DNA from: Frankia alni ACN14a
GTDB lineage: Bacteria > Actinomycetota > Actinomycetes > Frankiales > Frankiaceae
Direction: 5' to 3'
Assembly (NCBI RefSeq): GCF_000058485.1
Contig: NC_008278.1
Coordinates: 2,722,962-2,786,961 of the forward strand
Length of the DNA: 64,000 nucleotides
Both the position numbers and the translations under genes were made by a program. Of this stretch, positions 1 to 64,000 are shown piece after piece. Each line of letters starts with the position of its first letter. Position 1 is the first letter of the stretch. Below the pieces are notes generated by a model. The model did not search any database. It was given only the letters and a program-made list of their open reading frames with translations, and was not told where the DNA came from.

Positions 1-1
1 G

Positions 2-1078
2 GCGGATGCGGTGGGCGCGCTCGCCGAGTTGATCGAGCACTCGCTGGTCGCCCGCAGCGACGCCGGACAGGTCGCGCGGTTCCGGCTGCTGGAACCGGTA
101 CGCCGGTGCGCGCTCGAGACGCTCGAACCGACCGAGCGGGAGCAGGTCCAGCGGAGCGTCAGCCAGTGGGCCCTCCACACGGCGCGCGAACTCGGCGCAC
201 GGATCCGGGGCCGCGGCGACATGACGGCGGTGGAGCAGGTCGAGGTCGATCGCGGCGTGCTGCGGCTCGGGTACGACCAGCTCGTCGACGCCCGCCGTCA
301 CGACGACGCCGCCGAGCTGCTGTGGTCGGTGTGGTTGCCGATGTGGATGAGCGGGCACACCCGCGAAGGCTTCGCCTGGACCGAACGCCTGCGTGAGGGC
401 GACCTGAGCGAGCGAGGCCGGGCCCGCTGGTTGGTGGCGCGCGCTGGGTTCAACCGCGTCGCCGCGAACCTGTTCGCCACCGCGGAGCGGGCGATGCGGC
501 TGGCCGAACGGGTCGACGACGCCTCCCTGGCCGCGGAGGCGGCGATCTTCGCGTCGGCGGCGGCGCTGCGCCTGGGGGACTTCGACGGTTCAGGGGCTCT
601 GCTGGCTCAGGCCGAGGCGCACGTCACGCAGCGGCTCGACGTTGGGAACGACGTGTGGGCGGCCGTGCACGTGCCCATCGGACGGGGGGACGGCGCGCTG
701 CTGCGCGGCGACCGGTCCGCGGCGATGCGGCATTGGCGGGCGGCCGCAGCCACGGCGCAGGAGGTGGACAGCGGGTTCTCGGTGGCCGCGGTCCTCGCGG
801 AGTGCGCGCAGGCCGCCCGCAGCGAAGGACGTCTGGACGACGCGGCCGTAATGCTCGCCGCCGCCGACGAGCTGGGCCCCCAGCGGGACGGGCACCGGCG
901 TCGGGCGCACCTGGCGGGCGTGGCCGCTGCCGTGGCGGCCGAACTCGGTGACGTGGCCTCGGCGCAGTGGTGGGAGGGCGTGGCGGGACCGGACGCAGCT
1001 TCATTGGACACCGATGAGCTCCGCGAGCAGTTCCGGGAGCTGGTCCGGCGCGCCGACACCGTCTCCGGGCAGGACTGA
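2..1078 (+). CDS. C-terminal part of an ATPase/TPR-type transcriptional regulator (cut by window edge)
   Basis: The reading frame is already open at the first bases (Ala-Asp-Ala-Val-Gly...), so the GTG at 11 is not a true start and the gene begins outside the window. The visible part is an alanine-, arginine- and glutamate-rich helical protein. It opens with a motif typical of the end of an NB-ARC/AAA-like ATPase region ([12 protein letters not shown], then [15 protein letters not shown]). Tetratricopeptide-like helices with repeated Ala-Ala/Glu-Ala spacing follow. This is the layout of large SARP, AfsR-like or LuxR-type regulators. No LuxR helix-turn-helix is seen at the C-terminus, so any DNA-binding domain must lie in the missing N-terminal part. 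The target is unknown; the gene is convergent with the genes that follow. Confidence 0.6.
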
Positions 1079-1237
1079 GCTCGACCGTCCGTACCGGCGG
1101 CGTCCGGTCGGTGTCTGGTGGTCTCTCGCGAGCGGGGTGGCGAGACTCGAGGTCATCGGGTCGGCCTGTGGGGCTCCAGAATCCCGATTCGGCCTGTGAT
1201 CTGGTCTGTTGCGGTTGATGCGATCTTCCGCGGGAGG

Positions 1238-1411
1238 TGTCGGATGTTTCGTGACCCCGAGAACATGGACGTCGCGGGTGGCGTGTTCGACGACGAAGAA
1301 CACGTAGATCCGCTGGAGGAACGCGGTGTCCACCGTGAAGAAGTCGCAGGCCAGTATGCCGGAGGCCTGCGCGGACAGGAACGTGCGCCGGGAGGTGTCG
1401 GCCCGGCGGGG
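1238..1411 (-). pseudogene. Fragment of an integrase-core (DDE) transposase
   Basis: Read on the minus strand, this stretch encodes [18 protein letters not shown], then [20 protein letters not shown] and [13 protein letters not shown]. That matches the start of an rve/integrase catalytic core: an Asp followed by FFTVD, then a hydrophobic strand, then a VHxxGVTxHPT end. About 58 residues are recognisable. There is no proper start, and homology ends abruptly on both sides. It is an insertion-sequence relic between the truncated regulator and the catabolic genes. The IS family could not be settled from this fragment. Nothing else recognisable is seen between 1079 and 1486. Confidence 0.6.
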
Positions 1412-1485
1412 CGCGGGGTCAACACCGGCGCGGCGACCGGATCCGGAGAACCGACTACCAACCAGGCCCCAGTCTGGTCGACAGC

Positions 1486-2226
1486 TCATGCCCGCCACAG
1501 TTGAACGCCCGGTCGGGTAAGCACGACATTGGGCACTGCTGCGTAGCGCGACATCCGGCTCAACCCCATGACCAGCTCGGCGACGTCGTCAACCTTGATC
1601 ATCTCATCTCGGGGAATACGGCCGCGCACCCACTCGGTCATATCGGTGTCGACGTAGCCCGGCGAGATGGCCGTGGCGTTGACGCCGCGCTTTCCCTCGG
1701 ACACGGTGAGAGACTCGCACAGCGAGATCAGTGCAGCTTTGGTAGCCCCGTACGCGGCTAGATCCGGTTCGGCGGCAACGCCAGTGATCGACGCGATCGC
1801 GACGACCCGGGCGCCTCGGCTCCGCTGCGCGTCGGCCGCAGCCCGCAACGCCGGCAGCAGACGCTGCACGAGCAGAAATGGAGCCCGCAGGTTCACCGCG
1901 ACCTGGACGTCCAGGCGACGCAGCGGGTACTCGGCGAACGGACCAGCCGTGCCCACACCTGCCGCGAGAACCAGCAGCTCCAGCCTGGGTGATATTTCGA
2001 GTTGGAAGCGGGCCAGTGCCTCGACGTCCGACTCCTGTGCCATATCCCCAGCGAAACCGTGCACATCGCCGCCCGCTGCTCGCAGCTGCGCGGCGGTCTC
2101 CTCGAGCGGTTGGGACCTGCGTGCAGCGATCACCACGGTATACCCCGCCGCGGCGAGTCTCTCAGCGATGCCGCGGCCGATTCCCCGCGAGCCTCCGGTG
2201 ACCAGTGCTGTGGCGCGGTCGTTCAT
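1486..2226 (-). CDS. Short-chain dehydrogenase/reductase (SDR)
   Basis: A 246-residue classical SDR. The N-terminus carries the NAD(P)-binding motif TGGSRGIG (residues 10-17). A Ser in VVAIASITG and the YGATK motif supply the catalytic Ser, Tyr and Lys, and SPGYVDTDM follows as usual. The ATG at 2226 is preferred over the longer frame to 2433. Its A overlaps the TGA of the small gene upstream (ATGA), and the Rossmann strand starts a few residues later. It probably oxidises or reduces a hydroxyl or ketone in the same pathway as the large operon, but the substrate cannot be read from sequence. It is separated from that operon by about 150 bases and by the small 94-codon gene. Confidence 0.88.
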
Positions 2227-2507
2227 ACCGGCCCGGCCATCGTCTCGATTCGCCCGAGTGCCAGGGCCGCCCGCTCGCGCGGGAGCGATACGAGCCGAAG
2301 GGCGGGCACCGGTGGTCGGCTCCGGCCTGGTGTCCATGCGTCGGTGTAGTCCGCCACCTGCCAGGTCTCCCTCCCGTCCGAATCCGTGATGGACATTCTT
2401 GCGCCGGCAGGGATCGGCCCTGGCGGATCCCACTGCATGCCGGATCGGCTGGACCTGACGATCCCGTCGATGTGTCTGCTTTTCGGTTCTTCGCTCAGTG
2501 GAATCAT
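2223..2507 (-). CDS. Small conserved-looking hypothetical protein coupled to the SDR
   Basis: A 94-residue frame with ATG start (MIPLSEEPKS...). Its stop codon overlaps the SDR start by four bases (ATGA), the same coupling used throughout the neighbouring operon, which is the main reason to accept it. The composition is balanced (Trp, Ile, Asp, Tyr present) rather than the Arg/Ala/Pro-rich pattern of shadow frames here. It contains TWQVADYTDAW followed by PALRLVSLPRERAALALGRI. I do not recognise the family. No membrane segment or signal peptide is evident. It could be a small accessory subunit or a hotdog-like fragment, but no function is proposed. Confidence 0.55.
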   Translation of the reverse strand: MIPLSEEPKSRHIDGIVRSSRSGMQWDPPGPIPAGARMSITDSDGRETWQVADYTDAWTPGRSRPPVPALRLVSLPRERAALALGRIETMAGPV

Positions 2508-2653
2508 CGCCTTTGCTGTGGGTGACCCGAATTTTCGCGCCAGTAGTGCTCGATGTTCACTTCAAAGGGGCGGGATCACTTCGAGGAAAAGTGTCGGCCC
2601 GATTCCCTTCCCGGCGGGGCCGAAGTCGCCGCCGGCAGTACTCCCGCCGCCTG

Positions 2654-3310
2654 CTATCCGGCCGAACGGTCCAGGGCCTCGACGAGATCGGCGCCGGTGC
2701 GTCGCCGGACCTCGTCGAGGGTCACCGCCGGAGCGAGTTCGCGGAGTACGAGTCCGATGGGTTCGACGTCGATCACCGCGAGGTCGGTGATGATGCGGTG
2801 CACGCATCGTGTGCCGGTCAGCGGCAGGTCGCACTCGCGGACGATCTTCGGCGCGCCCGCTCTGTTCGTGTGCTCCATCATCACGATGACCCGCCGGGCC
2901 CCGTGGACGAGGTCCATCGCGCCGCCCATGCCCTTGATGGTCTTTCCCGGGATCGTCCAGTTGGCGAGGTCCCCGTTCCGCGAGACCTGCATCGCGCCCA
3001 GGACCGCGACGTCGATGTGGCCGCCGCGGATCATCGCGAACGACCCCGCGGAATCGAAGAAGGCCGCGCCGGCCAGCACGGTGACGGTCTCCTTGCCAGC
3101 GTTGATCAGATCCGGGTCGACGTCGTCCTCGACGGGGTAGGGGCCCACACCGAGGATCCCGTTCTCCGAATGCAGCACGACCTCCATCCCGGCCGGCAGG
3201 AAGTTCGGCACCAGGGTCGGCAGCCCGATGCCGAGGTTCACGTACTGGCCGTCGCACAGTTCCGCCGCGACCCGTGCGGCGAGCTGGTCGCGGTCGAGAC
3301 CCACGATCAC
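2654..3310 (-). CDS. 3-oxoacid CoA-transferase subunit B (ScoB/PcaJ-like)
   Basis: 218 residues, the usual length for the beta subunit. [13 protein letters not shown] (about residues 25-37) and HSENGILG (Glu at about 49) are the family signatures; the Glu is the nucleophile that forms the glutamyl-CoA intermediate. [19 protein letters not shown] and [14 protein letters not shown] also match. The GTG at 3310 overlaps the stop of subunit A (GTGA). The longer open frame running to 3976 is only an antisense-style extension and was ignored. With subunit A it should transfer CoA from succinyl-CoA or another donor to a 3-oxoacid. It is the last gene of the 11-gene operon. Confidence 0.92.
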
Positions 3311-4059
3311 CCCTCCGTCCTGATCATTCGCTTTTCGATGCCCTTCCCGTCCGGACCCACCTCGATGACTCGCTGGACGAAGATTCCCGGCGTGTGCACC
3401 TGTTCGGCGGGCAGGTCGCCCGGTTCGACCAGCCGCTCGACCTCGGCGACAGTGATCCGTCCGGCCATGGCGCACAGCGGGTTGAAGTTCTGCGCCGACC
3501 GGGCGTAGACCAGGTTGCCGTGGCGGTCTCCCACGGCCGCCCGGACGAGCGCGAAGTCCGTCGTGATGCCGTGCTCCAGCACGTACTCCCGGTCGCCGAA
3601 CCGTCGCGTCTCCTTGGCGGGCGAGGCGACGGCGACGTCCCCGGCCGGCGTGTAACGCCACGGCAGCCCGCCGTCGGCGACCGCCGTCCCCACCCCCGCC
3701 GGGGTGAAGAACGCCGGGATTCCCGAGCCCCCGGCCCGCAGCCGCTCCGCGAGTGTGCCCTGTGGGCACAGTTCCAGCTCCAGCTCCCCGCCGAGGTACT
3801 GGCGGGCGAACTCCTTGTTCTCCCCGACGTAGGAGCCGGTCGTGCGCCGGATCCGCCCGGCGGCGAGCAGGAGCCCCAGTCCGGCACCGTCGACGCCGCA
3901 GTTGTTCGACACCGTTTCCAGATCGGTCGTCCCACGCGCCAGCAGCGCCTGGATCAGGACGTGCGGGATTCCGCACAGCCCGAACCCGCCGACGGCGAGC
4001 GATGCACCGTCGGCGATGTCGGCTATCGCCTCGTCGGCCGAGCCGCAGGTCTTGTCCAT
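3307..4059 (-). CDS. 3-oxoacid CoA-transferase subunit A (ScoA/PcaI-like)
   Basis: A 250-residue alpha subunit starting [15 protein letters not shown]. It carries the glycine-rich GGFGLCGIP motif that binds CoA, then the blocks [19 protein letters not shown] and [20 protein letters not shown], which are diagnostic of succinyl-CoA:3-ketoacid and 3-oxoadipate CoA-transferases. The ATG at 4059 lies eight bases after the stop of the upstream SDR. It forms a heteromer with the next gene, to which it is translationally coupled. Its position at the end of an operon with thiolases and acyl-CoA dehydrogenases suits activation of a keto acid intermediate or recovery of CoA. The exact substrate is open. 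Confidence 0.92.
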
Positions 4060-4067
4060 CGGTCGCC

Positions 4068-4997
4068 TCAGAAGGCCGCGGCGGCGGAGGCGGAGCCGGC
4101 CTCGGCCCGCCGAAACGCCGCGCTCAGCAGGTCGCGCTCCTGCTCGGCGCTCATCGGCACCCCGTAGCCCGTCTCCGAGCAGATGACATCCCACCGGTCA
4201 CGGACGTCTTCGAGGCTGAGCTCCGGCGAGTAGAAACCAGGCGATTCGGCGATGAAGATTCGGGCGACCCGCCCGGCCGCCGCGGAGAAGATCTCCCCGC
4301 TGGTCGGGCAGGATTCGTGGGACAGGAACGCGACGACGGGCGAGACGAGCGCCGGGTCGAGCCGACGCTCCCAGTCCTCGTCGAGCAGTCCCGCCGACAT
4401 GGTGGTCGCGGCGATCGGCGCGAGGACGTTCGCCTTGACGCCGTGGCGTGCACCCTCCAGCGCGAGTACCCGGGTCAGCCCGACGAGGGCCATCTTGGCG
4501 GCGCCGTAGTTGGTCTGGCCGAAGTTGCCGAACAGCCCCGCTGCCGACGAGGTCGACACGATCCGGCCGTACCCGCGATCCCGCATGTGCAGGTAGGCCG
4601 GGCGGGTCACGAAGAACGCGCCGCGCAGGTGGACGTCGAGCACCGGGTCCATCAGGTCCGGAGTCATCTTCGGAAACGTCTTGTCCCGGACGATGCCCGC
4701 GTTGTTCACGACGATGTCCAGGCCGCCGAAGGCGGCCAGGGCCGCGTCCACGATCGCCTGACCGCCCTCCGGCGTGGCGACAGAGCTCACGTCGGCGACG
4801 GCTGTTCCCCCCGCCGCGACGATCTCGTTCACCACGGCCGCGGCCGGCGCGACGCCGACACCGTCCGCGGGCGGCGCCGGGTCGTTGACGACCACGGCCG
4901 CGCCACGGGCCGCGAGTAACAGGGCGTGCTGCCGGCCGAGTCCGGCGCCGGCGCCGGTGATGACGGCGACGCGGCCGTCGAATCGCATGTCGGTCAA
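4068..4997 (-). CDS. SDR, MFE-2/3-hydroxyacyl-CoA dehydrogenase type
   Basis: About 309 residues: a classical SDR core with an extended C-terminus, as in the dehydrogenase part of peroxisomal-type multifunctional enzyme 2. It has [16 protein letters not shown] (cofactor loop), [33 protein letters not shown] (catalytic Ser, Tyr, Lys) and a long tail after residue 220. The TTG at 4997 overlaps the CaiB-family stop (TTGA) and has AAGGTGG at good spacing. The ATG at 4988 is the alternative start. Expected reaction: NAD-dependent oxidation of a 3-hydroxyacyl-CoA made by the MaoC hydratase of the same operon, giving the substrate for thiolysis. Confidence 0.88.
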
Positions 4998-6217
4998 GAC
5001 CGTCCACCTTCGTGTGTCACGACGACGCCGCGCGCCACGAGCGCATCGACGTCGAGGTCGGAATAGCCGAGGTCGCGCAGCACGGGGCGGGTGTGCTGGC
5101 CCAGCCGCGGCGCGCGGGAGGCGATCACACCCCCGGCGCCGTCGAACAGGACCGGTTGCCGGACGACCCGCACCCGCCCGCCGCGCTCGTCCGGTCCGGC
5201 GCCGGGCGGATCGCCGTCGCCGGGCACGTCGACGATCATCCGGCGGGCGACGACCTGCTCGTCCGTGGTGATCTCCCGATCGTCGTAGACCGGGCCGAAC
5301 CCGACTCCGTGCGCGGCGAGCTGTGGCTCGAGCAGAGCCCAGTCGGCCTTGCGGAAGGCCGACCTCAGCTCGTCGGCGATCGCCCGGCGGTCCCGTTCGC
5401 GCTCGACGGTGCTCAGCGTGGCGAGATGGTCCAGCCCGAGTGCGGCGCACAGTCCCCGCCACTGGTGGTCCTCCCCGGCGATGCTCAATGTGAGCCGTTC
5501 ACCGCGCGAGTTCTCGACCACGCCGTAGCCGGGGTCGAGCGGCGGGTACGGCGCGGGATCCAGCCCGTTGAGCTCGGACACCAGCACTGTGCTGCGCCAG
5601 CTCACCAGCGAGTCGAGCATCGAGACGTCGAGGTACCCGGCGGTCCCGTTACGCTCGCGGCCGAGTAACGCTGCGACGACCCCGAAGGCGGCGAACATGG
5701 CCGAGGCCAGGTCGGCCAGGGGGAGTGGCGCCGGCCGCGGGTCGTCGCCCTGCACCAGGCCCGTCATGCCCTGCATCGAGATGTCGTGCCCGCCGCGCGC
5801 CCCGAGCGGGCCGGTCTGCCCGAAGCTGGAGATCGACGCGTACACGAGCGCCGGCAGGCGGGTCCGGGCCTGGCGCGGTCCGATCCCGAGACGGTCGACG
5901 GTGCCCGGCTTGTAGCCCTCGACGACCGCGTCGGCGGTCGGGGCGAGCCGCCAGAACACCTCCCGCCCGTCCTCGGACTTGAGGTCGAGCGCGATCGAGC
6001 GCTTGTTGCGGTTCAACGCCTCGAAATGGCCGGTGAATCGCCGCGTCGGGTCGCCTCCCGTGGGACGTTCGATCAGGATGACGTCGGCGCCGAGGTCGGC
6101 CAGCAGCATCGTTGCGAACGGCCCGGGATACTGCTCGGCGAGGCTGAGCACCCGCAGACCGGCGAGTGGCAGATCCGGCCGCGGCCGGGTCGGCCGCTCC
6201 GGCTGCGACGGAACCAT
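4994..6217 (-). CDS. CaiB/BaiF family CoA-transferase (class III)
   Basis: 407 residues, typical for class III CoA-transferases. LAGLRVLSLAEQYPGPFATM, then LADLGADVILIERP and GDPTRRF, is the family N-terminus. LNRNKRSIALDLKSEDGREV and then VDRLGIG complete the usual first third. The catalytic Asp expected in this family falls in the GGHDISMQGMTGL segment. The ATG at 6217 overlaps the DUF35 stop (TGATG); a GTG one codon upstream is possible. It probably activates the free acid substrate, or a side-chain acid, by moving CoA from another thioester. That would complement the broken acyl-CoA ligase at 14256. Confidence 0.9.
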   Translation of the reverse strand: MVPSQPERPTRPRPDLPLAGLRVLSLAEQYPGPFATMLLADLGADVILIERPTGGDPTRRFTGHFEALNRNKRSIALDLKSEDGREVFWRLAPTADAVVEGYKPGTVDRLGIGPRQARTRLPALVYASISSFGQTGPLGARGGHDISMQGMTGLVQGDDPRPAPLPLADLASAMFAAFGVVAALLGRERNGTAGYLDVSMLDSLVSWRSTVLVSELNGLDPAPYPPLDPGYGVVENSRGERLTLSIAGEDHQWRGLCAALGLDHLATLSTVERERDRRAIADELRSAFRKADWALLEPQLAAHGVGFGPVYDDREITTDEQVVARRMIVDVPGDGDPPGAGPDERGGRVRVVRQPVLFDGAGGVIASRAPRLGQHTRPVLRDLGYSDLDVDALVARGVVVTHEGGRS

Positions 6218-6693
6218 CACGACCGGTCTCGGACGGGCTCGAACCAGAAGTCGGTCACCCGCCCCTCGCGCTTGTCGCCAAAAACCGCACGTACCGGTGC
6301 CTCGATCGCGATGTCGGCCGGCAGCCGATCGAGATCGCCGAGGTCCACGCCGTGCACGTAGTTGCAGATCGACGACGTCGCGCCATCGAGCCGCACGTAG
6401 GCGACGACGTACGGGACGGGCGGCGAGCCGGCGAACGGGGCGGTCACGACCGTGACGGCCTCGATCCGGCCGGTGTCACCGACTTCGACGAGCTCGTCGA
6501 TCGGGACGAAGCAGTACTCGCAGAAGGACTTCGGCGGCACGCTCACCCGACCGCACTGTGCGCATCGGCAGCCGAGGATCCGCTGCTCGCGCAGGGCGTC
6601 GAAGAACGCCGTCGCGAACGTCCCGATCGTGTACTGGTAAGGGATGTGCCACTCGCCGGGGATGCGCGTGGGGACAGTCGTGGGAACGGTCAT
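6217..6693 (-). CDS. DUF35 zinc-ribbon/OB-fold protein (thiolase or hydratase partner)
   Basis: 158 residues with the two-domain DUF35 pattern. An N-terminal rubredoxin-like zinc ribbon has Cys 44/47 and 58/61 in CxxC pairs. An OB-fold then carries TGRIEAVTVV, then VPYVVAYVRLDGA. In steroid-degrading actinobacteria such proteins (the DUF35 part of ChsH2) form complexes with MaoC hydratases and with Ltp2-type thiolase-fold aldolases. Here the gene sits directly after a pair of thiolase-fold genes and in the same operon as a MaoC hydratase, so the same role is inferred. There is no overlap with the upstream gene; the gap is about 90 bases, the largest inside this operon after 13460. Confidence 0.88.
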   Translation of the reverse strand: MTVPTTVPTRIPGEWHIPYQYTIGTFATAFFDALREQRILGCRCAQCGRVSVPPKSFCEYCFVPIDELVEVGDTGRIEAVTVVTAPFAGSPPVPYVVAYVRLDGATSSICNYVHGVDLGDLDRLPADIAIEAPVRAVFGDKREGRVTDFWFEPVRDRS

Positions 6694-6782
6694 GTCGGAC
6701 CTCGTGTCTGTCAGGTGGCCGGTGGTGCGGGGCGTCTGCTGTCCGGGCGTCGGCCGCGTGCGACGACGGCCGGGGGTCTCGG

Positions 6783-7964
6783 TCAGGTGGGCTGGGCGGA
6801 GAGGACGGCCGCGGTGTAGAACTGGTCGATTCCGCCGCAGGCCGTGGCGAGGGCCAGCCGGGCGCCGTCGACCTGGTGATCGCCGGCCCGTCCCATCACC
6901 TGCGCGGCGGCCTCGCCGAAGCGGATCAGGCCGGTGGCGCCGATGGGATTGGTTGTCATGCAGCCCCCGGACGGCACGACGGGGATGTCGCCGTCCATCG
7001 CGGTGGCTGCGGTCTCGACCAGATCGATACCGCGGCCGGGAGGCGCCAGGCCGAGCGACTCGTAGTAGGCGATCTCGAGGTTGGCGAACGGCGCGTAGAC
7101 CTCGACCACGTCCAGCTCACGCCGCGGGTCGGTGATGCCCGCCTCCTGGTAGGCCTCGGTGGCCGCCCATGCCTGGGCGCGCGGGATGGCGAAGTCGGAT
7201 TCGTCGTCGTGGATGCGGTCGCCGATGCGGTACACGTCCGCCGCACAGCCCAGGCCCGCGACGTAGGCGGCGTGGGACTTCTCGCGGGCCTTCTCCGCGC
7301 TGGTCATCACCACCGCCGCGGCGCCGTCCGAGCGCGGGCAGGTGTGCAGCAGGCGCAGCGGGTACGCCAGGGAACGGGACTGCTTGACCTCCTGCTCGGT
7401 GATCTCGCGGTGCAGGTGCGCGTACGGGTTGCGCAGCGCGTTGCCGAAGTTCTTCGTCGACACCCACGCCATGTGATCCTCGGTCAGGCCGAAGTACCTC
7501 ATCTGTCGCGAGGCGACGAGCGCGATGCCGGTGATGACGTTGAGCTGGACGTCCTGCTCGTACACCGGATCGAAGATCGTGGTGAACACCGCCTGCGCGT
7601 CGGCCGTCTCCGAGGTGCGCTGCAGGCCGACGACGAGCACGGTCTCGTACAGGCCGGCCGAGATGAGCCGTGACGCCGCGAGTGGGCCGGAGCCTCCGGT
7701 GGCCCCGCCGGTGTGCACCCGGATCAGCGGCTTGCCGACCCCGCCGAACGCCTCGACGCACCAGCGATCCGGCTCGTACACGCCCTCGAACACCTCGGGC
7801 GCCGAGGCGAACACGACGGCGTCGATCTCGGTGAGCTCGGTGTCGGCGTCGGCCAGCGCGCGGCTGACCGCCTCGAAGATGAGTTCGGGTGTGCCGACGT
7901 CGACCCGTGACGTCTTGTAGCGGGTCTGGCCGAAGCCGAGGACCGCGGGCTGCTGCGGGCTCAT
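6783..7964 (-). CDS. Thiolase-fold protein, lipid-transfer/Ltp2-type (possible retro-aldolase)
   Basis: 393 residues beginning MSPQQPAVLGFGQTRYK. The fold is that of SCP-x-type thiolases: GLYETVLVVGLQRTS, CPRSDGAAAVVMTS, DVVEVYAPFANLEIAYYE, then GGCMTTNPIGATGLIRFGEA near the C-terminus. Where ordinary thiolases have the nucleophilic Cys, this protein reads RVHTGGATGGSG with no Cys, so a classical Claisen thiolase reaction is unlikely. Together with the neighbouring DUF35 gene this suggests an Ltp2-like C-C lyase. The ATG overlaps the previous stop (ATGA). The partner gene just upstream retains a Cys in the corresponding region. Confidence 0.85.
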   Translation of the reverse strand: MSPQQPAVLGFGQTRYKTSRVDVGTPELIFEAVSRALADADTELTEIDAVVFASAPEVFEGVYEPDRWCVEAFGGVGKPLIRVHTGGATGGSGPLAASRLISAGLYETVLVVGLQRTSETADAQAVFTTIFDPVYEQDVQLNVITGIALVASRQMRYFGLTEDHMAWVSTKNFGNALRNPYAHLHREITEQEVKQSRSLAYPLRLLHTCPRSDGAAAVVMTSAEKAREKSHAAYVAGLGCAADVYRIGDRIHDDESDFAIPRAQAWAATEAYQEAGITDPRRELDVVEVYAPFANLEIAYYESLGLAPPGRGIDLVETAATAMDGDIPVVPSGGCMTTNPIGATGLIRFGEAAAQVMGRAGDHQVDGARLALATACGGIDQFYTAAVLSAQPT

Positions 7965-8863
7965 GCGACCTCCACCAACGCGGCGTGCGCGTTCTCGTAT
8001 CCGATGCCGCCCGCTGAGAGCACCAGCGCCGGGCCGGGCTCGCCGGCGGCGAGCGACTCGTGCACGGCGAGCAGGCCGGCGGCGTAGCCGAGGTCGGCCC
8101 ACCGTTCGCTCTGGCGGGCCAGAATGTCGTGGGGCACCCCGACCGCGCGTGCGAGCTCGTCGTCGTCCACCGCGTGCAGGCCGGCGACCCGGGCGCGGCG
8201 CAGATCGGTCACGTCGCGGCCGGCGAGCTTGCACGCCGCGGTCGCGGCGGCGGTGACGGGCCCCAGCAGCGGCTCACCTGGACGCAGGTACGGGCCGTTC
8301 GCGGCGCCGAGGCCGATGACCGTGCCGCGGGTCCGCCGCTCGGGCGAGGGTGCGGTGAGGACCAGCGCGACGGCGACGTCGGCCGATTCGACGGCGGTCC
8401 GTTCGACGAGCGTCGGCCGCCCCAGATCGGACGACCGCCGCAGTGCGACGACGGCGTCCGGATGGGCGTTCAGCCCTCGGGTGAACACCGGTTCCAGGCC
8501 GAGTGCGGCCATGGCGTCCCGGTTCGCGTCGCTGAGCTTGCTCCAGGTGCAGACGATCACCGCCTGGGCCGCGTCCGCCGCCACCTCGGCCGCGGCCAGG
8601 GTGAGCGCCGCCAGGCTGTCGTTGCAGACGCGCATCTCGTTCTTGTGGAACGAGCCGGTCGATCCGGTGAGCGTCATGGTCGCGATCGCGCGGCCGTCGT
8701 AAAGGTCGGACGCCGCCATGAACGAGCCCGAGACGTCGCCGATGCCGAGTCCGGCGTCGCGCAGTGCGCCCGAGGTGACCGTATAGATCATCTCGTCGAG
8801 GGCCATCGGTATGTCGGGGCGCGGGGGCAGGCAGTAGCTACCAGCAATGTTCACCGATATCAC
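7961..8863 (-). CDS. Thiolase-fold protein, short partner subunit
   Basis: 300 residues, GTG start (ISVNIAGSYCLPPRPDIPM). It shows thiolase-like N-terminal architecture (ALRDAGLGIGDVSGSFMAAS). A Cys lies in EMRVCNDSLAALTLAAAEVA, close to where the thiolase nucleophile is expected. The C-terminal half is short and ends GGIGYENAHAALVEVA. It is about 100 residues shorter than a full thiolase and is followed with ATGA overlap by the longer thiolase-fold gene, so a heteromeric pair is likely. It starts a few bases after the MaoC stop. A stand-alone function cannot be excluded. Confidence 0.8.
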   Translation of the reverse strand: MISVNIAGSYCLPPRPDIPMALDEMIYTVTSGALRDAGLGIGDVSGSFMAASDLYDGRAIATMTLTGSTGSFHKNEMRVCNDSLAALTLAAAEVAADAAQAVIVCTWSKLSDANRDAMAALGLEPVFTRGLNAHPDAVVALRRSSDLGRPTLVERTAVESADVAVALVLTAPSPERRTRGTVIGLGAANGPYLRPGEPLLGPVTAAATAACKLAGRDVTDLRRARVAGLHAVDDDELARAVGVPHDILARQSERWADLGYAAGLLAVHESLAAGEPGPALVLSAGGIGYENAHAALVEVA

Positions 8864-8867
8864 GCGC

Positions 8868-9929
8868 TCACCTCACTTCTTCGGTGACGCCGATCGCGGG
8901 GCGATCCGTGACGTCGAGGGATGGATGGTCGAACGAGTCGCCGACGACGAGCGCGGTGCCGGTGAAGACGACCGCGCCGCGCTGGTTGGTGGTCGCGAGC
9001 TCGATGGTCACGAGGGCATCGGTCCCGGCGCCCTCGACGGCGATGATCGCCGCGGTGCCGGACAGCGAGTCGCCGGGGAACACCGGCGCGCGGAACCGCC
9101 CGCCGAACTCGCGTAGTCGCGTCACGCCGACGAGATCGGTCACGAGGCGGCCGGTGATCCCCATCGTGAGCATGCCGTGGGCGATGACCGACGGGTAGCC
9201 GGCGATTTCGATGGCATAGGGCTCGTCATGGTGCAGCGGGTTGTAGTCACCGGACGCGCCCGCGTACTGCACGATCACAGCTCGCGAGAGATCTGTCACC
9301 AGAGGCCGCTGGCAGATCTGGCCCGCGGGCAGCGCGGTACTGGCACCCCCTTCCGTGTCGCCGGCGGTGTCGCCGGCCGGCAGCCGACGGCCGGCGTCGC
9401 GGCCAGGCCGATCGGCCGGGGCCCGACGGCTCACGGCGCCGCCTTCCCCGACTCGGGCCTCCACCGCCACCGCGCGCAGCACCAGCTCGCCGGCCTCGTC
9501 GGCGAAGTCGGTGACGATCTCGCGGAACCGCAGCGTCCCGCTCCTGGCGCTGGTCCGCTCCCAGCTCTCGCCGGCTCGCTTCGCCGCACGCAGAGTCTCC
9601 CCGGCGACAACCGGTCGGACGTAGGTGTAGCGCTGCTCCGCGTGCAGGACAACCGGACTGTCCGCGACCTGCGTCGAGCCCGGGCGCTGCGATCCGACCC
9701 ATGGCGTGTCCGGCCGGGGCCGCCATGGGTACCCCGGGATGAACTGCTGCAACGCCTCACCGAAGGTCGGCGGGGCCGGGACGCCGCCGAGGCCCGCGCG
9801 GGCCGCCGCCGCGGGATCGGTGTAGACCGGGTTGTCGTCACCGACCGCCCGGGCGAACAGCATGACGTGCACCGGGTCGATCGGGAAGACGATCGTCTCG
9901 TCCGTCGTCCCGCCCGGTGCCTCGCCCAT
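8868..9929 (-). CDS. Two-domain MaoC-type enoyl-CoA hydratase
   Basis: 353 residues forming a double hotdog. The N-terminal half (about 1-160) has FARAVGDDNPVYTDPAAA followed by FGEALQQFIPGYPW, a MaoC-N-type domain. The C-terminal half (about 205-350) has YAGASGDYNPLHHDEPYA and SVIAHGMLTMGITGRL, the hydratase motif with the catalytic Asp and His. The linker is Asp/Gly/Arg-rich. The ATG at 9929 overlaps the acyl-CoA dehydrogenase stop (TGATG). It should add water to the enoyl-CoA made by the two dehydrogenases upstream. The pairing of two acyl-CoA dehydrogenases with a MaoC parallels steroid side-chain operons. Confidence 0.9.
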   Translation of the reverse strand: MGEAPGGTTDETIVFPIDPVHVMLFARAVGDDNPVYTDPAAAARAGLGGVPAPPTFGEALQQFIPGYPWRPRPDTPWVGSQRPGSTQVADSPVVLHAEQRYTYVRPVVAGETLRAAKRAGESWERTSARSGTLRFREIVTDFADEAGELVLRAVAVEARVGEGGAVSRRAPADRPGRDAGRRLPAGDTAGDTEGGASTALPAGQICQRPLVTDLSRAVIVQYAGASGDYNPLHHDEPYAIEIAGYPSVIAHGMLTMGITGRLVTDLVGVTRLREFGGRFRAPVFPGDSLSGTAAIIAVEGAGTDALVTIELATTNQRGAVVFTGTALVVGDSFDHPSLDVTDRPAIGVTEEVR

Positions 9930-11068
9930 CAGTGGCCACCCTCGGCGCCGAGGGCCCGTCGATGGGCCGACGGGAAGCCGAACTGCGCCCGGCCGCTGAC
10001 AGCTCGACGCAGATACAGGTGGGCCGGGTGTTCCCAGGTGTAGCCGATGCCGCCGAGGGTCTGGATCAACGCGCCCGCCGCGTGGAAGAAGGCGTCGGAG
10101 GCGGCGGCCTTGGCGACATGCACCATCGTCGCGGCATCCGGGGATTCGTGTTCGAGGGCGCCCAGCGCGAAGACGGTCGCCGCCTTCGCCGCCTCGACGT
10201 CCATCAGCACGCTGGCGAGCTGATGCTTCACGGCCTGGAAGCTGCCGATGGGACGACCGAACTGGTGGCGTCGCTTCGCGTGGTCGACGGCCTGTTCCAG
10301 GCAGTGCTCGGCGCCGCCGATCTGCTCCGCCGCCAGGCACACCGGCGCGATCCGCCGCAGCCTCGCGAGCGCCCGGGAGCCGCCGTCGAGCGCGCCCAGC
10401 GGTCGGGCGGCCGCGGCGGTGAACCGGACCCGCGACAGGCGTCTCGTGAGATCCATGCCCGGCAGCCGTTCGACCAGCACGCCGGGTGCGTCCGGATGGG
10501 CGAGGAAGCAGCCGACCCCGTCGCGGGTCGACGCGAACACGACGAGCCGGTGCGCGCCGTGCGCCTCCCAGACATGGTCGGAGACCCCCGTCAGCCGGGG
10601 TGTCCCGTCGCCGTCGGCGGTCGCGGCGGTGGCGACCACGCCACCCATGTCGGGAAGGCCGTCCGGGCCGTCGTCGCGCAGTCCGGCGACGGTCGCCAGG
10701 ACCTCACCCCGGCACAGCCCGGGCAGGATCTCCGCCCCGACGGCCACGTCGCCGCTGCCCACGATCGCCTGCGTGGCGAGAACCCCCGAGGAGAAGTACG
10801 GCCCGCTGTACAGCGCACGCCCCAGCTCCATCAGCGCGACGCCCAGCACCGGCAGCGGCGCGCCACCGCCGCCGAACCGCTCGGGTGCGGCGAGCCCCAC
10901 AAGGTCGAGTTCGGTCGACAGCAGCTTCCACAGCGCCGGGTCGAAGTCCTCCTCGCCCGTGGCCAGGGCGAGCTGCGCCGGCCCGGAGCAGTGGCGGGAG
11001 AGCGCCGCGCGCAGCGTCTTCTGCAGCTGGATCTGGTCGTCGTCGAGGCTTGCCGACACGCCCGTCAT
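9929..11068 (-). CDS. Acyl-CoA dehydrogenase, second subunit
   Basis: 379 residues, starting MTGVSASLDDDQIQLQKTL. It keeps the family blocks LVGLAAPERFGGGG, FGRPIGSFQAVKHQLASVLM and IQTLGGIGYTWEHPAHLYLRR. It is shorter and more divergent than the partner encoded upstream. Such pairs form alpha2beta2 acyl-CoA dehydrogenases in actinobacterial steroid catabolism, where only one subunit supplies all catalytic residues. The ATGA overlap with the preceding gene implies tight coupling and near-equal expression. The much longer frame running to 12043 includes antisense-like sequence from the other dehydrogenase gene and is not real coding. Cofactor FAD is expected. Confidence 0.9.
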   Translation of the reverse strand: MTGVSASLDDDQIQLQKTLRAALSRHCSGPAQLALATGEEDFDPALWKLLSTELDLVGLAAPERFGGGGAPLPVLGVALMELGRALYSGPYFSSGVLATQAIVGSGDVAVGAEILPGLCRGEVLATVAGLRDDGPDGLPDMGGVVATAATADGDGTPRLTGVSDHVWEAHGAHRLVVFASTRDGVGCFLAHPDAPGVLVERLPGMDLTRRLSRVRFTAAAARPLGALDGGSRALARLRRIAPVCLAAEQIGGAEHCLEQAVDHAKRRHQFGRPIGSFQAVKHQLASVLMDVEAAKAATVFALGALEHESPDAATMVHVAKAAASDAFFHAAGALIQTLGGIGYTWEHPAHLYLRRAVSGRAQFGFPSAHRRALGAEGGH

Positions 11069-12312
11069 CGCGGCTCCCTCGGCAGTCCCAGCATGCGCTC
11101 CGCGATGATGTTGCGTTGAATCTCGCTGGAGCCGGCGTAGATGGTCGCGGCGCGCGCCCGGAGGAAGTAGTCCGCCCAGGTACCCGCGGTGTTGGGGGTT
11201 CCGGCCTCGGCGGCGGGGAAGCTCACGCCGCGCAGCCCGTCGCTGCCGGCGGTGACCGCGTCCATGCCCAGCACGTCGAGGGCGAGTTCGGTCGTCTCCT
11301 GGATCCACTCGCTCCAGAACAGCTTGTGCAGCGACGACTCGGCGCCGATGTCCCGACCGGCGACCCAGCTGTCGACCGCGCGCAGCCCGAGGCACCGCAG
11401 CTCCTCGACCCGCTGTCGGCTCCGCCCGAGACGTTCGACGATGACCGGATCGGTGGGACCCTCGGGGTCGACCGCGATGCGGTGCAGCCGTTCCCAGTCC
11501 TTGCGGAAGCGAATGGCCAGGGTGGCCACCGCCTCGCCGCGTTCGAAACCGAGCAGGCTCATGGCGACGGGCCACCCGCCGTCGACCGGCCCGACCACGG
11601 CGTCGGCGGGACATTCCGCGTCGGTGAAGAAGACCTCGTTGAACTCGGCCTCGCCAGTAAGCGTCCGCAGCGGGCGCAGGTCGATGCCCGGCTGGTCGAG
11701 GGCGCACAGCAGCAGGCTGATCCCCCGGTGCGGCGGCACGGAGGAGTCGGTGCGACACAGGACGAAGATGTGCGTGGCCAGGTGCCCGTAGGAGGTCCAG
11801 ATCTTCTGTCCGTTGATCATCCAGCGGCCCTCGACGAGCTCCGCGCGGGTGCGGATGCCGGCGAGATCGGACCCTGCCTCGGGCTCGGAGAAGCCCTGGC
11901 ACCAGATGTCCTGTTGGCTGAGGATCCGCGGCAGGTAGTACCGGCGCTGTTCCTCGGTGCCCCAGCGCAGCAGCGTCGAACCGAGCATCTGCACCCCGAA
12001 GTTGTCGTTCAGGCCGCCCTGGGGCACGCCCGCCGTGGTGCACTCCTCGGCGAGGATGAGCTGTTCGCGCGGGCTCAGGCCGGATCCGCCGTACTCGATC
12101 GGCCAGCCCACCGCGAGCAGTCCGTTCTCGTGTAACAGCCTGCGCCAGCGTGTGCGGAACTCCTCCTGTTCGCGGTCGGACAGCGCGCCGATGCCGCTCC
12201 AGCCCGCGGGCAGGTTCTCGGCGAGCAGCGACCGCACGCGGGCTCGGAACATCTCGCCATCGCTGTCCACGTCGCGGTCCCCACCGGTCGGCGCGGCCCC
12301 GGCCGTGTTCAC
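11065..12312 (-). CDS. Acyl-CoA dehydrogenase, first subunit
   Basis: About 415 residues with GTG start overlapping the thiolase stop (GTGA). Signatures in order are WPIEYGGSGLSPREQLILAE, WCQGFSEPEAGSDLAGIRTR (FAD and substrate loop), INGQKIWTSYGHLATHIFVL, and GSSEIQRNIIAERMLGLPR at the end. This matches the larger subunit of FadE-type heteromeric dehydrogenases. It oxidises an acyl-CoA to the 2-enoyl-CoA and needs an electron-transfer flavoprotein, which is not encoded in the window. Its place directly before a second acyl-CoA dehydrogenase and a MaoC hydratase gives a complete dehydrogenation-hydration unit. Confidence 0.92.
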   Translation of the reverse strand: MNTAGAAPTGGDRDVDSDGEMFRARVRSLLAENLPAGWSGIGALSDREQEEFRTRWRRLLHENGLLAVGWPIEYGGSGLSPREQLILAEECTTAGVPQGGLNDNFGVQMLGSTLLRWGTEEQRRYYLPRILSQQDIWCQGFSEPEAGSDLAGIRTRAELVEGRWMINGQKIWTSYGHLATHIFVLCRTDSSVPPHRGISLLLCALDQPGIDLRPLRTLTGEAEFNEVFFTDAECPADAVVGPVDGGWPVAMSLLGFERGEAVATLAIRFRKDWERLHRIAVDPEGPTDPVIVERLGRSRQRVEELRCLGLRAVDSWVAGRDIGAESSLHKLFWSEWIQETTELALDVLGMDAVTAGSDGLRGVSFPAAEAGTPNTAGTWADYFLRARAATIYAGSSEIQRNIIAERMLGLPREPR

Positions 12313-13460
12313 AGGCGCTCGATGACGGTGGCGTTGGCCTGGCCGCCGCCCTCGCACATCGACTGCAGCCCGAAGCGGGCCTGCCGGCGCTCGAGCTCGT
12401 GCAGCAGCGTGGTCATGATGCGCGCGCCACTGGCGCCGATGGGGTGCCCGAGCGCGATCGCGCCGCCGTTGACGTTGAGCCGCTCGGAGCCGACGCCGAG
12501 CTCACGCTGCCAGGCCAGGACGACCGAGGCGAACGCCTCGTTGATTTCGAACAGGTCGATGTCGTCGAGGGCGAGACCGGCGCGGCGCAGCACGTCGCGG
12601 GTGGCCGGGATCGGGGCGGTGAGCATGTAGACCGGGTCGTCGCCCCGCACCGACATCGCATGGACGCGGGCGCGCGGGCGCAGCCCGTACTGCTCGACCG
12701 CGCGCTCGGAGCAGATCAGCAGGGCCGCCGCACCGTCGCAGATCTGGCTCGACAGGGCCGCGGTGATCGATCCGCCCTCGGTCAGCGGGTTCAGCGTCGC
12801 CATCCGCTCCAGGGAGGTGCTGGGCCGGGGACACTCGTCGCGCGACCCGGCGCCGAACGCCTCGATCTCGCGCTCGAACCAGCCGTGCTCGGTGGCGTGC
12901 ACCGCGCGCTCATGACTCGCCAGGGCGAAGCGCTCCATCTCCTCGCGGGGGATCTCCCACCGCCGCGCGATGAGCTCGGCCGCCCGAAACTGGCTGACCT
13001 CCTGCGTGCCGTACCGGCCCTGCCAGCCCCGACTGCCGGAGAACGGGTCCGGGTGCACGAGGTCCTGGCCGGCCGACCAGGCGATGTTCATGGGGACGAC
13101 GCTCATCAACTGCACGCCGCCGGCGACGACGACATCCTGGGTGCCGCTCATGACGGCCTGCGCGGCGAAGTGCACCGCCTGCTGGGACGAACCGCACTGC
13201 CGGTCGATGGTCACGCCGGGCACGTTCTCGGGCAGCCCGGCGGCCAGCCACGCCAGCCGGGCGATGTCGCCGGCCTGGGGGCCGACCATGTCGGTGGCTC
13301 CGAGGATCACGTCGTCCACCACCACCGGATCGATGCCCGCGCGCTTGACCAGGGATGTCAGCACGTGCGCCGCGACGTCGACCGGGTGTTCGGCGCTGAG
13401 GCTGCCCCCGCGACGTCCGACCTGAGTACGAACCGCTTCGACGATGAAGGCTTCCGCCAT
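12309..13460 (-). CDS. Acetyl-CoA C-acyltransferase (thiolase), first gene of the catabolic operon
   Basis: 383 residues, a full-length degradative-type thiolase. The nucleophile is Cys89 in TIDRQCGSSQQA. GHPIGASGARIMTTLLHELE supplies the active-site His, and CEGGGQANATVIERL at the end supplies the second Cys. It releases acetyl-CoA or propionyl-CoA from a 3-oxoacyl-CoA. It is the promoter-proximal gene of an 11-gene run in which almost every junction overlaps. About 50 bases upstream of the start is a strong promoter whose spacer is filled by the shared 14-bp operator, so the whole operon should be under the TetR protein encoded at 17488. Confidence 0.94.
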   Translation of the reverse strand: MAEAFIVEAVRTQVGRRGGSLSAEHPVDVAAHVLTSLVKRAGIDPVVVDDVILGATDMVGPQAGDIARLAWLAAGLPENVPGVTIDRQCGSSQQAVHFAAQAVMSGTQDVVVAGGVQLMSVVPMNIAWSAGQDLVHPDPFSGSRGWQGRYGTQEVSQFRAAELIARRWEIPREEMERFALASHERAVHATEHGWFEREIEAFGAGSRDECPRPSTSLERMATLNPLTEGGSITAALSSQICDGAAALLICSERAVEQYGLRPRARVHAMSVRGDDPVYMLTAPIPATRDVLRRAGLALDDIDLFEINEAFASVVLAWQRELGVGSERLNVNGGAIALGHPIGASGARIMTTLLHELERRQARFGLQSMCEGGGQANATVIERL

Positions 13461-13510
13461 GTCATACCTTCCGGCGTTCGGGCGCGGGCAGACCGCGCAG
13501 CGAGATCAAC

Positions 13511-13539
13511 ATTATCTACCAAACGATTGGTCGTCAACG
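13511..13539 (-). promoter_or_regulatory. Promoter of the 11-gene operon with TetR-type operator in the spacer
   Basis: On the minus strand TTGACG (13534-13539) and TAATGT (13511-13516) are separated by 17 bases. The first 14 bases of that spacer are ACCAATCGTTTGGT (13520-13533), a near-palindrome that recurs at six other places in the window. A repressor bound here would sit between the -35 and -10 boxes and block RNA polymerase. The identical 14-mer occurs at 14190-14203. The operator role and the link to the TetR gene are inferred. Confidence 0.75.
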
Positions 13540-13582
13540 GTGAACGGTGGCCCGCAGGTCGGGTCGACGATCGATCGCGGGA

Positions 13583-13999
13583 TCAGTCGGGGCGGGTGGA
13601 GGGCTGTTCGAACCGTTCGGCGAGGAGGTCGAGCGCGCGCTCGACCGAGGTCCCGAGCGGCCCCGCGAGATCATCCGGACGGACATCCGTCGCATACAGC
13701 ACGAGACACCGGTGGTTCCCGTCGGGGATGACATCCACGGTTCCCAGGTGCGACTCGACGTCGATGCCCCGGACGATCCGGTACTGCAGGCGCATGAGGG
13801 CGTCGTCGACGGTGATGATCTCCTCGGCGACCACCTCCCCGGACCGCAGGGTGCACGTGCGCGTCGATCCGGACATCTCGCAGGCCACGATGCTCGGGAA
13901 CCATGCGGCGATCGCCCCGGGATCGCCGACCAGCGCCCACACCCGCTCGGCCGCGGCCTCGACCCAGACGTGCCGGCGACTGCTCGCCACGTCACCCAC
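13583..13999 (-). CDS. SRPBCC/polyketide-cyclase-like lipid-binding protein
   Basis: 138 residues with GTG start. It opens with VASSRRHVWVEAAAERVWAL, then VGDPGAIAAWFPSIVACEMS, the typical first strand and helix of SRPBCC/START-like proteins. YRIVRGIDVESHLGTVDVIP and then HRCLVLYATDVRPDDLAG complete the helix-grip fold. Such proteins bind hydrophobic ligands or act as small cyclases or hydratases; no catalytic residues can be assigned. It has its own promoter with an operator at 14098-14123, in a divergent region shared with the acyl-CoA ligase. It is not part of the thiolase operon, which starts downstream from a separate promoter. Confidence 0.8.
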   Translation of the reverse strand: MGDVASSRRHVWVEAAAERVWALVGDPGAIAAWFPSIVACEMSGSTRTCTLRSGEVVAEEIITVDDALMRLQYRIVRGIDVESHLGTVDVIPDGNHRCLVLYATDVRPDDLAGPLGTSVERALDLLAERFEQPSTRPD

Positions 14000-14097
14000 C
14001 CGCCCGTACCGCCGGCCGGCCGGCGGTACCGCCGGCCGCCCTCGCCCTGTTTCTCGCCCTGCCCCTCGTCCGCCAACGTTTCGTCATCAAGGCCCCT

Positions 14098-14147
14098 TCC
14101 GACCGTTTGGTTGCTAAACCGTAGGTCGTCGGGACCGGTTGGGTCAA
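14098..14147 (-). promoter_or_regulatory. Promoter and operator of the SRPBCC gene
   Basis: On the minus strand TTGACC (14142-14147) and TACGGT (14118-14123) are 18 bases apart. An operator-like ACCAAACGGTCGGA (14098-14111) begins about six bases after the -10 box, near the expected transcription start. This copy is less symmetrical than the others: the first eight bases match the consensus and the other half-site is weaker. The placement after the -10 box is the same as at 17260 and 20855. Confidence 0.5.
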
Positions 14148-14189
14148 CGGGTCCCGCGAGCGGAGCTGGGTCGGTCCAGACAGGTACCC

Positions 14190-14203
14190 ACCAATCGTTT
14201 GGT
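14190..14203 (+). promoter_or_regulatory. TetR-type operator upstream of the acyl-CoA ligase remnant
   Basis: ACCAATCGTTTGGT lies 52 bases before the ATG of the ligase remnant. It is identical, in the opposite orientation, to the operator in the thiolase promoter at 13520-13533. I could not find convincing -35 and -10 boxes around it on the plus strand. With the operator at 14098 it places two sites within 105 bases in a divergent intergenic region. Confidence 0.6.
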
Positions 14204-14255
14204 TTGGTACCCTTCCCCGGCGATCGTGAAAACCGACGAGGAGAATCGAGCCGCG

Positions 14256-14943
14256 ATGACGGTGCACTCGACTATCGACCTTCTGCGCGAACACGCGGCC
14301 CGTTCCAGCCGTGGTACCGCCCTTCACGCCGACGGCCGCGCCCTCTCGTACGGCGACCTGGACGGGATGTCGAATCGCATCGGCCACGCGCTCGCGGTCA
14401 CCGCCGGTGCCCGCGTGGCGTTCCTCGGGAAGAACAGCGCCCACTACTTCGCCGTTCTGGCCGCGTGCGGCAAGGTCGGCGCGGTCATCGTCCCGCTGAA
14501 CTGGCGGCTGGCCTACCCCGAGCTGACCGCGATCGTCGCCGACGCCGACGCCGCGGTGATCGTGGTCGACGACGAGTTCGCCGAGGTCGCGCGGCGGCTC
14601 GAGGCCGATCCGGAGGTCACCCTCGTGGTCCGCACCATTGACACACGCACCGGAACGGGCAACTGGTACGACACCTTCCCCGCGACGGACCCGGGGTACC
14701 GCCCGCACCGGGACGACGTCGCCATCCAGATGTACACGTCCGGGACCACCGGCCAGCCGAAGGGCGTGATGTCCACGCACGGGGCCGTCCTGGACTCGCT
14801 GCGCATCCTGGCCGGCGTTGCCGGCATCGGGCGGGACGCGGTCAGCCTGTGCACGTTGCCCACCTTCCACATCGGCGGAACGTCCTGGACCCTGACCGGG
14901 TTGTGGGCCGGCTGCACGACCGTGCTCTTACGCGAGGTGGAGC
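14256..14943 (+). pseudogene. Truncated acyl-CoA synthetase (AMP-forming)
   Basis: ATG start (MTVHSTIDLLREHAARSS) with GAGGAGAA upstream. The first 229 codons are a normal FadD-like ligase: SYGDLDGMSNRIGHAL, GKVGAVIVPLNWRLAYPEL, the A3 motif YTSGTTGQPKGV at about residue 160, and LPTFHIGGTSWTLTGLWAGC. After TTVLLREV, at about 14943, the frame runs into sequence that on the other strand encodes an LLM oxidoreductase, so the open frame to 15194 is chimeric. The C-terminal half, with the A5-A10 motifs and the catalytic Lys, is missing. The protein should be inactive as a ligase. The operator upstream is still intact. Confidence 0.85.
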
Positions 14944-15108
14944 TCCTATCCGGGAGGTACGGGTGGCGGCGACCGCGAGCGTTGCCCACGGATCGAGGTA
15001 CACCGCGGGCGAGTCGTATACCCAGGCCCGGTCGTATCCCAGGCTCTCCGCCGCAACAATGTCGTCGGGCGTCTGCTCGGCAGGCCCGAACGCGCAGGAT
15101 ATCTTCAT
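14944..15108 (-). pseudogene. Truncated LLM-type F420-dependent oxidoreductase (N-terminus only)
   Basis: From the ATG at 15108 the frame encodes MKISCAFGPAEQTPDDIVAA, then ESLGYDRAWVYDSPAVYLDP and WATLAVAATRTSRIG. These are the first 55 residues of a bacterial luciferase-like F420-dependent oxidoreductase, up to the strand that normally continues into GTGVLVP. Homology then stops at the point where the acyl-CoA ligase on the opposite strand also stops. The gene lies 28 bases after the intact LLM gene at 15137 and was probably the third gene of that operon before a deletion joined the two truncated genes tail to tail. Confidence 0.8.
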
Positions 15109-15136
15109 GGGGCACTCCCACCGGCTTCCACCGGCC

Positions 15137-16207
15137 TCAGGCCGGTAACGACACCTTCGGGGCGACTTCCCGGCTCAGCAACTCGATCGAGTGATTCCAT
15201 GGCTCCGGGTTGTCGATGTAGTCGTAGCCGTACATCATGATCGTCCCCCACCCGCCGGTCGCGGCAAAGGCCTCTTCGAGCTTCTCGACCGCGGTCTCCG
15301 GCGAACCGACGATCCAGACGTTGTCGGCCAGGTAGTCGAGATCGACGTCATCCGCGCTCATGCCCGGATTCTTGATCATCGTCTCCAGGATGCCGTAGTT
15401 GTGGTAGCGCGGTAGCACGTACTCCTGCCAGGCCTTGCCCATGCCGCCCTCGATCGCCCACCTGCGCGCCTCCTTGTCCGTGTCCGCGATAAAGACGTCG
15501 CGAACCACGTGGTGCACCGAGCGGTCGACGATCCGGCCCTTCTCCTGGGCCGCCGTGGAATAGGTCTCCCAATGGTTGCGCAGGAAGTCGTCACCCGAGT
15601 AGATGGAGAGCGGTAAGTAGCCGTTCTGCCCGGCGAAACGCAGCGACGGGGAGTTCGGGCTGAGACCTGTCAGGCCGATCTCGATCGTTCCGTTGTACAG
15701 GCCGACGTCCCGGAGGGGATGCCCCTCCGGTGCCTCCGGATAACCGGCCCGCCAGTAGTCGCCCTCGAACTGGAACGGCTCCTTGCGCCAGACCCTCCGC
15801 ATGATCTCGAGGGACTCGGTCACCATCCTGTGGTTCTCGGTCAGGTCCTTGAGCCCCCGCAGTGCGGCGTCCTCGGGAAAGGCGCCGGCACCGATGCCGA
15901 GAATGTAACGACCCTGGGTGACCTGCGTCAGGTAGGCGATCTGGACCGCCAGCGTCGCCGGGTGGTGGTACGGCAGGAGATGTGCTCCCGGCGCCAGTCT
16001 GATCTGTTCGGTCTGCAGCGCCGCCGCCGCGATCACGAGCTCCGGATTGGGGATCGACTCCCACGCCTGGGTGGCGTGCTCGCCGATCCAGTACTCCGAG
16101 AGCCCGGCCTGATCGCAGACCACGGCCTGCTCGACGGCCCACGTGAAGGTCTCACGCGCCGACCGGGTCGGCGGCATGAAGGGTGTCTGAAACATCGCTG
16201 CGTGCAT
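15137..16207 (-). CDS. LLM class F420-dependent (or flavin-dependent) oxidoreductase
   Basis: 356 residues, ATG start. It contains the (beta/alpha)8 luciferase-like signature: WAVEQAVVCDQAGLSEYWIG, then EHATQAWESIPNPELVIAAA. RLAPGAHLLPYHHPATLAVQ and GRYILGIGAGAFPEDAALRG follow, a region that in this superfamily contacts the cofactor phosphate. It resembles the flavin-utilising monooxygenase branch (limonene or alkane type) as well as F420 enzymes, so the cofactor is not certain. It lies about 125 bases downstream of the SDR at 16334 in the same direction and precedes the truncated LLM gene. Confidence 0.85.
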   Translation of the reverse strand: MHAAMFQTPFMPPTRSARETFTWAVEQAVVCDQAGLSEYWIGEHATQAWESIPNPELVIAAAALQTEQIRLAPGAHLLPYHHPATLAVQIAYLTQVTQGRYILGIGAGAFPEDAALRGLKDLTENHRMVTESLEIMRRVWRKEPFQFEGDYWRAGYPEAPEGHPLRDVGLYNGTIEIGLTGLSPNSPSLRFAGQNGYLPLSIYSGDDFLRNHWETYSTAAQEKGRIVDRSVHHVVRDVFIADTDKEARRWAIEGGMGKAWQEYVLPRYHNYGILETMIKNPGMSADDVDLDYLADNVWIVGSPETAVEKLEEAFAATGGWGTIMMYGYDYIDNPEPWNHSIELLSREVAPKVSLPA

Positions 16208-16333
16208 GATTCACTCCCCAGACTGACTTGGCTGTGGACGGAACGGTGGGGCGGACGGGACACCCTCCGGCGTTCCGGGGACAATAGGGCGCCGGGGGTG
16301 GCGGACAAATGTCGGTGCGCCCCCTTCGGCCCG

Positions 16334-17161
16334 TTATACCTTCTGCAGGAAACCGCCGTCCACCGGGATCATGGCTCCGGTCACGTAACGTGATTCGTCG
16401 CTCGCCAGATAGAGCACGGCGTTGGAGACGTCGACCGGTTCCACCCATGGAATTCTCATGGGGTTCAAGGTCTGGAAGATCTCGCCAAACCGCTCCCGTG
16501 TTGGGTTCGCCGGATCGAACAACCGGTATGTGGCGTCATTCATAATCATCTTGGTGTCGACCGAGTTCGGATGGACCGTGTTGACGCGGATGCCGTGCGA
16601 TGAGATCTCGTTGACGAGGGTCCGCATCAGGCCGATGACGCCGTGCTTGGCCGCGGTGTAATGGGCGAAGTTGGCGAAGCCCACCAGACCGGCGGCCGAG
16701 CTGATCAGGACGATCGAACCTCCTCGACCCGACTCAATCATGGAGGGCAGAACGGCCCTCACGGTGCGGAAGACGCCCGTGAGGTTGACGGCCAACATGT
16801 CGTCCCACATCTCGTCGGTGATCTCACTGAAGGGCGCCATGCTGAAGATTCCCGCATTCGCGCACACCACGTCGATCGGACCGAGCTCGCTGATGGCCTG
16901 CTCTACCACCGCATCGAGTTCGCCGGACTTGCGGACGTCGGCCTGCCGTCCGACGACACGCCGATCGAGGGCTTCGATCTCCTTGATCGTCTCCGCGAGG
17001 TCGTCGGCGGTTGCCATGTCATAGGGAACCGAGCCGATCCGGCCACACAGGTCGACGGCAATGATGTCCGCGCCCTCTTCGGCTAGCCGTAACGCATGGG
17101 CGCGCCCCTGTCCGCGGGCCGCACCGGTCACGAACGCGACTTTTCCGTCCATCCGTCCCAT
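16334..17161 (-). CDS. Mycofactocin-coupled SDR
   Basis: 275 residues. GKVAFVTGAARGQGRAHALR and LAEEGADIIAVDLC, followed by an insertion after the second strand (RIGSVPYDMATADDLAETIK), is the hallmark of mycofactocin-system SDRs, which hold NAD tightly and pass electrons to mycofactocin. The catalytic residues lie in VLISSAAGLVGFANFAHYTA, then AKHGVIGL. It ends GAMIPVDGGFLQKV. AAGGAG precedes the ATG at 17161. It is probably an alcohol dehydrogenase for an intermediate of this pathway. The promoter at 17280-17308 has the shared operator, so it should belong to the same regulon as the thiolase operon. Confidence 0.9.
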   Translation of the reverse strand: MGRMDGKVAFVTGAARGQGRAHALRLAEEGADIIAVDLCGRIGSVPYDMATADDLAETIKEIEALDRRVVGRQADVRKSGELDAVVEQAISELGPIDVVCANAGIFSMAPFSEITDEMWDDMLAVNLTGVFRTVRAVLPSMIESGRGGSIVLISSAAGLVGFANFAHYTAAKHGVIGLMRTLVNEISSHGIRVNTVHPNSVDTKMIMNDATYRLFDPANPTRERFGEIFQTLNPMRIPWVEPVDVSNAVLYLASDESRYVTGAMIPVDGGFLQKV

Positions 17162-17278
17162 TCAACGCTCCTTCGTTGATTTCACGGCTGGCAGAATAGG
17201 GGCGGTGGTCAACCGGACGCCCAGGATTCCGATGCCCACAATAAAAGCAACGACCGCCAACCAACTGTTTGGTGCCAT
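17162..17278 (-). CDS. Possible 38-residue membrane micro-ORF ahead of the SDR
   Basis: An ATG at 17278 opens a 38-codon frame whose TGA abuts the ATG of the mycofactocin-type SDR. It contains one hydrophobic stretch (WLAVVAFIVGIGILGV), enough for a single membrane span, and ends KSTKER. Its ATG lies about where transcription from the promoter at 17280-17308 should begin, so a leaderless message is possible. The operator overlaps codons 2-6. It may simply be a leader region that happens to be open; the ribosome binding site of the SDR lies in its last codons. Confidence 0.25.
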   Translation of the reverse strand: MAPNSWLAVVAFIVGIGILGVRLTTAPILPAVKSTKER

Positions 17279-17308
17279 CACGTTAGGCGTCGGCGGTAGA
17301 CCTGTCAA
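17260..17308 (-). promoter_or_regulatory. Promoter and operator of the mycofactocin-SDR/LLM operon
   Basis: Minus strand: TTGACA (17303-17308), a 17-base spacer, TAACGT (17280-17285), then the operator ACCAAACAGTTGGT (17260-17273) starting about seven bases after the -10 box. The boxes are close to the vegetative consensus. A repressor on this site would cover the transcription start. Confidence 0.7.
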
Positions 17309-17440
17309 CGGGGGAATCGCGGGGGAATTCTGCGCCGAACCGTGCACTCTCCGCCGGCCCGCCGGGGCCGCCGTGCGCGCAGGATAGCTGACTCGGCACG
17401 GGAGGTGTGGGGGCGAGGTCGTCGAAGTTGCACCCACGGA

Positions 17441-17485
17441 CTTCGTGCGACCTGGTTCGTGCGGCTTACGTCCGTGCGGCCTACG
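17441..17485. repeat. Three imperfect 15-bp tandem repeats
   Basis: Three 15-base units (17441-17455, 17456-17470, 17471-17485) share the core CGTGCGRCYTNNG. They lie directly after the stop codon of the tetR gene, read on the minus strand. Function is unknown; they may be a remnant of slippage. Confidence 0.4.
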
Positions 17486-17487
17486 TA

Positions 17488-18153
17488 CTACTGTCCTTCG
17501 TGCGATGCCGCCTGCGCGGTCAGCGCCTTGGCGGGCTGCGCGATCCCCAGGACGGTCGCCATCGCGAGCTGCGCGTAGCTGCGCGCGACCTCGTCGGGGG
17601 AGTCGTCGCCGTCGCTGCGGTACCAGTCGGCCACCCAGTTCGTGCCGCCGATGACGAAGGAGGACACGTAACGCTGATTGACCGTGCTCTCGATGCCCAG
17701 AGTCTCGTACGCCTTCGTGATCAGGCCACGTAGGTAGTGGTCGTACTGTCGGCGGCGTTCGACCAGCTTCTTCCGCCGCTCACCGGTGAGATTGCGCCAG
17801 TCCCGGAAATAGAGCGTCTGTAGTTCGAGGTTCTGCAACGTGTTCGAGACGCTGCGCTCGAGATAGGACCGCAGCCGCTCGACCGCGTCGACCTCGAGGG
17901 CGTCGAGCTCGGTCATCAACCGCTCGGCGTCGACATGGGCGTTGTCGAAGATCTGGAAGAGCAGGTCTTCCTTCGAGTCGATGTAGTGATAAAGACTGCC
18001 CTTGAGTACGCCGACTGCGTCCGCGACGTCCTGGATGCTGGCGGCGGCATAGCCCTTGCGCGCGAAGATCTCGAGGGCGGCCTGCAGGATCTCCGCTTCA
18101 CGATTGCGGCGATCCGTGGGCTGGCCGGTGGCCTTCTCGCGCCTGGACTTCAT
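17488..18153 (-). CDS. TetR family regulator of the catabolic regulon
   Basis: 221 residues from the ATG at 18153 (MKSRREKATGQPTDRR). Residues about 20-66 form the TetR DNA-binding domain: ILQAALEIFARKGYAAASIQ, DVADAVGVLKGSLYHYIDSK, then EDLL. The C-terminal ligand domain is all-helical with QTLYFRDWRNLTGERRKKLV, typical of regulators of fatty-acid or CoA-thioester metabolism. Its own start is preceded by an operator copy (18169-18182). The same motif precedes the thiolase operon, the SRPBCC gene, the ligase remnant, the SDR, the amidohydrolase and the importer. Autoregulation and control of these units are inferred; the ligand is likely an acyl-CoA of the pathway. Confidence 0.88.
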   Translation of the reverse strand: MKSRREKATGQPTDRRNREAEILQAALEIFARKGYAAASIQDVADAVGVLKGSLYHYIDSKEDLLFQIFDNAHVDAERLMTELDALEVDAVERLRSYLERSVSNTLQNLELQTLYFRDWRNLTGERRKKLVERRRQYDHYLRGLITKAYETLGIESTVNQRYVSSFVIGGTNWVADWYRSDGDDSPDEVARSYAQLAMATVLGIAQPAKALTAQAASHEGQ

Positions 18154-18168
18154 CACACCCCGTAACCG

Positions 18169-18214
18169 ACCGATTGTTTGGCCGAGGTTACCCCTTCCTC
18201 GATGCAGCGGGCAA
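18169..18214 (-). promoter_or_regulatory. Autoregulatory promoter/operator of the tetR gene
   Basis: Minus strand: TTGCCC (18209-18214), an 18-base spacer, TAACCT (18185-18190), then the operator GCCAAACAATCGGT (18169-18182) close after the -10 box and 15 bases before the ATG. The promoter boxes are weaker than those of the structural genes, which would suit a lowly expressed repressor. Confidence 0.55.
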
Positions 18215-18294
18215 ATCAGAACCGCCGTCACGATGAGGTGTGCCCGCCCTCACATGCGGCTGAACCGCCGACCGAGGCAGTGCCGTGATCGGCG

Positions 18295-19137
18295 TCATGT
18301 GAGGCCGGCCGTCTTCGCAATGAGGCGAAGGGCGTCGAGCGTCTGGTCCCGGGGCGCCGTCTGCAGCAGGAACACGCAGGCGTCCACGCCCATCGCCTCG
18401 TACGCGGCGATCCGGTCGGCGTCGGCCGCCATCCCGAACAGGTACACCGGGATGTGCCCGCGGCCCCGTTCGGCCGACCGGGTCCGCAGCTCTGCGATGC
18501 GGTCCGCCAGGTCCGGCATCGGCGGCCACCCCGGGTTCGGCGCCCAGATGTCGGCGTACTCGAGTACCCGGTCGATCACCGTCGGCCCCATCCCGCCGAG
18601 CACGATCGGCGGGTGCGGGGTCTGTGCGGGCCGGGGTCGCACCGTCGTCGGGGCGATCCTGACCAGCTCGCCGTCGAAGCTCGCCACGTCGTCGCTCCAC
18701 AGCGCCTTCATGGCCTGGACACGCTCGCCGACCAGGCGGGTGCGGAGGCGCGGCTCGGTGCCGTGCTGGCGCATCTCCTCGACGTTCCAGCCCGCGCCGA
18801 CCCCGAACAGGAACCGTCCCCCGCTCAGCTGGTCGAGGCTCGCGACGGACTTGGCGGTGTGGATGGGATCGCGCTGGCCCAACAGGCACATCCCGGTGCC
18901 GATGCGCAGCGTGTTCGTCGCGTGCGCCGCGATGGTGAGGGCCACGAACGGGTCGTAGGTGCGCAGGTACTCGGGCGGTAGTTCGCCTCCCCCGGGGTAC
19001 GGCGTCTCGCGGCTCGCGGGGATGTTCGAGTGCTCGGTCAGGAACAGGTGGTCGAAGCCGTGGCCCTCGACGGCGACGGCGAGGTCGTCGGGACGGATGC
19101 CCTCGTCGGTCGAGAAGGTGACGATCCCGAACTGCAC
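18295..19137 (-). CDS. LLM class F420-dependent oxidoreductase
   Basis: 280 residues, GTG start with AAGGAGAA at good spacing. It opens MQFGIVTFSTDEGIRPDDLA and continues with GFDHLFLTEHSNIPASRETP, LRIGTGMCLLGQRDPIHTAK and GRFLFGVGAGWNVEEMRQHG. PPIVLGGMGPTVIDRVLEYA and then DIW fit the TIGR03619-like actinobacterial group of F420 enzymes. It is the third gene after the amidohydrolase and the DUF59 gene on the same strand, with a 160-base gap before it. A redox step on a pathway intermediate is likely; the substrate cannot be named. Confidence 0.88.
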   Translation of the reverse strand: MQFGIVTFSTDEGIRPDDLAVAVEGHGFDHLFLTEHSNIPASRETPYPGGGELPPEYLRTYDPFVALTIAAHATNTLRIGTGMCLLGQRDPIHTAKSVASLDQLSGGRFLFGVGAGWNVEEMRQHGTEPRLRTRLVGERVQAMKALWSDDVASFDGELVRIAPTTVRPRPAQTPHPPIVLGGMGPTVIDRVLEYADIWAPNPGWPPMPDLADRIAELRTRSAERGRGHIPVYLFGMAADADRIAAYEAMGVDACVFLLQTAPRDQTLDALRLIAKTAGLT

Positions 19138-19298
19138 GACTGTTCTCCTTCACGGACGGCCGCGGAGGGAACGCGACCAGGGTCGGAAAGCGATCGAGAC
19201 TGCGGTCGCCGGACAGCTCGACGCGGTGTCTGGTGTGCCCGCGGCATCGTGCGGAATCGACGGCGACGACGACCGTCGAAGACCAGCCGGCTGACCGC

Positions 19299-19697
19299 TC
19301 AGCGGGCGGGGAACCCGCGCGACCGGAGCGTCGTTCTGCGCCGCGTCTGTGCCGCCTCGCTGATCAGCGCGGGGGTCCAGTCCAGACCGTGGTCCATGCT
19401 GACCACGATCGACGTGACCCCCGTGACCTCGGTCAGGCGACGTTTGATCTCGACGCTGAAGTAGCCGACGTTGTGGCACAGTGGCGCGGTGAGCCGCATG
19501 GCGACCCGGACGCGTCCGTCCGGCTCGACCTCGACGGTATCGATCAGGCCCATCTCCTCGATGCCCATCGGGGTCCCCGACGCCACGCTGCACGGGTCGC
19601 CGATGGTGTTGAGGACCTCACGGATCCGGTCGGCCAGGCCGGGCTCGGAGGTGGGCGGGGTGGTGGGTGCGGGCACGGACAGCGGGATCTCAGGCAA
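19299..19697 (-). CDS. DUF59/MIP18-family metal-sulfur cluster assembly-like protein
   Basis: 132 residues. The core runs from LADRIREVLNTIGDPCSVAS through MGLIDTVEVEPDGRVRVAMR to LTAPLCHNVGYFSVEI, then VTGVTSIVVSMDHGLDWTP. This matches the DUF59 fold (SufT, PaaD and related), including the conserved Cys after LTAP. The TTG at 19697 overlaps the end of the amidohydrolase gene by eight bases, with GAAGGGA upstream. Internal ATGs would remove the first strand. DUF59 proteins next to catabolic oxygenase or hydrolase genes often help mature a metal centre; the likely client here is the neighbouring amidohydrolase, which is an inference. Confidence 0.75.
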   Translation of the reverse strand: MPEIPLSVPAPTTPPTSEPGLADRIREVLNTIGDPCSVASGTPMGIEEMGLIDTVEVEPDGRVRVAMRLTAPLCHNVGYFSVEIKRRLTEVTGVTSIVVSMDHGLDWTPALISEAAQTRRRTTLRSRGFPAR

Positions 19698-20817
19698 CGC
19701 AAGTCCCTTCGGGCAGCGGGGTGGTTACGGCGTCCTTCAGCGGCGTCGTGGAGTAGGGGATCGGTAGCGGCGCGCCCTGGGCGAGATCGAACTCGTCGCC
19801 CTTGATGCCGGCGGCCAGCGCGTCGACGTCCCAACCGTGCAGCCGCGCGATGTTGCCGCTGAGGATCGCCTTCTTGTGCTCGCGGGTAAGCTGTGGGACC
19901 GGGAAGAAGATCCCGTGTCGCGCCATCTGCTCTTCGGTGAACTGGAAGTCGACGAACGCTTCCAGGCCGGGTCGCGGGTGCGAGTTCATCGCGCCGCTGG
20001 CCCAGTAGATACGATTCAGAGCGTCCTCACCCGCGACCCCGAGCAGCCCGGCGAGCAACTCGCCGAACACACTCGGACGCATGGTCAGGACGAGGTTCAT
20101 CGTCTCGAGGTTGACCCAGATGTTCGGGAACCGCGCGAGCAGCCAGGCTGTTTCCTCGACGAACGACAGTCCGCCGTGGACGATGGAGAAGTTGAGGTCG
20201 GGGAATGCGGCGGCTGCGCCCTCGACGTCGATCGGGCTGAACGCGTCACCGCCGGACGGCGACGGGCCCATCGGTAGCGACTTGTGTGTCGCGACGCAGG
20301 TCAGACCGAGCTCGCGGGCCTTCTCGTAGAGCGGGAATCCGATCGTGGGGTCGTCCATGCGCCACGGGGTGACGTCGCCCTCGTGATAGCTGACCGGGTA
20401 CAGCTTCAGTCCGACGGGGTTGTCCAGCAGCTCGACCTGGCGCTCCATCTCGCCGAGCGGGTCGGGACGCAGCGGGTCGATGGCGATGTAGGAGCCGATG
20501 AACCGGTTGGGCCAACGCCGCGTCGCCGCTACGGCCTTGTCGACGCTGGAGTAGCCGTCCTTGAAGAAGAAGATCGGGACGGGGTGGAACACCGCCACGT
20601 CGGTGTGGGACTCCCGGAAGAGGATGTCCGCGGTCTCCTCGACCGTCCAGTCACGCAGCGTCGCCTCGGCATCGAGGTCGTAGCCGGCGGGCTGTCCCGC
20701 GAAGAAACTGGCCTGCAGCCGGCGCAGCGCGTCGGCGTACTCGGGCGAGGCCATGTTGGCCTCGCTCATGTCGAACGTGTGCGCGACGCCGTCGATGACG
20801 AAAAACTCGTCCTGCAT
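19690..20817 (-). CDS. Amidohydrolase-2 family metal-dependent hydrolase/decarboxylase
   Basis: 375 residues from the ATG at 20817 (MQDEFFVIDGVAHTFDMSEA). The TIM-barrel features of the ACMSD/amidohydrolase-2 family are visible: PNRFIGSYIAIDPLRPDPLG, GLKLYPVSYHEGDVTPWRMD, FPDLNFSIVHGGLSFVEETA and NRIYWASGAMNSHPRPG. The first metal-binding HxH of the family reads VAH here, so one usual ligand is missing and the metal content may differ. Likely a C-C or C-N hydrolysing or decarboxylating step. It has its own promoter with the shared operator and leads the DUF59-LLM group. Confidence 0.82.
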   Translation of the reverse strand: MQDEFFVIDGVAHTFDMSEANMASPEYADALRRLQASFFAGQPAGYDLDAEATLRDWTVEETADILFRESHTDVAVFHPVPIFFFKDGYSSVDKAVAATRRWPNRFIGSYIAIDPLRPDPLGEMERQVELLDNPVGLKLYPVSYHEGDVTPWRMDDPTIGFPLYEKARELGLTCVATHKSLPMGPSPSGGDAFSPIDVEGAAAAFPDLNFSIVHGGLSFVEETAWLLARFPNIWVNLETMNLVLTMRPSVFGELLAGLLGVAGEDALNRIYWASGAMNSHPRPGLEAFVDFQFTEEQMARHGIFFPVPQLTREHKKAILSGNIARLHGWDVDALAAGIKGDEFDLAQGAPLPIPYSTTPLKDAVTTPLPEGTCVA

Positions 20818-20854
20818 TTTGGCTTCCCTTCGAAAAATCGGCCGCATGTTACCA

Positions 20855-20900
20855 ACCAACCGTTTGGATTAAAAGTATCCGCATGCCAGTTGAGGGTCAA
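20855..20900 (-). promoter_or_regulatory. Promoter and operator of the amidohydrolase operon
   Basis: Minus strand: TTGACC (20895-20900), a 17-base spacer, TACTTT (20872-20877), then the operator TCCAAACGGTTGGT (20855-20868) just after the -10 box. Same geometry as at 17260 and 18169. Confidence 0.7.
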
Positions 20901-20937
20901 GGATCCAGGTATGCGTCCGATCTCGGAGAATCCGAGG

Positions 20938-21774
20938 TCAGGTGATCAGGGCTCCGGCGTCGACCGGCAGCGCGACGCCGGTGATGTAGCGCGCCTCGTC
21001 CGAGGCCAGGAACAACAGTGCGTTACTGACATCCCGGGCCTCGACCCACGGAAGGGGCAGGGCGTTCATGGCCTGCGAGGCCGGCGCGAAGTCCTCGCGG
21101 GTCGGGTGCGACAGGTCGGGCCGGAACAGCCGGTAGGTCGAGTCATTCATGATCATCGGAGTGTCCACCTGGGTGGGATGCAGGGTGTTCACCCGGATGT
21201 TGTGTGGCGCCAGCTCGAGCGCGAGCGCGCGCATCAGGCCCACCACGCCGTGCTTCGCCGAGACGTAGTGCGCGACGTTCGCATACGGCTGCAGCCCCGC
21301 CGCCGAGCTCGTCAGGACGATCGCCCCGCCGTGGCCCGCCGCAACCAGGTGCGGGATGGCCGCCCTGCACGTGCGCCACACGCCGCTGAGGTTGATGTCG
21401 AGCATCGTGGTCCACACGTCGTCGGGGATGTCCTGCGCGGGATGCGGTGCCGAGCTGATCCCGGCGTTCGCCGCGACGATGTCGAGCCGGCCGAACCGGT
21501 CGAGTCCCCGAGCGAGCGCGGCCGACACCGCCTCCTGGTCGCGCACGTCGGCCTCGATCGCGACGATGCGTCGGTCCAACCGCTCGACCTGCTTCACCGT
21601 CTCGGCGAGGTCCTCCGGGGACGGCCCGTCGTAGGGCACACCCTGAATCGACCGGCAGATGTCCATGGCGATGATGTCCGCGCCCTCCTCGGCCAACCGG
21701 ACGGCGTGGCTGCGTCCCTGCCCTCGTGCGGCGCCGGTGATGAAGGCGACCTTGCCTGCTACCCGTCCCGTCAT
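20938..21774 (-). CDS. Mycofactocin-coupled SDR (second copy)
   Basis: 278 residues. GKVAFITGAARGQGRSHAVR and LAEEGADIIAMDICRSIQG, then VPYDGPSPEDLAETVKQVER, is the same insertion-bearing mycofactocin-SDR type as the protein at 16334, and the two are clearly paralogous (both have PTQVDTPMIMNDSTYRL or a close equivalent). Catalytic residues lie in VLTSSAAGLQPYANVAHYVS, then AKHG. The ATG at 21774 is chosen because the Rossmann strand starts six residues later. It lies 86 bases downstream of the permease gene in the same direction and may be the last gene of the importer operon. Confidence 0.9.
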   Translation of the reverse strand: MTGRVAGKVAFITGAARGQGRSHAVRLAEEGADIIAMDICRSIQGVPYDGPSPEDLAETVKQVERLDRRIVAIEADVRDQEAVSAALARGLDRFGRLDIVAANAGISSAPHPAQDIPDDVWTTMLDINLSGVWRTCRAAIPHLVAAGHGGAIVLTSSAAGLQPYANVAHYVSAKHGVVGLMRALALELAPHNIRVNTLHPTQVDTPMIMNDSTYRLFRPDLSHPTREDFAPASQAMNALPLPWVEARDVSNALLFLASDEARYITGVALPVDAGALIT

Positions 21775-21859
21775 GTGACTGCGGTTCTCCGTTCCCACTC
21801 GTCTGTTCCATTCGCTGACCATCCCCGGCACCCGGCCGGTGGCTGCGCGGTCGGCGAGG

Positions 21860-23041
21860 TCAGGGTCCGGCCCGGTTCGCGCCCGCGTCCTGCGTCACGT
21901 TCGTGGGACGGCGGTCCGACCCGTCGGTGTCGTCGGCTCCGTCGAGGACGGGTGGTGCGTCGAGGACGGGTGGTGCGTCGAGGACGGGTGGTGCGTCGAG
22001 GACGGGTGGTGCGTCATGGGGCGCCGTCGTGGCCGCGGCTGCCATCTCGTCCGGCGACGCCGTCCCCCTGCGGCCGGGCCTCCTGCGCCGAAGGGCTCCG
22101 GCGTAGACACCGAGCCCGACGCCCACGATCAACGCCGCACCGTCGAAGAGCTCGCTGACCCACGGGGCGGCCCCCCACAGGGTCAGCCCGTTGACGCTGA
22201 TGGCGAGAAAGAACACCGCGGTGATCGTGCCCCACACGTTGTACCGACCGGGCTGGATCGACGTCGCGCCGAGAAACGCCGCAGCGATGGCCGGCAGCGT
22301 GTAGTTCGAGCCGAGCTGTGGGCTGCCGGCGCCAACGGCCGCGACGAGCAGAACGCCGGCGCCGCCCGCGATGCCGCCGGCGAGCACGAGAGAGCCGAAC
22401 GTCTGCCGGGAGACGCCGATGCCCACCAACAACGCCGCCCGGGGGTTCGATCCGATCGCGTAGAGGTTCTTACCCGTCGGCGTCTTCTCCAGCAGATACC
22501 ACGCGACGAGGGCGATGCCGAGGAGGAAGTAGAAGAGTGTGGGGACGCTGAGCCATTTCCCCGGGCCGAGCCTGAGGAGCCCGGGGCTCACGCCCGTGGT
22601 GATCGAGACTCCGCCGGAGTACGCGAGGACGGCCGCCCCGATCACGCTGGACATCCCCAGCGTGGCGATGATCGAGTTGATGCCCACCGAGGCGACGAGG
22701 ATCGCGTTGATCGTGCCGATGACGAGGCCGACGACGATGGCGGCGAGGATCGCGGGGAACAGCGGCCAGCCGGACTTCGACATCAGGCCCGCGCACAGAA
22801 CGGAGGTCAGGCCGGCATTCGGCCCGACCGAGAGATCGATCTGACCGGCGACCAGCGGAATCACGGTCGCGATGGCCAGGATCCCGAGGATTGACTGGTC
22901 GGTGAGGATGTTCCTGAGGTTGGCGACGGTGTCGAACTGGGGGGTCGCGGAGTTCACGCTGAAGAAGACGATGACCGCGACGAGCAGGGCCACGAGGCCG
23001 TACCGCTCGAAGAACTCGGTAATCCGTAACTGCGCCTTCAT
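21860..23041 (-). CDS. ABC importer permease (RbsC/BPD-transp-2 family)
   Basis: 393 residues. Residues 1-325 are a multi-span membrane protein with the family block SILGILAIATVIPLVAGQID, then LSVGPNAGLTSVLCAGLM. Later come INAILVASVGINSIIATLGM and GKNLYAIGSNPRAALLVGIG. The last 65 residues are a soluble tail containing four perfect copies of DAPPVL, encoded by an 18-bp tandem repeat; the tail has no counterpart in ordinary RbsC proteins. The ATG overlaps the ATPase stop (ATGA). With the ATPase and the binding protein it forms a complete importer, probably for the compound that the regulon degrades. Confidence 0.9.
   Translation of the reverse strand: MKAQLRITEFFERYGLVALLVAVIVFFSVNSATPQFDTVANLRNILTDQSILGILAIATVIPLVAGQIDLSVGPNAGLTSVLCAGLMSKSGWPLFPAILAAIVVGLVIGTINAILVASVGINSIIATLGMSSVIGAAVLAYSGGVSITTGVSPGLLRLGPGKWLSVPTLFYFLLGIALVAWYLLEKTPTGKNLYAIGSNPRAALLVGIGVSRQTFGSLVLAGGIAGGAGVLLVAAVGAGSPQLGSNYTLPAIAAAFLGATSIQPGRYNVWGTITAVFFLAISVNGLTLWGAAPWVSELFDGAALIVGVGLGVYAGALRRRRPGRRGTASPDEMAAAATTAPHDAPPVLDAPPVLDAPPVLDAPPVLDGADDTDGSDRRPTNVTQDAGANRAGP
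21941..22012. repeat. Four perfect 18-bp tandem repeats in the permease tail
   Basis: The unit GTCGAGGACGGGTGGTGC (plus strand) is repeated four times without change. Because 18 is a multiple of three the coding frame is kept and each copy adds Asp-Ala-Pro-Pro-Val-Leu to the permease tail. Copy number is likely to vary between strains. Confidence 0.95.
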
Positions 23042-24582
23042 CGGGTCGCCCTCTGCTTCTCGAGCACGGATTCCAGCAGGTCATGGCTGGTCATCCCGTG
23101 TGGGTGTTCGTCGGCGATGCGGCCGTCGCACAGCACGAGGACCCGGTGGCTGATCCTGGTGAGCTCCTCGAACTCGGAGCTCACCAGGATCACGGCGGTG
23201 CCGGCACGGCTCGCCTCGGACACGAGGCCCAGGACGGTCTCGCGGGATCCGACGTCGATGCCCTGTGTGGGTTCGTCGAGCAGGAGCACCGTGGGTGAGG
23301 TGCGCAACCACCGGCCGAGCACGACCTTCTGCTGATTGCCGCCGGACAGGGCATTGATGGGCAGGTGAACGCTGCTCGTCCGGACCGCATAGGTGGAGAC
23401 ATCCCGCGCCACGTCCCGCAGCAGCAGGCCGGTGCGCAGCCGCAGTTTGGCGAAATAGCGTCCCGACTGGCCGGCGGTCATGTTCGTCGCGACACTTTCC
23501 TGCGGAAAGATGCCCGCCGCGATACGGTCCTCGGGAACGAACGCGACGCCCCGGCGGGTCATCGCAGAGGTCGACGGCGATCGGACGGCAGTGCCGCGCA
23601 CGACCAGGTCACCGCGCTCGATCCGGCGCGCGCCGTAGATCATCTCCATCAGCTCGGTCCGTCCGCTGCCGAGCAGGCCGGCGATGCCGACGATCTCGCC
23701 CGGACGCAGCGTCAGGCTGACATCGCGCAGCGGGCCACCCGCGACATGACGCAGCTCGAGCACGGGCGCCGCCGACGCGTCGGCCGGCCCGGCGGCCGTG
23801 ACCGTGCGCTCGAGCTTGCCGCCCAGGATCAGCTCAACCAGTCGCGCCTCGGACAGGTCGGCCGCATCGAGGGTGCCGACGTGTCGGCCATCCCGGATGC
23901 AGGTGACCCGATCGGCCGCCCGCCGCACCTCGTCCAGGCGGTGGGTGACGAGCACGACGCTGTGCCCGGCCTCGGCGAGCCGGCGCAGGGTGCGCAGGAG
24001 CTCGCTCGCCTCCTCGGCCGGCAGCGCGGCCGTGGGCTCGTCGAGGACGAGGATGGCCCGGCCGGACTCGTCGACGTCCTGCAGGGCGCGGGCGATGGCG
24101 AGCAGGGCGCGCTGCGGTGTGGACAGCGACGCCGCAGTCACCCGCGGGTCGACGTCCAGATCGAACCGGCGCAGCACCTCGGCCGCCCGTCGCCGCGAGC
24201 GTCGCGAGCGGATGGTGCCCAACGGCCCCCGGACGAAGTGACCGCCGAGCCCGAGATTGTCGCCGACGCTGAGCACGGGCACGACGCCCAGGTCCTGGTG
24301 GACGAAGCGGAAGCCGGCCCGGGCGGACTCCGCCGGCGTGTGCCGGGTGAGGTCCCACGTCGACCCGTCCGTCGTCAGCTCGCCGGCGTCGGCCTCGAGC
24401 ACTCCGGCGAGAATCTTGATCAGGGTCGACTTGCCCGAGCCGTTGCCGCCCACCAGGCCATGGATCTCTCCCCACGCGAGCTCGAGCCGCACCCCGTCCA
24501 GCGCCTGGGTGCTGCCGAAGCTCTTCGACAGCCCCCGGACGACGATCGCGGTCCGGGCGTCGTCAGCAGGCATCGCCGACAT
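23038..24582 (-). CDS. ABC importer ATPase with two nucleotide-binding domains (RbsA-like)
   Basis: 514 residues. The first domain has Walker A GGNGSGKST (45-53), a signature-like LSTPQRALLAIARALQ, and LVLDEPTAALPAEEASELLR. The second has GIAGLLGSGRTELMEMIYGA (a degenerate Walker A, as usual for RbsA), LSGGNQQKVVLGRWL and LLLDEPTQGIDVGSRETVLG. Fused double ATPases of this type serve sugar-type importers but also steroid- and aromatic-compound uptake systems in actinobacteria. The ATG overlaps the stop of the binding-protein gene by one base (TGATG). Confidence 0.93.
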   Translation of the reverse strand: MSAMPADDARTAIVVRGLSKSFGSTQALDGVRLELAWGEIHGLVGGNGSGKSTLIKILAGVLEADAGELTTDGSTWDLTRHTPAESARAGFRFVHQDLGVVPVLSVGDNLGLGGHFVRGPLGTIRSRRSRRRAAEVLRRFDLDVDPRVTAASLSTPQRALLAIARALQDVDESGRAILVLDEPTAALPAEEASELLRTLRRLAEAGHSVVLVTHRLDEVRRAADRVTCIRDGRHVGTLDAADLSEARLVELILGGKLERTVTAAGPADASAAPVLELRHVAGGPLRDVSLTLRPGEIVGIAGLLGSGRTELMEMIYGARRIERGDLVVRGTAVRSPSTSAMTRRGVAFVPEDRIAAGIFPQESVATNMTAGQSGRYFAKLRLRTGLLLRDVARDVSTYAVRTSSVHLPINALSGGNQQKVVLGRWLRTSPTVLLLDEPTQGIDVGSRETVLGLVSEASRAGTAVILVSSEFEELTRISHRVLVLCDGRIADEHPHGMTSHDLLESVLEKQRATR

Positions 24583-25742
24583 CAGCGCGTGACTCCCCAG
24601 GACTTCTCGTACGCCGCCGGGACGTCGAAGCCCGGCGCGAAGTCCTTGCCTGCCGTGGGAAGGTCCTGCGCTCCGTCCACGATCTCGAACCCGAGGCCTT
24701 CATCCCGGGCGGGCGTCTTGTTGAAGTAGCTGTTCAGCGTGTCGACGGCCGCGAAGGACCACCATTGCAGCGGCCACGAGTTCACGGCCGTCAGACCCTG
24801 GTGCGACCGCAGCGCGTCGTAGTCGGCGGCGACGCCGAATCCGCCGATCATCTGCATCTTGCCGGTGAGCCCGGACTGGGTCACACCCTGCGTGATGCCG
24901 AGGGTCGGGTTGGTCGCGCCGTTGGCGGCCACCGCGTCCGGGTTCTGCAGGAAGGCGGCCTTGACCTTCGAGGTCAGGGCCGGCCCGAAGTCCGCGGCGA
25001 GCCAGGGGACCTCGACCCGCTTGCACGCCGGGCAGCCTGTCTTGATCTTCTGCGAGAAGCCCTGCTCAAGCAGCTTCAGCGTGGTGTACTCGTTGTTCGA
25101 GAAGTCGATGATCTTGCCTCGGCAGTCGGCCTTCGTGATAGCCCACTGCGCGGACGCCGCGCCGTAGGCACGCACCGCCGCGGCGAAGTCCTGGTAGCGG
25201 TCACCGAAGCTGATATGGGTCGTGAAGATCGGCTTCTCGGTCTGGGTCGACGGGTCGTCGTTGAGATCCCAGCCCTGGACCGAGATGATGGGAACGCCGG
25301 CCGCGGTCGCGTCCTTGGCGGCCTGCGTCACCAGGGGCGCATCAAGCCCGACCCCGATGATGCCGTCGGCCTTCGATGCGACGGCCTGCTTCACCATCAC
25401 CGGGAAGTTGGCCGGATTGAGCTTGCCGTCGTACAGGGTGGTCGTCCATCCGATGGCCTTCGCGGCCTCCTCGACGCCCCGGGCGCCGACGGCGACCGTG
25501 GATGACGACATCCCCACTGCGATGATCGCGATCTTCTTTCCCCGGACCGCGGGGTTCGGCGCCGTCGGCGGCGCTGTGTAGGTCCTGACCGCGTCCGTGG
25601 ACGGATCCGCCGAGCAGGCCATGGTGGATGCGGCCGCGCCGCCGCCAGACCCGGCCGTTGCCCCGGAGCCGGACGAGGCGCAGCCGGCGACGGCTGCCGA
25701 TAAGACCGCTACGGACGCCGCAAGGCGTGCGGTTTTTCGCAC
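24582..25742 (-). CDS. ABC importer substrate-binding lipoprotein (periplasmic-binding-protein type 1)
   Basis: 386 residues. A lipoprotein signal (MRKTARLAASVAVLSAAVAG, then Cys21 and a Gly/Ser-rich linker) anchors it outside the membrane. The mature part has KKIAIIAVGMSSSTVAVGAR, VKQAVASKADGIIGVGLDAP and GVPIISVQGWDL, the two-lobed fold of ribose-type binding proteins, but with an unusually long insert containing CRGKIIDFSNNEYT and CPACKRVEVPW. The extra cysteines could form two disulfides. It is the first gene of the importer operon; the promoter 50 bases upstream carries the shared operator, tying uptake to the catabolic genes. Confidence 0.9.
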   Translation of the reverse strand: MRKTARLAASVAVLSAAVAGCASSGSGATAGSGGGAAASTMACSADPSTDAVRTYTAPPTAPNPAVRGKKIAIIAVGMSSSTVAVGARGVEEAAKAIGWTTTLYDGKLNPANFPVMVKQAVASKADGIIGVGLDAPLVTQAAKDATAAGVPIISVQGWDLNDDPSTQTEKPIFTTHISFGDRYQDFAAAVRAYGAASAQWAITKADCRGKIIDFSNNEYTTLKLLEQGFSQKIKTGCPACKRVEVPWLAADFGPALTSKVKAAFLQNPDAVAANGATNPTLGITQGVTQSGLTGKMQMIGGFGVAADYDALRSHQGLTAVNSWPLQWWSFAAVDTLNSYFNKTPARDEGLGFEIVDGAQDLPTAGKDFAPGFDVPAAYEKSWGVTR

Positions 25743-25791
25743 ATTGACCCCCTGAGATCAATTGTGATTCGCGCAACACGCGGTGAGGCAG

Positions 25792-25820
25792 TTTCTACCA
25801 ACCGGTTGTTTGACTGTCAA
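25792..25820 (-). promoter_or_regulatory. Promoter of the importer operon with operator in the spacer
   Basis: Minus strand: TTGACA (25815-25820), a 17-base spacer, TAGAAA (25792-25797). The operator GTCAAACAACCGGT (25801-25814) fills the spacer, as in the thiolase promoter. The -35 box is a perfect consensus match. Confidence 0.7.
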
Positions 25821-26040
25821 CGGCTGAGGGCGATGCGGCCGGGGAGGATCGGCCGGGGACGGCTCGCCAGCGCCGGGAGGCAGGGGAAGGTGGGACGGCC
25901 GCGCGGACGGAACCGGACCCGACACCGGAGCGCGGGTGACAGGCACGGCAGATGACCCTGCCGGCACTGTTGCATCGGCGATGTCCGCCTTCGCGTAGCC
26001 GCCGATCGGTCGTGATCGGTGGATGCGTCGACGTCGTGTC

Positions 26041-26450
26041 CATGTCCCGGTTCGGACGTCTGAGTTCGCCGGGTTCCGGTTCCACCCGAGGTGATCGTCC
26101 TGGCGGTCTGCTGGCACCTGCGGTTTGCGCTGCCGTACCGGGACGTCGAGGAACTCCGCGCCGAACGGGGCCTCGAGGTCGACCACGTCACGATCTACCG
26201 CTGGGTGCAGCGCTTCACACCCCTGCTCGCCGACGCGGCCCGGCCCTGCCGGCACCGTCCCGGCGACAGGTGGTTCGTGGCTGAAACGTAGGTGATGGTC
26301 GCCGGCCGTTGGACGTATCTGTACCGGGCCGTCGACCAGTACGGACAGGTCATCGACGTCCTCGCCAGCACCCGCCGCGACCAGGCCGCCGCCCGCCGAT
26401 CCTTCACCCGGGCGCTGTCTCACGGCCGCCGGCCAGTCGAGGTCACCACC
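26041..26450 (+). pseudogene. IS6-family transposase remnant
   Basis: The plus strand encodes FAGFRFHP, then after a one-base deletion near 26085 VIVLAVCWHLRFALPYRDVE and VDHVTIYRWVQRFTPLLADA, then RPCRHRPGDRWFVAET. A TAG stop at about 26290 replaces the expected Tyr. After it come AGRWTYLYRAVDQYGQVIDV, then LASTRRDQAAARRSFTRAL, ending at PVEVTT. This is the N-terminal two thirds of an IS6/IS26-type DDE transposase. It is broken by a frameshift and a nonsense codon and cut at its 3' end where IS30 sequence begins. Between the importer promoter and this element (25821-26040) I see nothing recognisable. Confidence 0.8.
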
Positions 26451-27437
26451 CCAGGTCAGGGTCCGGCGCAGCTGCTCGGGCAGCACGGCGAACGCCTGTG
26501 TGATCGCCTCGCGGACGGCGTCGGCGCCGCGGCCCGCCAGCGCCGGACCGTTTTTCACCCGCGGTTCATGGCCGTAGCCGTCCATGCGGGGCAGGTGCAG
26601 CAGGAGGGTGAACCGGGTGGTGCGCTCGACCAGCGTGCCGATCGCGGACCGGTTCAACCCGATGATCAGGTCTCCTTCCCAGTGCCCCGCGACCGCCCGG
26701 TCTGTGGCCTCGACCGGGCGGGCACCGATCCGCACCTCGGGGGTGACCATGCCATCGGGGCGCCGTCCGGCCCGCGCGCGTGGCGCCCGCAGCGCGCGGC
26801 CCGTGCGCAGACACGCGACCAGCTCACGGCGCAACGCCCCCCGCCCCTCGGTGTAAAGGGCCTGGTAGATCGCCTCATGTGAGATCCGCATCGCCGCGTC
26901 GTCGGGAAAGTCGACCCGCAGCCGCCGCGAGATCTGCTCCGGGCTCCACGCGCTGACCCAGCGGCGGTCCTGGCGGTGCGGCTTGTTCCTATCGGTGAAC
27001 GGCGCCGTCCACGGGCCGGGCACCACCGTGCCGTCGCCACGGCGGACCGGCCCGGCGAGCCGCTCCTGCACATAGCCGCGCAGCTGCTCGTTGCCTGCGA
27101 GCTTGGCGGTCTTGGGGCGGGTGGCCCGCCGGTCACGATGCCACAGCGCGAGCGTGGCCCGGTAGACCAGCGTCCCGCACCGGGTACCGGCGTTACGTCA
27201 CAGCTCCCGCGACACCGTCGACGCGGGCCGGCCCAGGCCCCGGGCGATCTGACGGATGCTGTCCCCACGGGCACGACCCAGCGCGATCTCCTCGCGCTCC
27301 GCGAATGGGTGATCACGTGTGCGGCGTGAACCGGTGTACCCCAGCCCGCGTCCGGCTCCGTGCCGCAGGACAGTCCGCTGCCAGGCGATCGATCATCTGT
27401 GGATGGTGACCTACGCTTACCCACCTGCGTTGCGCAC
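26451..27437 (-). pseudogene. IS30-family transposase remnant
   Basis: On the minus strand an ATG at 27396 (MIDRLAADCPAARSR) leads, after a one-base insertion near 27340, into RDHPFAEREEIALGRARGDS, then IRQIARGLGRPASTVSREL. A TGA at 27199-27201 interrupts the frame before RNAGTRCGTLVYRATLALWH. The core continues with WSPEQISRRLRVDFPDDAAM, ISHEAIYQALYTEGRGALRR and AGHWEGDLIIGLNRSAIGTL, then VERTTRFTLLLHLPR, which is unmistakably IS30. It stops after LRRTLTW where the IS6 fragment joins, so the last DDE residue is lost. Frameshift, nonsense codon and truncation make it inactive. Confidence 0.82.
27305..27437. repeat. Direct repeat, copy 1 (5' end of the IS30 element)
   Basis: About 133 bases nearly identical to 28286-28417, with a handful of substitutions and one inserted base in this copy. 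It contains the start codon region of the IS30 transposase read on the minus strand plus about 40 bases upstream. Confidence 0.85.
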
Positions 27438-27721
27438 GCGTCCATCCCGTACGTGCCCAGCCCGGTGGACCTGCGGGCTGCTGATGCGAGTCGGAGGAGC
27501 GTTAGCGCGAGCGGTGCTGACGGACTCCCGTACCCACCGTCAGCTGGTCCTGGCTGAAGCGGGCGCCGCCCGCGTTGTGATCGGGCCGCTGCGGGCATTC
27601 ACCGCAGCCCCGGCTGGCATCTGATGTCGGTCGGACGTCAGACATGGCGGGTCAGGAGGAAGCGTTGCCGGCGGTGTAGAGCGCGGGCGTAGTGGCCGAG
27701 TCCCCCCGGCGTCACCCCGGG

Positions 27722-28145
27722 CCCGGCGACACGCCACCCTGGAGACCCAGGTACGGGCGTTGTTCGCCGCGTCCCGCCAGACCTACGGCGCGCGGCGGAT
27801 CGCCGCCGCCCTGACCACGTCGGGCCGGCCCACCTCGGTTCGCCTCGTCCGGCGGATCATGCGTCGGGCCGGGCTGAAGGGCTGCCAGCCCAAGGCCTAC
27901 CGGCGCACCACGACCCCCGGTCAGGCGCCCGCCCGCCGACCTCATCCGCCGCGACTTCACCGCCACCCGCCCTGGCGCCAAGCTCGTCGGGGACATCACC
28001 TACGTCCGCACGGGCGAAGGATGGCTGTATCTCGCCACCGTCATCGACCTCTACTCCCGCAGGGTCATCGGCTGGTCGATGGCGAACCACATGCGCACCG
28101 AACTCATCATCGACGCGTTCACCATGGCCACCTCCCGCACCGCCC
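27722..28145 (+). pseudogene. IS3-family OrfB transposase remnant
   Basis: The plus strand encodes LETQVRALFAASRQTYGARR, IAAALTTSGRPTSVRLVRRI, then MRRAGLKGCQPKAYRRTT. After a frameshift near 27930 it continues ADLIRRDFTATRPGAKLVGD, ITYVRTGEGWLYLATVIDLY, then SRRVIGWSMANHMRTELIID. These are the HTH_21 and rve parts of an IS3-type OrfB. Homology stops at TALISDAIF, before the second catalytic Asp region, so the C-terminal half is missing. The stretch 27438-27721 before it shows no recognisable gene. Confidence 0.8.
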
Positions 28146-28285
28146 TCATATCCGACGCGATCTTTCTTCCGACCGCGGAACGCAAGTAATCCGTCGGTCG
28201 TCCGGGTAGGTTCGTGAGATTCTCTGCTCTGCGCGGGTACCAGGACTACGGTTCCCGCGAGGACATGTGCACGGGAGGTGCGGTG

Positions 28286-28417
28286 ATGGGTGATCACGTG
28301 TGCGGCGTGAACCGGTGTGCCCAGCCCGCATCCGGCTCCGTGCCGCATGACAGTCCGCTGCCAGGCGATCGATCATCTGTGGGTGGTGACCTACGCTTAC
28401 CCACCTGCGTTGCGCAC
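28286..28417 (-). pseudogene. 5' end of a second IS30 element (direct repeat, copy 2)
   Basis: The minus strand opens MIDRLAADCHAARSRMRAGH, then TGSRRTRDHP, the uninterrupted form of the IS30 N-terminus that is frameshifted in the first copy. After DHP it diverges into unrelated sequence. It is in the same orientation as the first copy 980 bases away. It could be the scar of a deleted second IS30 or of recombination between copies. Confidence 0.7.
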
Positions 28418-29298
28418 GGCCGAGAGCACCATCGACTTGTCCTGGGGCGGGATCCCCGTCCCGGCGATGTCACGATCCTTGATTGAGAGGGCTGGGCGCC
28501 CTGCAGGCGGGAGCCGCCGGGCGGTGCCCCCTGCCCTGCCGGCGGAGTGGGCAGGGTGACGCCGTTGCTAGCCAGGCACTCCTGGTAGGCGGATCGGGCC
28601 GTATGCGGCAAGGACCAGCGCCAGGGCTGGCAGCGCCATCACCCGGTGCGCCACGTCCCGCGCCAGAAGTCGCGCCCTCGGCGCGGTTCTCCGCAGCATG
28701 ATCATGCTTGCCGCAGCATGATCATGCTTGCCCGGCACCTGCTCCACGACCAGACCGCCCACCGCGACCCCGCTCCGACCACCACCAGCGCCGGCACGAA
28801 TGAGGACATCGCACCCGCCAGCTCGGCCGCTGGCTCCCTCAGGTCGACCACCAGATCATGGTGAGAGTTTTACCCTGAGTCATGTTCGACCCCACATGAG
28901 TCCGCCGGTCCCCGCGTCCGGTGCCCGGCGGGGTGGTCCGGGAGCGCGTTCCCCGGCCACCCCCGGGGGGGCGGCCGCCGCCCCGCGCGACGCTGGCAAA
29001 TCTCCGTGCTTGGCTGGTCATGGTGGCGTTGACCACATGAGGCAAGGCATCGCGCGGTGTTGAGTGGGGCCGGTCGCGCCAACATAAACGGTGCCCGCGA
29101 GTTCCTGAAGCCAAGGCTGGCGGCGCGTCAACCGTGCGTAGCTGCTCGACAATCTTCTGCCCTGCGGTTCAAGGTCATGTAACGCTTCTCGTTGCCAACG
29201 TGTTAGATTCTGTGTCGACAGTGTGGCTCTGCGGCGCGCATGGCGCCGCCCCGGGATACGACGCCGGATCTCCGGCTGGAGCGCTCCTGTGGGGTGAA
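28418..29298. other. Gene-poor region between insertion-sequence relics and the NRPS cluster
   Basis: About 880 bases with no reading frame I can defend on either strand. The frames present are Arg/Pro/Ala-rich and lack sensible ribosome binding sites. It contains the paired palindromes at 28691-28730 and leads up to the regulator start at 29299. An AT-richer stretch around 29185-29215 (GTTAGATT) could hold the promoter of that regulator, but no confident -35 box is seen. Confidence 0.5.
28691..28730. repeat. Two tandem 20-bp units, each with the perfect palindrome AGCATGATCATGCT
   Basis: CCGCAGCATGATCATGCTTG occurs twice head to tail (28691-28710, 28711-28730). Each copy contains a perfect 14-base palindrome, at 28695-28708 and 28715-28728. 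The centres are exactly 20 bases apart, about two helical turns, which places both on the same face of the DNA, as expected for cooperative binding of a dimeric regulator. No gene starts within 500 bases, so the partner is unknown. Confidence 0.85.
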
Positions 29299-32200
29299 AT
29301 GGAGTTCAGGTTTCTAGGTCCTCTGGAGCTGCTTCACAACGGTCAGCAGCTGACTGTGGGCGGTCCCCGGCTACGGATCGTGCTGGCGATGCTGGGCCTG
29401 GAAGCCAACCGGGTGACGCCGTTGGAGAGGCTCATCGAGGCGGTGTGGGGTACGGAGCCGCCGGCAACGGCGCGCTCCCAGATTCAGATTTGCATTTCGG
29501 GACTGCGTCGCACCTTTGCTGACGCCGGCCGCTCCAATGCCATCGCCACCCGCGCGTCGGGCTATTTGCTTTCGATCGACGCGGAAGAATTGGATGTCAC
29601 CCGCTTTGGTCGGATGGTCGCCTCGGCACGCGACCTCGCCGGTAAGGGCCAGGTCGCCGAGGCGGTCGAGGAGCTGCACGGCGCTCTCGGCCTCTGGCGG
29701 GGCCCGGCGCTGCAGGGCGTGGAGAGCGACTTCGTGCAGCGGGCCGCCACCCAGCTTGACGAGATGCGGCTGACCGCGATCGAGGAGCGGGTGCGGCTGG
29801 AGCTCGCGCTCAACCGGCACGACAAGGTCATCAGGGAGCTCTTCGAGCTGGTGGAGCGTGAGCCGCTGCGGGAGCGGCTGTACGGCTCGCTGATGCTCGC
29901 GCTCTACCGCGCGGGCCGGCAGGCCGAGGCGCTGAAGTGCTATCGCCGGATGCGTGCCATCTTCGTCAACGAGCTCGGCATCGAGCCAGGCAAGGAGCTG
30001 CAGCAACTCGAGACGGCGATCCTGAACCACGATCCGGTCCTCGACCTGCGGGTGCCGGACCGGGAGGCCGACGTGCCTGCGGCGGCGACCGGTACTGGTA
30101 CGGGTGCCGGCTCGGGTCCGGTGTCCGGTGCGCCCGGGGAGGACACGGCCGCGGACTCCGGCGTCGTACCGCCGCGGCAGCTGCCCAGCGACATCGCCGA
30201 CTTCACCGGCCGATCCGAGCAGCTGGCCGAGATCGTCCAGTCGCTCGGCGCCGATCAGGACCAGATGGCGGCACGCTACTCGGTGCGCGTGCTGGCCATC
30301 ACCGGCAAGGGCGGTGTGGGCAAGTCCGCGCTCGCGGTGCGCGCCGCGCACGAGCTCAAGGCGCATTACCCGGACGGGCAGCTCTACGCCAACCTGCGCG
30401 GCATGACCGGTGCGGCGGGCTCCGCCGAGGTGCTTTCGCGGTTCCTGCGCGCCCTGGGCGTTCCCGGACCGGCGGTCCCCGAGGATCCGGCCGAGGGCGG
30501 CTCGATGTACCGCAGCAGGCTCGCGGCGAAACGGATCCTCGTGGTGCTCGACGACGTGGTCGACGAGCCGCTCGTCCAGGCGCTGCTGCCCGGCAGCCCC
30601 AGCTGCGCGTTGATCGTGACGAGCCGCTCTCGGATGACCGGTCTGGCCGGTGCCGTCTGCATCAACCTCGAGGTGTTCGACAACGATCTGTCGATCGACC
30701 TCCTCGCGGACATCGCGGGGCAGCAGCGGGTCCGCGCCGAGCTGCCGGCAGCAACGCAGCTTGCCGAGTTCTGCGCCGGCCTGCCCCTGGCGCTGCGGAT
30801 CGGCGGGGCCCGCCTCGCGCACCGCCCACACTGGCCCATCGCCAAGCTCGTCCGTCGGCTGCAGGACGAGGCCGGACGCCTCGACGAGTTCGAACACGGC
30901 GGCCTGGAGCTGCGCTCGACCATCAGCGTCGCCTACCGGGGCGTCGACGTGTCCGCCCAGCGGCTCTTCCGCCTGTTCGCCCTACTGAACGGGGAGGACT
31001 TCGCGGCCTGGACGGCCGCCGCGCTGCTCGACATCGACGTCACGGAGTCCGAGGACACCCTGGAGCGGCTGGTCGACGCGCAGCTGCTCGACGTGGTGGT
31101 CATGCTTGGCGAGGAGCCACGTTACCGCTACCACGACCTCATCCGGATCTACGCGAAGGAACGGCTGCGCGAGGCCGGTCGGGAGGACGAGTCGCGGGCC
31201 GCCCAGGAGAGGGTGCTGGGATGCTGGCTCTCGCTCGTGCGGCGGGCGCACCGCCGTGAGTACGGTGGCGACTTCACCGTCCTGCACGGCGACGCCGCCC
31301 TGTGGGAGCTTCCGGATGACGTGATCGACGACCTGGTCGAGGACCCCATCACCTGGTGGGAAAGCGAGCGCCGCCCGCTGGTGGGCGCCGTGCGCCAGGC
31401 CGCCGAGCTGGGCATGGACGAGCTGTGCTGGGACCTGGCCCTGACCTCGGTGACGCTTTTCGAGGCGAAGGGCTACTTCGACGACTGGCGGGAGACCGCC
31501 GAGCTGGCTCTTGCCGTCTGCGAGGGCGCGGGCAACGTCCGTGGCGCCGCGGCGATGCGCTACTCGCTGGGGAGCCTGGCCGTGTACCAGCAGGATCTGC
31601 AGGAGGCCGAGCGTCTGCTGCCCGCGGCCTTCGCGGCGTTCGAGGAGATCGGCGATCTGCATGGCCAGTCGCTGGTGCTTCGCAACATGGCGCAGATCGA
31701 CTGGTTGCGCGGCGATCACTCCGCCATGTTGGACAAGTACGACACCGCCCTGACCGGTCTGCGCGCCGTGGGTGACCGCGCGGGCGAGGCGCACGTGCTG
31801 GTCAACATCGCGAAGGCCCGCACGGAGGAGGACACGGAGCACGAGTCCGCGCGGGACATGCTCACCGCGGCGCTGGCCATCTGCCGGGATATTCACTGCG
31901 AGCGCGTGGAAGCGCAGGTGATTTTTCGGCTCGGCGAGCTGTATCTACGCGATCATGAGGCGGGATCGGCGGCGCAGGCATTCGAATGGGCGCTGCGTCT
32001 GGTCCGCCGGAACCGTGATCAGTTCGGTGAGTGCCATGCTCTCAACGGACTCGGCCGGGCCCAGTGGAGGCAGGGCAATCTCAGCGCCGCGGAGGCGAGC
32101 CTGATCCAGGCGTTGCGTCTCGCGAAACAGGTGGGCGACCGCATGATCGAGGGCCGCAGCCTGCTGGCCCTGGGTGAGATCGCGATGGTGGGAAGCGGCT

Positions 32201-32451
32201 ATGAGGTCGCTCGTATCCACCTCGCCGCGGCGCGGGAGCTTTTCGACCGGCTTGGAGTGGGTCTGCTTCAGGCGAGCGTTCGGATGATCTTCTCCGAACT
32301 TCTCGCCGCCGAGGCGGACTATGTGGCGGCCGGTGCCGAGCTGGCGGGGGCCAGGCTGATTCTGCTCAAGCTCGGTTCTCCGGAGGCTGCTCGGATGCTG
32401 GCTGAGCTGACCGTGAAGTGGCACCTTATTCCGGGCGCCGCGACCTCCTGA
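29299..32451 (+). CDS. SARP-family activator with NB-ARC ATPase and TPR domains (AfsR-like)
   Basis: 1,050 residues from the ATG at 29299 (MEFRFLGPLELLHNGQQLTV). Residues 1-95 are an OmpR-type winged helix, and about 96-245 are the bacterial transcriptional activation domain (AVEELHGALGLWRGPALQGV; QAEALKCYRRMRAIFVNELG, then IEPGKEL). About 290-530 form an NB-ARC ATPase with Walker A ITGKGGVGKSALAVRAA and ILVVLDDVVDE. From about 700 to the end are tetratricopeptide repeats (LAVYQQDLQEAERLLPAAF). The frame opens earlier at 29134, but the wHTH begins at 29299. It stands first in the peptide cluster and is the probable pathway-specific activator. A perfect 11-bp inverted repeat overlaps its end. 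Confidence 0.93.
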   Translation: MEFRFLGPLELLHNGQQLTVGGPRLRIVLAMLGLEANRVTPLERLIEAVWGTEPPATARSQIQICISGLRRTFADAGRSNAIATRASGYLLSIDAEELDVTRFGRMVASARDLAGKGQVAEAVEELHGALGLWRGPALQGVESDFVQRAATQLDEMRLTAIEERVRLELALNRHDKVIRELFELVEREPLRERLYGSLMLALYRAGRQAEALKCYRRMRAIFVNELGIEPGKELQQLETAILNHDPVLDLRVPDREADVPAAATGTGTGAGSGPVSGAPGEDTAADSGVVPPRQLPSDIADFTGRSEQLAEIVQSLGADQDQMAARYSVRVLAITGKGGVGKSALAVRAAHELKAHYPDGQLYANLRGMTGAAGSAEVLSRFLRALGVPGPAVPEDPAEGGSMYRSRLAAKRILVVLDDVVDEPLVQALLPGSPSCALIVTSRSRMTGLAGAVCINLEVFDNDLSIDLLADIAGQQRVRAELPAATQLAEFCAGLPLALRIGGARLAHRPHWPIAKLVRRLQDEAGRLDEFEHGGLELRSTISVAYRGVDVSAQRLFRLFALLNGEDFAAWTAAALLDIDVTESEDTLERLVDAQLLDVVVMLGEEPRYRYHDLIRIYAKERLREAGREDESRAAQERVLGCWLSLVRRAHRREYGGDFTVLHGDAALWELPDDVIDDLVEDPITWWESERRPLVGAVRQAAELGMDELCWDLALTSVTLFEAKGYFDDWRETAELALAVCEGAGNVRGAAAMRYSLGSLAVYQQDLQEAERLLPAAFAAFEEIGDLHGQSLVLRNMAQIDWLRGDHSAMLDKYDTALTGLRAVGDRAGEAHVLVNIAKARTEEDTEHESARDMLTAALAICRDIHCERVEAQVIFRLGELYLRDHEAGSAAQAFEWALRLVRRNRDQFGECHALNGLGRAQWRQGNLSAAEASLIQALRLAKQVGDRMIEGRSLLALGEIAMVGSGYEVARIHLAAARELFDRLGVGLLQASVRMIFSELLAAEADYVAAGAELAGARLILLKLGSPEAARMLAELTVKWHLIPGAATS

Positions 32452-32475
32452 TTCAGGCTGCTGTGGTCGCGGCGC
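32435..32475. terminator. Bidirectional terminator-like hairpin after the SARP gene and the peptide gene
   Basis: A perfect 11-bp inverted repeat, GCGCCGCGACC (32435-32445) and GGTCGCGGCGC (32465-32475), has a 19-base loop holding the SARP stop codon. It lies between the ends of two convergent genes, so it could stop transcription from both sides. No T-run follows, which is common in GC-rich hosts. Confidence 0.55.
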
Positions 32476-32487
32476 GGGGCGCGATCA

Positions 32488-32640
32488 CTACCAGTGCGTG
32501 TCGTCGCTCGCCACCGTCGGGTTCGACGAGAAGTCCGGCGCGCTGATTCCGCAGGTGCCCCAGTGCGTGTCGTCGCTTCCCGCGGGAATGCTGGAGTGTG
32601 CCTTCAGGGCGAAGGTGGAGGAAATCGCGCTGGTTGTCAT
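32488..32640 (-). CDS. 50-residue peptide with duplicated SDDTHW motif, candidate RiPP precursor
   Basis: ATG at 32640, preceded by GGGAG at seven bases, opens a 50-codon frame ending TAG at 32488. The N-terminal part (MTTSAISSTFALKAHSSIP) looks like a leader. The C-terminal 31 residues hold two copies of SDDTHW, one at residues 22-27 and one as the last six residues, separated by GTCGISAPDFSSNPTVA with a single Cys. The copies are encoded by the same 18 bases (AGCGACGACACGCACTGG). Ser, Thr, Asp, His, Trp and Cys dominate the core, residues that RiPP enzymes modify. It is divergent from an ATP-grasp gene 262 bases away. A competing frame (32453-32827) covers the same bases but is Arg-rich and lacks a ribosome site. 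The function is a hypothesis. Confidence 0.6.
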   Translation of the reverse strand: MTTSAISSTFALKAHSSIPAGSDDTHWGTCGISAPDFSSNPTVASDDTHW

Positions 32641-32902
32641 CCTGGGTCTCCCGTTCAGGTTTTCCGCCGTACCCCGGCGGTCTGTTGCGGCCCGTGGCGG
32701 CCGCTTCGGGAGAAATCACACAGCGCGGCGGTTTCAACGCGCCCTCGTTCGGCTTTCGGTCCCATTCGATAGCTGGCATGATCGACAGATGGCGGCCTGA
32801 TAGCCGGTCAATACCCCCGCCGAGCATGGTGTGTTCCAGTCATCCGGATTTCGCGGGATGGCCGGCTGCGCAAGCGGTACGAGCTGAAAGGGGAGTAACC
32901 GG

Positions 32903-34270
32903 ATGCCCGAACGATTCGTCGGTCCGACGGCGGCCAGGCGGTTGTCCATCCGGGCGGGGGCGAACGGGGGAATCGTGCCCGCCGACGATCGGCCGGCGGC
33001 GCTGCTCCTCGGCGCCGACTGGCCCGCGCCACTCGGCGAGGACATCGCGGGACGAGCGCTGCTGGAAGGCCGGGCCCGCGGGGTGTGGACGCACGTCACC
33101 GACCGGACGCGGTCGCTCGCCGCGGCGGCCACGCTGCGCGAGCTGGCGGACGTCTGCTCCGCCGTCGACTTCGCCCGCACCGATGAGTGGGTAGCGTGGG
33201 CGCGGTCGATGGTGGCCGGCGGCGCCCGCTTCGACATGGTGTTCGACGTCGGTTCGCGCAGCCAGCAGATGGTGGCCGAGGTGGCCGCCGAGATCGGCGC
33301 CCCCGGCAACGCGCCGAAGGCCGTGGAGCTGATCGCCGACAAGGACCGCTGCCGGGCCGCGCTGTCCGCCGCGGGCTTCGTCCAGCCGCGCTTTCGGCTC
33401 TGCGCCGACCGCGCCGAGGCCGCCGAGTTTCTGCGGGACACCCGCAGCCCCTGTATCGTCAAGCCCCGCCGGTCGGCGGGAGGGAACACGGTATCCCTGG
33501 TGCGAAGGCCCGCGGATCTGACCGCCGCGCTGGCCCGACTGCCATCGGACGAGGAGCTCCTGGTCGAGCAGTTCGTGGGAGGGCGCGAGTTCAGCGCCGA
33601 GGGCGTCTTCCTCGACGGGGAGCCACGCACGCTGGCCATCGCGGAGAAGGAGCTCGGCCCCGGGCCGCGGATGCGGACTCGGGCCCGTGTCCTGCCGGCG
33701 GACCTGCCCGCGGACGACCTCGCCCTGGTCGAGAGCACGGTGGTCGCCGCGCTGCGCAGCCTGTCGCTGTCCTTCGGCGCGTTCCATGTCGACCTGACGC
33801 TCACGGACGCCGGTGTCGTGCTCGGCACGGTGAAGGCCCGCCTGGGCGGCGGCTGGACCCACGTCCTGCTCGCCCATGCGATCCCCGACCTGGAGCTGTT
33901 CGGGCTGATCTACGGAGACGCGCTGGGCCAATCCCGCGACGCCCAGCCGCTGGTGCCGCAGCGTGCCGCGGCCGTGCGGTTCCTCACCGGTCCGCTCGGA
34001 CGGTTCGTTCTCGTCGAGGAATGGCGCAGGGTGCTCGACCATCCGGCCGTCCTGCGCGCCGAGCTCTTCGTCGAGCCCGGTGCGCTGGTCGACCCGGAGG
34101 ACGGAGGGTACGTGGGAATGATCCTCGTCGCCGCCCCCACCCCGGGGGAGGCGGCCGCCCTGGCCGCCGACCTCGCCCGCTCCACGCGGGTCGTCGTCGA
34201 ACCTATTCAGACAGCCGCTGATGACTCGGTGTACTCCGAGGTTCGCAGAATTGTTGACACGGAGGCGTGA
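32903..34270 (+). CDS. ATP-grasp ligase with altered metal-site residues
   Basis: 455 residues, ATG start with AAGGGGAG seven bases before. The biotin-carboxylase/carnosine-synthase-like ATP-grasp layout is clear: NAPKAVELIADKDRCRAALS, then AAGFVQPRFRL (lid entry), SPCIVKPRRSAGGNTVSLVR (glycine-rich ATP loop), ELLVEQFVGGREFSAEGVFL, and LSFGAFHVDLTLTDAGVVLG, then TVKARLGGGWTH. In active relatives the last segment reads E-[IV]-N-x-R, with Glu and Asn binding magnesium; here it is T-V-K-A-R, and the earlier Glu is Asp. It may join a carboxylate to an amine (dipeptide or peptide tailoring) or may have lost catalysis. A two-base gap-free overlap with the LmbU gene (34267) shows co-transcription. 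Confidence 0.82.
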   Translation: MPERFVGPTAARRLSIRAGANGGIVPADDRPAALLLGADWPAPLGEDIAGRALLEGRARGVWTHVTDRTRSLAAAATLRELADVCSAVDFARTDEWVAWARSMVAGGARFDMVFDVGSRSQQMVAEVAAEIGAPGNAPKAVELIADKDRCRAALSAAGFVQPRFRLCADRAEAAEFLRDTRSPCIVKPRRSAGGNTVSLVRRPADLTAALARLPSDEELLVEQFVGGREFSAEGVFLDGEPRTLAIAEKELGPGPRMRTRARVLPADLPADDLALVESTVVAALRSLSLSFGAFHVDLTLTDAGVVLGTVKARLGGGWTHVLLAHAIPDLELFGLIYGDALGQSRDAQPLVPQRAAAVRFLTGPLGRFVLVEEWRRVLDHPAVLRAELFVEPGALVDPEDGGYVGMILVAAPTPGEAAALAADLARSTRVVVEPIQTAADDSVYSEVRRIVDTEA

Positions 34271-34959
34271 TGATGAATCAGATCGAGGGGCGGGAGAACT
34301 CCGACGTGCTGACCTCACGCGCGGAACCCGAGGGAGTGCCCAGAGCGCGGCGACCGGGCGGGCAGGGGCCGCGGTTGCCCCAGGTGCTCACCACGAAGGT
34401 CGGGCTGCACATCCCCCCGGGGCTGGCCTTCGAGGACTGGGAGCGCGCCGGCCGTCAGCTGTCCGGACTGATCGACTCCTCCAGCTGGTGGCTGGGGGAC
34501 TGGCTCATCTACGGCAAGGACCAGTACGTCGACCGTTATGAACGGGGCATCCGCGCGGCCGGCCTGCAGTACCAGACGCTCCGCAACTACTCGTGGGTCT
34601 GCCGGCGGTTCGATATGCCCCGCCGGCGGTCCGCTCTCAGCTTCCAGCACCATGCCGAGCTGGCGTCCCTGCCCGTCGACGAACAGGACGCCTGGCTGGA
34701 TCGCGCTGAGCACCTGAAGTGGACGACCAAGCAGTTGCGCAATGCCGTTCGGGCCGGCCGGCAGCGCGTCGCCGGCCCGACCAGCACCGCCATAGCTCCG
34801 CGTGCGCTGGTCCTGCCCGACCACCGGCTCCAGCGATGGCACACCGCGGCGATCCAGGTCGGCAGCGAGCTGAGCGCCTGGGTGACGACCACCCTGGACG
34901 CCGCCGCCAGCCAGGTGCTGAAGGATCGGAAGGCCGAGCCGGAGCTGCCCCGGGCCTGA
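34267..34959 (+). CDS. LmbU-family transcriptional regulator 1
   Basis: 230 residues (ATG at 34267, or the next ATGs at 34270 and 34273). The central block GLHIPPGLAFEDWERAGRQL, SSSWWLGDWLIYGKDQYVDR, LQYQTLRNYSWVCRRFDMPR, RRSALSFQHHAELASLPVDE, then QDAWLDRAEHLKW is the LmbU signature, known from LmbU (lincomycin), NovE (novobiocin) and HmtD (himastatin). LmbU binds DNA despite lacking a textbook helix-turn-helix. The start overlaps the end of the ATP-grasp gene, so the two are one transcript. It is probably an activator of the cluster; its target site was not found. It ends convergent to the PaiB-like gene, with a hairpin between. Confidence 0.9.
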   Translation: MMMNQIEGRENSDVLTSRAEPEGVPRARRPGGQGPRLPQVLTTKVGLHIPPGLAFEDWERAGRQLSGLIDSSSWWLGDWLIYGKDQYVDRYERGIRAAGLQYQTLRNYSWVCRRFDMPRRRSALSFQHHAELASLPVDEQDAWLDRAEHLKWTTKQLRNAVRAGRQRVAGPTSTAIAPRALVLPDHRLQRWHTAAIQVGSELSAWVTTTLDAAASQVLKDRKAEPELPRA

Positions 34960-35010
34960 CCGGCCGACGGCCGGGATGACGGCCTGTCCGCGACCGTGGA
35001 CGTCGAGGTG

Positions 35011-35042
35011 GGTCCGCGCCCCGACGGGGTACGGACCCCTTT
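35011..35042. terminator. Terminator-like hairpin between convergent genes
   Basis: GGTCCG (35011-35016) pairs with CGGACC (35032-35037), and an inner CCCC/GGGG pair extends the stem; CCTTT follows. It lies between the convergent ends of the LmbU gene (34959) and the PaiB-like gene (35065), so it could serve both. Confidence 0.55.
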
Positions 35043-35064
35043 CGGCACACCATGGTGAGCGGTG

Positions 35065-35712
35065 TCAGTGCGGCAGTCGGCTGATGAGTTCCGCTGTCTG
35101 CGCGTGCCGCGTGGATCCGTGGGCGGCGAAGGACCGCGCCACCCGCTCGCGGATCTCGGGGGTCTGTTCCTGGCTGAGCTTGAACATGCCCTGGGCGCCG
35201 GTCACCCGCAGCCGGAAGGCGCCCACACGGGGCACGATCCGGCGGAAGTAGCCGAGGGAGTCGGTCATGTCCCAGCCGTCGCCGAACTCCTGCTCGAAGG
35301 CCAGCACCGTCGCCCGCACCACCTCCAGCGTCTCCTCGGTCGTGGTGAGCTTCTCGACCACTCCGTGCACGTGCACCGAGGTGAAGTCCCAGGTCGGAGC
35401 CGCGGGCGTGAGGCCGTAGACGGTGGGTGAGACGTAGGCGTGTGGGCCTGTGAACGTCAGCAGGATCATCGAGCCGGTCTCCAGCGCCGCCCAATGGGGA
35501 TTGGCTCGGTTCAGATGACCCAGCAGCACCATGCCGCCCAGGTCCGGCCCGGCCTGTCCGTCCCAGCAGGGGTCGGTGATGACGGGGAGATGGGTGGCGA
35601 ACGGCACCGCCCCGGGAGCCCCGTTGCTCACCATCAGCGCCAGCGGGTTCTCCCGCATCAGGTCGACCATCATGGACACGTTCGGTGCTCGGTAGTGGCA
35701 GGGCACGAACAT
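35065..35712 (-). CDS. PaiB/FMN-binding split-barrel family protein
   Basis: 215 residues, ATG with AAAGGTGA upstream. It starts MFVPCHYRAPNVSMMVDLMR, followed by PLALMVSNGAPGAVPFATHL, PVITDP, LLGHLNRANPHWAAL, FTGPHAYVSPTVYG and TWDFTSVHVHGVVEKL, a near-complete match to PaiB (FMN-binding negative transcriptional regulator) proteins. The fold binds FMN and is related to PNPOx-type oxidases. Members occur in natural-product clusters, where an enzymatic oxidase role is as likely as regulation. It lies 105 bases downstream of the crotonyl-CoA reductase gene in the same direction and is probably in one transcript with it. Confidence 0.88.
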   Translation of the reverse strand: MFVPCHYRAPNVSMMVDLMRENPLALMVSNGAPGAVPFATHLPVITDPCWDGQAGPDLGGMVLLGHLNRANPHWAALETGSMILLTFTGPHAYVSPTVYGLTPAAPTWDFTSVHVHGVVEKLTTTEETLEVVRATVLAFEQEFGDGWDMTDSLGYFRRIVPRVGAFRLRVTGAQGMFKLSQEQTPEIRERVARSFAAHGSTRHAQTAELISRLPH

Positions 35713-35817
35713 CGGGAGTTCACCTTTCGTGGGACGGCGGAGACCGGGTGTTCTTTCCGTGTCGGGGTGTGACGCGCCGGCGGCGGTGCTCGGGGGGTGC
35801 CGTTACGGCCGCGGCGG

Positions 35818-37188
35818 TCAGACGGCGATCGGGGTCGGCCGCGGCGACTGCCGTGGGACGGACGGCTCCAGCAGGGGGGTCAACCGCTCCTCGCCGATCT
35901 GGGCGCGCAGGGCGGGATCGGTGACCCCGAGCCCGGTGCGGGGGGCCAGGCACAGCACCCCGACCTTGCCGATGTGCCGGTTGGTCTGGACCAGCCGCGT
36001 GGCCTCACCGACCTCGTCGAGCGGATAGACCGTGCTCAGCGCGGGGGCGAGCCTGCCCAGCTGCACCAGCCGGTTGCACTCGACCTGTTCCTGCAGGTTG
36101 GCCACGTGACTACCGATGATCCGCTTGAGGTTCATCCACAGGTAGCGGTTGTCGTACTGGTGCTGGAAGCCGGTGCTGGATCCGCAGGTGACGACCACGC
36201 CACCCTTGCGCACCACGAACACCGAGATGCCGAAGGTGGCGGAACCGACGTAGTCGAACACTACGTGCGGGTCCTCACCCACCTCGGCGCGGATCCGCCG
36301 GCCGAGCCGCCTGCCCGCGTCGATCATCTCGTCCGGGCTCTCGGTGCCGTTTCCCAGACCCAGCTCGTCGCGGTTGATGACCACGTCGCAGCCCAGCCGG
36401 CGCAGCACCCGCTCCTTCTCCGCCGAGCTGACCACCCCGATCGGAATGCCGCCGCCGGCCTTCACCAGCTGCACCGCGTACGCACCGAGACCCCCGGTGG
36501 CGCCCCAGATCAGCACGATGTCGCCTTGCTTGATCCGGGCTCCGTGGTCGCCGACCAGCATCCGGTAGGCGGTGCCGCCGCACAGTGTCACCGAGGCGGC
36601 TTCCTCCCAGGACAGGTGGGTGGGCTTGGCGACCAGCTGACTGACCCGCACCACCGTGTAGTGGGCCAGGCCGCCGAAGTTGGTCTCGAAGCCCCACGCG
36701 CGCTGCTCCGCGCCGAGCATCCCGTCGGCGTGCGTCGCGGCCTCCTGGTCATCCACGTAGGCCGGCGAGATGACCACGTGGTCGCCGACCTTCCAGTGCC
36801 GCACCCCCGAGCCCACCCGCACGATGACGCCGGCGCCGTCCGAGCCGACCACGTGGTGCGGCCGGTCGTGCCGGGCGGCGAAACCGCCCTGGCGGCCGAA
36901 GCGATGCAGGAAACCGAAGGTCGGCAGCGGCTCGAACATCGCCGACCACACCGTGTTGTAGTTGATGGAGCTGGCCATGACCGCGACGAGGGCCTCGTCC
37001 GGAGCCAGCTCCGGCATCGGCACCCGGCCGACCCGTAGCGACCGGCGCACGTCCTTGTCGGCCGTGCCGCCGAACATCTGCACGTCGTCCTCGTGCAGAT
37101 AGGTGGCGAGGTACTCGGCCGGCACCTCCTTGCTCAGTAGTTCGTCGCGCGATGCGCCCGCGAGCACGGCCTCCGCCAGAGCGTCCAT
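35818..37188 (-). CDS. Crotonyl-CoA carboxylase/reductase (CCR)
   Basis: 456 residues, ATG with AAAGGGA eight bases upstream. It is a zinc-independent MDR-type enzyme: MASSINYNTVWSAMFEPLPT, then FGFLHRFGRQGGFAARHDRP, then HHVVGSDGAGVIVRVGSGVR, HWKVGDHVVISP and CGGTAYRMLVGDHGARIKQG. The NADPH loop is VLIWGATGGLGAYAVQLVKA. YDNRYLWMNLKRIIGSHVAN, then LQEQVE, is typical for CCRs. It reduces and carboxylates an enoyl-CoA to an alkylmalonyl-CoA. No polyketide synthase is visible in the window, so either a PKS lies beyond 64 kb or the enzyme feeds an acyl starter or amino-acid precursor. It is divergent from mbtH across a 455-base regulatory region. Confidence 0.92.
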   Translation of the reverse strand: MDALAEAVLAGASRDELLSKEVPAEYLATYLHEDDVQMFGGTADKDVRRSLRVGRVPMPELAPDEALVAVMASSINYNTVWSAMFEPLPTFGFLHRFGRQGGFAARHDRPHHVVGSDGAGVIVRVGSGVRHWKVGDHVVISPAYVDDQEAATHADGMLGAEQRAWGFETNFGGLAHYTVVRVSQLVAKPTHLSWEEAASVTLCGGTAYRMLVGDHGARIKQGDIVLIWGATGGLGAYAVQLVKAGGGIPIGVVSSAEKERVLRRLGCDVVINRDELGLGNGTESPDEMIDAGRRLGRRIRAEVGEDPHVVFDYVGSATFGISVFVVRKGGVVVTCGSSTGFQHQYDNRYLWMNLKRIIGSHVANLQEQVECNRLVQLGRLAPALSTVYPLDEVGEATRLVQTNRHIGKVGVLCLAPRTGLGVTDPALRAQIGEERLTPLLEPSVPRQSPRPTPIAV

Positions 37189-37643
37189 CCGGATGTCCCT
37201 TTCTTCGGTGCGGCGCAGGCGTGTCGCCGCTACGCGTCAGTGTTGATTGCGATTTCTTTCCGATGTACTCGCCGGGGTCATCGGGGGGATGTCGCGGAGT
37301 CCTGGCCGGCGCGGTCGACAAGCAACCACGCGCTCTTGCCGGCCGCGGTCCGGAATCCGAGGAATCCGGGTACGAGCGGGCCGGTCCGTGGAACGCGGCA
37401 GGCACATCGTGGCACAGCGTCCGGACGGTGTGCAGAGGGTTCTCCGCAGAAGGGTCTCGGCCGGGCGACAGGGGGCCGACAGACCGTCATCCCCTTGTGG
37501 CACCATCGGTCGGGCCATAACGTGGGCTGTGCATTTCGAGCGACTGCGATGTCCTGCCGACAGGACACCCGGCCCGGAGACATCGCGCCGGGTCCTGCGA
37601 TTCCCTTCTTGAGTCACCTGGTGACGGACGAGGACGGTGGAAT
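37189..37643. promoter_or_regulatory. Divergent regulatory region between the CCR gene and mbtH
   Basis: 455 bases without a credible gene. On the plus strand TTGTGG (37496-37501), 17 bases, TAACGT (37519-37524) is a good promoter for mbtH and the genes behind it. TGTCCTGCCGACAGGACA (37551-37568), a 7-bp perfect inverted repeat with a 4-base loop, lies about 20 bases after the expected start and could be an operator or a leader hairpin. A plus-strand frame through the region ends at the mbtH start and looks non-coding. Confidence 0.55.
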
Positions 37644-37859
37644 GTGAGCACGAACCCCTTCGACGACGAGAACGGCCGATTCTACGTCGTGGTCAACGAC
37701 GAGGAGCAGCATTCCCTCTGGCCGGTGTTCGTCGAGGTGCCCGCCGGCTGGCGGGTGGTCTTCGGTGAGGCGGCGCGGGCGGAGTGCCTGGAGTACGTCG
37801 AACAGAACTGGACCGATCTGCGGCCGAAGAGCCTGCGTGAGGCCATGTCGGTGGATTGA
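37644..37859 (+). CDS. mbtH: MbtH-like protein
   Basis: 71 residues, GTG start. It shows the family pattern [40 protein letters not shown], then [14 protein letters not shown], with the invariant Asn-Pro-Phe, Ser-Leu-Trp and Pro-x-Gly-Trp. MbtH proteins bind adenylation domains and are needed for their folding or activity. As the only copy in the window it probably serves the stand-alone A domain and the five A domains of the three NRPSs. It opens the rightward biosynthetic operon, behind the promoter at 37496-37524. Confidence 0.97.
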
Positions 37860-37993
37860 TCCGCCACTGGATCCGGCCGGACGGCCGGAAAGGGTGGTGT
37901 GGGAGTGATCGCCAATGGGGTGCTGACGCTGGCAGTCGGCTCAAAAGCGGGGCGTAACTCTGGTTGCGAGATGAAGGTTGTGGGTGGTGTTCG

Positions 37994-38704
37994 GTGAGAG
38001 CCACGAGCAGTGTGGAGATACGGCCGGTTGGATCCAGCGCTGAGCCGGCGCAGCGCGATGCGACCCTGTCCCTCATGGGGCTGGAAGCCAAGATGCAGAA
38101 GTCGGGAATGACGTTCCCGCAGAACCTGTCCGAACGATCCTGGGAAAAGATCGGGATCAGTCTTCGTGAACTCACCAACTCCTCGGCGTGGTGGCTGGCC
38201 GACTGGTTGATCTTCGGTGAGGCCGCCTACGGCTGGCGCCGCTACCAGGAGGCGATCGAGAGAACCGGGCTTGATTACCAGACCCTCCGCAACTACGCGT
38301 GGGTGGCCCGCCGGTTCGAGCATCACCGCAGGCGGGACGGGCTCAGCTTCGCCCATCACGCCGAGGTCACCCGCCTGTCGACGCCTGAGCAGGACTACTG
38401 GCTACGCAAGGCCGAACAACAGAACTGGTCGCGCAACGAACTTCGTCGGGCGATCCGGGCCAGCCTTGCGGAGCAGTCCCAGGAGGACGAACTCCCCGAG
38501 CAAGGCGGTGACGAGAGGCGGGCGGCACCCCGGCCGATCAGATCGACCTCCGCCGGTCGCCGCCGACAGCAGGCCACCACCCTCACCATCGAGCTGTCCG
38601 CCGGCCAACTGGATTCCTATTCGAAAGTGGCCGCCGCGCACGGACTGCCTGTCGGCAAGTGGGTGACGCAGGTACTCGATGCGGCCGATCGGTACGCCTC
38701 CTAA
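37994..38704 (+). CDS. LmbU-family transcriptional regulator 2
   Basis: About 236 residues. The GTG at 37994 (VRATSSVEIRP) is favoured; a TTG ten codons earlier is possible. The LmbU core is complete: GMTFPQNLSERSWEKIGISL, NSSAWWLADWLIFGEAAYGW, LDYQTLRNYAWVARRFEHHR, RDGLSFAHHAEVTRLSTPEQ, then DYWLRKAEQQNWSRNELRRA. The C-terminal tail is longer and more charged than usual and ends in a second small domain (LTIELSAGQLDSYSKVAAAH) also seen in copy 1. Two LmbU paralogues plus one SARP in a single cluster imply layered control. It sits between mbtH and the stand-alone A domain, all on the same strand. Confidence 0.9.
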   Translation: MRATSSVEIRPVGSSAEPAQRDATLSLMGLEAKMQKSGMTFPQNLSERSWEKIGISLRELTNSSAWWLADWLIFGEAAYGWRRYQEAIERTGLDYQTLRNYAWVARRFEHHRRRDGLSFAHHAEVTRLSTPEQDYWLRKAEQQNWSRNELRRAIRASLAEQSQEDELPEQGGDERRAAPRPIRSTSAGRRRQQATTLTIELSAGQLDSYSKVAAAHGLPVGKWVTQVLDAADRYAS

Positions 38705-38796
38705 CGACGTAGCATCCGCCGGCGCCGAATCGGGGTGGTTCCCGTGACGCGCCGGCGACTCGTCCGGCCAGATATCCGCGACATCGGAGTCAGTTG

Positions 38797-40383
38797 ATGA
38801 TTATCCAGGGAAAGCGGGTCGCCCTGCCCTCGGCCCCCGTCGTCCACACGAAGTTCGAAGCGCATGCACAGGCCACACCCACCGCAGTTGCCGTCGTCTG
38901 CGCCGGGCAGCAGCTGACGTACGCGGAACTGAACGCGAGGGCCAACCAGTTCGCGCATCTTCTCCTCGCGCGCGGACTCGGGAGAGGTGCCAAGATTGGC
39001 GTCTGCCTCGACTACTCGGCCGACCTTCTCGTCGCCATTCTTGGCACCCTGAAGGCGGGCGCGTGTTATGTCCCCATGGACCCGTCCTACCCGGCGGAGC
39101 GGCTCCGGCTGCTGCTTGCGCAGATTCCGGACCTGGCCCTGGTCGTGACCTCCGCGGCGACGGCGGGCCTGGTCGAATCGGCGCGCGCCGACCTGGTCTC
39201 CCTCGACGGAATCGACGCCGATCTCAGCAGTCGCTCGCCGGAGAACCCGGACGTTTCGGTCACCGGGGACGACCTGTGTTACGCAGTCTTCACCTCCGGG
39301 TCGACCGGTACCCCCAAGGTGGCCACCGTCCGCCATGAGGGCTGGTTCAACCTGTTGAACTGGCTGATGCTGGAGTACGGTCTCCATCAGGGGTCGAACA
39401 ATCTGGTGGTCAGCGCGTTCGGGTTCGACCTCTCGCAGCGCAGCCTTCTGATGCCGCTGTTCTGCGGCGCAACCCAGTACCTGCTGTCGAGCCGAAACTT
39501 CGACGCTGCGATGGCCTATCGCATCCTGACCCGGCATGACATTCGCACCGTGCACTGTGCCTCGAGCACGCTGTATCTGCTGGTGGAGTGGGAGACCGCC
39601 CGCGGCGGTACCGCGCTCACCCAGCTCGACTATGTTCTCTTCGGCGGAGAGCCGCTGCACACCGAGCGGATCGAGGTCTGGGCCCGGCAGCCCGGAAACA
39701 CCTGCACCCTGCTCCACCAGTACGGCGTCGCCGAGTGCACGGACGTCGCGTCGTCCTACGACCTCGCCGACTACTGGCGGGGCGGGCAGAACATCGCGCC
39801 GGTCGGCAGGCCGGCCTACAACACCGAGCTGCACATCGTCGACGAGCAGCTGCACGGTGTCGCGGCGGGCGAGTACGGCGAGATCTGTATCTGCGGAACG
39901 AGCGTGGGTGCCGGCTACCTGGGTGGTACCGGCCCCGAGTCGGAGCGCTTCACGACCGTCGAGGTCGACGGTGTGGCCCACCGGCTGTACCGCACGGGTG
40001 ACCGCGGCTATGTGACCGGAGCGGGGGAGCTGGTCGTCGCCGGCCGGTTGGACGCGCAGGTGAAGGTGCGCGGTATGCGCATCGACCCGACCGACATCGA
40101 ACGTGCGCTCGGCCGGCTGGCCGACGTCAGGCAGGCGGCCGTGGTGGTGGACCGGACCGGTTTGGGTGAGCCCGAGCTGATCGCGTTCATCGTTTCGGAG
40201 CGAGACGGTCTCGCCGAGGACGAGGTGCGTGCCCAACTACTCGGGAAACTTCCCAGGAACATGGTGCCCGCCCGGTTCCTCAGCGTCGCGGGTATTCCCC
40301 TGAGCCCGCACGGAAAAGTCGACCGGCGGGCGCTGGCGGAGCAGCTCCGGAACGAGCGCGCCGACAACGGCGTGCCGGCGTAG
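38797..40383 (+). CDS. Stand-alone adenylation domain (amino-acid:carrier-protein ligase)
   Basis: 528 residues from the ATG at 38797. Adenylation motifs in order: LTYAELNARANQFAHLL (A1), LKAGACYVPMDPSYPAERL (A2), [17 protein letters not shown] (A3, around residue 162), FGFDLSQRS (A4), YGVAECTD (A5), YRTGDRGY (A7), GRLDAQVKVRGMRIDPTDIE (A8) and HGKVDR with the catalytic Lys (A10). No carrier, condensation or oxidase domain is fused. The next gene is a free carrier protein and the one after that a flavoenzyme, so this enzyme probably loads that carrier. By eye the pocket (Asp235, Leu, Arg) matches no code I know; a prolyl- or aryl-type substrate cannot be excluded. Confidence 0.9.
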   Translation: MIIQGKRVALPSAPVVHTKFEAHAQATPTAVAVVCAGQQLTYAELNARANQFAHLLLARGLGRGAKIGVCLDYSADLLVAILGTLKAGACYVPMDPSYPAERLRLLLAQIPDLALVVTSAATAGLVESARADLVSLDGIDADLSSRSPENPDVSVTGDDLCYAVFTSGSTGTPKVATVRHEGWFNLLNWLMLEYGLHQGSNNLVVSAFGFDLSQRSLLMPLFCGATQYLLSSRNFDAAMAYRILTRHDIRTVHCASSTLYLLVEWETARGGTALTQLDYVLFGGEPLHTERIEVWARQPGNTCTLLHQYGVAECTDVASSYDLADYWRGGQNIAPVGRPAYNTELHIVDEQLHGVAAGEYGEICICGTSVGAGYLGGTGPESERFTTVEVDGVAHRLYRTGDRGYVTGAGELVVAGRLDAQVKVRGMRIDPTDIERALGRLADVRQAAVVVDRTGLGEPELIAFIVSERDGLAEDEVRAQLLGKLPRNMVPARFLSVAGIPLSPHGKVDRRALAEQLRNERADNGVPA

Positions 40384-40413
40384 TCGCCGAAGCCGATGAG
40401 TGTGAAGGGATCC

Positions 40414-40647
40414 ATGATGATCTCCGACAGCGTGCGCGCCATCTGGTGCCGCGAACTTCGCCTCGATGACCTCTCGGTGGACGACGACTTCTTCTCGCTG
40501 GGTGGCCAGTCCGTGATCATGGCCAGGATCCAGGGCGCCTTCATGGAAGAGCTCGGCATCGAGGTCCCGGTCGATCAGATGTTCCTCAACCCGACGGTTG
40601 CCTCGATTTCCGCGTACATCGAGTCCATGGACGTGACTGCCGGTTAG
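40414..40647 (+). CDS. Free-standing peptidyl carrier protein
   Basis: About 77 residues. VDDDFFSLGGQSVIMARIQG contains the phosphopantetheine-attachment Ser in GGxS. Helix II and III residues (IEVPVDQMFLNPTVASISAY) complete a type II PCP. The ATG pair at 40414/40417 follows AAGGGA at correct spacing; an in-frame ATG at 40396 would add six residues. It is likely charged by the stand-alone A domain encoded 30 bases upstream and acted on by the flavoenzyme that follows. It may then donate to the first condensation domain of NRPS 1, which has no loading module of its own. Confidence 0.92.
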   Translation: MMISDSVRAIWCRELRLDDLSVDDDFFSLGGQSVIMARIQGAFMEELGIEVPVDQMFLNPTVASISAYIESMDVTAG

Positions 40648-40757
40648 GACCGGGCGGCTGCCGGCCTCCCGTGGGCGTCCGGCGGCTTTCTCGACCGCCG
40701 GGCGACGCCCGGTCGAGACCATGTCGCGAACCATTAGTGTCTGCTAGGAGAGGCGCC

Positions 40758-41945
40758 ATGTACGACCTCATTGTCATAGGTGCCCGTTGCGCGGGCGCGC
40801 CGGCGGCCATGCTGTTCGCCCGGCAGGGATACCGGGTCCTGCTGCTGGAGAAGGCGCAGTTCCCGCGGGACACCCTTTCCTCGCACTACATCCACCAGCC
40901 GGGCGTGGCACTGCTCGACCGGTGGGGGCTGCTGGGTGACCTGCGGGACGCGGGCTGCCAGCCGATCGACCAGCAGAGCTACACCGCGCCGGGCGTGCGC
41001 CTGGCCGGTTTCTCCCTGCCGGTCGACGGCAACCGGACCACCTACGCCCCCAGGCGGTTCGTGCTCGACCCGATCCTGGCGGCGGGCGCGGTGGCGGCCG
41101 GAGTGGAGTTCCGGGAATCCTGCGAGGTCACGGACCTGCTCTTCGACGGCGACCGGGTGGTCGGCGTGCAGTACACCACGCCCGGCGGGGCGGTGGCGAC
41201 GGACCGGGCCTGGCTGGTCGTCGGCGCGGACGGGATGCGGTCCGTGGTGGCCCGCCGGGCCGGCGCGGGCAACGTCATCGAGCATCCGCGGATGACCTGC
41301 ACGTACTACAGCTACTGGGCCGGAGTGCCCGCGCACTTCGAGCTGTACGAGCGGCCGGGACGCTGGATCGGTGTGATCCCGACCAACGACGATCTCACCC
41401 TGGTCATGACCTATTTCCCGCAGGCGGAGTTCACCAGGGTACGCACCCGGGTGGAGGCGGCCTACCTCGAAGCGGTCCGTGCGACGGCGCCCGCGTTGTA
41501 CGAGCGTATGGCGGCGGGCCGCCGAGTGGAGCGACTGTACGGCACCGGCCAGCAGGAGAACTACTTCCGCAAGGCTTTCGGCCCCGGCTGGGTACTGCTC
41601 GGCGACGCGGTGCACCACAAGGATTCCATTACCGCCCGCGGCATCACCGACGCCTTCATCCAGGCCCGTCTTCTCACCGAGCGCATCGGCCAGGGACTGC
41701 ACGACGAGGCGGCCCTCGAGGTCGCCCTGAAAGCCTACGAGGAAGATCTGCGCGACGAGTTCCTGAACCTCTACCAGGGTGTGTTGAACGTGGCCGAGCT
41801 CAGGCCCGAGGGGCGCACGGAACTGCTGGGAAAACTGGTCGGCCACCAGGAGCTGATCGACCGGTACTTCTCGACGGTGTCGGGCGCGTGCTCCCTCGAC
41901 GACTTCTACAACGACGAACTCCTCGCCGTGCTCGACCAGAGCTGA
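40758..41945 (+). CDS. FAD-dependent oxidoreductase/monooxygenase acting on a carrier-bound amino acid (inferred)
   Basis: 395 residues, ATG with GGAGAGG upstream. The FAD-binding Rossmann motif is [20 protein letters not shown], then YRVLLLEK; the second dinucleotide motif is [17 protein letters not shown] and the flavin-ribityl GD motif is [20 protein letters not shown]. This is the para-hydroxybenzoate-hydroxylase/geranylgeranyl-reductase fold. The WxWxIP motif of flavin halogenases is absent, so halogenation is unlikely. The A domain-PCP-flavoenzyme order suggests oxidation of an amino acid while bound to the free PCP, for example hydroxylation or desaturation. It ends 44 bases before NRPS 1. 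Confidence 0.82.
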
Positions 41946-41989
41946 CTTCCGGGTCACCCTCCGGGTTGACCTGCCGATTTGGAGACACG

Positions 41990-44900
41990 ATGATCCCGTT
42001 GTCGTTCGCGCAGCGTCGGCTGTGGTTCGTGGACCGGTTCGAAGGACCGTCGGCGACCTACAACGGCGCTTTTGCCCTCCGACTGACTGGTGACCTGAAC
42101 GCGGATGCGCTGCAGGCGGCGCTGCGGGATGTCATCGACCGGCACGAGGTTCTCCGTACGGTGATCGTCGAGGGCGACGACGGCGTGCCGCACCAGAGGA
42201 TCCTTTCCCCCGGCGAGAACCGGTTCGACCTGCCCGTCGCCGAGGTCACCGAACAGCAGCGGGCGGCGGCGGTCGAACAGGTGGCCACCGCGCACTTCGA
42301 CCTGGCCGCCGACGCCCCGATCCGCGCGAAGCTGCTGCGGTGCGGACCGCGCGAGCACACGCTCGTGCTGGTGGTGCACCACATTGCGCTGGACGGGGAG
42401 TCCCTCGGGCCGCTGCTGCGCGACCTCACCACCGCCTACGCAGCCCGCCGGCAGGGCGCGGCCCCCGCGTGGGAGCCGCTTCCGGTGCAGTACGCGGACT
42501 ATGCGCTGTGGCAGCGGGACGTGCTCGGCGACGAGTCCGACCCGGACAGTCTGGCGGCCCGGCAGCTTGCCTACTGGCGCGAGGCCCTGGCCGATCTCGC
42601 CCAGCCGCTGGCCATCCCGACGGATCGGGCGCGTCCCCGGTCGATGACGTCCCGGGGTGGACTGGTCGAGTTCTCCCTCGACGCCGGCCTGACCCGCCTG
42701 GTGGAGACGCTGGCGGCCGAGCAGGACACCACGGTGTCGATGGTGATGCAGTCGGCGCTGGCTGTGCTTTTGTACCACCTGGGATGCGGCGACGACGTGC
42801 CCCTGGGCGCGCCGATCGCGGGGCGCACCGACGAGGAGCTGCGGGACCTCGTCGGCTTCTTCGTCAACACCTGGGTGCTGCGCGTCGACCTGTCCGGGAA
42901 TCCGACCTTCCACCAGCTGCTCCAGCGTGTGCGGGAGCGGGCGCTGGCCGCCTACGACAACCAGGACATGCCCTTCGAGCGGCTGGTGGAGCTGCTCAAC
43001 CCGGACCGCTCCACCGCCTACCACCCGCTCTTCCAGGTGATGCTCGCCTGGCAGGAGCCGCTGGGCCGGCTGGAGTTCGCCGGCCTGGACGTCACGAACG
43101 AGACGCTCGAGACCGCGACGGCGAAGTTCGACCTGTTCTTCAACATGATCCCGAACGCCGAGGGCGGGGCGGGCTGCCGCCTGGAGTACTCGACGGACCT
43201 GTTCGACCGGGAGACGGTCGAGGATCTCGCGAGCCGGTTCGTCCGGGTGCTGCGTGAGCTCACCGCCGACCCGCGCCGCCGGATCGGCGGCATCGACGTG
43301 CTCCACGAGACCGAGTGGGAGCAACTGCGTGCCGGGCTCGACGACAGCGCCGACGCGGCTCGCGACCTCACGATCCCGGCGCTGTTCGAGGCGCAGGTGG
43401 CCCGGACCCCCGACGCCGCGGCGGTCGTGTGCGAGGAGCGGACCCTGACCTACCGGCAGCTGGACGAGCGCGCCACCCGCGTCGCCCGTGAGCTCGTCCG
43501 GCGCGGCGCCGGGCCGGAGGACCTGGTGATCCTGGCGCTGCCGCGCACCGAGGACCTGGTGGTCGGCCTGCTCGGCATCCTCAAGTCCGGCGCCGGATAC
43601 CTGCCGCTGGACCCGAAGTACCTGACCGGACGCGTCGACGTCGTGCTGTCCGATGCCGCCGCCCGGTTCGCGGTCACCGACGTCGCGACCTGGCAGGCCC
43701 TGCCGCCCAACGACCTCTCGGTCCTCACCCTCGACGACCGCGACGGCTGGGACTCCCGCGGTGACGGTGCGGACGGCGCGGGCCGCGTCCCGCCGCTCGG
43801 CCCGGACAACCTGGCGTACGTGATGTACACGTCCGGTTCCACGGGCAGGCCGAAGGCGGTGGCCATCACCCACCGCAGTGTCGTCAACGGGGTGCGGGAA
43901 CTGGCCCGCGTGCTCAGCCCGTCCGCCGGCTGGCGGATGCTGGCCGGCACCTCGGTGAACTTCGACGTCTCGGTCTTCGAGCTGCTGACCGCCCTGTCCA
44001 CCGGCGGCACGGCCGAGGTCGTACCGAGCGCCCTGGTCCTGGGCGAGCGCGAGGGCTGGCACGGCCAGGTGATCAGCGCGGTCCCGTCGGTGCTCGGGGA
44101 ACTGGTCGACCACCTGCCGAGCACGTCTGGCGTGCGTTCGGTGGTCCTCGCCGGCGACCTGCTGCCGACCCGGCTGGTCCGGCAGGTACGCGAGGCCCTT
44201 CCCGACGCCCGGATCGTGAACTGCTACGGGCAGAGCGAGAGCTTCTACGCCACGACGTTCTCCCTCGCGGCGTCCGAGCCGTCGCCCCAGGCCGAGGTCG
44301 CGCCGATCGGCACCCCGCTGGGAAACATGCGTGCCTACGTGCTGGGCCCGGGACTGGCTCCGGTCCCGCCGGGCGTGGTCGGTGAACTGTACGTGGCGGG
44401 ACGCTGCCTCGGCCGCGGCTACCACGGCCAGCCGGGCCTGACCGCCGTGCGGTTCGTGGCGAACCCGTGGTGTCACCCGGGCGAGCGCATGTACCGCACG
44501 GGTGACCTGGCGCGTCGCGACGCCGACGGCCGGCTGGAGTGCGTCGGTCGCGGCGATGGTCAGGTGAAGGTACGCGGCTTCCGTATCGAGACGGCCGAGG
44601 TCGAGGCCGTGTGCGAGCTGCACCTGGGCATCAGCCGGGCGGTGGTGGTCGGCCGGGAGGCGCCCTCGGGTGGCCGGCGGCTGGTCGCGTACGTGGTGCA
44701 CACCGGCGAGGGTGCCGTCGGTGACGACGGCGCGGGCGGTATCGGCGACGTGGACATGCAGTCCGGGGCGTCGGCGGCGGAACTGCGGCGCTTCCTCGCC
44801 GCCCGGCTGCCCGACTACATGGTGCCCTCGGCGTTCGTGGTCGTGGGCGAGCTGCCGTACGGCCCGACCGGCAAGCTCGACCGCTCGGCCCTGCCGGAGC

Positions 44901-47900
44901 CGGAGTTCGTGGAGGAGGCCTACCGCGCGCCGCGCACCGAGGCGGAGGGGATCATCGCCGCGGCCTACGCGGACGTGCTCGGCGTGGAGCGGGTTGGTAT
45001 CGACGACGACTTCTTCGCGGCGGGCGGTGACAGCCTGCGGTCGATCCAGGTGGTGGCGCGGGCCCGCGCCCGCGGCCTGGAGGTCACCACGCGGGAGATC
45101 TTCGAGGCCCGGACGGCGGCCAGACTCGCGGAGACGGCCCGGGTCCGCGGAGCGCGGGTGCCCGTGCTCGCGGAGGAGCCGGGCGGCGGGATCGGACCGA
45201 TGCCGCTGCCGCCGGTGGCGCGGCATGTCTTCGGCCACGGCGGTGGGATGAATCGCTTCGCCATGGCGATGGCGCTGGAACTGCCCGCCGACATCGACGC
45301 GAGTGAACTGGCCACGACGCTGGACGCCGTGCTCAACCGGCACGACCTGCTGCGCGCGCGGCTGATCGGTGACGACGACCCGACCCTCGTCGTGCCGGCG
45401 ACCGGCACCGCGCGGGCGGCGGATCTGATCCACCGGGTTGCCTGCGACGGCCGGTGGGACGAGCCGGCGCTGCTGGCGGTGGCGAAGGCCGAGCTGGACG
45501 ACGCGGTCGGGCGGCTCGACCCGCGGGCCGGGATCATGGCCGCCTTCGTCTGGTTCACCGCGGCGTCGGGTGCGGGTCGGCTGCTCGTGGTGCTGCACCA
45601 CCTCGTGGTGGACGGGGTGTCGTGGCGCATCCTGATGTCCGACCTCGCCGAGAGCTGGCAGCAGTCGCGTCGCGGCGGCACGTCCGCCCTGCCCCCGGTC
45701 GGGACGTCCGCCCGCCGCTGGCTGTCGGCGCTGCAGGCCGAGGCGCTGCGCCCGGCGCGCGCGGCGGAACTCGCCCACTGGCAGGACGTGCTCGCCGTGC
45801 CGAACCCCCCGCTCGGCGCGCGGGCGTTCGACCCGGCCGTGGACGTGATGGCCACGGTCGACAGCGTGCGGGTGCGGCTGTCCCCGGAGGTGACCGAGGC
45901 GGTTCTGACCACCCTGCCGGCGACGTTCCGGGGCACCGGGACCGACGTGCTGCTGGCGGCGCTCGCCCTCGCGGTGGACAGGTGGCGCGGCGCGCAGCGC
46001 GCGACGCTGGTCCGGCTCGAGGGGCATGGCCGCGAGGAGAGCGTGGTGCCCGGGGCGGACCTTTCCCGGACCGTCGGCTGGTTCACCAGCATGTACCCGG
46101 CCCGGGTCGACGTGCGCGGGCTGGACCTGGCCGACGTGCTCGCGGGTGGTGCCACCGCCGGCAGGGCGATCAAGCTGGTGAAGGAGCAGCTGCGGGCCAT
46201 TCCGGACCGGGGGGTGGGATTCGGCCTGCTGCGGTATCTGAACCCGGACACCGCCGCGGCGCTCGCCAACCGTCCGGCGCCGCAGATCGGGTTCAACTAC
46301 CTGGGCCGCATCTCCGACGCCGACGTGCCCGAGCACCTGCGGGCAGTCGGCTGGGGGCCGGCGTCCTGGTCCACCGAGCTGGTCCCGCAGCCGGATCCGG
46401 ACCTGCCGGCGCTGTCCGCGCTGGAGGTCAACGCGGTCGCCACGGACGCCGCCGAGGGCAGCCAGTTGCAGGCCGTGCTCATGTTCCCCACCGGGCTGCT
46501 GTCCCGGGAACGGGTCGCCGAGCTGGCGCAGCTGTGGGTCGAGGTGCTGCGCGGCATGGCCGCGTACGCCGCCGGCCCCCGGGTGGGCGGGCTGACGCCG
46601 TCCGACACCCCGCTGGTCGCGGTGCGCCAGGACGATCTGGAGACCTGGGAGGCACGTTACGGCCGGCTCGCCGGGGTCTGGCCGTTGCCGCCGGCGCAGT
46701 CCGGGATCCTCTTCCAGGCGGAGCTCGCCGAGGGCTCCTTCGACGTCTACCACATGCAGTTCGTGCTGCACCTTTCCGGACACGTCGACCCGGCGCGCAT
46801 GCGCGGGGCCGGGCAGGCTCTCCTGGAGCGCCACCCGAACCTGCGCGCGGCCTTCGTCACCGGGGCCGGCGGCGACCCGGTACAGGTGGTGCCGGAGCAC
46901 GTCGACATGCCCTGGCAGCACCTCGACCTGACCGGCCGCACCGACGCCGAGCAGGAGGCGGCGCTCGAGCGCTACCTCGCCGAGGACCGCGCCGACCGGC
47001 TGGCTCCGACCCGTCCGCCCCTGACCCGGCTGGCGCTGCTCACCACCGGGCCGCAGCGGGCGAAGCTGGTCATCACGGCGCACCACGCCCTGTTCGACGG
47101 CTGGTCCTCACCGCTGGTGATCGAGGACCTGATCCGGCTCTACGCGGGTGCGCGGGACCTGCCCCCGGCCCGCGACTACGGCGACTACCTGGCCTGGCTG
47201 TCCGCGCAGGACCGGCAGGCCTCCGCCACGGTCTGGGCTGCGGAGCTCGCCGACCTCGACCAGCCGACCCTGGTGGCCGCCCACACCCCCACGCGGGAGA
47301 CGCCGTCCGCGCTGGGTCGGGTCGAGGTTCCGCTGTCGATCGACAAGGGTCGCGAGCTGGCCAAGCGCGCCGCGGAACTCGGGGTCACGCTGAACACGCT
47401 GCTGCAGGCTGCCTGGGCGGTTCTGCTGTCGAAACTGACCGGGCAGAAGGACGTCGTGTTCGGCGCCGCCGTCAACGGTCGCCCCGCGGACCTGCCGGGC
47501 TCGGACGCGATGGTCGGCCTGTTCATCAACACCCTGCCGGTCAGGGTGCTGTGCCGGCCGGACCTCAGCCTGGCCGACGTCGTCATCGAGCTGCAGCAGC
47601 GGCAGACCGCGCTGCTCGACCACCATCACTACGGGCTCGCCGACATCCAGCGGGGTGTCGGGCTGCCGGCGCTGTTCGACACGATCGTGGTGTTCGAGTC
47701 CTTCCCGATCGACCGCGAGGGTCTCGTCGAGGCGAACGACGCCGCCGGATTCACGATTGACGGCATCCGGCCGTTCGCGGGCTCCCACTATCCGCTCACC
47801 CTCAATTCCGCCGACCCCTATCTGCGCCTTTCCCTGGACTACCAGAACCACCTCTACGACCGGGTGACGGCGGAGGGGATCGCGGCTCGGTTGGTGCGGG

Positions 47901-49759
47901 TGTTGGAGGCGTTGGTTGTTGATCCTGGTGTGCGGGTGGGTGCGGTGGATGTGCTGGGGGCTGGGGAGTGGGAGTGGTTGGTGGGTGGGGTTAATGAGAC
48001 GGGTCGTGGGGTGGTGGGGGGGACGTTGCCGGACGTGTTTGAGGCGCGGGTGGCGTCGGCTCCGGATCGGGTGGCGGTTGTTGGTGAGGGTGTGCGGTTG
48101 AGTTATGGGGAGTTGGATCGGCGGGCGAATCAGTTGGCGCATTGGTTGGTGGAGCGGGGTGCGGGTCCGGATCGGGTGGTGGCGGTTCGGGTTCCTCGTT
48201 CGGTGGATTTGGTGGTGGCGGTGTATGCGGTGGTGAAGGCGGGGGCTGCGTATGTGCCGGTGGAGGTGGATGCGCCGGTGGATCGGGTTCGGCAGGTGTT
48301 GGCGGGTGCGGCGCCGGTGGTTGTGTTGGAGGGGGTGCTTCCGGATGTGTCGGGGTATCCGGTGGTGGCGCCGGAGCGGAGGTTGTTGCCGGATCATGCG
48401 GCGTATGTGATTTATACGTCGGGGTCGACGGGTGGGCCGAAGGGTGTGGTGGTGTCGCATCGGTCGATCATGAATCGGTTGGCGTGGGGTGTGGAGTATT
48501 TCGGGGTGGGTCCGGATGATCGGGTGTTGTTGAGTACGTCGGCGAGTTTTGATGTGTCGGTGCCGGAGTTCTTTGCGCCGTTGCAGGTGGGTGCGGCTGT
48601 GGTGGTGGCGCGTCCGGATGGGCGGCGGGATCCGGGGTATCTGGTGGATTTGGTGCGTCGGGAGGGGGTGACGGGGGCTGATTTTGTTCCGTCGCTGTTG
48701 GAGGCATTTGTGGCGGAGCCGGCGGCGCGGGAGTGTGTGAGTCTGCGGTGGGTGGAGGTGGCGGGGGAGGCTTTTGGTGCGGGGTTGGCGAACCGGGTGG
48801 TGGAGGTGTTGCCGGGGTGTGGTGTGTTCAATTTGTACGGGCCGACGGAGGCGGCGGTGGAGGTGACGTCGTGGCGGCATGTGGTGGGTGCGGATCGGGT
48901 GCCGATCGGGGTGCCGATCTGGAATATGCGGGTGTATGTGCTGGATGCGGGGTTGCGTCCGGTGCCGCCGGGTGTGCCGGGTGAGTTGTATCTGGCGGGC
49001 GTGGGGTTGGCGCGGGGTTATCTGGGTCAGGTGGGTTTGACGGCGGGTCGGTTTGTGGCGTGTCCGTTCGGTGGTGTGGGTGAGCGCATGTACCGGACCG
49101 GGGATGTGGTGCGGTGGAACTCGGCGGGGCAGGTGGAGTATCTGGGCCGGTCGGATTTCCAGGTGAAGGTTCGTGGGTTCCGTATCGAGCTCGGTGAGAT
49201 CGAACAGGCCCTGACCTCGCAGCCGGGCATCGGCGGTGCGGTGGCCATCGTCCGGGAGGACCAGGCCGGTAACCAACGCCTGGTCGCCTACGTGGTGGCG
49301 GAGGACCAGGCGTCCGTCGGCCAGCCCGACATCGAGGAGGTGACCGACCGGCTCCGCCGGCAGCTGCCGGAGTACATGGTCCCGTCAGTGATCGTGCCGC
49401 TCACGGAGTTCCCGACGACACCGAGCGGCAAGGTCGACCGTGCGGCGCTGCCCGCACCCGACCAGTCCGAGGCCGCCGTCGGCCGGGGACCCCGCAACCA
49501 CAACGAGGAAGTCCTCTGCCGGCTGTTCGCGGAGCTCCTCGGCGTGGCCGAGATAGGTATCGACGCCGATTTCTTCAGCCAGGGCGGATATTCACTGCTC
49601 GCCACCAAACTGATCGGTCGCATTCGCAACGAACTCAATGTCGACGTCAAGGTCACCATGGTCTTCAACAATCCGACCGTCGCCGAGCTGGCGACGCGCA
49701 TCGAGGACCTGGCCACGTCGAAGCGCCCCCGGCTGCGCCAGCTTACCGTACAGGAGTAA
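41990..49759 (+). CDS. Nonribosomal peptide synthetase 1: C-A-PCP-E-C-A-PCP
   Basis: 2,589 residues from the ATG at 41990 ([20 protein letters not shown]), with GGAG upstream. Module 1: condensation (1-440, HHIALDG at 130), adenylation (about 460-980, [13 protein letters not shown] near 611), carrier (Ser1015 in GGDS) and epimerisation (about 1066-1530, HHLVVDG at 1203). Module 2: condensation of the type that follows an E domain (about 1550-2000, HHALFDG at 1698), adenylation (about 2014-2480, A3 near 2139), carrier (Ser2535 in GGYS). Predicted: a D residue then an L residue. Reading the pocket by eye, A1 is D-V-F-S-V-A-C-Y-A-K and A2 is D-V-P-D-E-A-L-V-E-K. Residues about 1957-2411 lie in a DNA block repeated in NRPS 3. 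It ends five bases before NRPS 2. Confidence 0.96.
47857..49221 (+). repeat. 1,365-bp duplicated adenylation cassette, copy 1 (module 2)
   Basis: The bases from the end of the condensation domain ([14 protein letters not shown]) through A8 (GEIEQALTS) appear identical to 58886-60250, at a constant offset of 11,029. Sequence on either side differs at once. Codon use inside is unlike the rest of the gene: Leu is often TTG, Gly GGT/GGG, Asp GAT and Val GTG/GTT, while flanking code uses CTG, GGC and GAC. Confidence 0.92.
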
Positions 49760-49764
49760 CGTCG

Positions 49765-52700
49765 ATGATTCCGTTGTCCTTTGCTCAGCGACGGCTTTGG
49801 TTTCTCCACCGACTTGAAGGCCCTTCCGCCACCTACAACATCCCGTTCGTGCTTCGGCTGGACGGGTCACTGGATCTGCCCGCCCTGTCCGCGGCGGTGA
49901 CGGACGTTGTCGCCCGGCACGAGAGCCTGCGCACTCTGATCGTGGAGAGCGCCGACGGCGCACCGGAGCAGCGGGTGCTGCCGCCGGAGCAGGCCGGGCT
50001 GACGGTCCGGGTGGTGGACGTCGCCGCGGACGCGGTGGACGCCGCGATCCACGGGGTCGCGTGCGAGGGTTTCGACCTCGACACGGACCTTCCCCTGCGG
50101 GCGGTGCTGCTCCGGGTCGCCGCCCAGCACCACGTGCTGGTGTTCGTGTTCCATCACATCGCGGCGGACGGGGCCTCGATGGCGCCGTTCATGCAGGATC
50201 TGGTCCGCGCGTACTCCGCCCGTCAGCGCGGGGACGCGCCGGGCTGGACGCCACTTCCGGTGCAGTACAAGGACTACACGCTGTGGCAGCGGCAGCTGCT
50301 GGGGGACGAGGCGGACCCCGACAGCATCGCCGCGGCGCAGCTGGCCTACTGGCGGGAGGAACTGGCCGGGGCACCGCAGCCCGTGGTGCTGCCGCTCGAC
50401 CGGCCGCGACCGACGGCGGCCAGCCATCGCGGCGGTCACGTGTCCTTCGAGCTGGAGCCCGAGCTGCTCACCGGGCTCGGCAAGCTCGCCGCGGAACACG
50501 GCGCGACCCCGCCGATGCTCGCCCAGGCGGCGCTCGCCGTGCTGCTGCACCACCTCGGCGCCGGCAACAATCTGACGATCGGCAGTCCGATCGAGGGCCG
50601 TGCCGACGAGCAGCTCGGTGATCTGATCGGGTTCTTCGCCAACACCTGGGTGCTGCGTGCCGACCTGTCGCGCAATCCGGCGTTCGGCGAGGTGCTGGAC
50701 CAGGTCCGGACCCGGGCTCTCGCCGCCTACGACAACCAGGACTATCCGTTCGAGCGGCTGGTCGAACTGCTCAACCCGGACCGCTCCACCGCCTACTCCC
50801 CGCTGTTCCAGGTGATGCTGGCCTGGCAGTTCGTGTGGCCGGGCATCGAGATGCCCGGCCTGCGGGTCACACCGGTCCCGACCGGTACCGGCACCGCCAA
50901 GTTCGATCTGTTCTTCAACATCGTTCCGCATGCGACCGGGGGCGCGCACGGGCGGTTGGAGTACGCGGCGGAGCTGTTCGACCACGCCACCGCCCAGGCC
51001 ATCGCGAACCGCTTCGTACGCGTGCTGCGACAGGTGGTCGCGGATCCCGCAGTGCGCGTGGGTGGGGTGAGCGTGCTCACCGACGCCGAGCGGGACCTGC
51101 TGGTCGCGAGCGACGAGCCGGCCCGCGAGGGAGCCGCGTCGACGGTGCCGGAACTGCTGCGGGCCCAGGCGTTGCGGACACCGGACGCGACCGCGGTGGT
51201 GGCCGGCGACACCATGCTGACCTACCGCGAGCTGGACGTGCGTGCCAGCCGGCTGGCCTCGGTTCTGCGCGAGCGGGGGATCGGGCCGGACGTCCTGGTC
51301 GCCGTGGCGTTGCCGCGCTCGGCGGACCTGGTGGTGGCGCTGCTGGGCGTGCTGAGGGCCGGCGGGGCGTACCTGCCGATCGACCCCGCCTACCCGGCCG
51401 CGCGCATCGAGCTCCTGCTGACGGCGGGCGAGCCCGCGATGGTGCTGACGAGCGGCGCCGGGGCGGCGGACCTGCCGGCCCACGGCCTGCCGGAGCTGCG
51501 GCTGGACGAGCTGCGGCTGGACGAGCCGGGCTTCGCCGAGGCCGGCGCCGCGGCCCAGGGCCCGCACCCACAGCCGGAGAACCTGGCCTACGTGATGTTC
51601 ACGTCGGGGTCAACCGGCACTCCCCGCGGCGTCGCCGTGACGCACGCCAGTGTGGTCAACGGGGTGCGGGAGCTGCGCCGGGCGGTGGGGGTCGGCCCCG
51701 GCTCACGCATGCTCGCCGCGACCTCGGTGAGCTTCGACGTCTCCGTGTTCGAGGTGTTCACCGCGCTCGCCGCGGGCGCGAGCATCGAGATCGTCCGCGA
51801 CGTGCTCGAACTCGCCGAACGCGACAACTGGTCGGGCAGCACCGTCAGCGCGGTGCCGACGGTGTTCTCGGTCCTGCTGGAGCAGCTCGCCGCCGACGGT
51901 CGGCCAGCCCGCCGGCTCGACGTGCAGACCGTGGTGTTCGCCGGGGAACCGCTGTCGACCGACCTGGTCCGACGGCTGCAGGAGGTTCTGCCGCAGGCCC
52001 GGGTCGTCAACGCCTACGGGCAGACCGAGAGCTTCTACGCCACGACGTACACGCTCCCGGACCACCCGTCGCTGCTACCCGACCTGGCCGAGGGCGAGGC
52101 GACGCCGGTCGGGCGGGCGCTCGCCGGCATGCGCGCCTACGTCCTGGGCCCGGAACTGGCACCCGTGCCGCCCGGCGTGACGGGCGAGCTGTACGTCGGT
52201 GGTCTTCTCGCCCGCGGCTACCACCGCGCCGCCGCCGCGACCGCGGCGCGTTTCGTGCCCTGTCCCTTCGGCCCGGCCGGCGCCCGCATGTACCGCACCG
52301 GCGACCTGGCCCGGTGGGACCGCGAGGGCCAGCTGACGTACGCGGGGCGTGCCGACACCCAGACGAAGGTCAACGGCATCCGGATCGAGCCGACCGAGAT
52401 CGAGGCCGTGCTCGCCCGGCATCCCGCGGTCGGCCGCGCGGCGGTGGCCGTACGCGAGGACGCCGCCGGCACCCGACGGCTCGTCGGCTACCTGACGCCG
52501 GTCGGCACCACCACCGGCGCGGACGCCGGCGCCGACGCTGGGAACGCGGCCGGCAACGGCGACCTGTGGGCCGGCGCGTCGGCGGCGGAGCTGCGGCGGT
52601 TCGTGGCCGAGCGCCTGCCGGACTACCTGGTCCCCGCGCTGTTCGTCGTGCTGGACCGGCTGCCGCTGACCGCGAACGGAAAGCTGGACCGGGCGGCGCT

Positions 52701-55700
52701 GCCGGAGCCGGAGTTCGCCGGCGCCGAGTACCGCGCGCCCCGCGGCGCGGCGGAACAGGTGCTGGCCCAGGTGTACGCCGAAGTGCTCGACACCGAGCGG
52801 ATCGGCGTGGATGACGACTTCTTCGCCAGCGGCGGGGACAGCATCCGCTCCATCCAGGTGGTCGCCCGGGCGCGGGCCCGCGGCGTCGAGATCACCACCC
52901 GGGAGATCTTCGACAACCGCACGGTCGCCCGGCTTGCGGAGCTGGTCGAGGGACGGGCGGAGCAGGAGCGTCCGACGCTCGCGGAGCTGCCGGGCGGCGG
53001 CATCGGGTGGGCGCCGCTGCAGCCGACCGCCGCGCACGTCCTCGCCCTCGGCAGCAGCATCAGCCGGTTCTGCATGTCCGGCCTGGTGCGGATGCCCGCG
53101 GGCGTGAACCGCGCGAGTCTGGTCGCGACCCTGCGGGCGGTCGTCCAGCGGCACGACGTGCTACGTGCCCGCCTGGATCGGGTCCGGCCGGGTCTGTGGA
53201 TCGAGCCCGCGGACAGCGTCGACGTCGACGCCCTGCTGAGGGAGGTCCCCGGCGACGCCGAGGCGGCGGCCGAGCTGGACGCAGCCGCCGGCCGGCTGGA
53301 CCCGGAGAACGGCGTCATGGCGCAGTTTGTGTGGTTCACCGCAGACGCCGACGCGCACGCGGAGGCGCACGCGGACCGGTTGCTGATCGTGCTGCACCAT
53401 CTCGTCGTCGACGGCGTGTCGTGGCGCATCCTGCTCCCGGACCTGGCCGCTGCCTGGCAGCGGGTTCGGGACGGCCGCGCCCCGGCCGCGACCGCGGTGG
53501 GTACCTCCGTGCGCCGGTGGGCGCACGCGCTGGTCGACGAGGCGGCCACCGCGCGGCGGGTGGCGGAACTGCCGGCGTGGCAGGCCGTGGCGCGCGGGAA
53601 CGAACCGACGCTCGGTGCGCGGGAGCTGGACCGGGCCCGCGATGTCGCCGCCACCGTCGACACGGTGCGGGTCCAGATACCGGCAGCGGTGACGGAAGTC
53701 CTGCTGACCACGGTGCCCACGCTCTTCCGCGGCGGCGTCGACGACGGCCTGCTCGCCGGGTTGGCCCTGGCGCTGGCTTGCTGGCGCCGGTCTCGGGGCG
53801 TCGCCGCGTCCTCGACGCTGGTCCGTCTCGAGGGGCACGGCCGCGACGAGCAGATGGTGCCGGGCGCGGACCTGGCCAGCACGATCGGCTGGTTCACCGC
53901 GATGTACCCGGTGCGCCTCGACCTCGCCGGCATCGACGTCGCGCAGGCCCTCGCCGGCGGCCCGGCCGCCGGCGCGGCGATCAAGGCGGTCAAGGAGCAG
54001 GTACGCGCGGTGCCCGCAGGCGGAATCGGTTACGGCCTGCTGCGCCACCTCAACCCCGACACGGCCGCCGTGCTGGCGGGGGAGCCCGAACCGCAGATCG
54101 GCTTCAACTACCTGGGCCGGACCTCCGCCGCGGACGTCCCCGCGGACCTGCGCTCCCTGGGCTGGTCACCGGACACGACCCACCCCGACCTGATCGCCGC
54201 GCCCGACGGGGACATGCCGGTGCTGTCCGCGTTGGAGATCAACGCGGTGGCGACCACCACCCCCGCCGGCAGTGAACTGACGGCCTACTTCGGCTTCCCC
54301 ACCGGCGTGCTCTCCCGGGACGAGGTGACCGAGCTCGCCGGGCTGTGGGTGGACGCGCTGGGCGCCCTGGCTCGGCACGCCGCGACCCCCGACGCGGGTG
54401 GGCTGACGCCGACGGACGTGCCTCTGGTCAGCCTGGACCAGCGGGAGATCGACACCTGGGAGAGCCGCTTCGGCCGGCTGGCCGCGGTGTGGCCGGTGAC
54501 CCCGGCACAGTCGGGGATTCTCTTCCACGTTCTCCTGGCCGGCGGGTCGTTCGACCCGTACCACATCCAGCTGGTGTTCCACCTGGCCGGCAAGGTCGAC
54601 CCGGCGCGGATGCACCGGGCCGGGCAGGCGCTGCTGGACCGCCATCCGAGCCTGCGCGCGGCGTTCGTCCGGCGGCCGGACGGCGACGTCGTGCAGGTCG
54701 TGCCGGAGACGGTGGTGCTGCCCTGGCAGTACCTCGACCTGACCGAGGCCGACCCGGCGAGCCAGAAGGAGACGTTCGCGCGCTTCCTGGCGCAGGACCA
54801 GACCACCCACTTCGACGCGGATGACCCGCCGCTGTTCCGGCTGGCGCTCGCGGTCCTCGACCCGGAGCGACCCGAGCTCGTGCTGACCGCCCACCACGTC
54901 CTGTACGACGGCTGGTCGACCCCCCTGCTCATGCGGGACCTGCTGCTGCTCTACGCCGCCGACGGCGACCCGTCGGCGTTGCCCGCCACCCGCGACCAGG
55001 GCGACTTCTATGCCTGGCTCGGTCGGCAGGACGCGCAGAGCGCGGCCCGGGAGTGGGCGGCGGAGTTCGACGGGTTCGAGACGCCGACGCTGCTCGCGCC
55101 CGAGTCCGCCGCCGACACGTCGGACGAGACGGCGGGCGTGGCGGGCGGGGCGGACGACGACGGCGCCCGGGACGAGATCGACGTCGAGCTGGCCGACGAC
55201 GACGCGCACGCCCTGCGTCGCCTCGCCGCCACCTGGGGCATCACCCTCAACAGCCTGGTCCAGGGCGCCTGGGCGCTCCTGCTCGGCCAGCTCACCGACA
55301 GCCAGGACGTGGTGTTCGGCGCCACCGTCTCCGGGCGCCCGCCCGAGCTGTCGCAGGTCGAGTCGATGGTCGGGATGTTCATCAACACCGTGCCCGTGCG
55401 GGTCCGGTTCGCACCCGGGGAATCCCTCGCCGAGGTGTTCACCCGACTCGCGCGCCGGCAGGCCGCCCTGGCCGAGCACCACCATCACGGCCTGACGGAG
55501 ATCACGCGGTCGGTCGGCCTGCAGTCGCTGTTCGACACCCTGGTCGTCTTCGAGTCGTATCCGATCGACCGGGACGCCCTCGACGCCGCCACGGAAGCCG
55601 CGGACGGCATCGCCTTCACCGGCCTGCAGCCCTTCGCCGGCAACCACTACCCGCTGTGCCTGCTGGCGGCGGCCGACCCGGAGCTGCAGCTGGTCCTGCA

Positions 55701-57663
55701 GTACGCGCGCAGCGCCTTCGACGAGGCGACGGTGCGGGGCTACGCGGCCCGGCTCGGCCGCCTCCTGCGGCAGCTGGCGAGCACCCCGGACCTGCTGGTC
55801 GCCCAGGTCGACACCCTCGCGCCGGACGAACGCGAACGGCTGCTGACCTGGTTCGACGAGCCGGGTGCCGTGGCCAGCGACGCCACCCTCACCGAGCTCG
55901 TCGACGCGCAGGTCGCGCGGACCCCGGACGCCATCGCCCTGGTCGCCGGGGACGAGACGCTGACCTACGCCCAGCTGGACGCGCGGGCCCGGCGGCTCGC
56001 CCGCGAGCTGACCGACCGCGGGGTGGGGCCGGAGACCGTGGTGGTCGTGATCCTTCCGCGTACCGCGAACGTGGTCGTGGCCCTGCTGGCCGTGCTGCGG
56101 GCGGGTGCCGCCTACCTTCCCGTCCACCCCGGTCACGCCGCCAGCGGCCGGCTGCGGCAGATCCTCGACGGCGCCCGGCCGCACCTGGTGGTGGTTGACG
56201 CCGACACCCGCACGCTGTTGCCCTCCGCCGAGATCCCCCGCCTCGTCCTCGACGATGCGCACACGCACCGCGAACCGACGGCCGCGGACCCCGTCCCGGC
56301 TACCGGCGCCCGGCCGGCGGCCGGCCCCGACAACCTCGCCTACGTCGTGTACACCTCGGGCTCCACTGGCGTGCCCAAGGGCGTGGGGATCACCCAGCGC
56401 ACCGTCGTCAACGCCGTGCGGGCTCTGGCCACGCAGGCCGGGATGCGACTCGGACAGCGGGTGCTGCTCGCGGCCTCGGTCGGCTTCGACGTCGCCACCT
56501 TCGAGCTGTTCTGCGCGCTCACCACAGGCGGCAGCGTCGAGATCGTGCGCGACGTGCTGTCGCTGGTCGAACGCGACACCTGGGACGTCGACGTGATCTG
56601 CTTGGTGCCTTCGGCGCTGGCCGAGCTCGTCGACCAGCTCGGCGGTCGCGTCCGGCCGACGGCCCTCAACATCTCCGGGGAGGTGCTGACCCCCGCTCTG
56701 GTGCGGCGGGTGCGCGAGCTCTGGCCGACGGCCCGGCTCATCAACAGCTACGGTCCCAGCGAGACCTTCTACGCCACCGGACATCTGCTCGACCCGGGCC
56801 GGTCGTACGCCACCGGCGTGCCCATCGGCGGCCCGTTCCCCGGGCTGCGCGCCTACATCCTCGGCCCGGGCCTCACCCTGCTGCCTGCGGGCACGGCGGG
56901 CGAGCTCTACCTGGCCGGAGCCGGTCGTGGCTACCACCGCCGGCCCGCCCTGACCGCGGAACGGTTCGTCGCCGACCCCTACGGCCCGCCCGGCTCCAGG
57001 ATGTACCGCACCGGTGACCTCGCGCTGCTCACGGCGGACGGCGACCTGCACCACATGGGCCGTATCGACACTCAGGTCAAGATCCGCGGCTACCGCGTCG
57101 AGCCGGGCGAGATCGAGGCCGCGCTGACCGCGCATCCCCACCTGCTCCAGGCCGCCGTCGTGGCTCGACGCACCGGCGACACCCACCTGCTGACCGCCTA
57201 CCTGGTGCCCGCTCCCGGCAAGACCGTCCCGAGCCCCGCCGAGCTGCGTGACCACCTGGGAGAGCGGCTGCCCGACTACATGATTCCCGGCGCCTACGTA
57301 CCGCTCGACCGGCTGCCCCTGTCGCCCAACGGCAAGCTCGACCACAGGGCGCTGCCCGCACCCGACCTCACGCCCGCCACCGCGTTCCGGGCACCCCGGA
57401 CAGCCCGCGAGGAGGGCCTGGCACGGGTGTTCGCCGACGTGCTCGGCGTGCCGCGGGTCGGCATCGACGACAGCTTCTTCGCGCTCGGCGGGCACTCCCT
57501 GCTCGCCACCCGGCTCATCGGCCGGGCCCGCGCCGAGCTGGGGATCGAGCTACCCATCCGCAAGATCTTCGATCTGCCGACGGTCTCCGCGCTCGCCGCC
57601 TGGTCGCAGGAATCGGCCGCGCCGCGTCGCCCCGGTCTCCGCAGAATGCCCGTAGAGGAGTGA
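49765..57663 (+). CDS. Nonribosomal peptide synthetase 2: C-A-PCP-E-C-A-PCP
   Basis: 2,632 residues, ATG with AGGAG upstream. Module 3: condensation (1-440, HHIAADG at 130), adenylation (about 460-985, [14 protein letters not shown] near 609), carrier (Ser1026 in GGDS), epimerisation (about 1076-1540, HHLVVDG at 1211). Module 4: post-E condensation (about 1555-2010, HHVLYDG at 1710), adenylation (about 2040-2500, [14 protein letters not shown] near 2193), carrier (Ser2578 in GGHS). The architecture is the same as NRPS 1, so the genes probably arose by duplication. By eye the pockets are D-V-F-S-V-A-A-Y-A-K (A3) and about D-V-F-C-N-S-S-Y-A-K (A4), close to A1. Predicted: a D residue followed by an L residue. 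Its stop overlaps the NRPS 3 region (GTGA). Confidence 0.96.
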
Positions 57664-57668
57664 GAGCA

Positions 57669-60600
57669 GTGATTCCGCTGTCGTTTGCGCAACGCCGTAT
57701 GTGGCTCACGCACCAACTGGAAGGGGGAGCGGAGACCTACAACATCTCGCCGGCGTTCCGGCTGACCGGTCCGCTGGACGCCGACGCCCTCGCCGCGGCG
57801 ATCCGTGACGTGGTCGACCGGCACGAGATCCTGCGCACCATCTACGTGACGGACGACGACGACGAGCCCGGCCAGTGCATCCTGCCGCTGTCCGAGGCCG
57901 AGGTGCGGGTGCCGACCGTCGACGTGGCGCCCGAGGACCTGGCCGACGCCATCGACGAGGTCATCGCCCACCGCTTCGACCTGGCGGTCGAGATCCCGCT
58001 GCGGGCCCAGCTGTTTCGCTGCTCCCCACAGGAACACGTCCTGGTCCTCGTCATCCACCACATCGCCTCCGACGGCGTGTCGGGCGCGCCGCTGGCCCGG
58101 GACATCGCCCGCGCCTACACCGCCCGCCGGGGTGGCCAGGCTCCGCGGTGGGAGCCACTGCCCGTCCAGTACAAGGACTACGCGCTGTGGCAGCGCGAGC
58201 TGCTCGGCGACGCGGCGGATCCGGACAGCCTCGCCGCGACGCAGGTCGAGTACTGGCGCCAGCAGCTGGCTGAGGTGCCGCAGCCGCTGAACCTGCCGCT
58301 GGACCGCCCGCGGCCGGTGGAGCGGAACTCGGAGGGCGACACCGTCGACATCCGGGTGGACGCCACGGTCGCGGCCGGACTCCAGCGACTGGCCGACGAG
58401 CGCGGCATGACAATGTCGATGGTCATGCAGGCCGCGCTGGCGGTGCTGCTGGCCAGGCTGGGCGCCGGGGACGACGTGACGATCGGCGGTCCGATCGCCG
58501 GGCGCACCGACGAGGCGCTGGCCGACCTGGTCGGCTTCTTCGTCAACACCCTCGTGCTGCGGGTGGACCTCTCCGGCGACCCGTCGTTTACCGACCTGCT
58601 CGCGCAGGTACGGGAGAAGGCGCTGGCGGGTTACGAACACCAGGACGTGCCGTTCGAAATGCTGGTCGAGCTCATCAATCCTGACCGCTCGGCCGCGTAC
58701 CAGCCGCTGTTCCAGGTCATGTTCGCCTGGCAGAACTTCGCCAGCCAGGAACTCGAGCTGCCGGGTCTGCGGGTGGAGTTCGAACAGCATCTCACCTCGA
58801 CCGCGCTGTTCGACCTGTTCTTCAGCATGACCATGGACGACACCGGCGTGCTGCGGGGCGACCTGCAGTACTCGACGCAGCTTTTCGACCGGGTGACGGC
58901 GGAGGGGATCGCGGCTCGGTTGGTGCGGGTGTTGGAGGCGTTGGTTGTTGATCCTGGTGTGCGGGTGGGTGCGGTGGATGTGCTGGGGGCTGGGGAGTGG
59001 GAGTGGTTGGTGGGTGGGGTTAATGAGACGGGTCGTGGGGTGGTGGGGGGGACGTTGCCGGACGTGTTTGAGGCGCGGGTGGCGTCGGCTCCGGATCGGG
59101 TGGCGGTTGTTGGTGAGGGTGTGCGGTTGAGTTATGGGGAGTTGGATCGGCGGGCGAATCAGTTGGCGCATTGGTTGGTGGAGCGGGGTGCGGGTCCGGA
59201 TCGGGTGGTGGCGGTTCGGGTTCCTCGTTCGGTGGATTTGGTGGTGGCGGTGTATGCGGTGGTGAAGGCGGGGGCTGCGTATGTGCCGGTGGAGGTGGAT
59301 GCGCCGGTGGATCGGGTTCGGCAGGTGTTGGCGGGTGCGGCGCCGGTGGTTGTGTTGGAGGGGGTGCTTCCGGATGTGTCGGGGTATCCGGTGGTGGCGC
59401 CGGAGCGGAGGTTGTTGCCGGATCATGCGGCGTATGTGATTTATACGTCGGGGTCGACGGGTGGGCCGAAGGGTGTGGTGGTGTCGCATCGGTCGATCAT
59501 GAATCGGTTGGCGTGGGGTGTGGAGTATTTCGGGGTGGGTCCGGATGATCGGGTGTTGTTGAGTACGTCGGCGAGTTTTGATGTGTCGGTGCCGGAGTTC
59601 TTTGCGCCGTTGCAGGTGGGTGCGGCTGTGGTGGTGGCGCGTCCGGATGGGCGGCGGGATCCGGGGTATCTGGTGGATTTGGTGCGTCGGGAGGGGGTGA
59701 CGGGGGCTGATTTTGTTCCGTCGCTGTTGGAGGCATTTGTGGCGGAGCCGGCGGCGCGGGAGTGTGTGAGTCTGCGGTGGGTGGAGGTGGCGGGGGAGGC
59801 TTTTGGTGCGGGGTTGGCGAACCGGGTGGTGGAGGTGTTGCCGGGGTGTGGTGTGTTCAATTTGTACGGGCCGACGGAGGCGGCGGTGGAGGTGACGTCG
59901 TGGCGGCATGTGGTGGGTGCGGATCGGGTGCCGATCGGGGTGCCGATCTGGAATATGCGGGTGTATGTGCTGGATGCGGGGTTGCGTCCGGTGCCGCCGG
60001 GTGTGCCGGGTGAGTTGTATCTGGCGGGCGTGGGGTTGGCGCGGGGTTATCTGGGTCAGGTGGGTTTGACGGCGGGTCGGTTTGTGGCGTGTCCGTTCGG
60101 TGGTGTGGGTGAGCGCATGTACCGGACCGGGGATGTGGTGCGGTGGAACTCGGCGGGGCAGGTGGAGTATCTGGGCCGGTCGGATTTCCAGGTGAAGGTT
60201 CGTGGGTTCCGTATCGAGCTCGGTGAGATCGAACAGGCCCTGACCTCGCATCCCGGTGTGGCGCAGGCGGCGGTCGTGGTGCGGGAGAACCAGCAGGGCG
60301 ACAAGCGACTGGTGGGGTACGTCGTGCCCGATCGGAACGCCGCCGTGGCGGACGCCGGCACGCAGGTCGACGAGTGGCGTCAGGTCTACGACGACACGTA
60401 CGCCGAGTCCGCCGACGAGGAACTCGGCGCGGACTTCCAGCAGTGGGTCTCCACCTACGACGGTGCGCCGATCGCCACCGAGCAGATGCTCCAGTGGCAG
60501 GACGCGGCGGTGGCCCAGGTGCTGCGGTTCGCGCCGCGACGGGTACTGGAGATCGGGGTGGGTACCGGTCTGCTGCTCGCCAGGATCGTCCCCGAGGTCG

Positions 60601-62630
60601 AGGAGTACTGGGGCACCGACATCTCGGCCACGGTCGTCGACCGGGTCCGGGCGCAGGCCGAGCAGGCCGGCTACGGCGACCGTGTGCGGCTCAGCGCGCA
60701 GCCCGCCGACGACCTCTCCGGGTTGCCGCGGGCCCGTTTCGACACCGTCGTGCTCAACTCGGTCGTGCAGTACTTCCCGAGCGCCGAGTACCTCGACGAG
60801 GTGCTGCGCGCGGCCCTGACGCTGCTGGCGCCGGGCGGTCGGCTGATCCTCGGCGACGTCCGCAACGCGGCGACGCTGCGCCTGCTGCAGACCGCGGTGG
60901 CGCAGCACGCGCAGCCGAACGCCGGACCGGCGCAGGTGCGGGCGTTGGTGGAGCAGGCACTGCTCGCCGAGCGGGAGCTCCTGGTCTCTCCGGAGTGGTT
61001 CGTCGCGTGGGCGGCGGACCAGCCCGTCCGGGTGGACATCCGCCTGAAGCCGGGACAGGCCCACAACGAGCTGACACGGCACCGCTACGAGGTCGTCCTG
61101 CACACCGAACCGGTCGACGTGCTCGACCTGGCCGAGGTGCCGACGGTGCCGTGGGGTCACCAGGTTTCGGATCTCTCCGCCCTGGCCGATCATGTCGCGC
61201 GGGCGTGCGGCCCGGTGCGGGTGACCGGAATTCCCAACGCGCGACTCGTGCGGGAGGCCGCCCTGGCGACCTCGGCCGGCGTGCTGAACGAGGCCGTACC
61301 CAGTGGGGCGCCGGTCGATCCGCACGAGCTGGCCGCCTGCGCGCAGCGGCACGGCTGGCGGGCGGTCATCACCTGGTCGGGCGAGACCGTCCAGGCCTTC
61401 GACGCGATCGTGGTGCCGCGGGGACCGGTCGACTGCGAGGGGTTCGTCTTCAGTAGCCTGACCGGGCGGATCCAGGTCAACGCCCCGGCGCTGGCCACCT
61501 CGATCGGCCCGCTGCTGGCAGCCCTTCCCGAGTACCTGCGGCAGCGCCTCCCGGACTACATGGTCCCGGCCGCGGTGGTGCCGCTCTCGGAACTTCCGCT
61601 GACTCCCAGCGGCAAGCTCGACCGGCGGGCGCTGCCTTTGGACCACACCACCACGGTGGGCCACCGCGAACCCCGCAACTCCCACGAGGAGAAGCTCTGC
61701 GCGCTGTTCTGCGAGCTGCTGGGCCTAGAGCGGGTCGGCATCGACGACGACTTCTTCGTGCTCGGTGGGCACTCGCTGCTGGCCACCCGCCTCAGCGCCC
61801 GCATCCGCCGGCACTTCGAGGTCGACATGCCGCTGCGGACAGTCATCCAGTACCCCACCGTGGCCGAACTGGCCGCCCTGGTGCTCATCGGCGGGATCCC
61901 TGACGACCACGCCGACTCGCTGGCGGTCGTGCTGCCGCTCAACCGTGACCCCGGCACGGGAAAGCCGCCGGTGTGGTTCTTCCACGGCGGCGGCGGGCTG
62001 GGCTGGGCGTACTTCACGTTCGCCCCGTACCTGCGTGACCGGCGGGCCTACGCTCTGCAGTCCCGCGGCTCCAACGGCACGGACGAGGTGGCGGGGTCCG
62101 TCGAGGAGATGGTCGAGGACTACCTGAGCCAGATCCGCGCGATCCAGCCGGAGGGTCCTTACCACCTGGTCGGATGGTCCTACGGCGGTCCGCTCGCGCA
62201 TGCCGTCGCGGAGGCGCTGGACCGACGCGGCTGCGAGGTCGGCCTGGTGGCCATCCTGGACTCCCAGCCGGCGAGCGGGTTCGACCAGCTGGCCGGCTAC
62301 CAGCCGGTGGCCTACCGCGAGGACGTCGAAGAGATCTTCGGCCAGTTCATGAACACCGACAACATGGAGAGCTTCCTGACCAACATGTCGAAGGTGGGGG
62401 CCAACAACCTCTCGAAGATGGCCGAGTTCACCTCGCCCGTCTACCGCGGGGACGTCATCTTCTTCAATGCGAAGCTGGACAAGCCGGAGGGTTCTTGGGG
62501 GCCGATGTGGCGGCCGCACGTCCTCGGTTCCATCGAATCGCATGACCTCGACGCCACGCACCACGACCTGCACATGCCGAAGCCCGTGGCCCAGATCTTC
62601 GAGGTTCTCGCCGGCAAGTTGACGCAGTGA
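57669..62630 (+). CDS. Nonribosomal peptide synthetase 3: C-A-NMT-PCP-TE
   Basis: 1,653 residues. The GTG at 57669 is chosen because [10 protein letters not shown] aligns with the starts of the other two synthetases; a GTG at 57660 overlaps the NRPS 2 stop. Condensation (1-400, HHIASDG at 130); adenylation (about 430-870), which for residues 407-861 comes from the duplicated cassette; an N-methyltransferase inserted after A8 (about 901-1275, [16 protein letters not shown] near 958); the end of the A domain ([16 protein letters not shown], then TPSGKLDR); carrier (Ser1369 in GGHS); thioesterase (about 1405-1653, Ser1504 in GWSYGG, AILDSQP, terminal HHDLH). It adds an N-methylated residue and releases the chain by hydrolysis or cyclisation. 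Confidence 0.96.
58886..60250 (+). repeat. 1,365-bp duplicated adenylation cassette, copy 2 (module 5)
   Basis: Apparently identical to 47857-49221. The left edge is in the last helix of the condensation domain, the right edge just after A8; beyond it copy 1 continues into A9/A10 of module 2, while copy 2 continues into the N-methyltransferase insertion. The pocket residues lie inside the block, so both modules must select the same amino acid. Confidence 0.92.
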
Positions 62631-62728
62631 CGCGGCGGTGCCGAGCGGCACCTGACGTCGGATCCACAGATGGTTCGGAACACCTGGTTTGCCGAGCCGT
62701 TCACATACTCTGATTGGGGTTGACCGAG

Positions 62729-63490
62729 GTGAGTGCACCTGACATCTCCGGGCCGGAAACCGGTCGGTCCGCGCTGCTGTGCGTACCGTTCGCGGGCGCT
62801 GGTCCTGCCTTTTTCCATCCGTGGCGGGCGCTGACCGCCGACCGGTGGCGAGTGGTTCCGGTCGAACTACCCGGCCGGGAAAGGCGTATTATGGAACCGC
62901 CTTTTCGGAATGTCGTCGAGGCGGCCAGGAAGTCGATGGACGACGTCGCCGCGGCGCTCGGCGGCCAGGCCGGCACCGTGGTGTTCGGGCACAGTCTGGG
63001 CGCAGTTCTCGCGTACGAGCTGGTGCACCTGCTGAGTGCCCGTGGCGTGCACGTGGAGCGCCTCGTCGTCAGTGGGTCTCCGGGGCCGTGGACGCAGCGC
63101 GAGCAACGCGCGACCGGGCTGGACGGCGACGAGTTCCTCGCGCGGGTCGAGGAGTTCGCGGGCTTCCGGCACGAGGCGCTCGACCACCCCGAGATGCGCG
63201 AGCTGATTCTTCCCGTCCTGCAGGCCGACTGCGAGATGCACGAGAACTATGTCCCGAGCACCGACGAACCGGTATCGGTGCCCATTCTTTCGATTCGGGG
63301 AGGCTCGGACGGCCTGGTCAGCGCGGGACAGGCCCAGGAATGGCAGAAGGCGACCACCGGTGAATTCAGCTACGCGGAGCTGCCGGGCGACCACATGTAT
63401 CTGGTCGACCAGGCCCGGGCGGTGCTTGACCTCATCGGCGCGGAATCGTTCGGCCGCGCCCCGCGAGGCGGTACTCCGGTCACCTGCTGA
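62729..63490 (+). CDS. Type II thioesterase
   Basis: About 253 residues from the GTG at 62729; a TTG five codons earlier is possible and neither has a strong ribosome site. LLCVPFAGAGPAFFHPWRAL, WRVVPVELPGRERR, VVFGHSLGAVLAYELVHLL (nucleophile Ser), ILSIRGGSDGLVS (Asp) and LPGDHMYLVDQ (His) are the alpha/beta-hydrolase landmarks of editing thioesterases linked to NRPSs. It removes wrong or stalled acyl groups from the carrier domains. It follows NRPS 3 by about 100 bases and precedes an exporter gene on the same strand. Confidence 0.93.
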   Translation: MSAPDISGPETGRSALLCVPFAGAGPAFFHPWRALTADRWRVVPVELPGRERRIMEPPFRNVVEAARKSMDDVAAALGGQAGTVVFGHSLGAVLAYELVHLLSARGVHVERLVVSGSPGPWTQREQRATGLDGDEFLARVEEFAGFRHEALDHPEMRELILPVLQADCEMHENYVPSTDEPVSVPILSIRGGSDGLVSAGQAQEWQKATTGEFSYAELPGDHMYLVDQARAVLDLIGAESFGRAPRGGTPVTC

Positions 63491-63575
63491 CCGGGTCGCC
63501 ACCCCGGCAGCTGTGTCAGTTTTCATGATCGTGCCGTGACGCGTGGATGTCAGGGCAGTGAGGAACGGTGCACCC

Positions 63576-64000
63576 ATGGGAAAAACAGCGATTGCGGTCG
63601 CGGGACTCAGCAAGTCCTATGGCGACAAGGTCGTACTCGACGGCATCGACTTCGAGGTCGCCGCGGGCTCGGTCTTCTCGATGCTCGGCCCGAACGGGGC
63701 GGGCAAGACGACGACCGTGAACATCCTGGCGACATTGATGAAGGCCGACGCCGGATCGGTGCGCGTCGGCGGGCATGACGTGCTCACCGCGACCCGGCAG
63801 GTGCGTTCGGTCATCGGCGTCACCGGCCAGTTCGCCGCGGTGGACGAGCTGCTCTCCGGCCGGGAGAACCTGCAGCTGGTGGCCGACCTGAAGCGGGTGC
63901 GGTCCAGCGGCCAGGTGGTCACCCGGCTGCTGGAGCGCTTCGACCTGGTCGACGCGGCCGACAAGCTGGCGGCGACCTACTCCGGCGGCATGCGCCGACG
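63576..64000 (+). CDS. DrrA-type ABC exporter ATPase (cut by window edge)
   Basis: ATG at 63576 (MGKTAIAVAGLSKSYGDKVV) with GAGGAA upstream. The visible 141 residues include Walker A MLGPNGAGKTTTVNILATLM, a Q-loop region (VIGVTGQFAAVDELLSGREN) and the start of the ABC signature (LAATYSGGMRR). This is the daunorubicin-resistance DrrA subfamily, usually followed by a DrrB membrane gene. It probably exports the peptide and gives self-resistance. The gene continues past the right edge. Confidence 0.9.
   Translation, partial: MGKTAIAVAGLSKSYGDKVVLDGIDFEVAAGSVFSMLGPNGAGKTTTVNILATLMKADAGSVRVGGHDVLTATRQVRSVIGVTGQFAAVDELLSGRENLQLVADLKRVRSSGQVVTRLLERFDLVDAADKLAATYSGGMRR

Follow-up and report, generated by a model that had tools for sequence, protein, structure and literature searches.

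We found that a 50-codon ORF on the minus strand of the Frankia alni ACN14a genome belongs to a conserved family of peptide genes, which occupy two fixed placements relative to genes of SARP-NOD-TPR activators, are co-inherited with these activators and carry a motif conserved at the protein level. The product of this ORF is probably the cognate peptide signal of the adjoining activator, and would switch on the cluster by way of proposed export, uptake and binding. On balance we also lean towards a wider reading, in which the family represents an undescribed and widespread actinobacterial system, with secreted [DN]x[HP]W peptides acting as ligands of the orphan TPR sensors of AfsR-like activators and each motif class serving as a private code in step with the activator clades. 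Among the titles and abstract openings listed in searches of open-access literature, none described such a peptide-activator pair.

The window (the whole stretch of DNA that was analysed, 64 kb long) contains the following features at this locus.

29299..32451, plus strand: SARP-NOD-TPR activator (AfsR-like, STAND type) and putative receptor; start of the listed ORF at 29134
31336..32448, plus strand: C-terminal helical TPR region of the activator according to the structure model, the proposed peptide-binding sensor
32435..32475, no strand: 11-bp perfect inverted repeat (arms 32435-32445 and 32465-32475) that reaches from the 3' end of the SARP gene into the space before the peptide-ORF stop
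32488..32640, minus strand: gene of the 50-aa peptide, DTHW type, with family relatives; stop codon at 32488-32490
32491..32508, minus strand: second SDDTHW copy, at the very C-terminus (18-bp repeat)
32560..32577, minus strand: first SDDTHW copy (18-bp repeat)
32648..32652, minus strand: Shine-Dalgarno-like GGGAG, 7 nt ahead of the ATG of the peptide ORF
32641..32902, no strand: intergenic region from which the peptide and ATP-grasp genes diverge, with promoters presumed
32903..34270, plus strand: ATP-grasp ligase (ATP-grasp_4 and LAL_C2), a neighbour judged to be outside the system

The ATG-started peptide ORF encodes MTTSAISSTFALKAHSSIPAGSDDTHWGTCGISAPDFSSNPTVASDDTHW. An earlier note on this DNA had described a 50-codon gene with its own ribosome site, located between the SARP activator and the ATP-grasp gene and carrying two identical SDDTHW hexapeptides, one of them terminal, that an 18-base duplication encodes; all of this agrees with the coordinates listed above. 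The exact repeat CCAGTGCGTGTCGTCGCT encodes both hexapeptides, and its copies, being 69 bp apart, are in frame. Exact direct repeats of at least 15 nt at distances of 15-200 bp are present at four places in the window, this one among them, while the DDTHW pattern GAYGAYACNCAYTGG has its sole occurrences in the 7,497,934-bp genome in the two copies within the ORF. The GC content per codon position (0.44/0.64/0.88) is coding-like, which by itself is not decisive: a similar profile was seen in 969 of 18244 windows of 150 nt in any frame.

By plain homology search the ORF looks like an orphan, since no full-length match was detected in 12 other genomes of the genus (E 0.01) or elsewhere in a class sample of 296 genomes, its own included (E 0.001), and the comparison with plasmid records gave nothing meaningful (best E 10). 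The earlier note had also spoken of a leader-like N-terminus. This proved to be a mere description, as the hydropathy threshold revealed no signal-like hydrophobic segment in the ORF and no RiPP precursor family was found, NCBIfam giving no match at E<=1. Inspection by eye of the three frames upstream of the first motif showed no signal segment either, and the one Pfam match, Nup_retrotrp_bd, scored 12.9 bits, far under the 25-bit cut-off.

The adjoining activator combines a SARP domain, a NOD (NB-ARC) and a TPR region in one chain (Pfam domains Trans_reg_C, BTAD, NB-ARC and TPR), which is the architecture of AfsR-like large SARPs. Its reading frame is open throughout. Homology to other proteins mostly begins near residue 55, and therefore M56 at 29299 is a likelier start than 29134; the longest ORF probably includes some 55 extra codons at its 5' end (29134-29298). 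The protein matched solved AfsR over residues 45-1018, with PDB 8k60 and 8jke as the top structure hits, and shares no more than 52% identity with relatives from elsewhere. Its score against NF053617 was 518.6 bits, compared to an equivalog cut-off of 1430 bits, and so it is not AfsR itself.

The TPR region was modelled from the single sequence, and the best of five models had a pLDDT of 85 (57-76 for the others). The top structural matches of this model were TPRs of LGN/Pins bound to partner proteins or peptides (Z 27.8), followed by Rap (Z 24.6) and NprR (Z 23.5), the pheromone receptors of Bacillota and their phages; many other TPRs matched as well. Given how common TPR folds are, the predicted similarity to Rap, NprR and LGN is compatible with peptide binding and is no proof of it; it is a generic similarity of fold that indicates no function. 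The sensor role of the AfsR TPR has been called tentative, and inactivity in the absence of a stimulus is presumed for STAND proteins (PMC10936776). The same source reports that AfsR forms with the C-terminal domains gave weaker activation in vitro than the SARP domain alone (PMC10936776).

Relatives of the Frankia peptide with the same DTHW motif were found beside near relatives of its activator. In four of them, 48-50% identical and from another family (L057, L058, L060, L061), a convergent DTHW ORF is located at the same spot, where it ends with a stop codon 9-72 bp beyond that of the activator. In the window, where the two genes are also convergent, the stop codon of the peptide ORF begins 37 bp beyond the end of the SARP gene. 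All four ORFs have a hydrophobic signal-like start, two to five DTHW copies and a terminal DTHW. For example, the peptide of L058 is MTIHRTAAIFVTALFCAAIATLVPAQAASADTHWGGTSGDTTTVPADTHW, that of L060 is near-identical to it, and that of L061 has five copies; AxA immediately precedes the first DTHW in these three. Within single genes as well as between genes, the DTHW copies use differing synonymous codons, a sign of selection at the peptide level. The activator closest in sequence (L056, 52%) had no DTHW ORF in the surrounding 18 kb.

Other activators are accompanied by other motif classes, including NTPWG, NMHWGN, NPWD and DDPWT. On annotated plasmids, the convergent short ORF that follows the activator ends in DNTPWT in L028 and L029 and has four copies of DDPW in L027. 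These three ORFs, along with those of L091 and, from the looser set described below, L089, are annotated as hypothetical proteins on named Streptomyces plasmids. In L059, an activator with two in-frame stops adjoins a shortened ADTHW ORF, and activator and peptide seem to decay together in L059 / L177.

Several loci showed variations of the arrangement. L042, L153, L155, L158 and L160 each have two or three tandem signal-like ORFs with NMHWGN-type tails and a single activator, several of the ORFs having Cys on either side of the motif; these are possibly several signals for one receptor. A plasmid of Streptomyces sp. ITFR-16 (L094:5113-5343) encodes, convergently after the activator, a signal-like small protein that has no Trp but two DDQGPTVIGK repeats and may represent a further code of this system.

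For a systematic survey, 153 activator loci were oriented by tblastn, after three of 156 (L051, L124, L172) had been dropped where the match stopped short. The strict scan selected frames ending in [DN].?[HP]W plus at most eight further residues, and frames were called signal-like by a hydropathy threshold. The motif was present in 34 of 574 frames located convergently downstream of the activator (27 signal-like) and in 29 of 695 located co-directionally upstream (18 signal-like). The control positions together gave 10 of 4064 frames: one of 617 downstream on the same strand and one of 833 inside the activator on the plus strand, neither signal-like; three of 1917 inside on the minus strand, two of them signal-like extra copies at the activator end in L153 and L160; and five of 697 upstream on the minus strand, with L052 as the one that was signal-like. 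The ORFs of L153, L160 and L052 look like genuine family members. As a background, the window and ten loci with ATP-grasp relatives gave 2 of 1868 frames, one of which is the window ORF.

Four matches (L023 and L068 upstream, L076 and L175 downstream), with neither a signal-like segment nor coding-like composition, were removed by eye before the tree and the final count were made, while L028, L034 and L075, which also lack both, were retained for their place, tail or annotation. We thus counted 59 motif ORFs in 55 of the 153 loci (the window and 54 others), though the survey counts are neither independent nor blind, given the close relatives among the loci and a pattern refined on part of them, and are inflated by near-copies. 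A signal-like segment was present in 45 of the 59, and 12 had the motif more than once in the last 75 residues. W is preceded by P in 40 ORFs and by H in 19, a choice set by the search pattern; three positions before W, N was found in 29 and D in 13. The chain ends at W or one residue later in 39 of the 59.

After the removal by eye, the strict motif was absent from 98 of the 153 loci. The 95 loci that had no strict match in either of the favoured places were scanned again with a looser pattern, which detected 23 convergent and 10 upstream signal-like ORFs with a W-terminal tail (e.g. CDSHWMD, CDSTWMDPG, GGDMWG), compared to none downstream on the same strand and five upstream on the minus strand; some of these candidates arise by chance. 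Five peptides of the family had no match at cut-off level in Pfam or NCBIfam. The pattern DNTPWT* had no match in 393 genomes of the class, which indicates that one exact code is too narrow a query.

Phylogenetic analysis showed that the peptides follow the activators. The motif class changed 9 times on a 55-activator tree, compared to 26.5 times when shuffled (none of 200 shuffles was as low). The DTHW group arose by one change and had SH-aLRT support of 100, with the window at its base, and a long-branch warning applies around the window. Gene placement also changed once on this tree; L052, L053, L054 and L139 were left out of it for misplaced activator ends, and of the four, L052 is the one with a peptide, encoded upstream on the minus strand. 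When nine near-copies were omitted, a mixture-model tree of the remaining 46 rows gave no long-branch warning for the window; the DTHW group had a support of 99, the motif class changed 8 times compared to 21.3, and placement changed once.

The identity of the peptide core was correlated with the identity of every activator domain (r 0.52-0.55), and in a Mantel test of the TPR against the peptide core none of 300 permutations reached as high a value. The partial correlation was 0.22 for the TPR given the SARP domain and 0.11 for the SARP domain given the TPR, values for which no significance was computed; by this measure the peptide core tracks the TPR slightly more than the DNA-binding part.

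The other neighbour of the peptide ORF is the ATP-grasp gene, which is divergent from it, starts 451 bp beyond the SARP stop and is followed by a gene of an LmbU-family regulator. The earlier note had proposed a RiPP precursor for the ATP-grasp enzyme, with a signalling peptide as a fallback. The adjacency of the two genes and the ATP-grasp_4 and LAL_C2 domains of the enzyme agree with modification or ligation of the peptide; in graspetides and pheganomycin-type RiPPs, too, a peptide gene adjoins an ATP-grasp gene. Relatives of the enzyme were found in ten loci (35-49% identity), while 34 other genomes of the family that were searched had no match at E 1e-30. None of the ten loci contained a short ORF with the strict motif, and the looser pattern produced one chance match there (DLPWKDLPR in L014); such absence of the frame from relatives with the same ATP-grasp gene is what the earlier note had itself named as counting against its proposal. 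Conversely, motif ORFs recur beside activators whose fetched stretches showed no ATP-grasp homologue: none was detected by tblastn (E 1e-8) in the other activator stretches, which mostly extend 1.2-2 kb to each side, a reach that the 451-bp distance of the window is well inside. Unlike in the graspetide and pheganomycin-type systems, the peptide is not conserved with the enzyme family and has no precursor-family match. We therefore rejected the pairing of the peptide with the ATP-grasp enzyme, and consider a precursor processed by this enzyme highly improbable. The fallback fared better, and signalling is the reading favoured by the recurrence of similar ORFs beside SARP-NOD-TPR activators.

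A short peptide that is encoded next door, mostly bears a signal and tracks the activator tree is a natural candidate for the stimulus of an AfsR-like activator. We infer export, processing, uptake, TPR binding and activation as follows. The family product, which usually resembles a propeptide for Sec export, its short C-terminal motif [DN]x[HP]W (DTHW in the window) present once or several times, would be exported and processed, and the freed peptide would re-enter the cell. There the STAND-type activator encoded next door would bind it through the TPR sensor, and binding would lift the autoinhibition of the activator and turn on the biosynthetic cluster. The outcome would be peptide quorum sensing or self-signalling of an RRNPP-like kind. 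Since the window ORF has no signal segment, its product may use another export route or act inside the cell, or the ORF may be a fading copy.

Three other explanations bear on these observations. The small protein might never be exported and might instead be a direct co-activator or inhibitor of the activator, i.e. a diverged AfsS-like regulator. AfsS, a protein of 63 aa with three 12-aa repeats, is encoded by a target gene of AfsR (PMC2267785, PMC10936776), and besides the window ORF, 13 others of the 59 are without a signal-like segment by the threshold (among them L028, L034, L070, L075, L076, L101 and L134), though two, L064 and L111, appear by eye to bear a signal. Against such an intracellular partner are the segments in the other 45 and the result of a motif search, in which the searched loci contained no AfsS-like DNHM motif apart from one unrelated DNHA match; we regard it as unlikely. 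Loss of the export signal might alternatively mean that the window pair has decayed and that its ORF no longer works, which would be compatible with signalling at the level of the family. The interrupted activator and shortened ORF of L059 illustrate that pairs may decay. However, the activator frame in the window is open, both motifs, the start codon, the ribosome site and the coding-like composition are kept, and members without a signal also occur in the NTPWG group, so that a decayed remnant appears improbable as well.

A secreted peptide might, on the other hand, have an extracellular role of its own, as an effector, an antimicrobial or a RiPP such as a halogenated Trp peptide, and be merely co-regulated with the activator or adjacent to it. 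Most members do combine a signal-like segment with a short fixed Trp-bearing tail. Tryptophan halogenase genes (L027:14016-15572, L089:5538-6682) or a homologue (L117:16-1191) are located near a Trp-tailed peptide gene and an activator, and a lantibiotic dehydratase gene is near the peptide in L029; these genes may belong to the clusters controlled by the activator, or they may modify the peptide, and part of the family may accordingly consist of RiPPs. Yet a halogenase homologue was present in just 3 of the 165 fetched stretches, whose flanks are mostly short, and the window had none; the six annotated neighbourhoods that contain a peptide are all different; and it is with the activator that the peptides are associated, and the activator tree that they follow. 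We consider an independent extracellular role rather unlikely, a little more so than either of the two preceding explanations, and retain the peptide as the probable signal of its activator.

The proposed signalling system resembles the RRNPP systems (Rap-Phr, NprR-NprX, PlcR-PapR, Rgg-SHP) in that a small propeptide gene adjoins the gene of a cytoplasmic TPR protein and the TPR model aligns with Rap and NprR. RRNPP signals are mostly secreted; here, by the hydropathy threshold, 45 of the 59 family members have a signal-like segment and the window ORF has none. Tandem copies are described among RRNPP signals (PMC11343458), as are leaderless forms (PMC10518010). Unlike the RRNPP receptors, which are described for Bacillota (PMC10075063), the receptor here would be an actinobacterial SARP-NB-ARC-TPR STAND protein with no XRE-type HTH; by Pfam, the activator has neither an XRE-type HTH with TPR nor a Rap-type TPR, and the peptide motif is [DN]x[HP]W. 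Given an RRNPP logic but a different receptor architecture, we regard the system as RRNPP-like in its working but outside the RRNPP group.

The AfsR-AfsS pair of Streptomyces shares the architecture of the activator. The repeats of AfsS are DNHMP-like. AfsR switches on afsS, which encodes this small repeat-bearing protein (PMC2267785, PMC10936776), described as a 'sigma-like' regulator (PMC2267785). Unlike the proposed peptide, AfsS is not described in these sources as a ligand, and a search of the activator loci for DNHM-type motifs gave no related match. For uptake, a precedent is BldK of Streptomyces coelicolor, which imports an oligopeptide signal that sets off development and antibiotic production (PMC11303876). 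By analogy, oligopeptide uptake of the BldK type is a possible import route for the proposed peptide. To our knowledge, the gene for the extracellular signal imported by BldK has not been reported.

If the neighbouring gene does encode the ligand, a silent antibiotic cluster could be awakened with a synthetic tetra- to hexapeptide read directly from the genome, and one could check the code peptide after peptide. Ribosomal peptide quorum sensing with intracellular TPR receptors would then extend to actinobacteria, for which the signals described are typically small molecules made by enzymes (PMC10075063).

With respect to the DNA around the peptide ORF, the 11-bp inverted repeat at the convergent gene ends is a candidate bidirectional terminator; a terminator scan, by its own consensus, found none. 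No promoters were recognised in the divergent intergenic region, and SARP-type heptamers at 11- or 22-bp spacing, sought upstream of the peptide ORF, were no better than those in shuffled sequences, with no operator recognised. The 18-bp repeat was also considered as a DNA operator, a reading that is disfavoured because the motif recurs elsewhere as protein with synonymous codon changes. Two small SARPs and a partial paralogue of the same genome (L018-L020) had no motif ORF.

Two further repeats were observed in the window. Two copies of CCGCAGCATGATCATGCTTGCC, 20 bp apart and overlapping by two bases, are located at 28691-28732, some 570 bp ahead of the probable activator start; each contains the palindrome AGCATGATCATGCT, and they are a candidate operator. 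An 18-bp tandem repeat of about four copies at 21940-22015 lies within a minus-strand frame of 393 aa (21860-23041) and encodes four DAPPVL units near the C-terminus of the frame.
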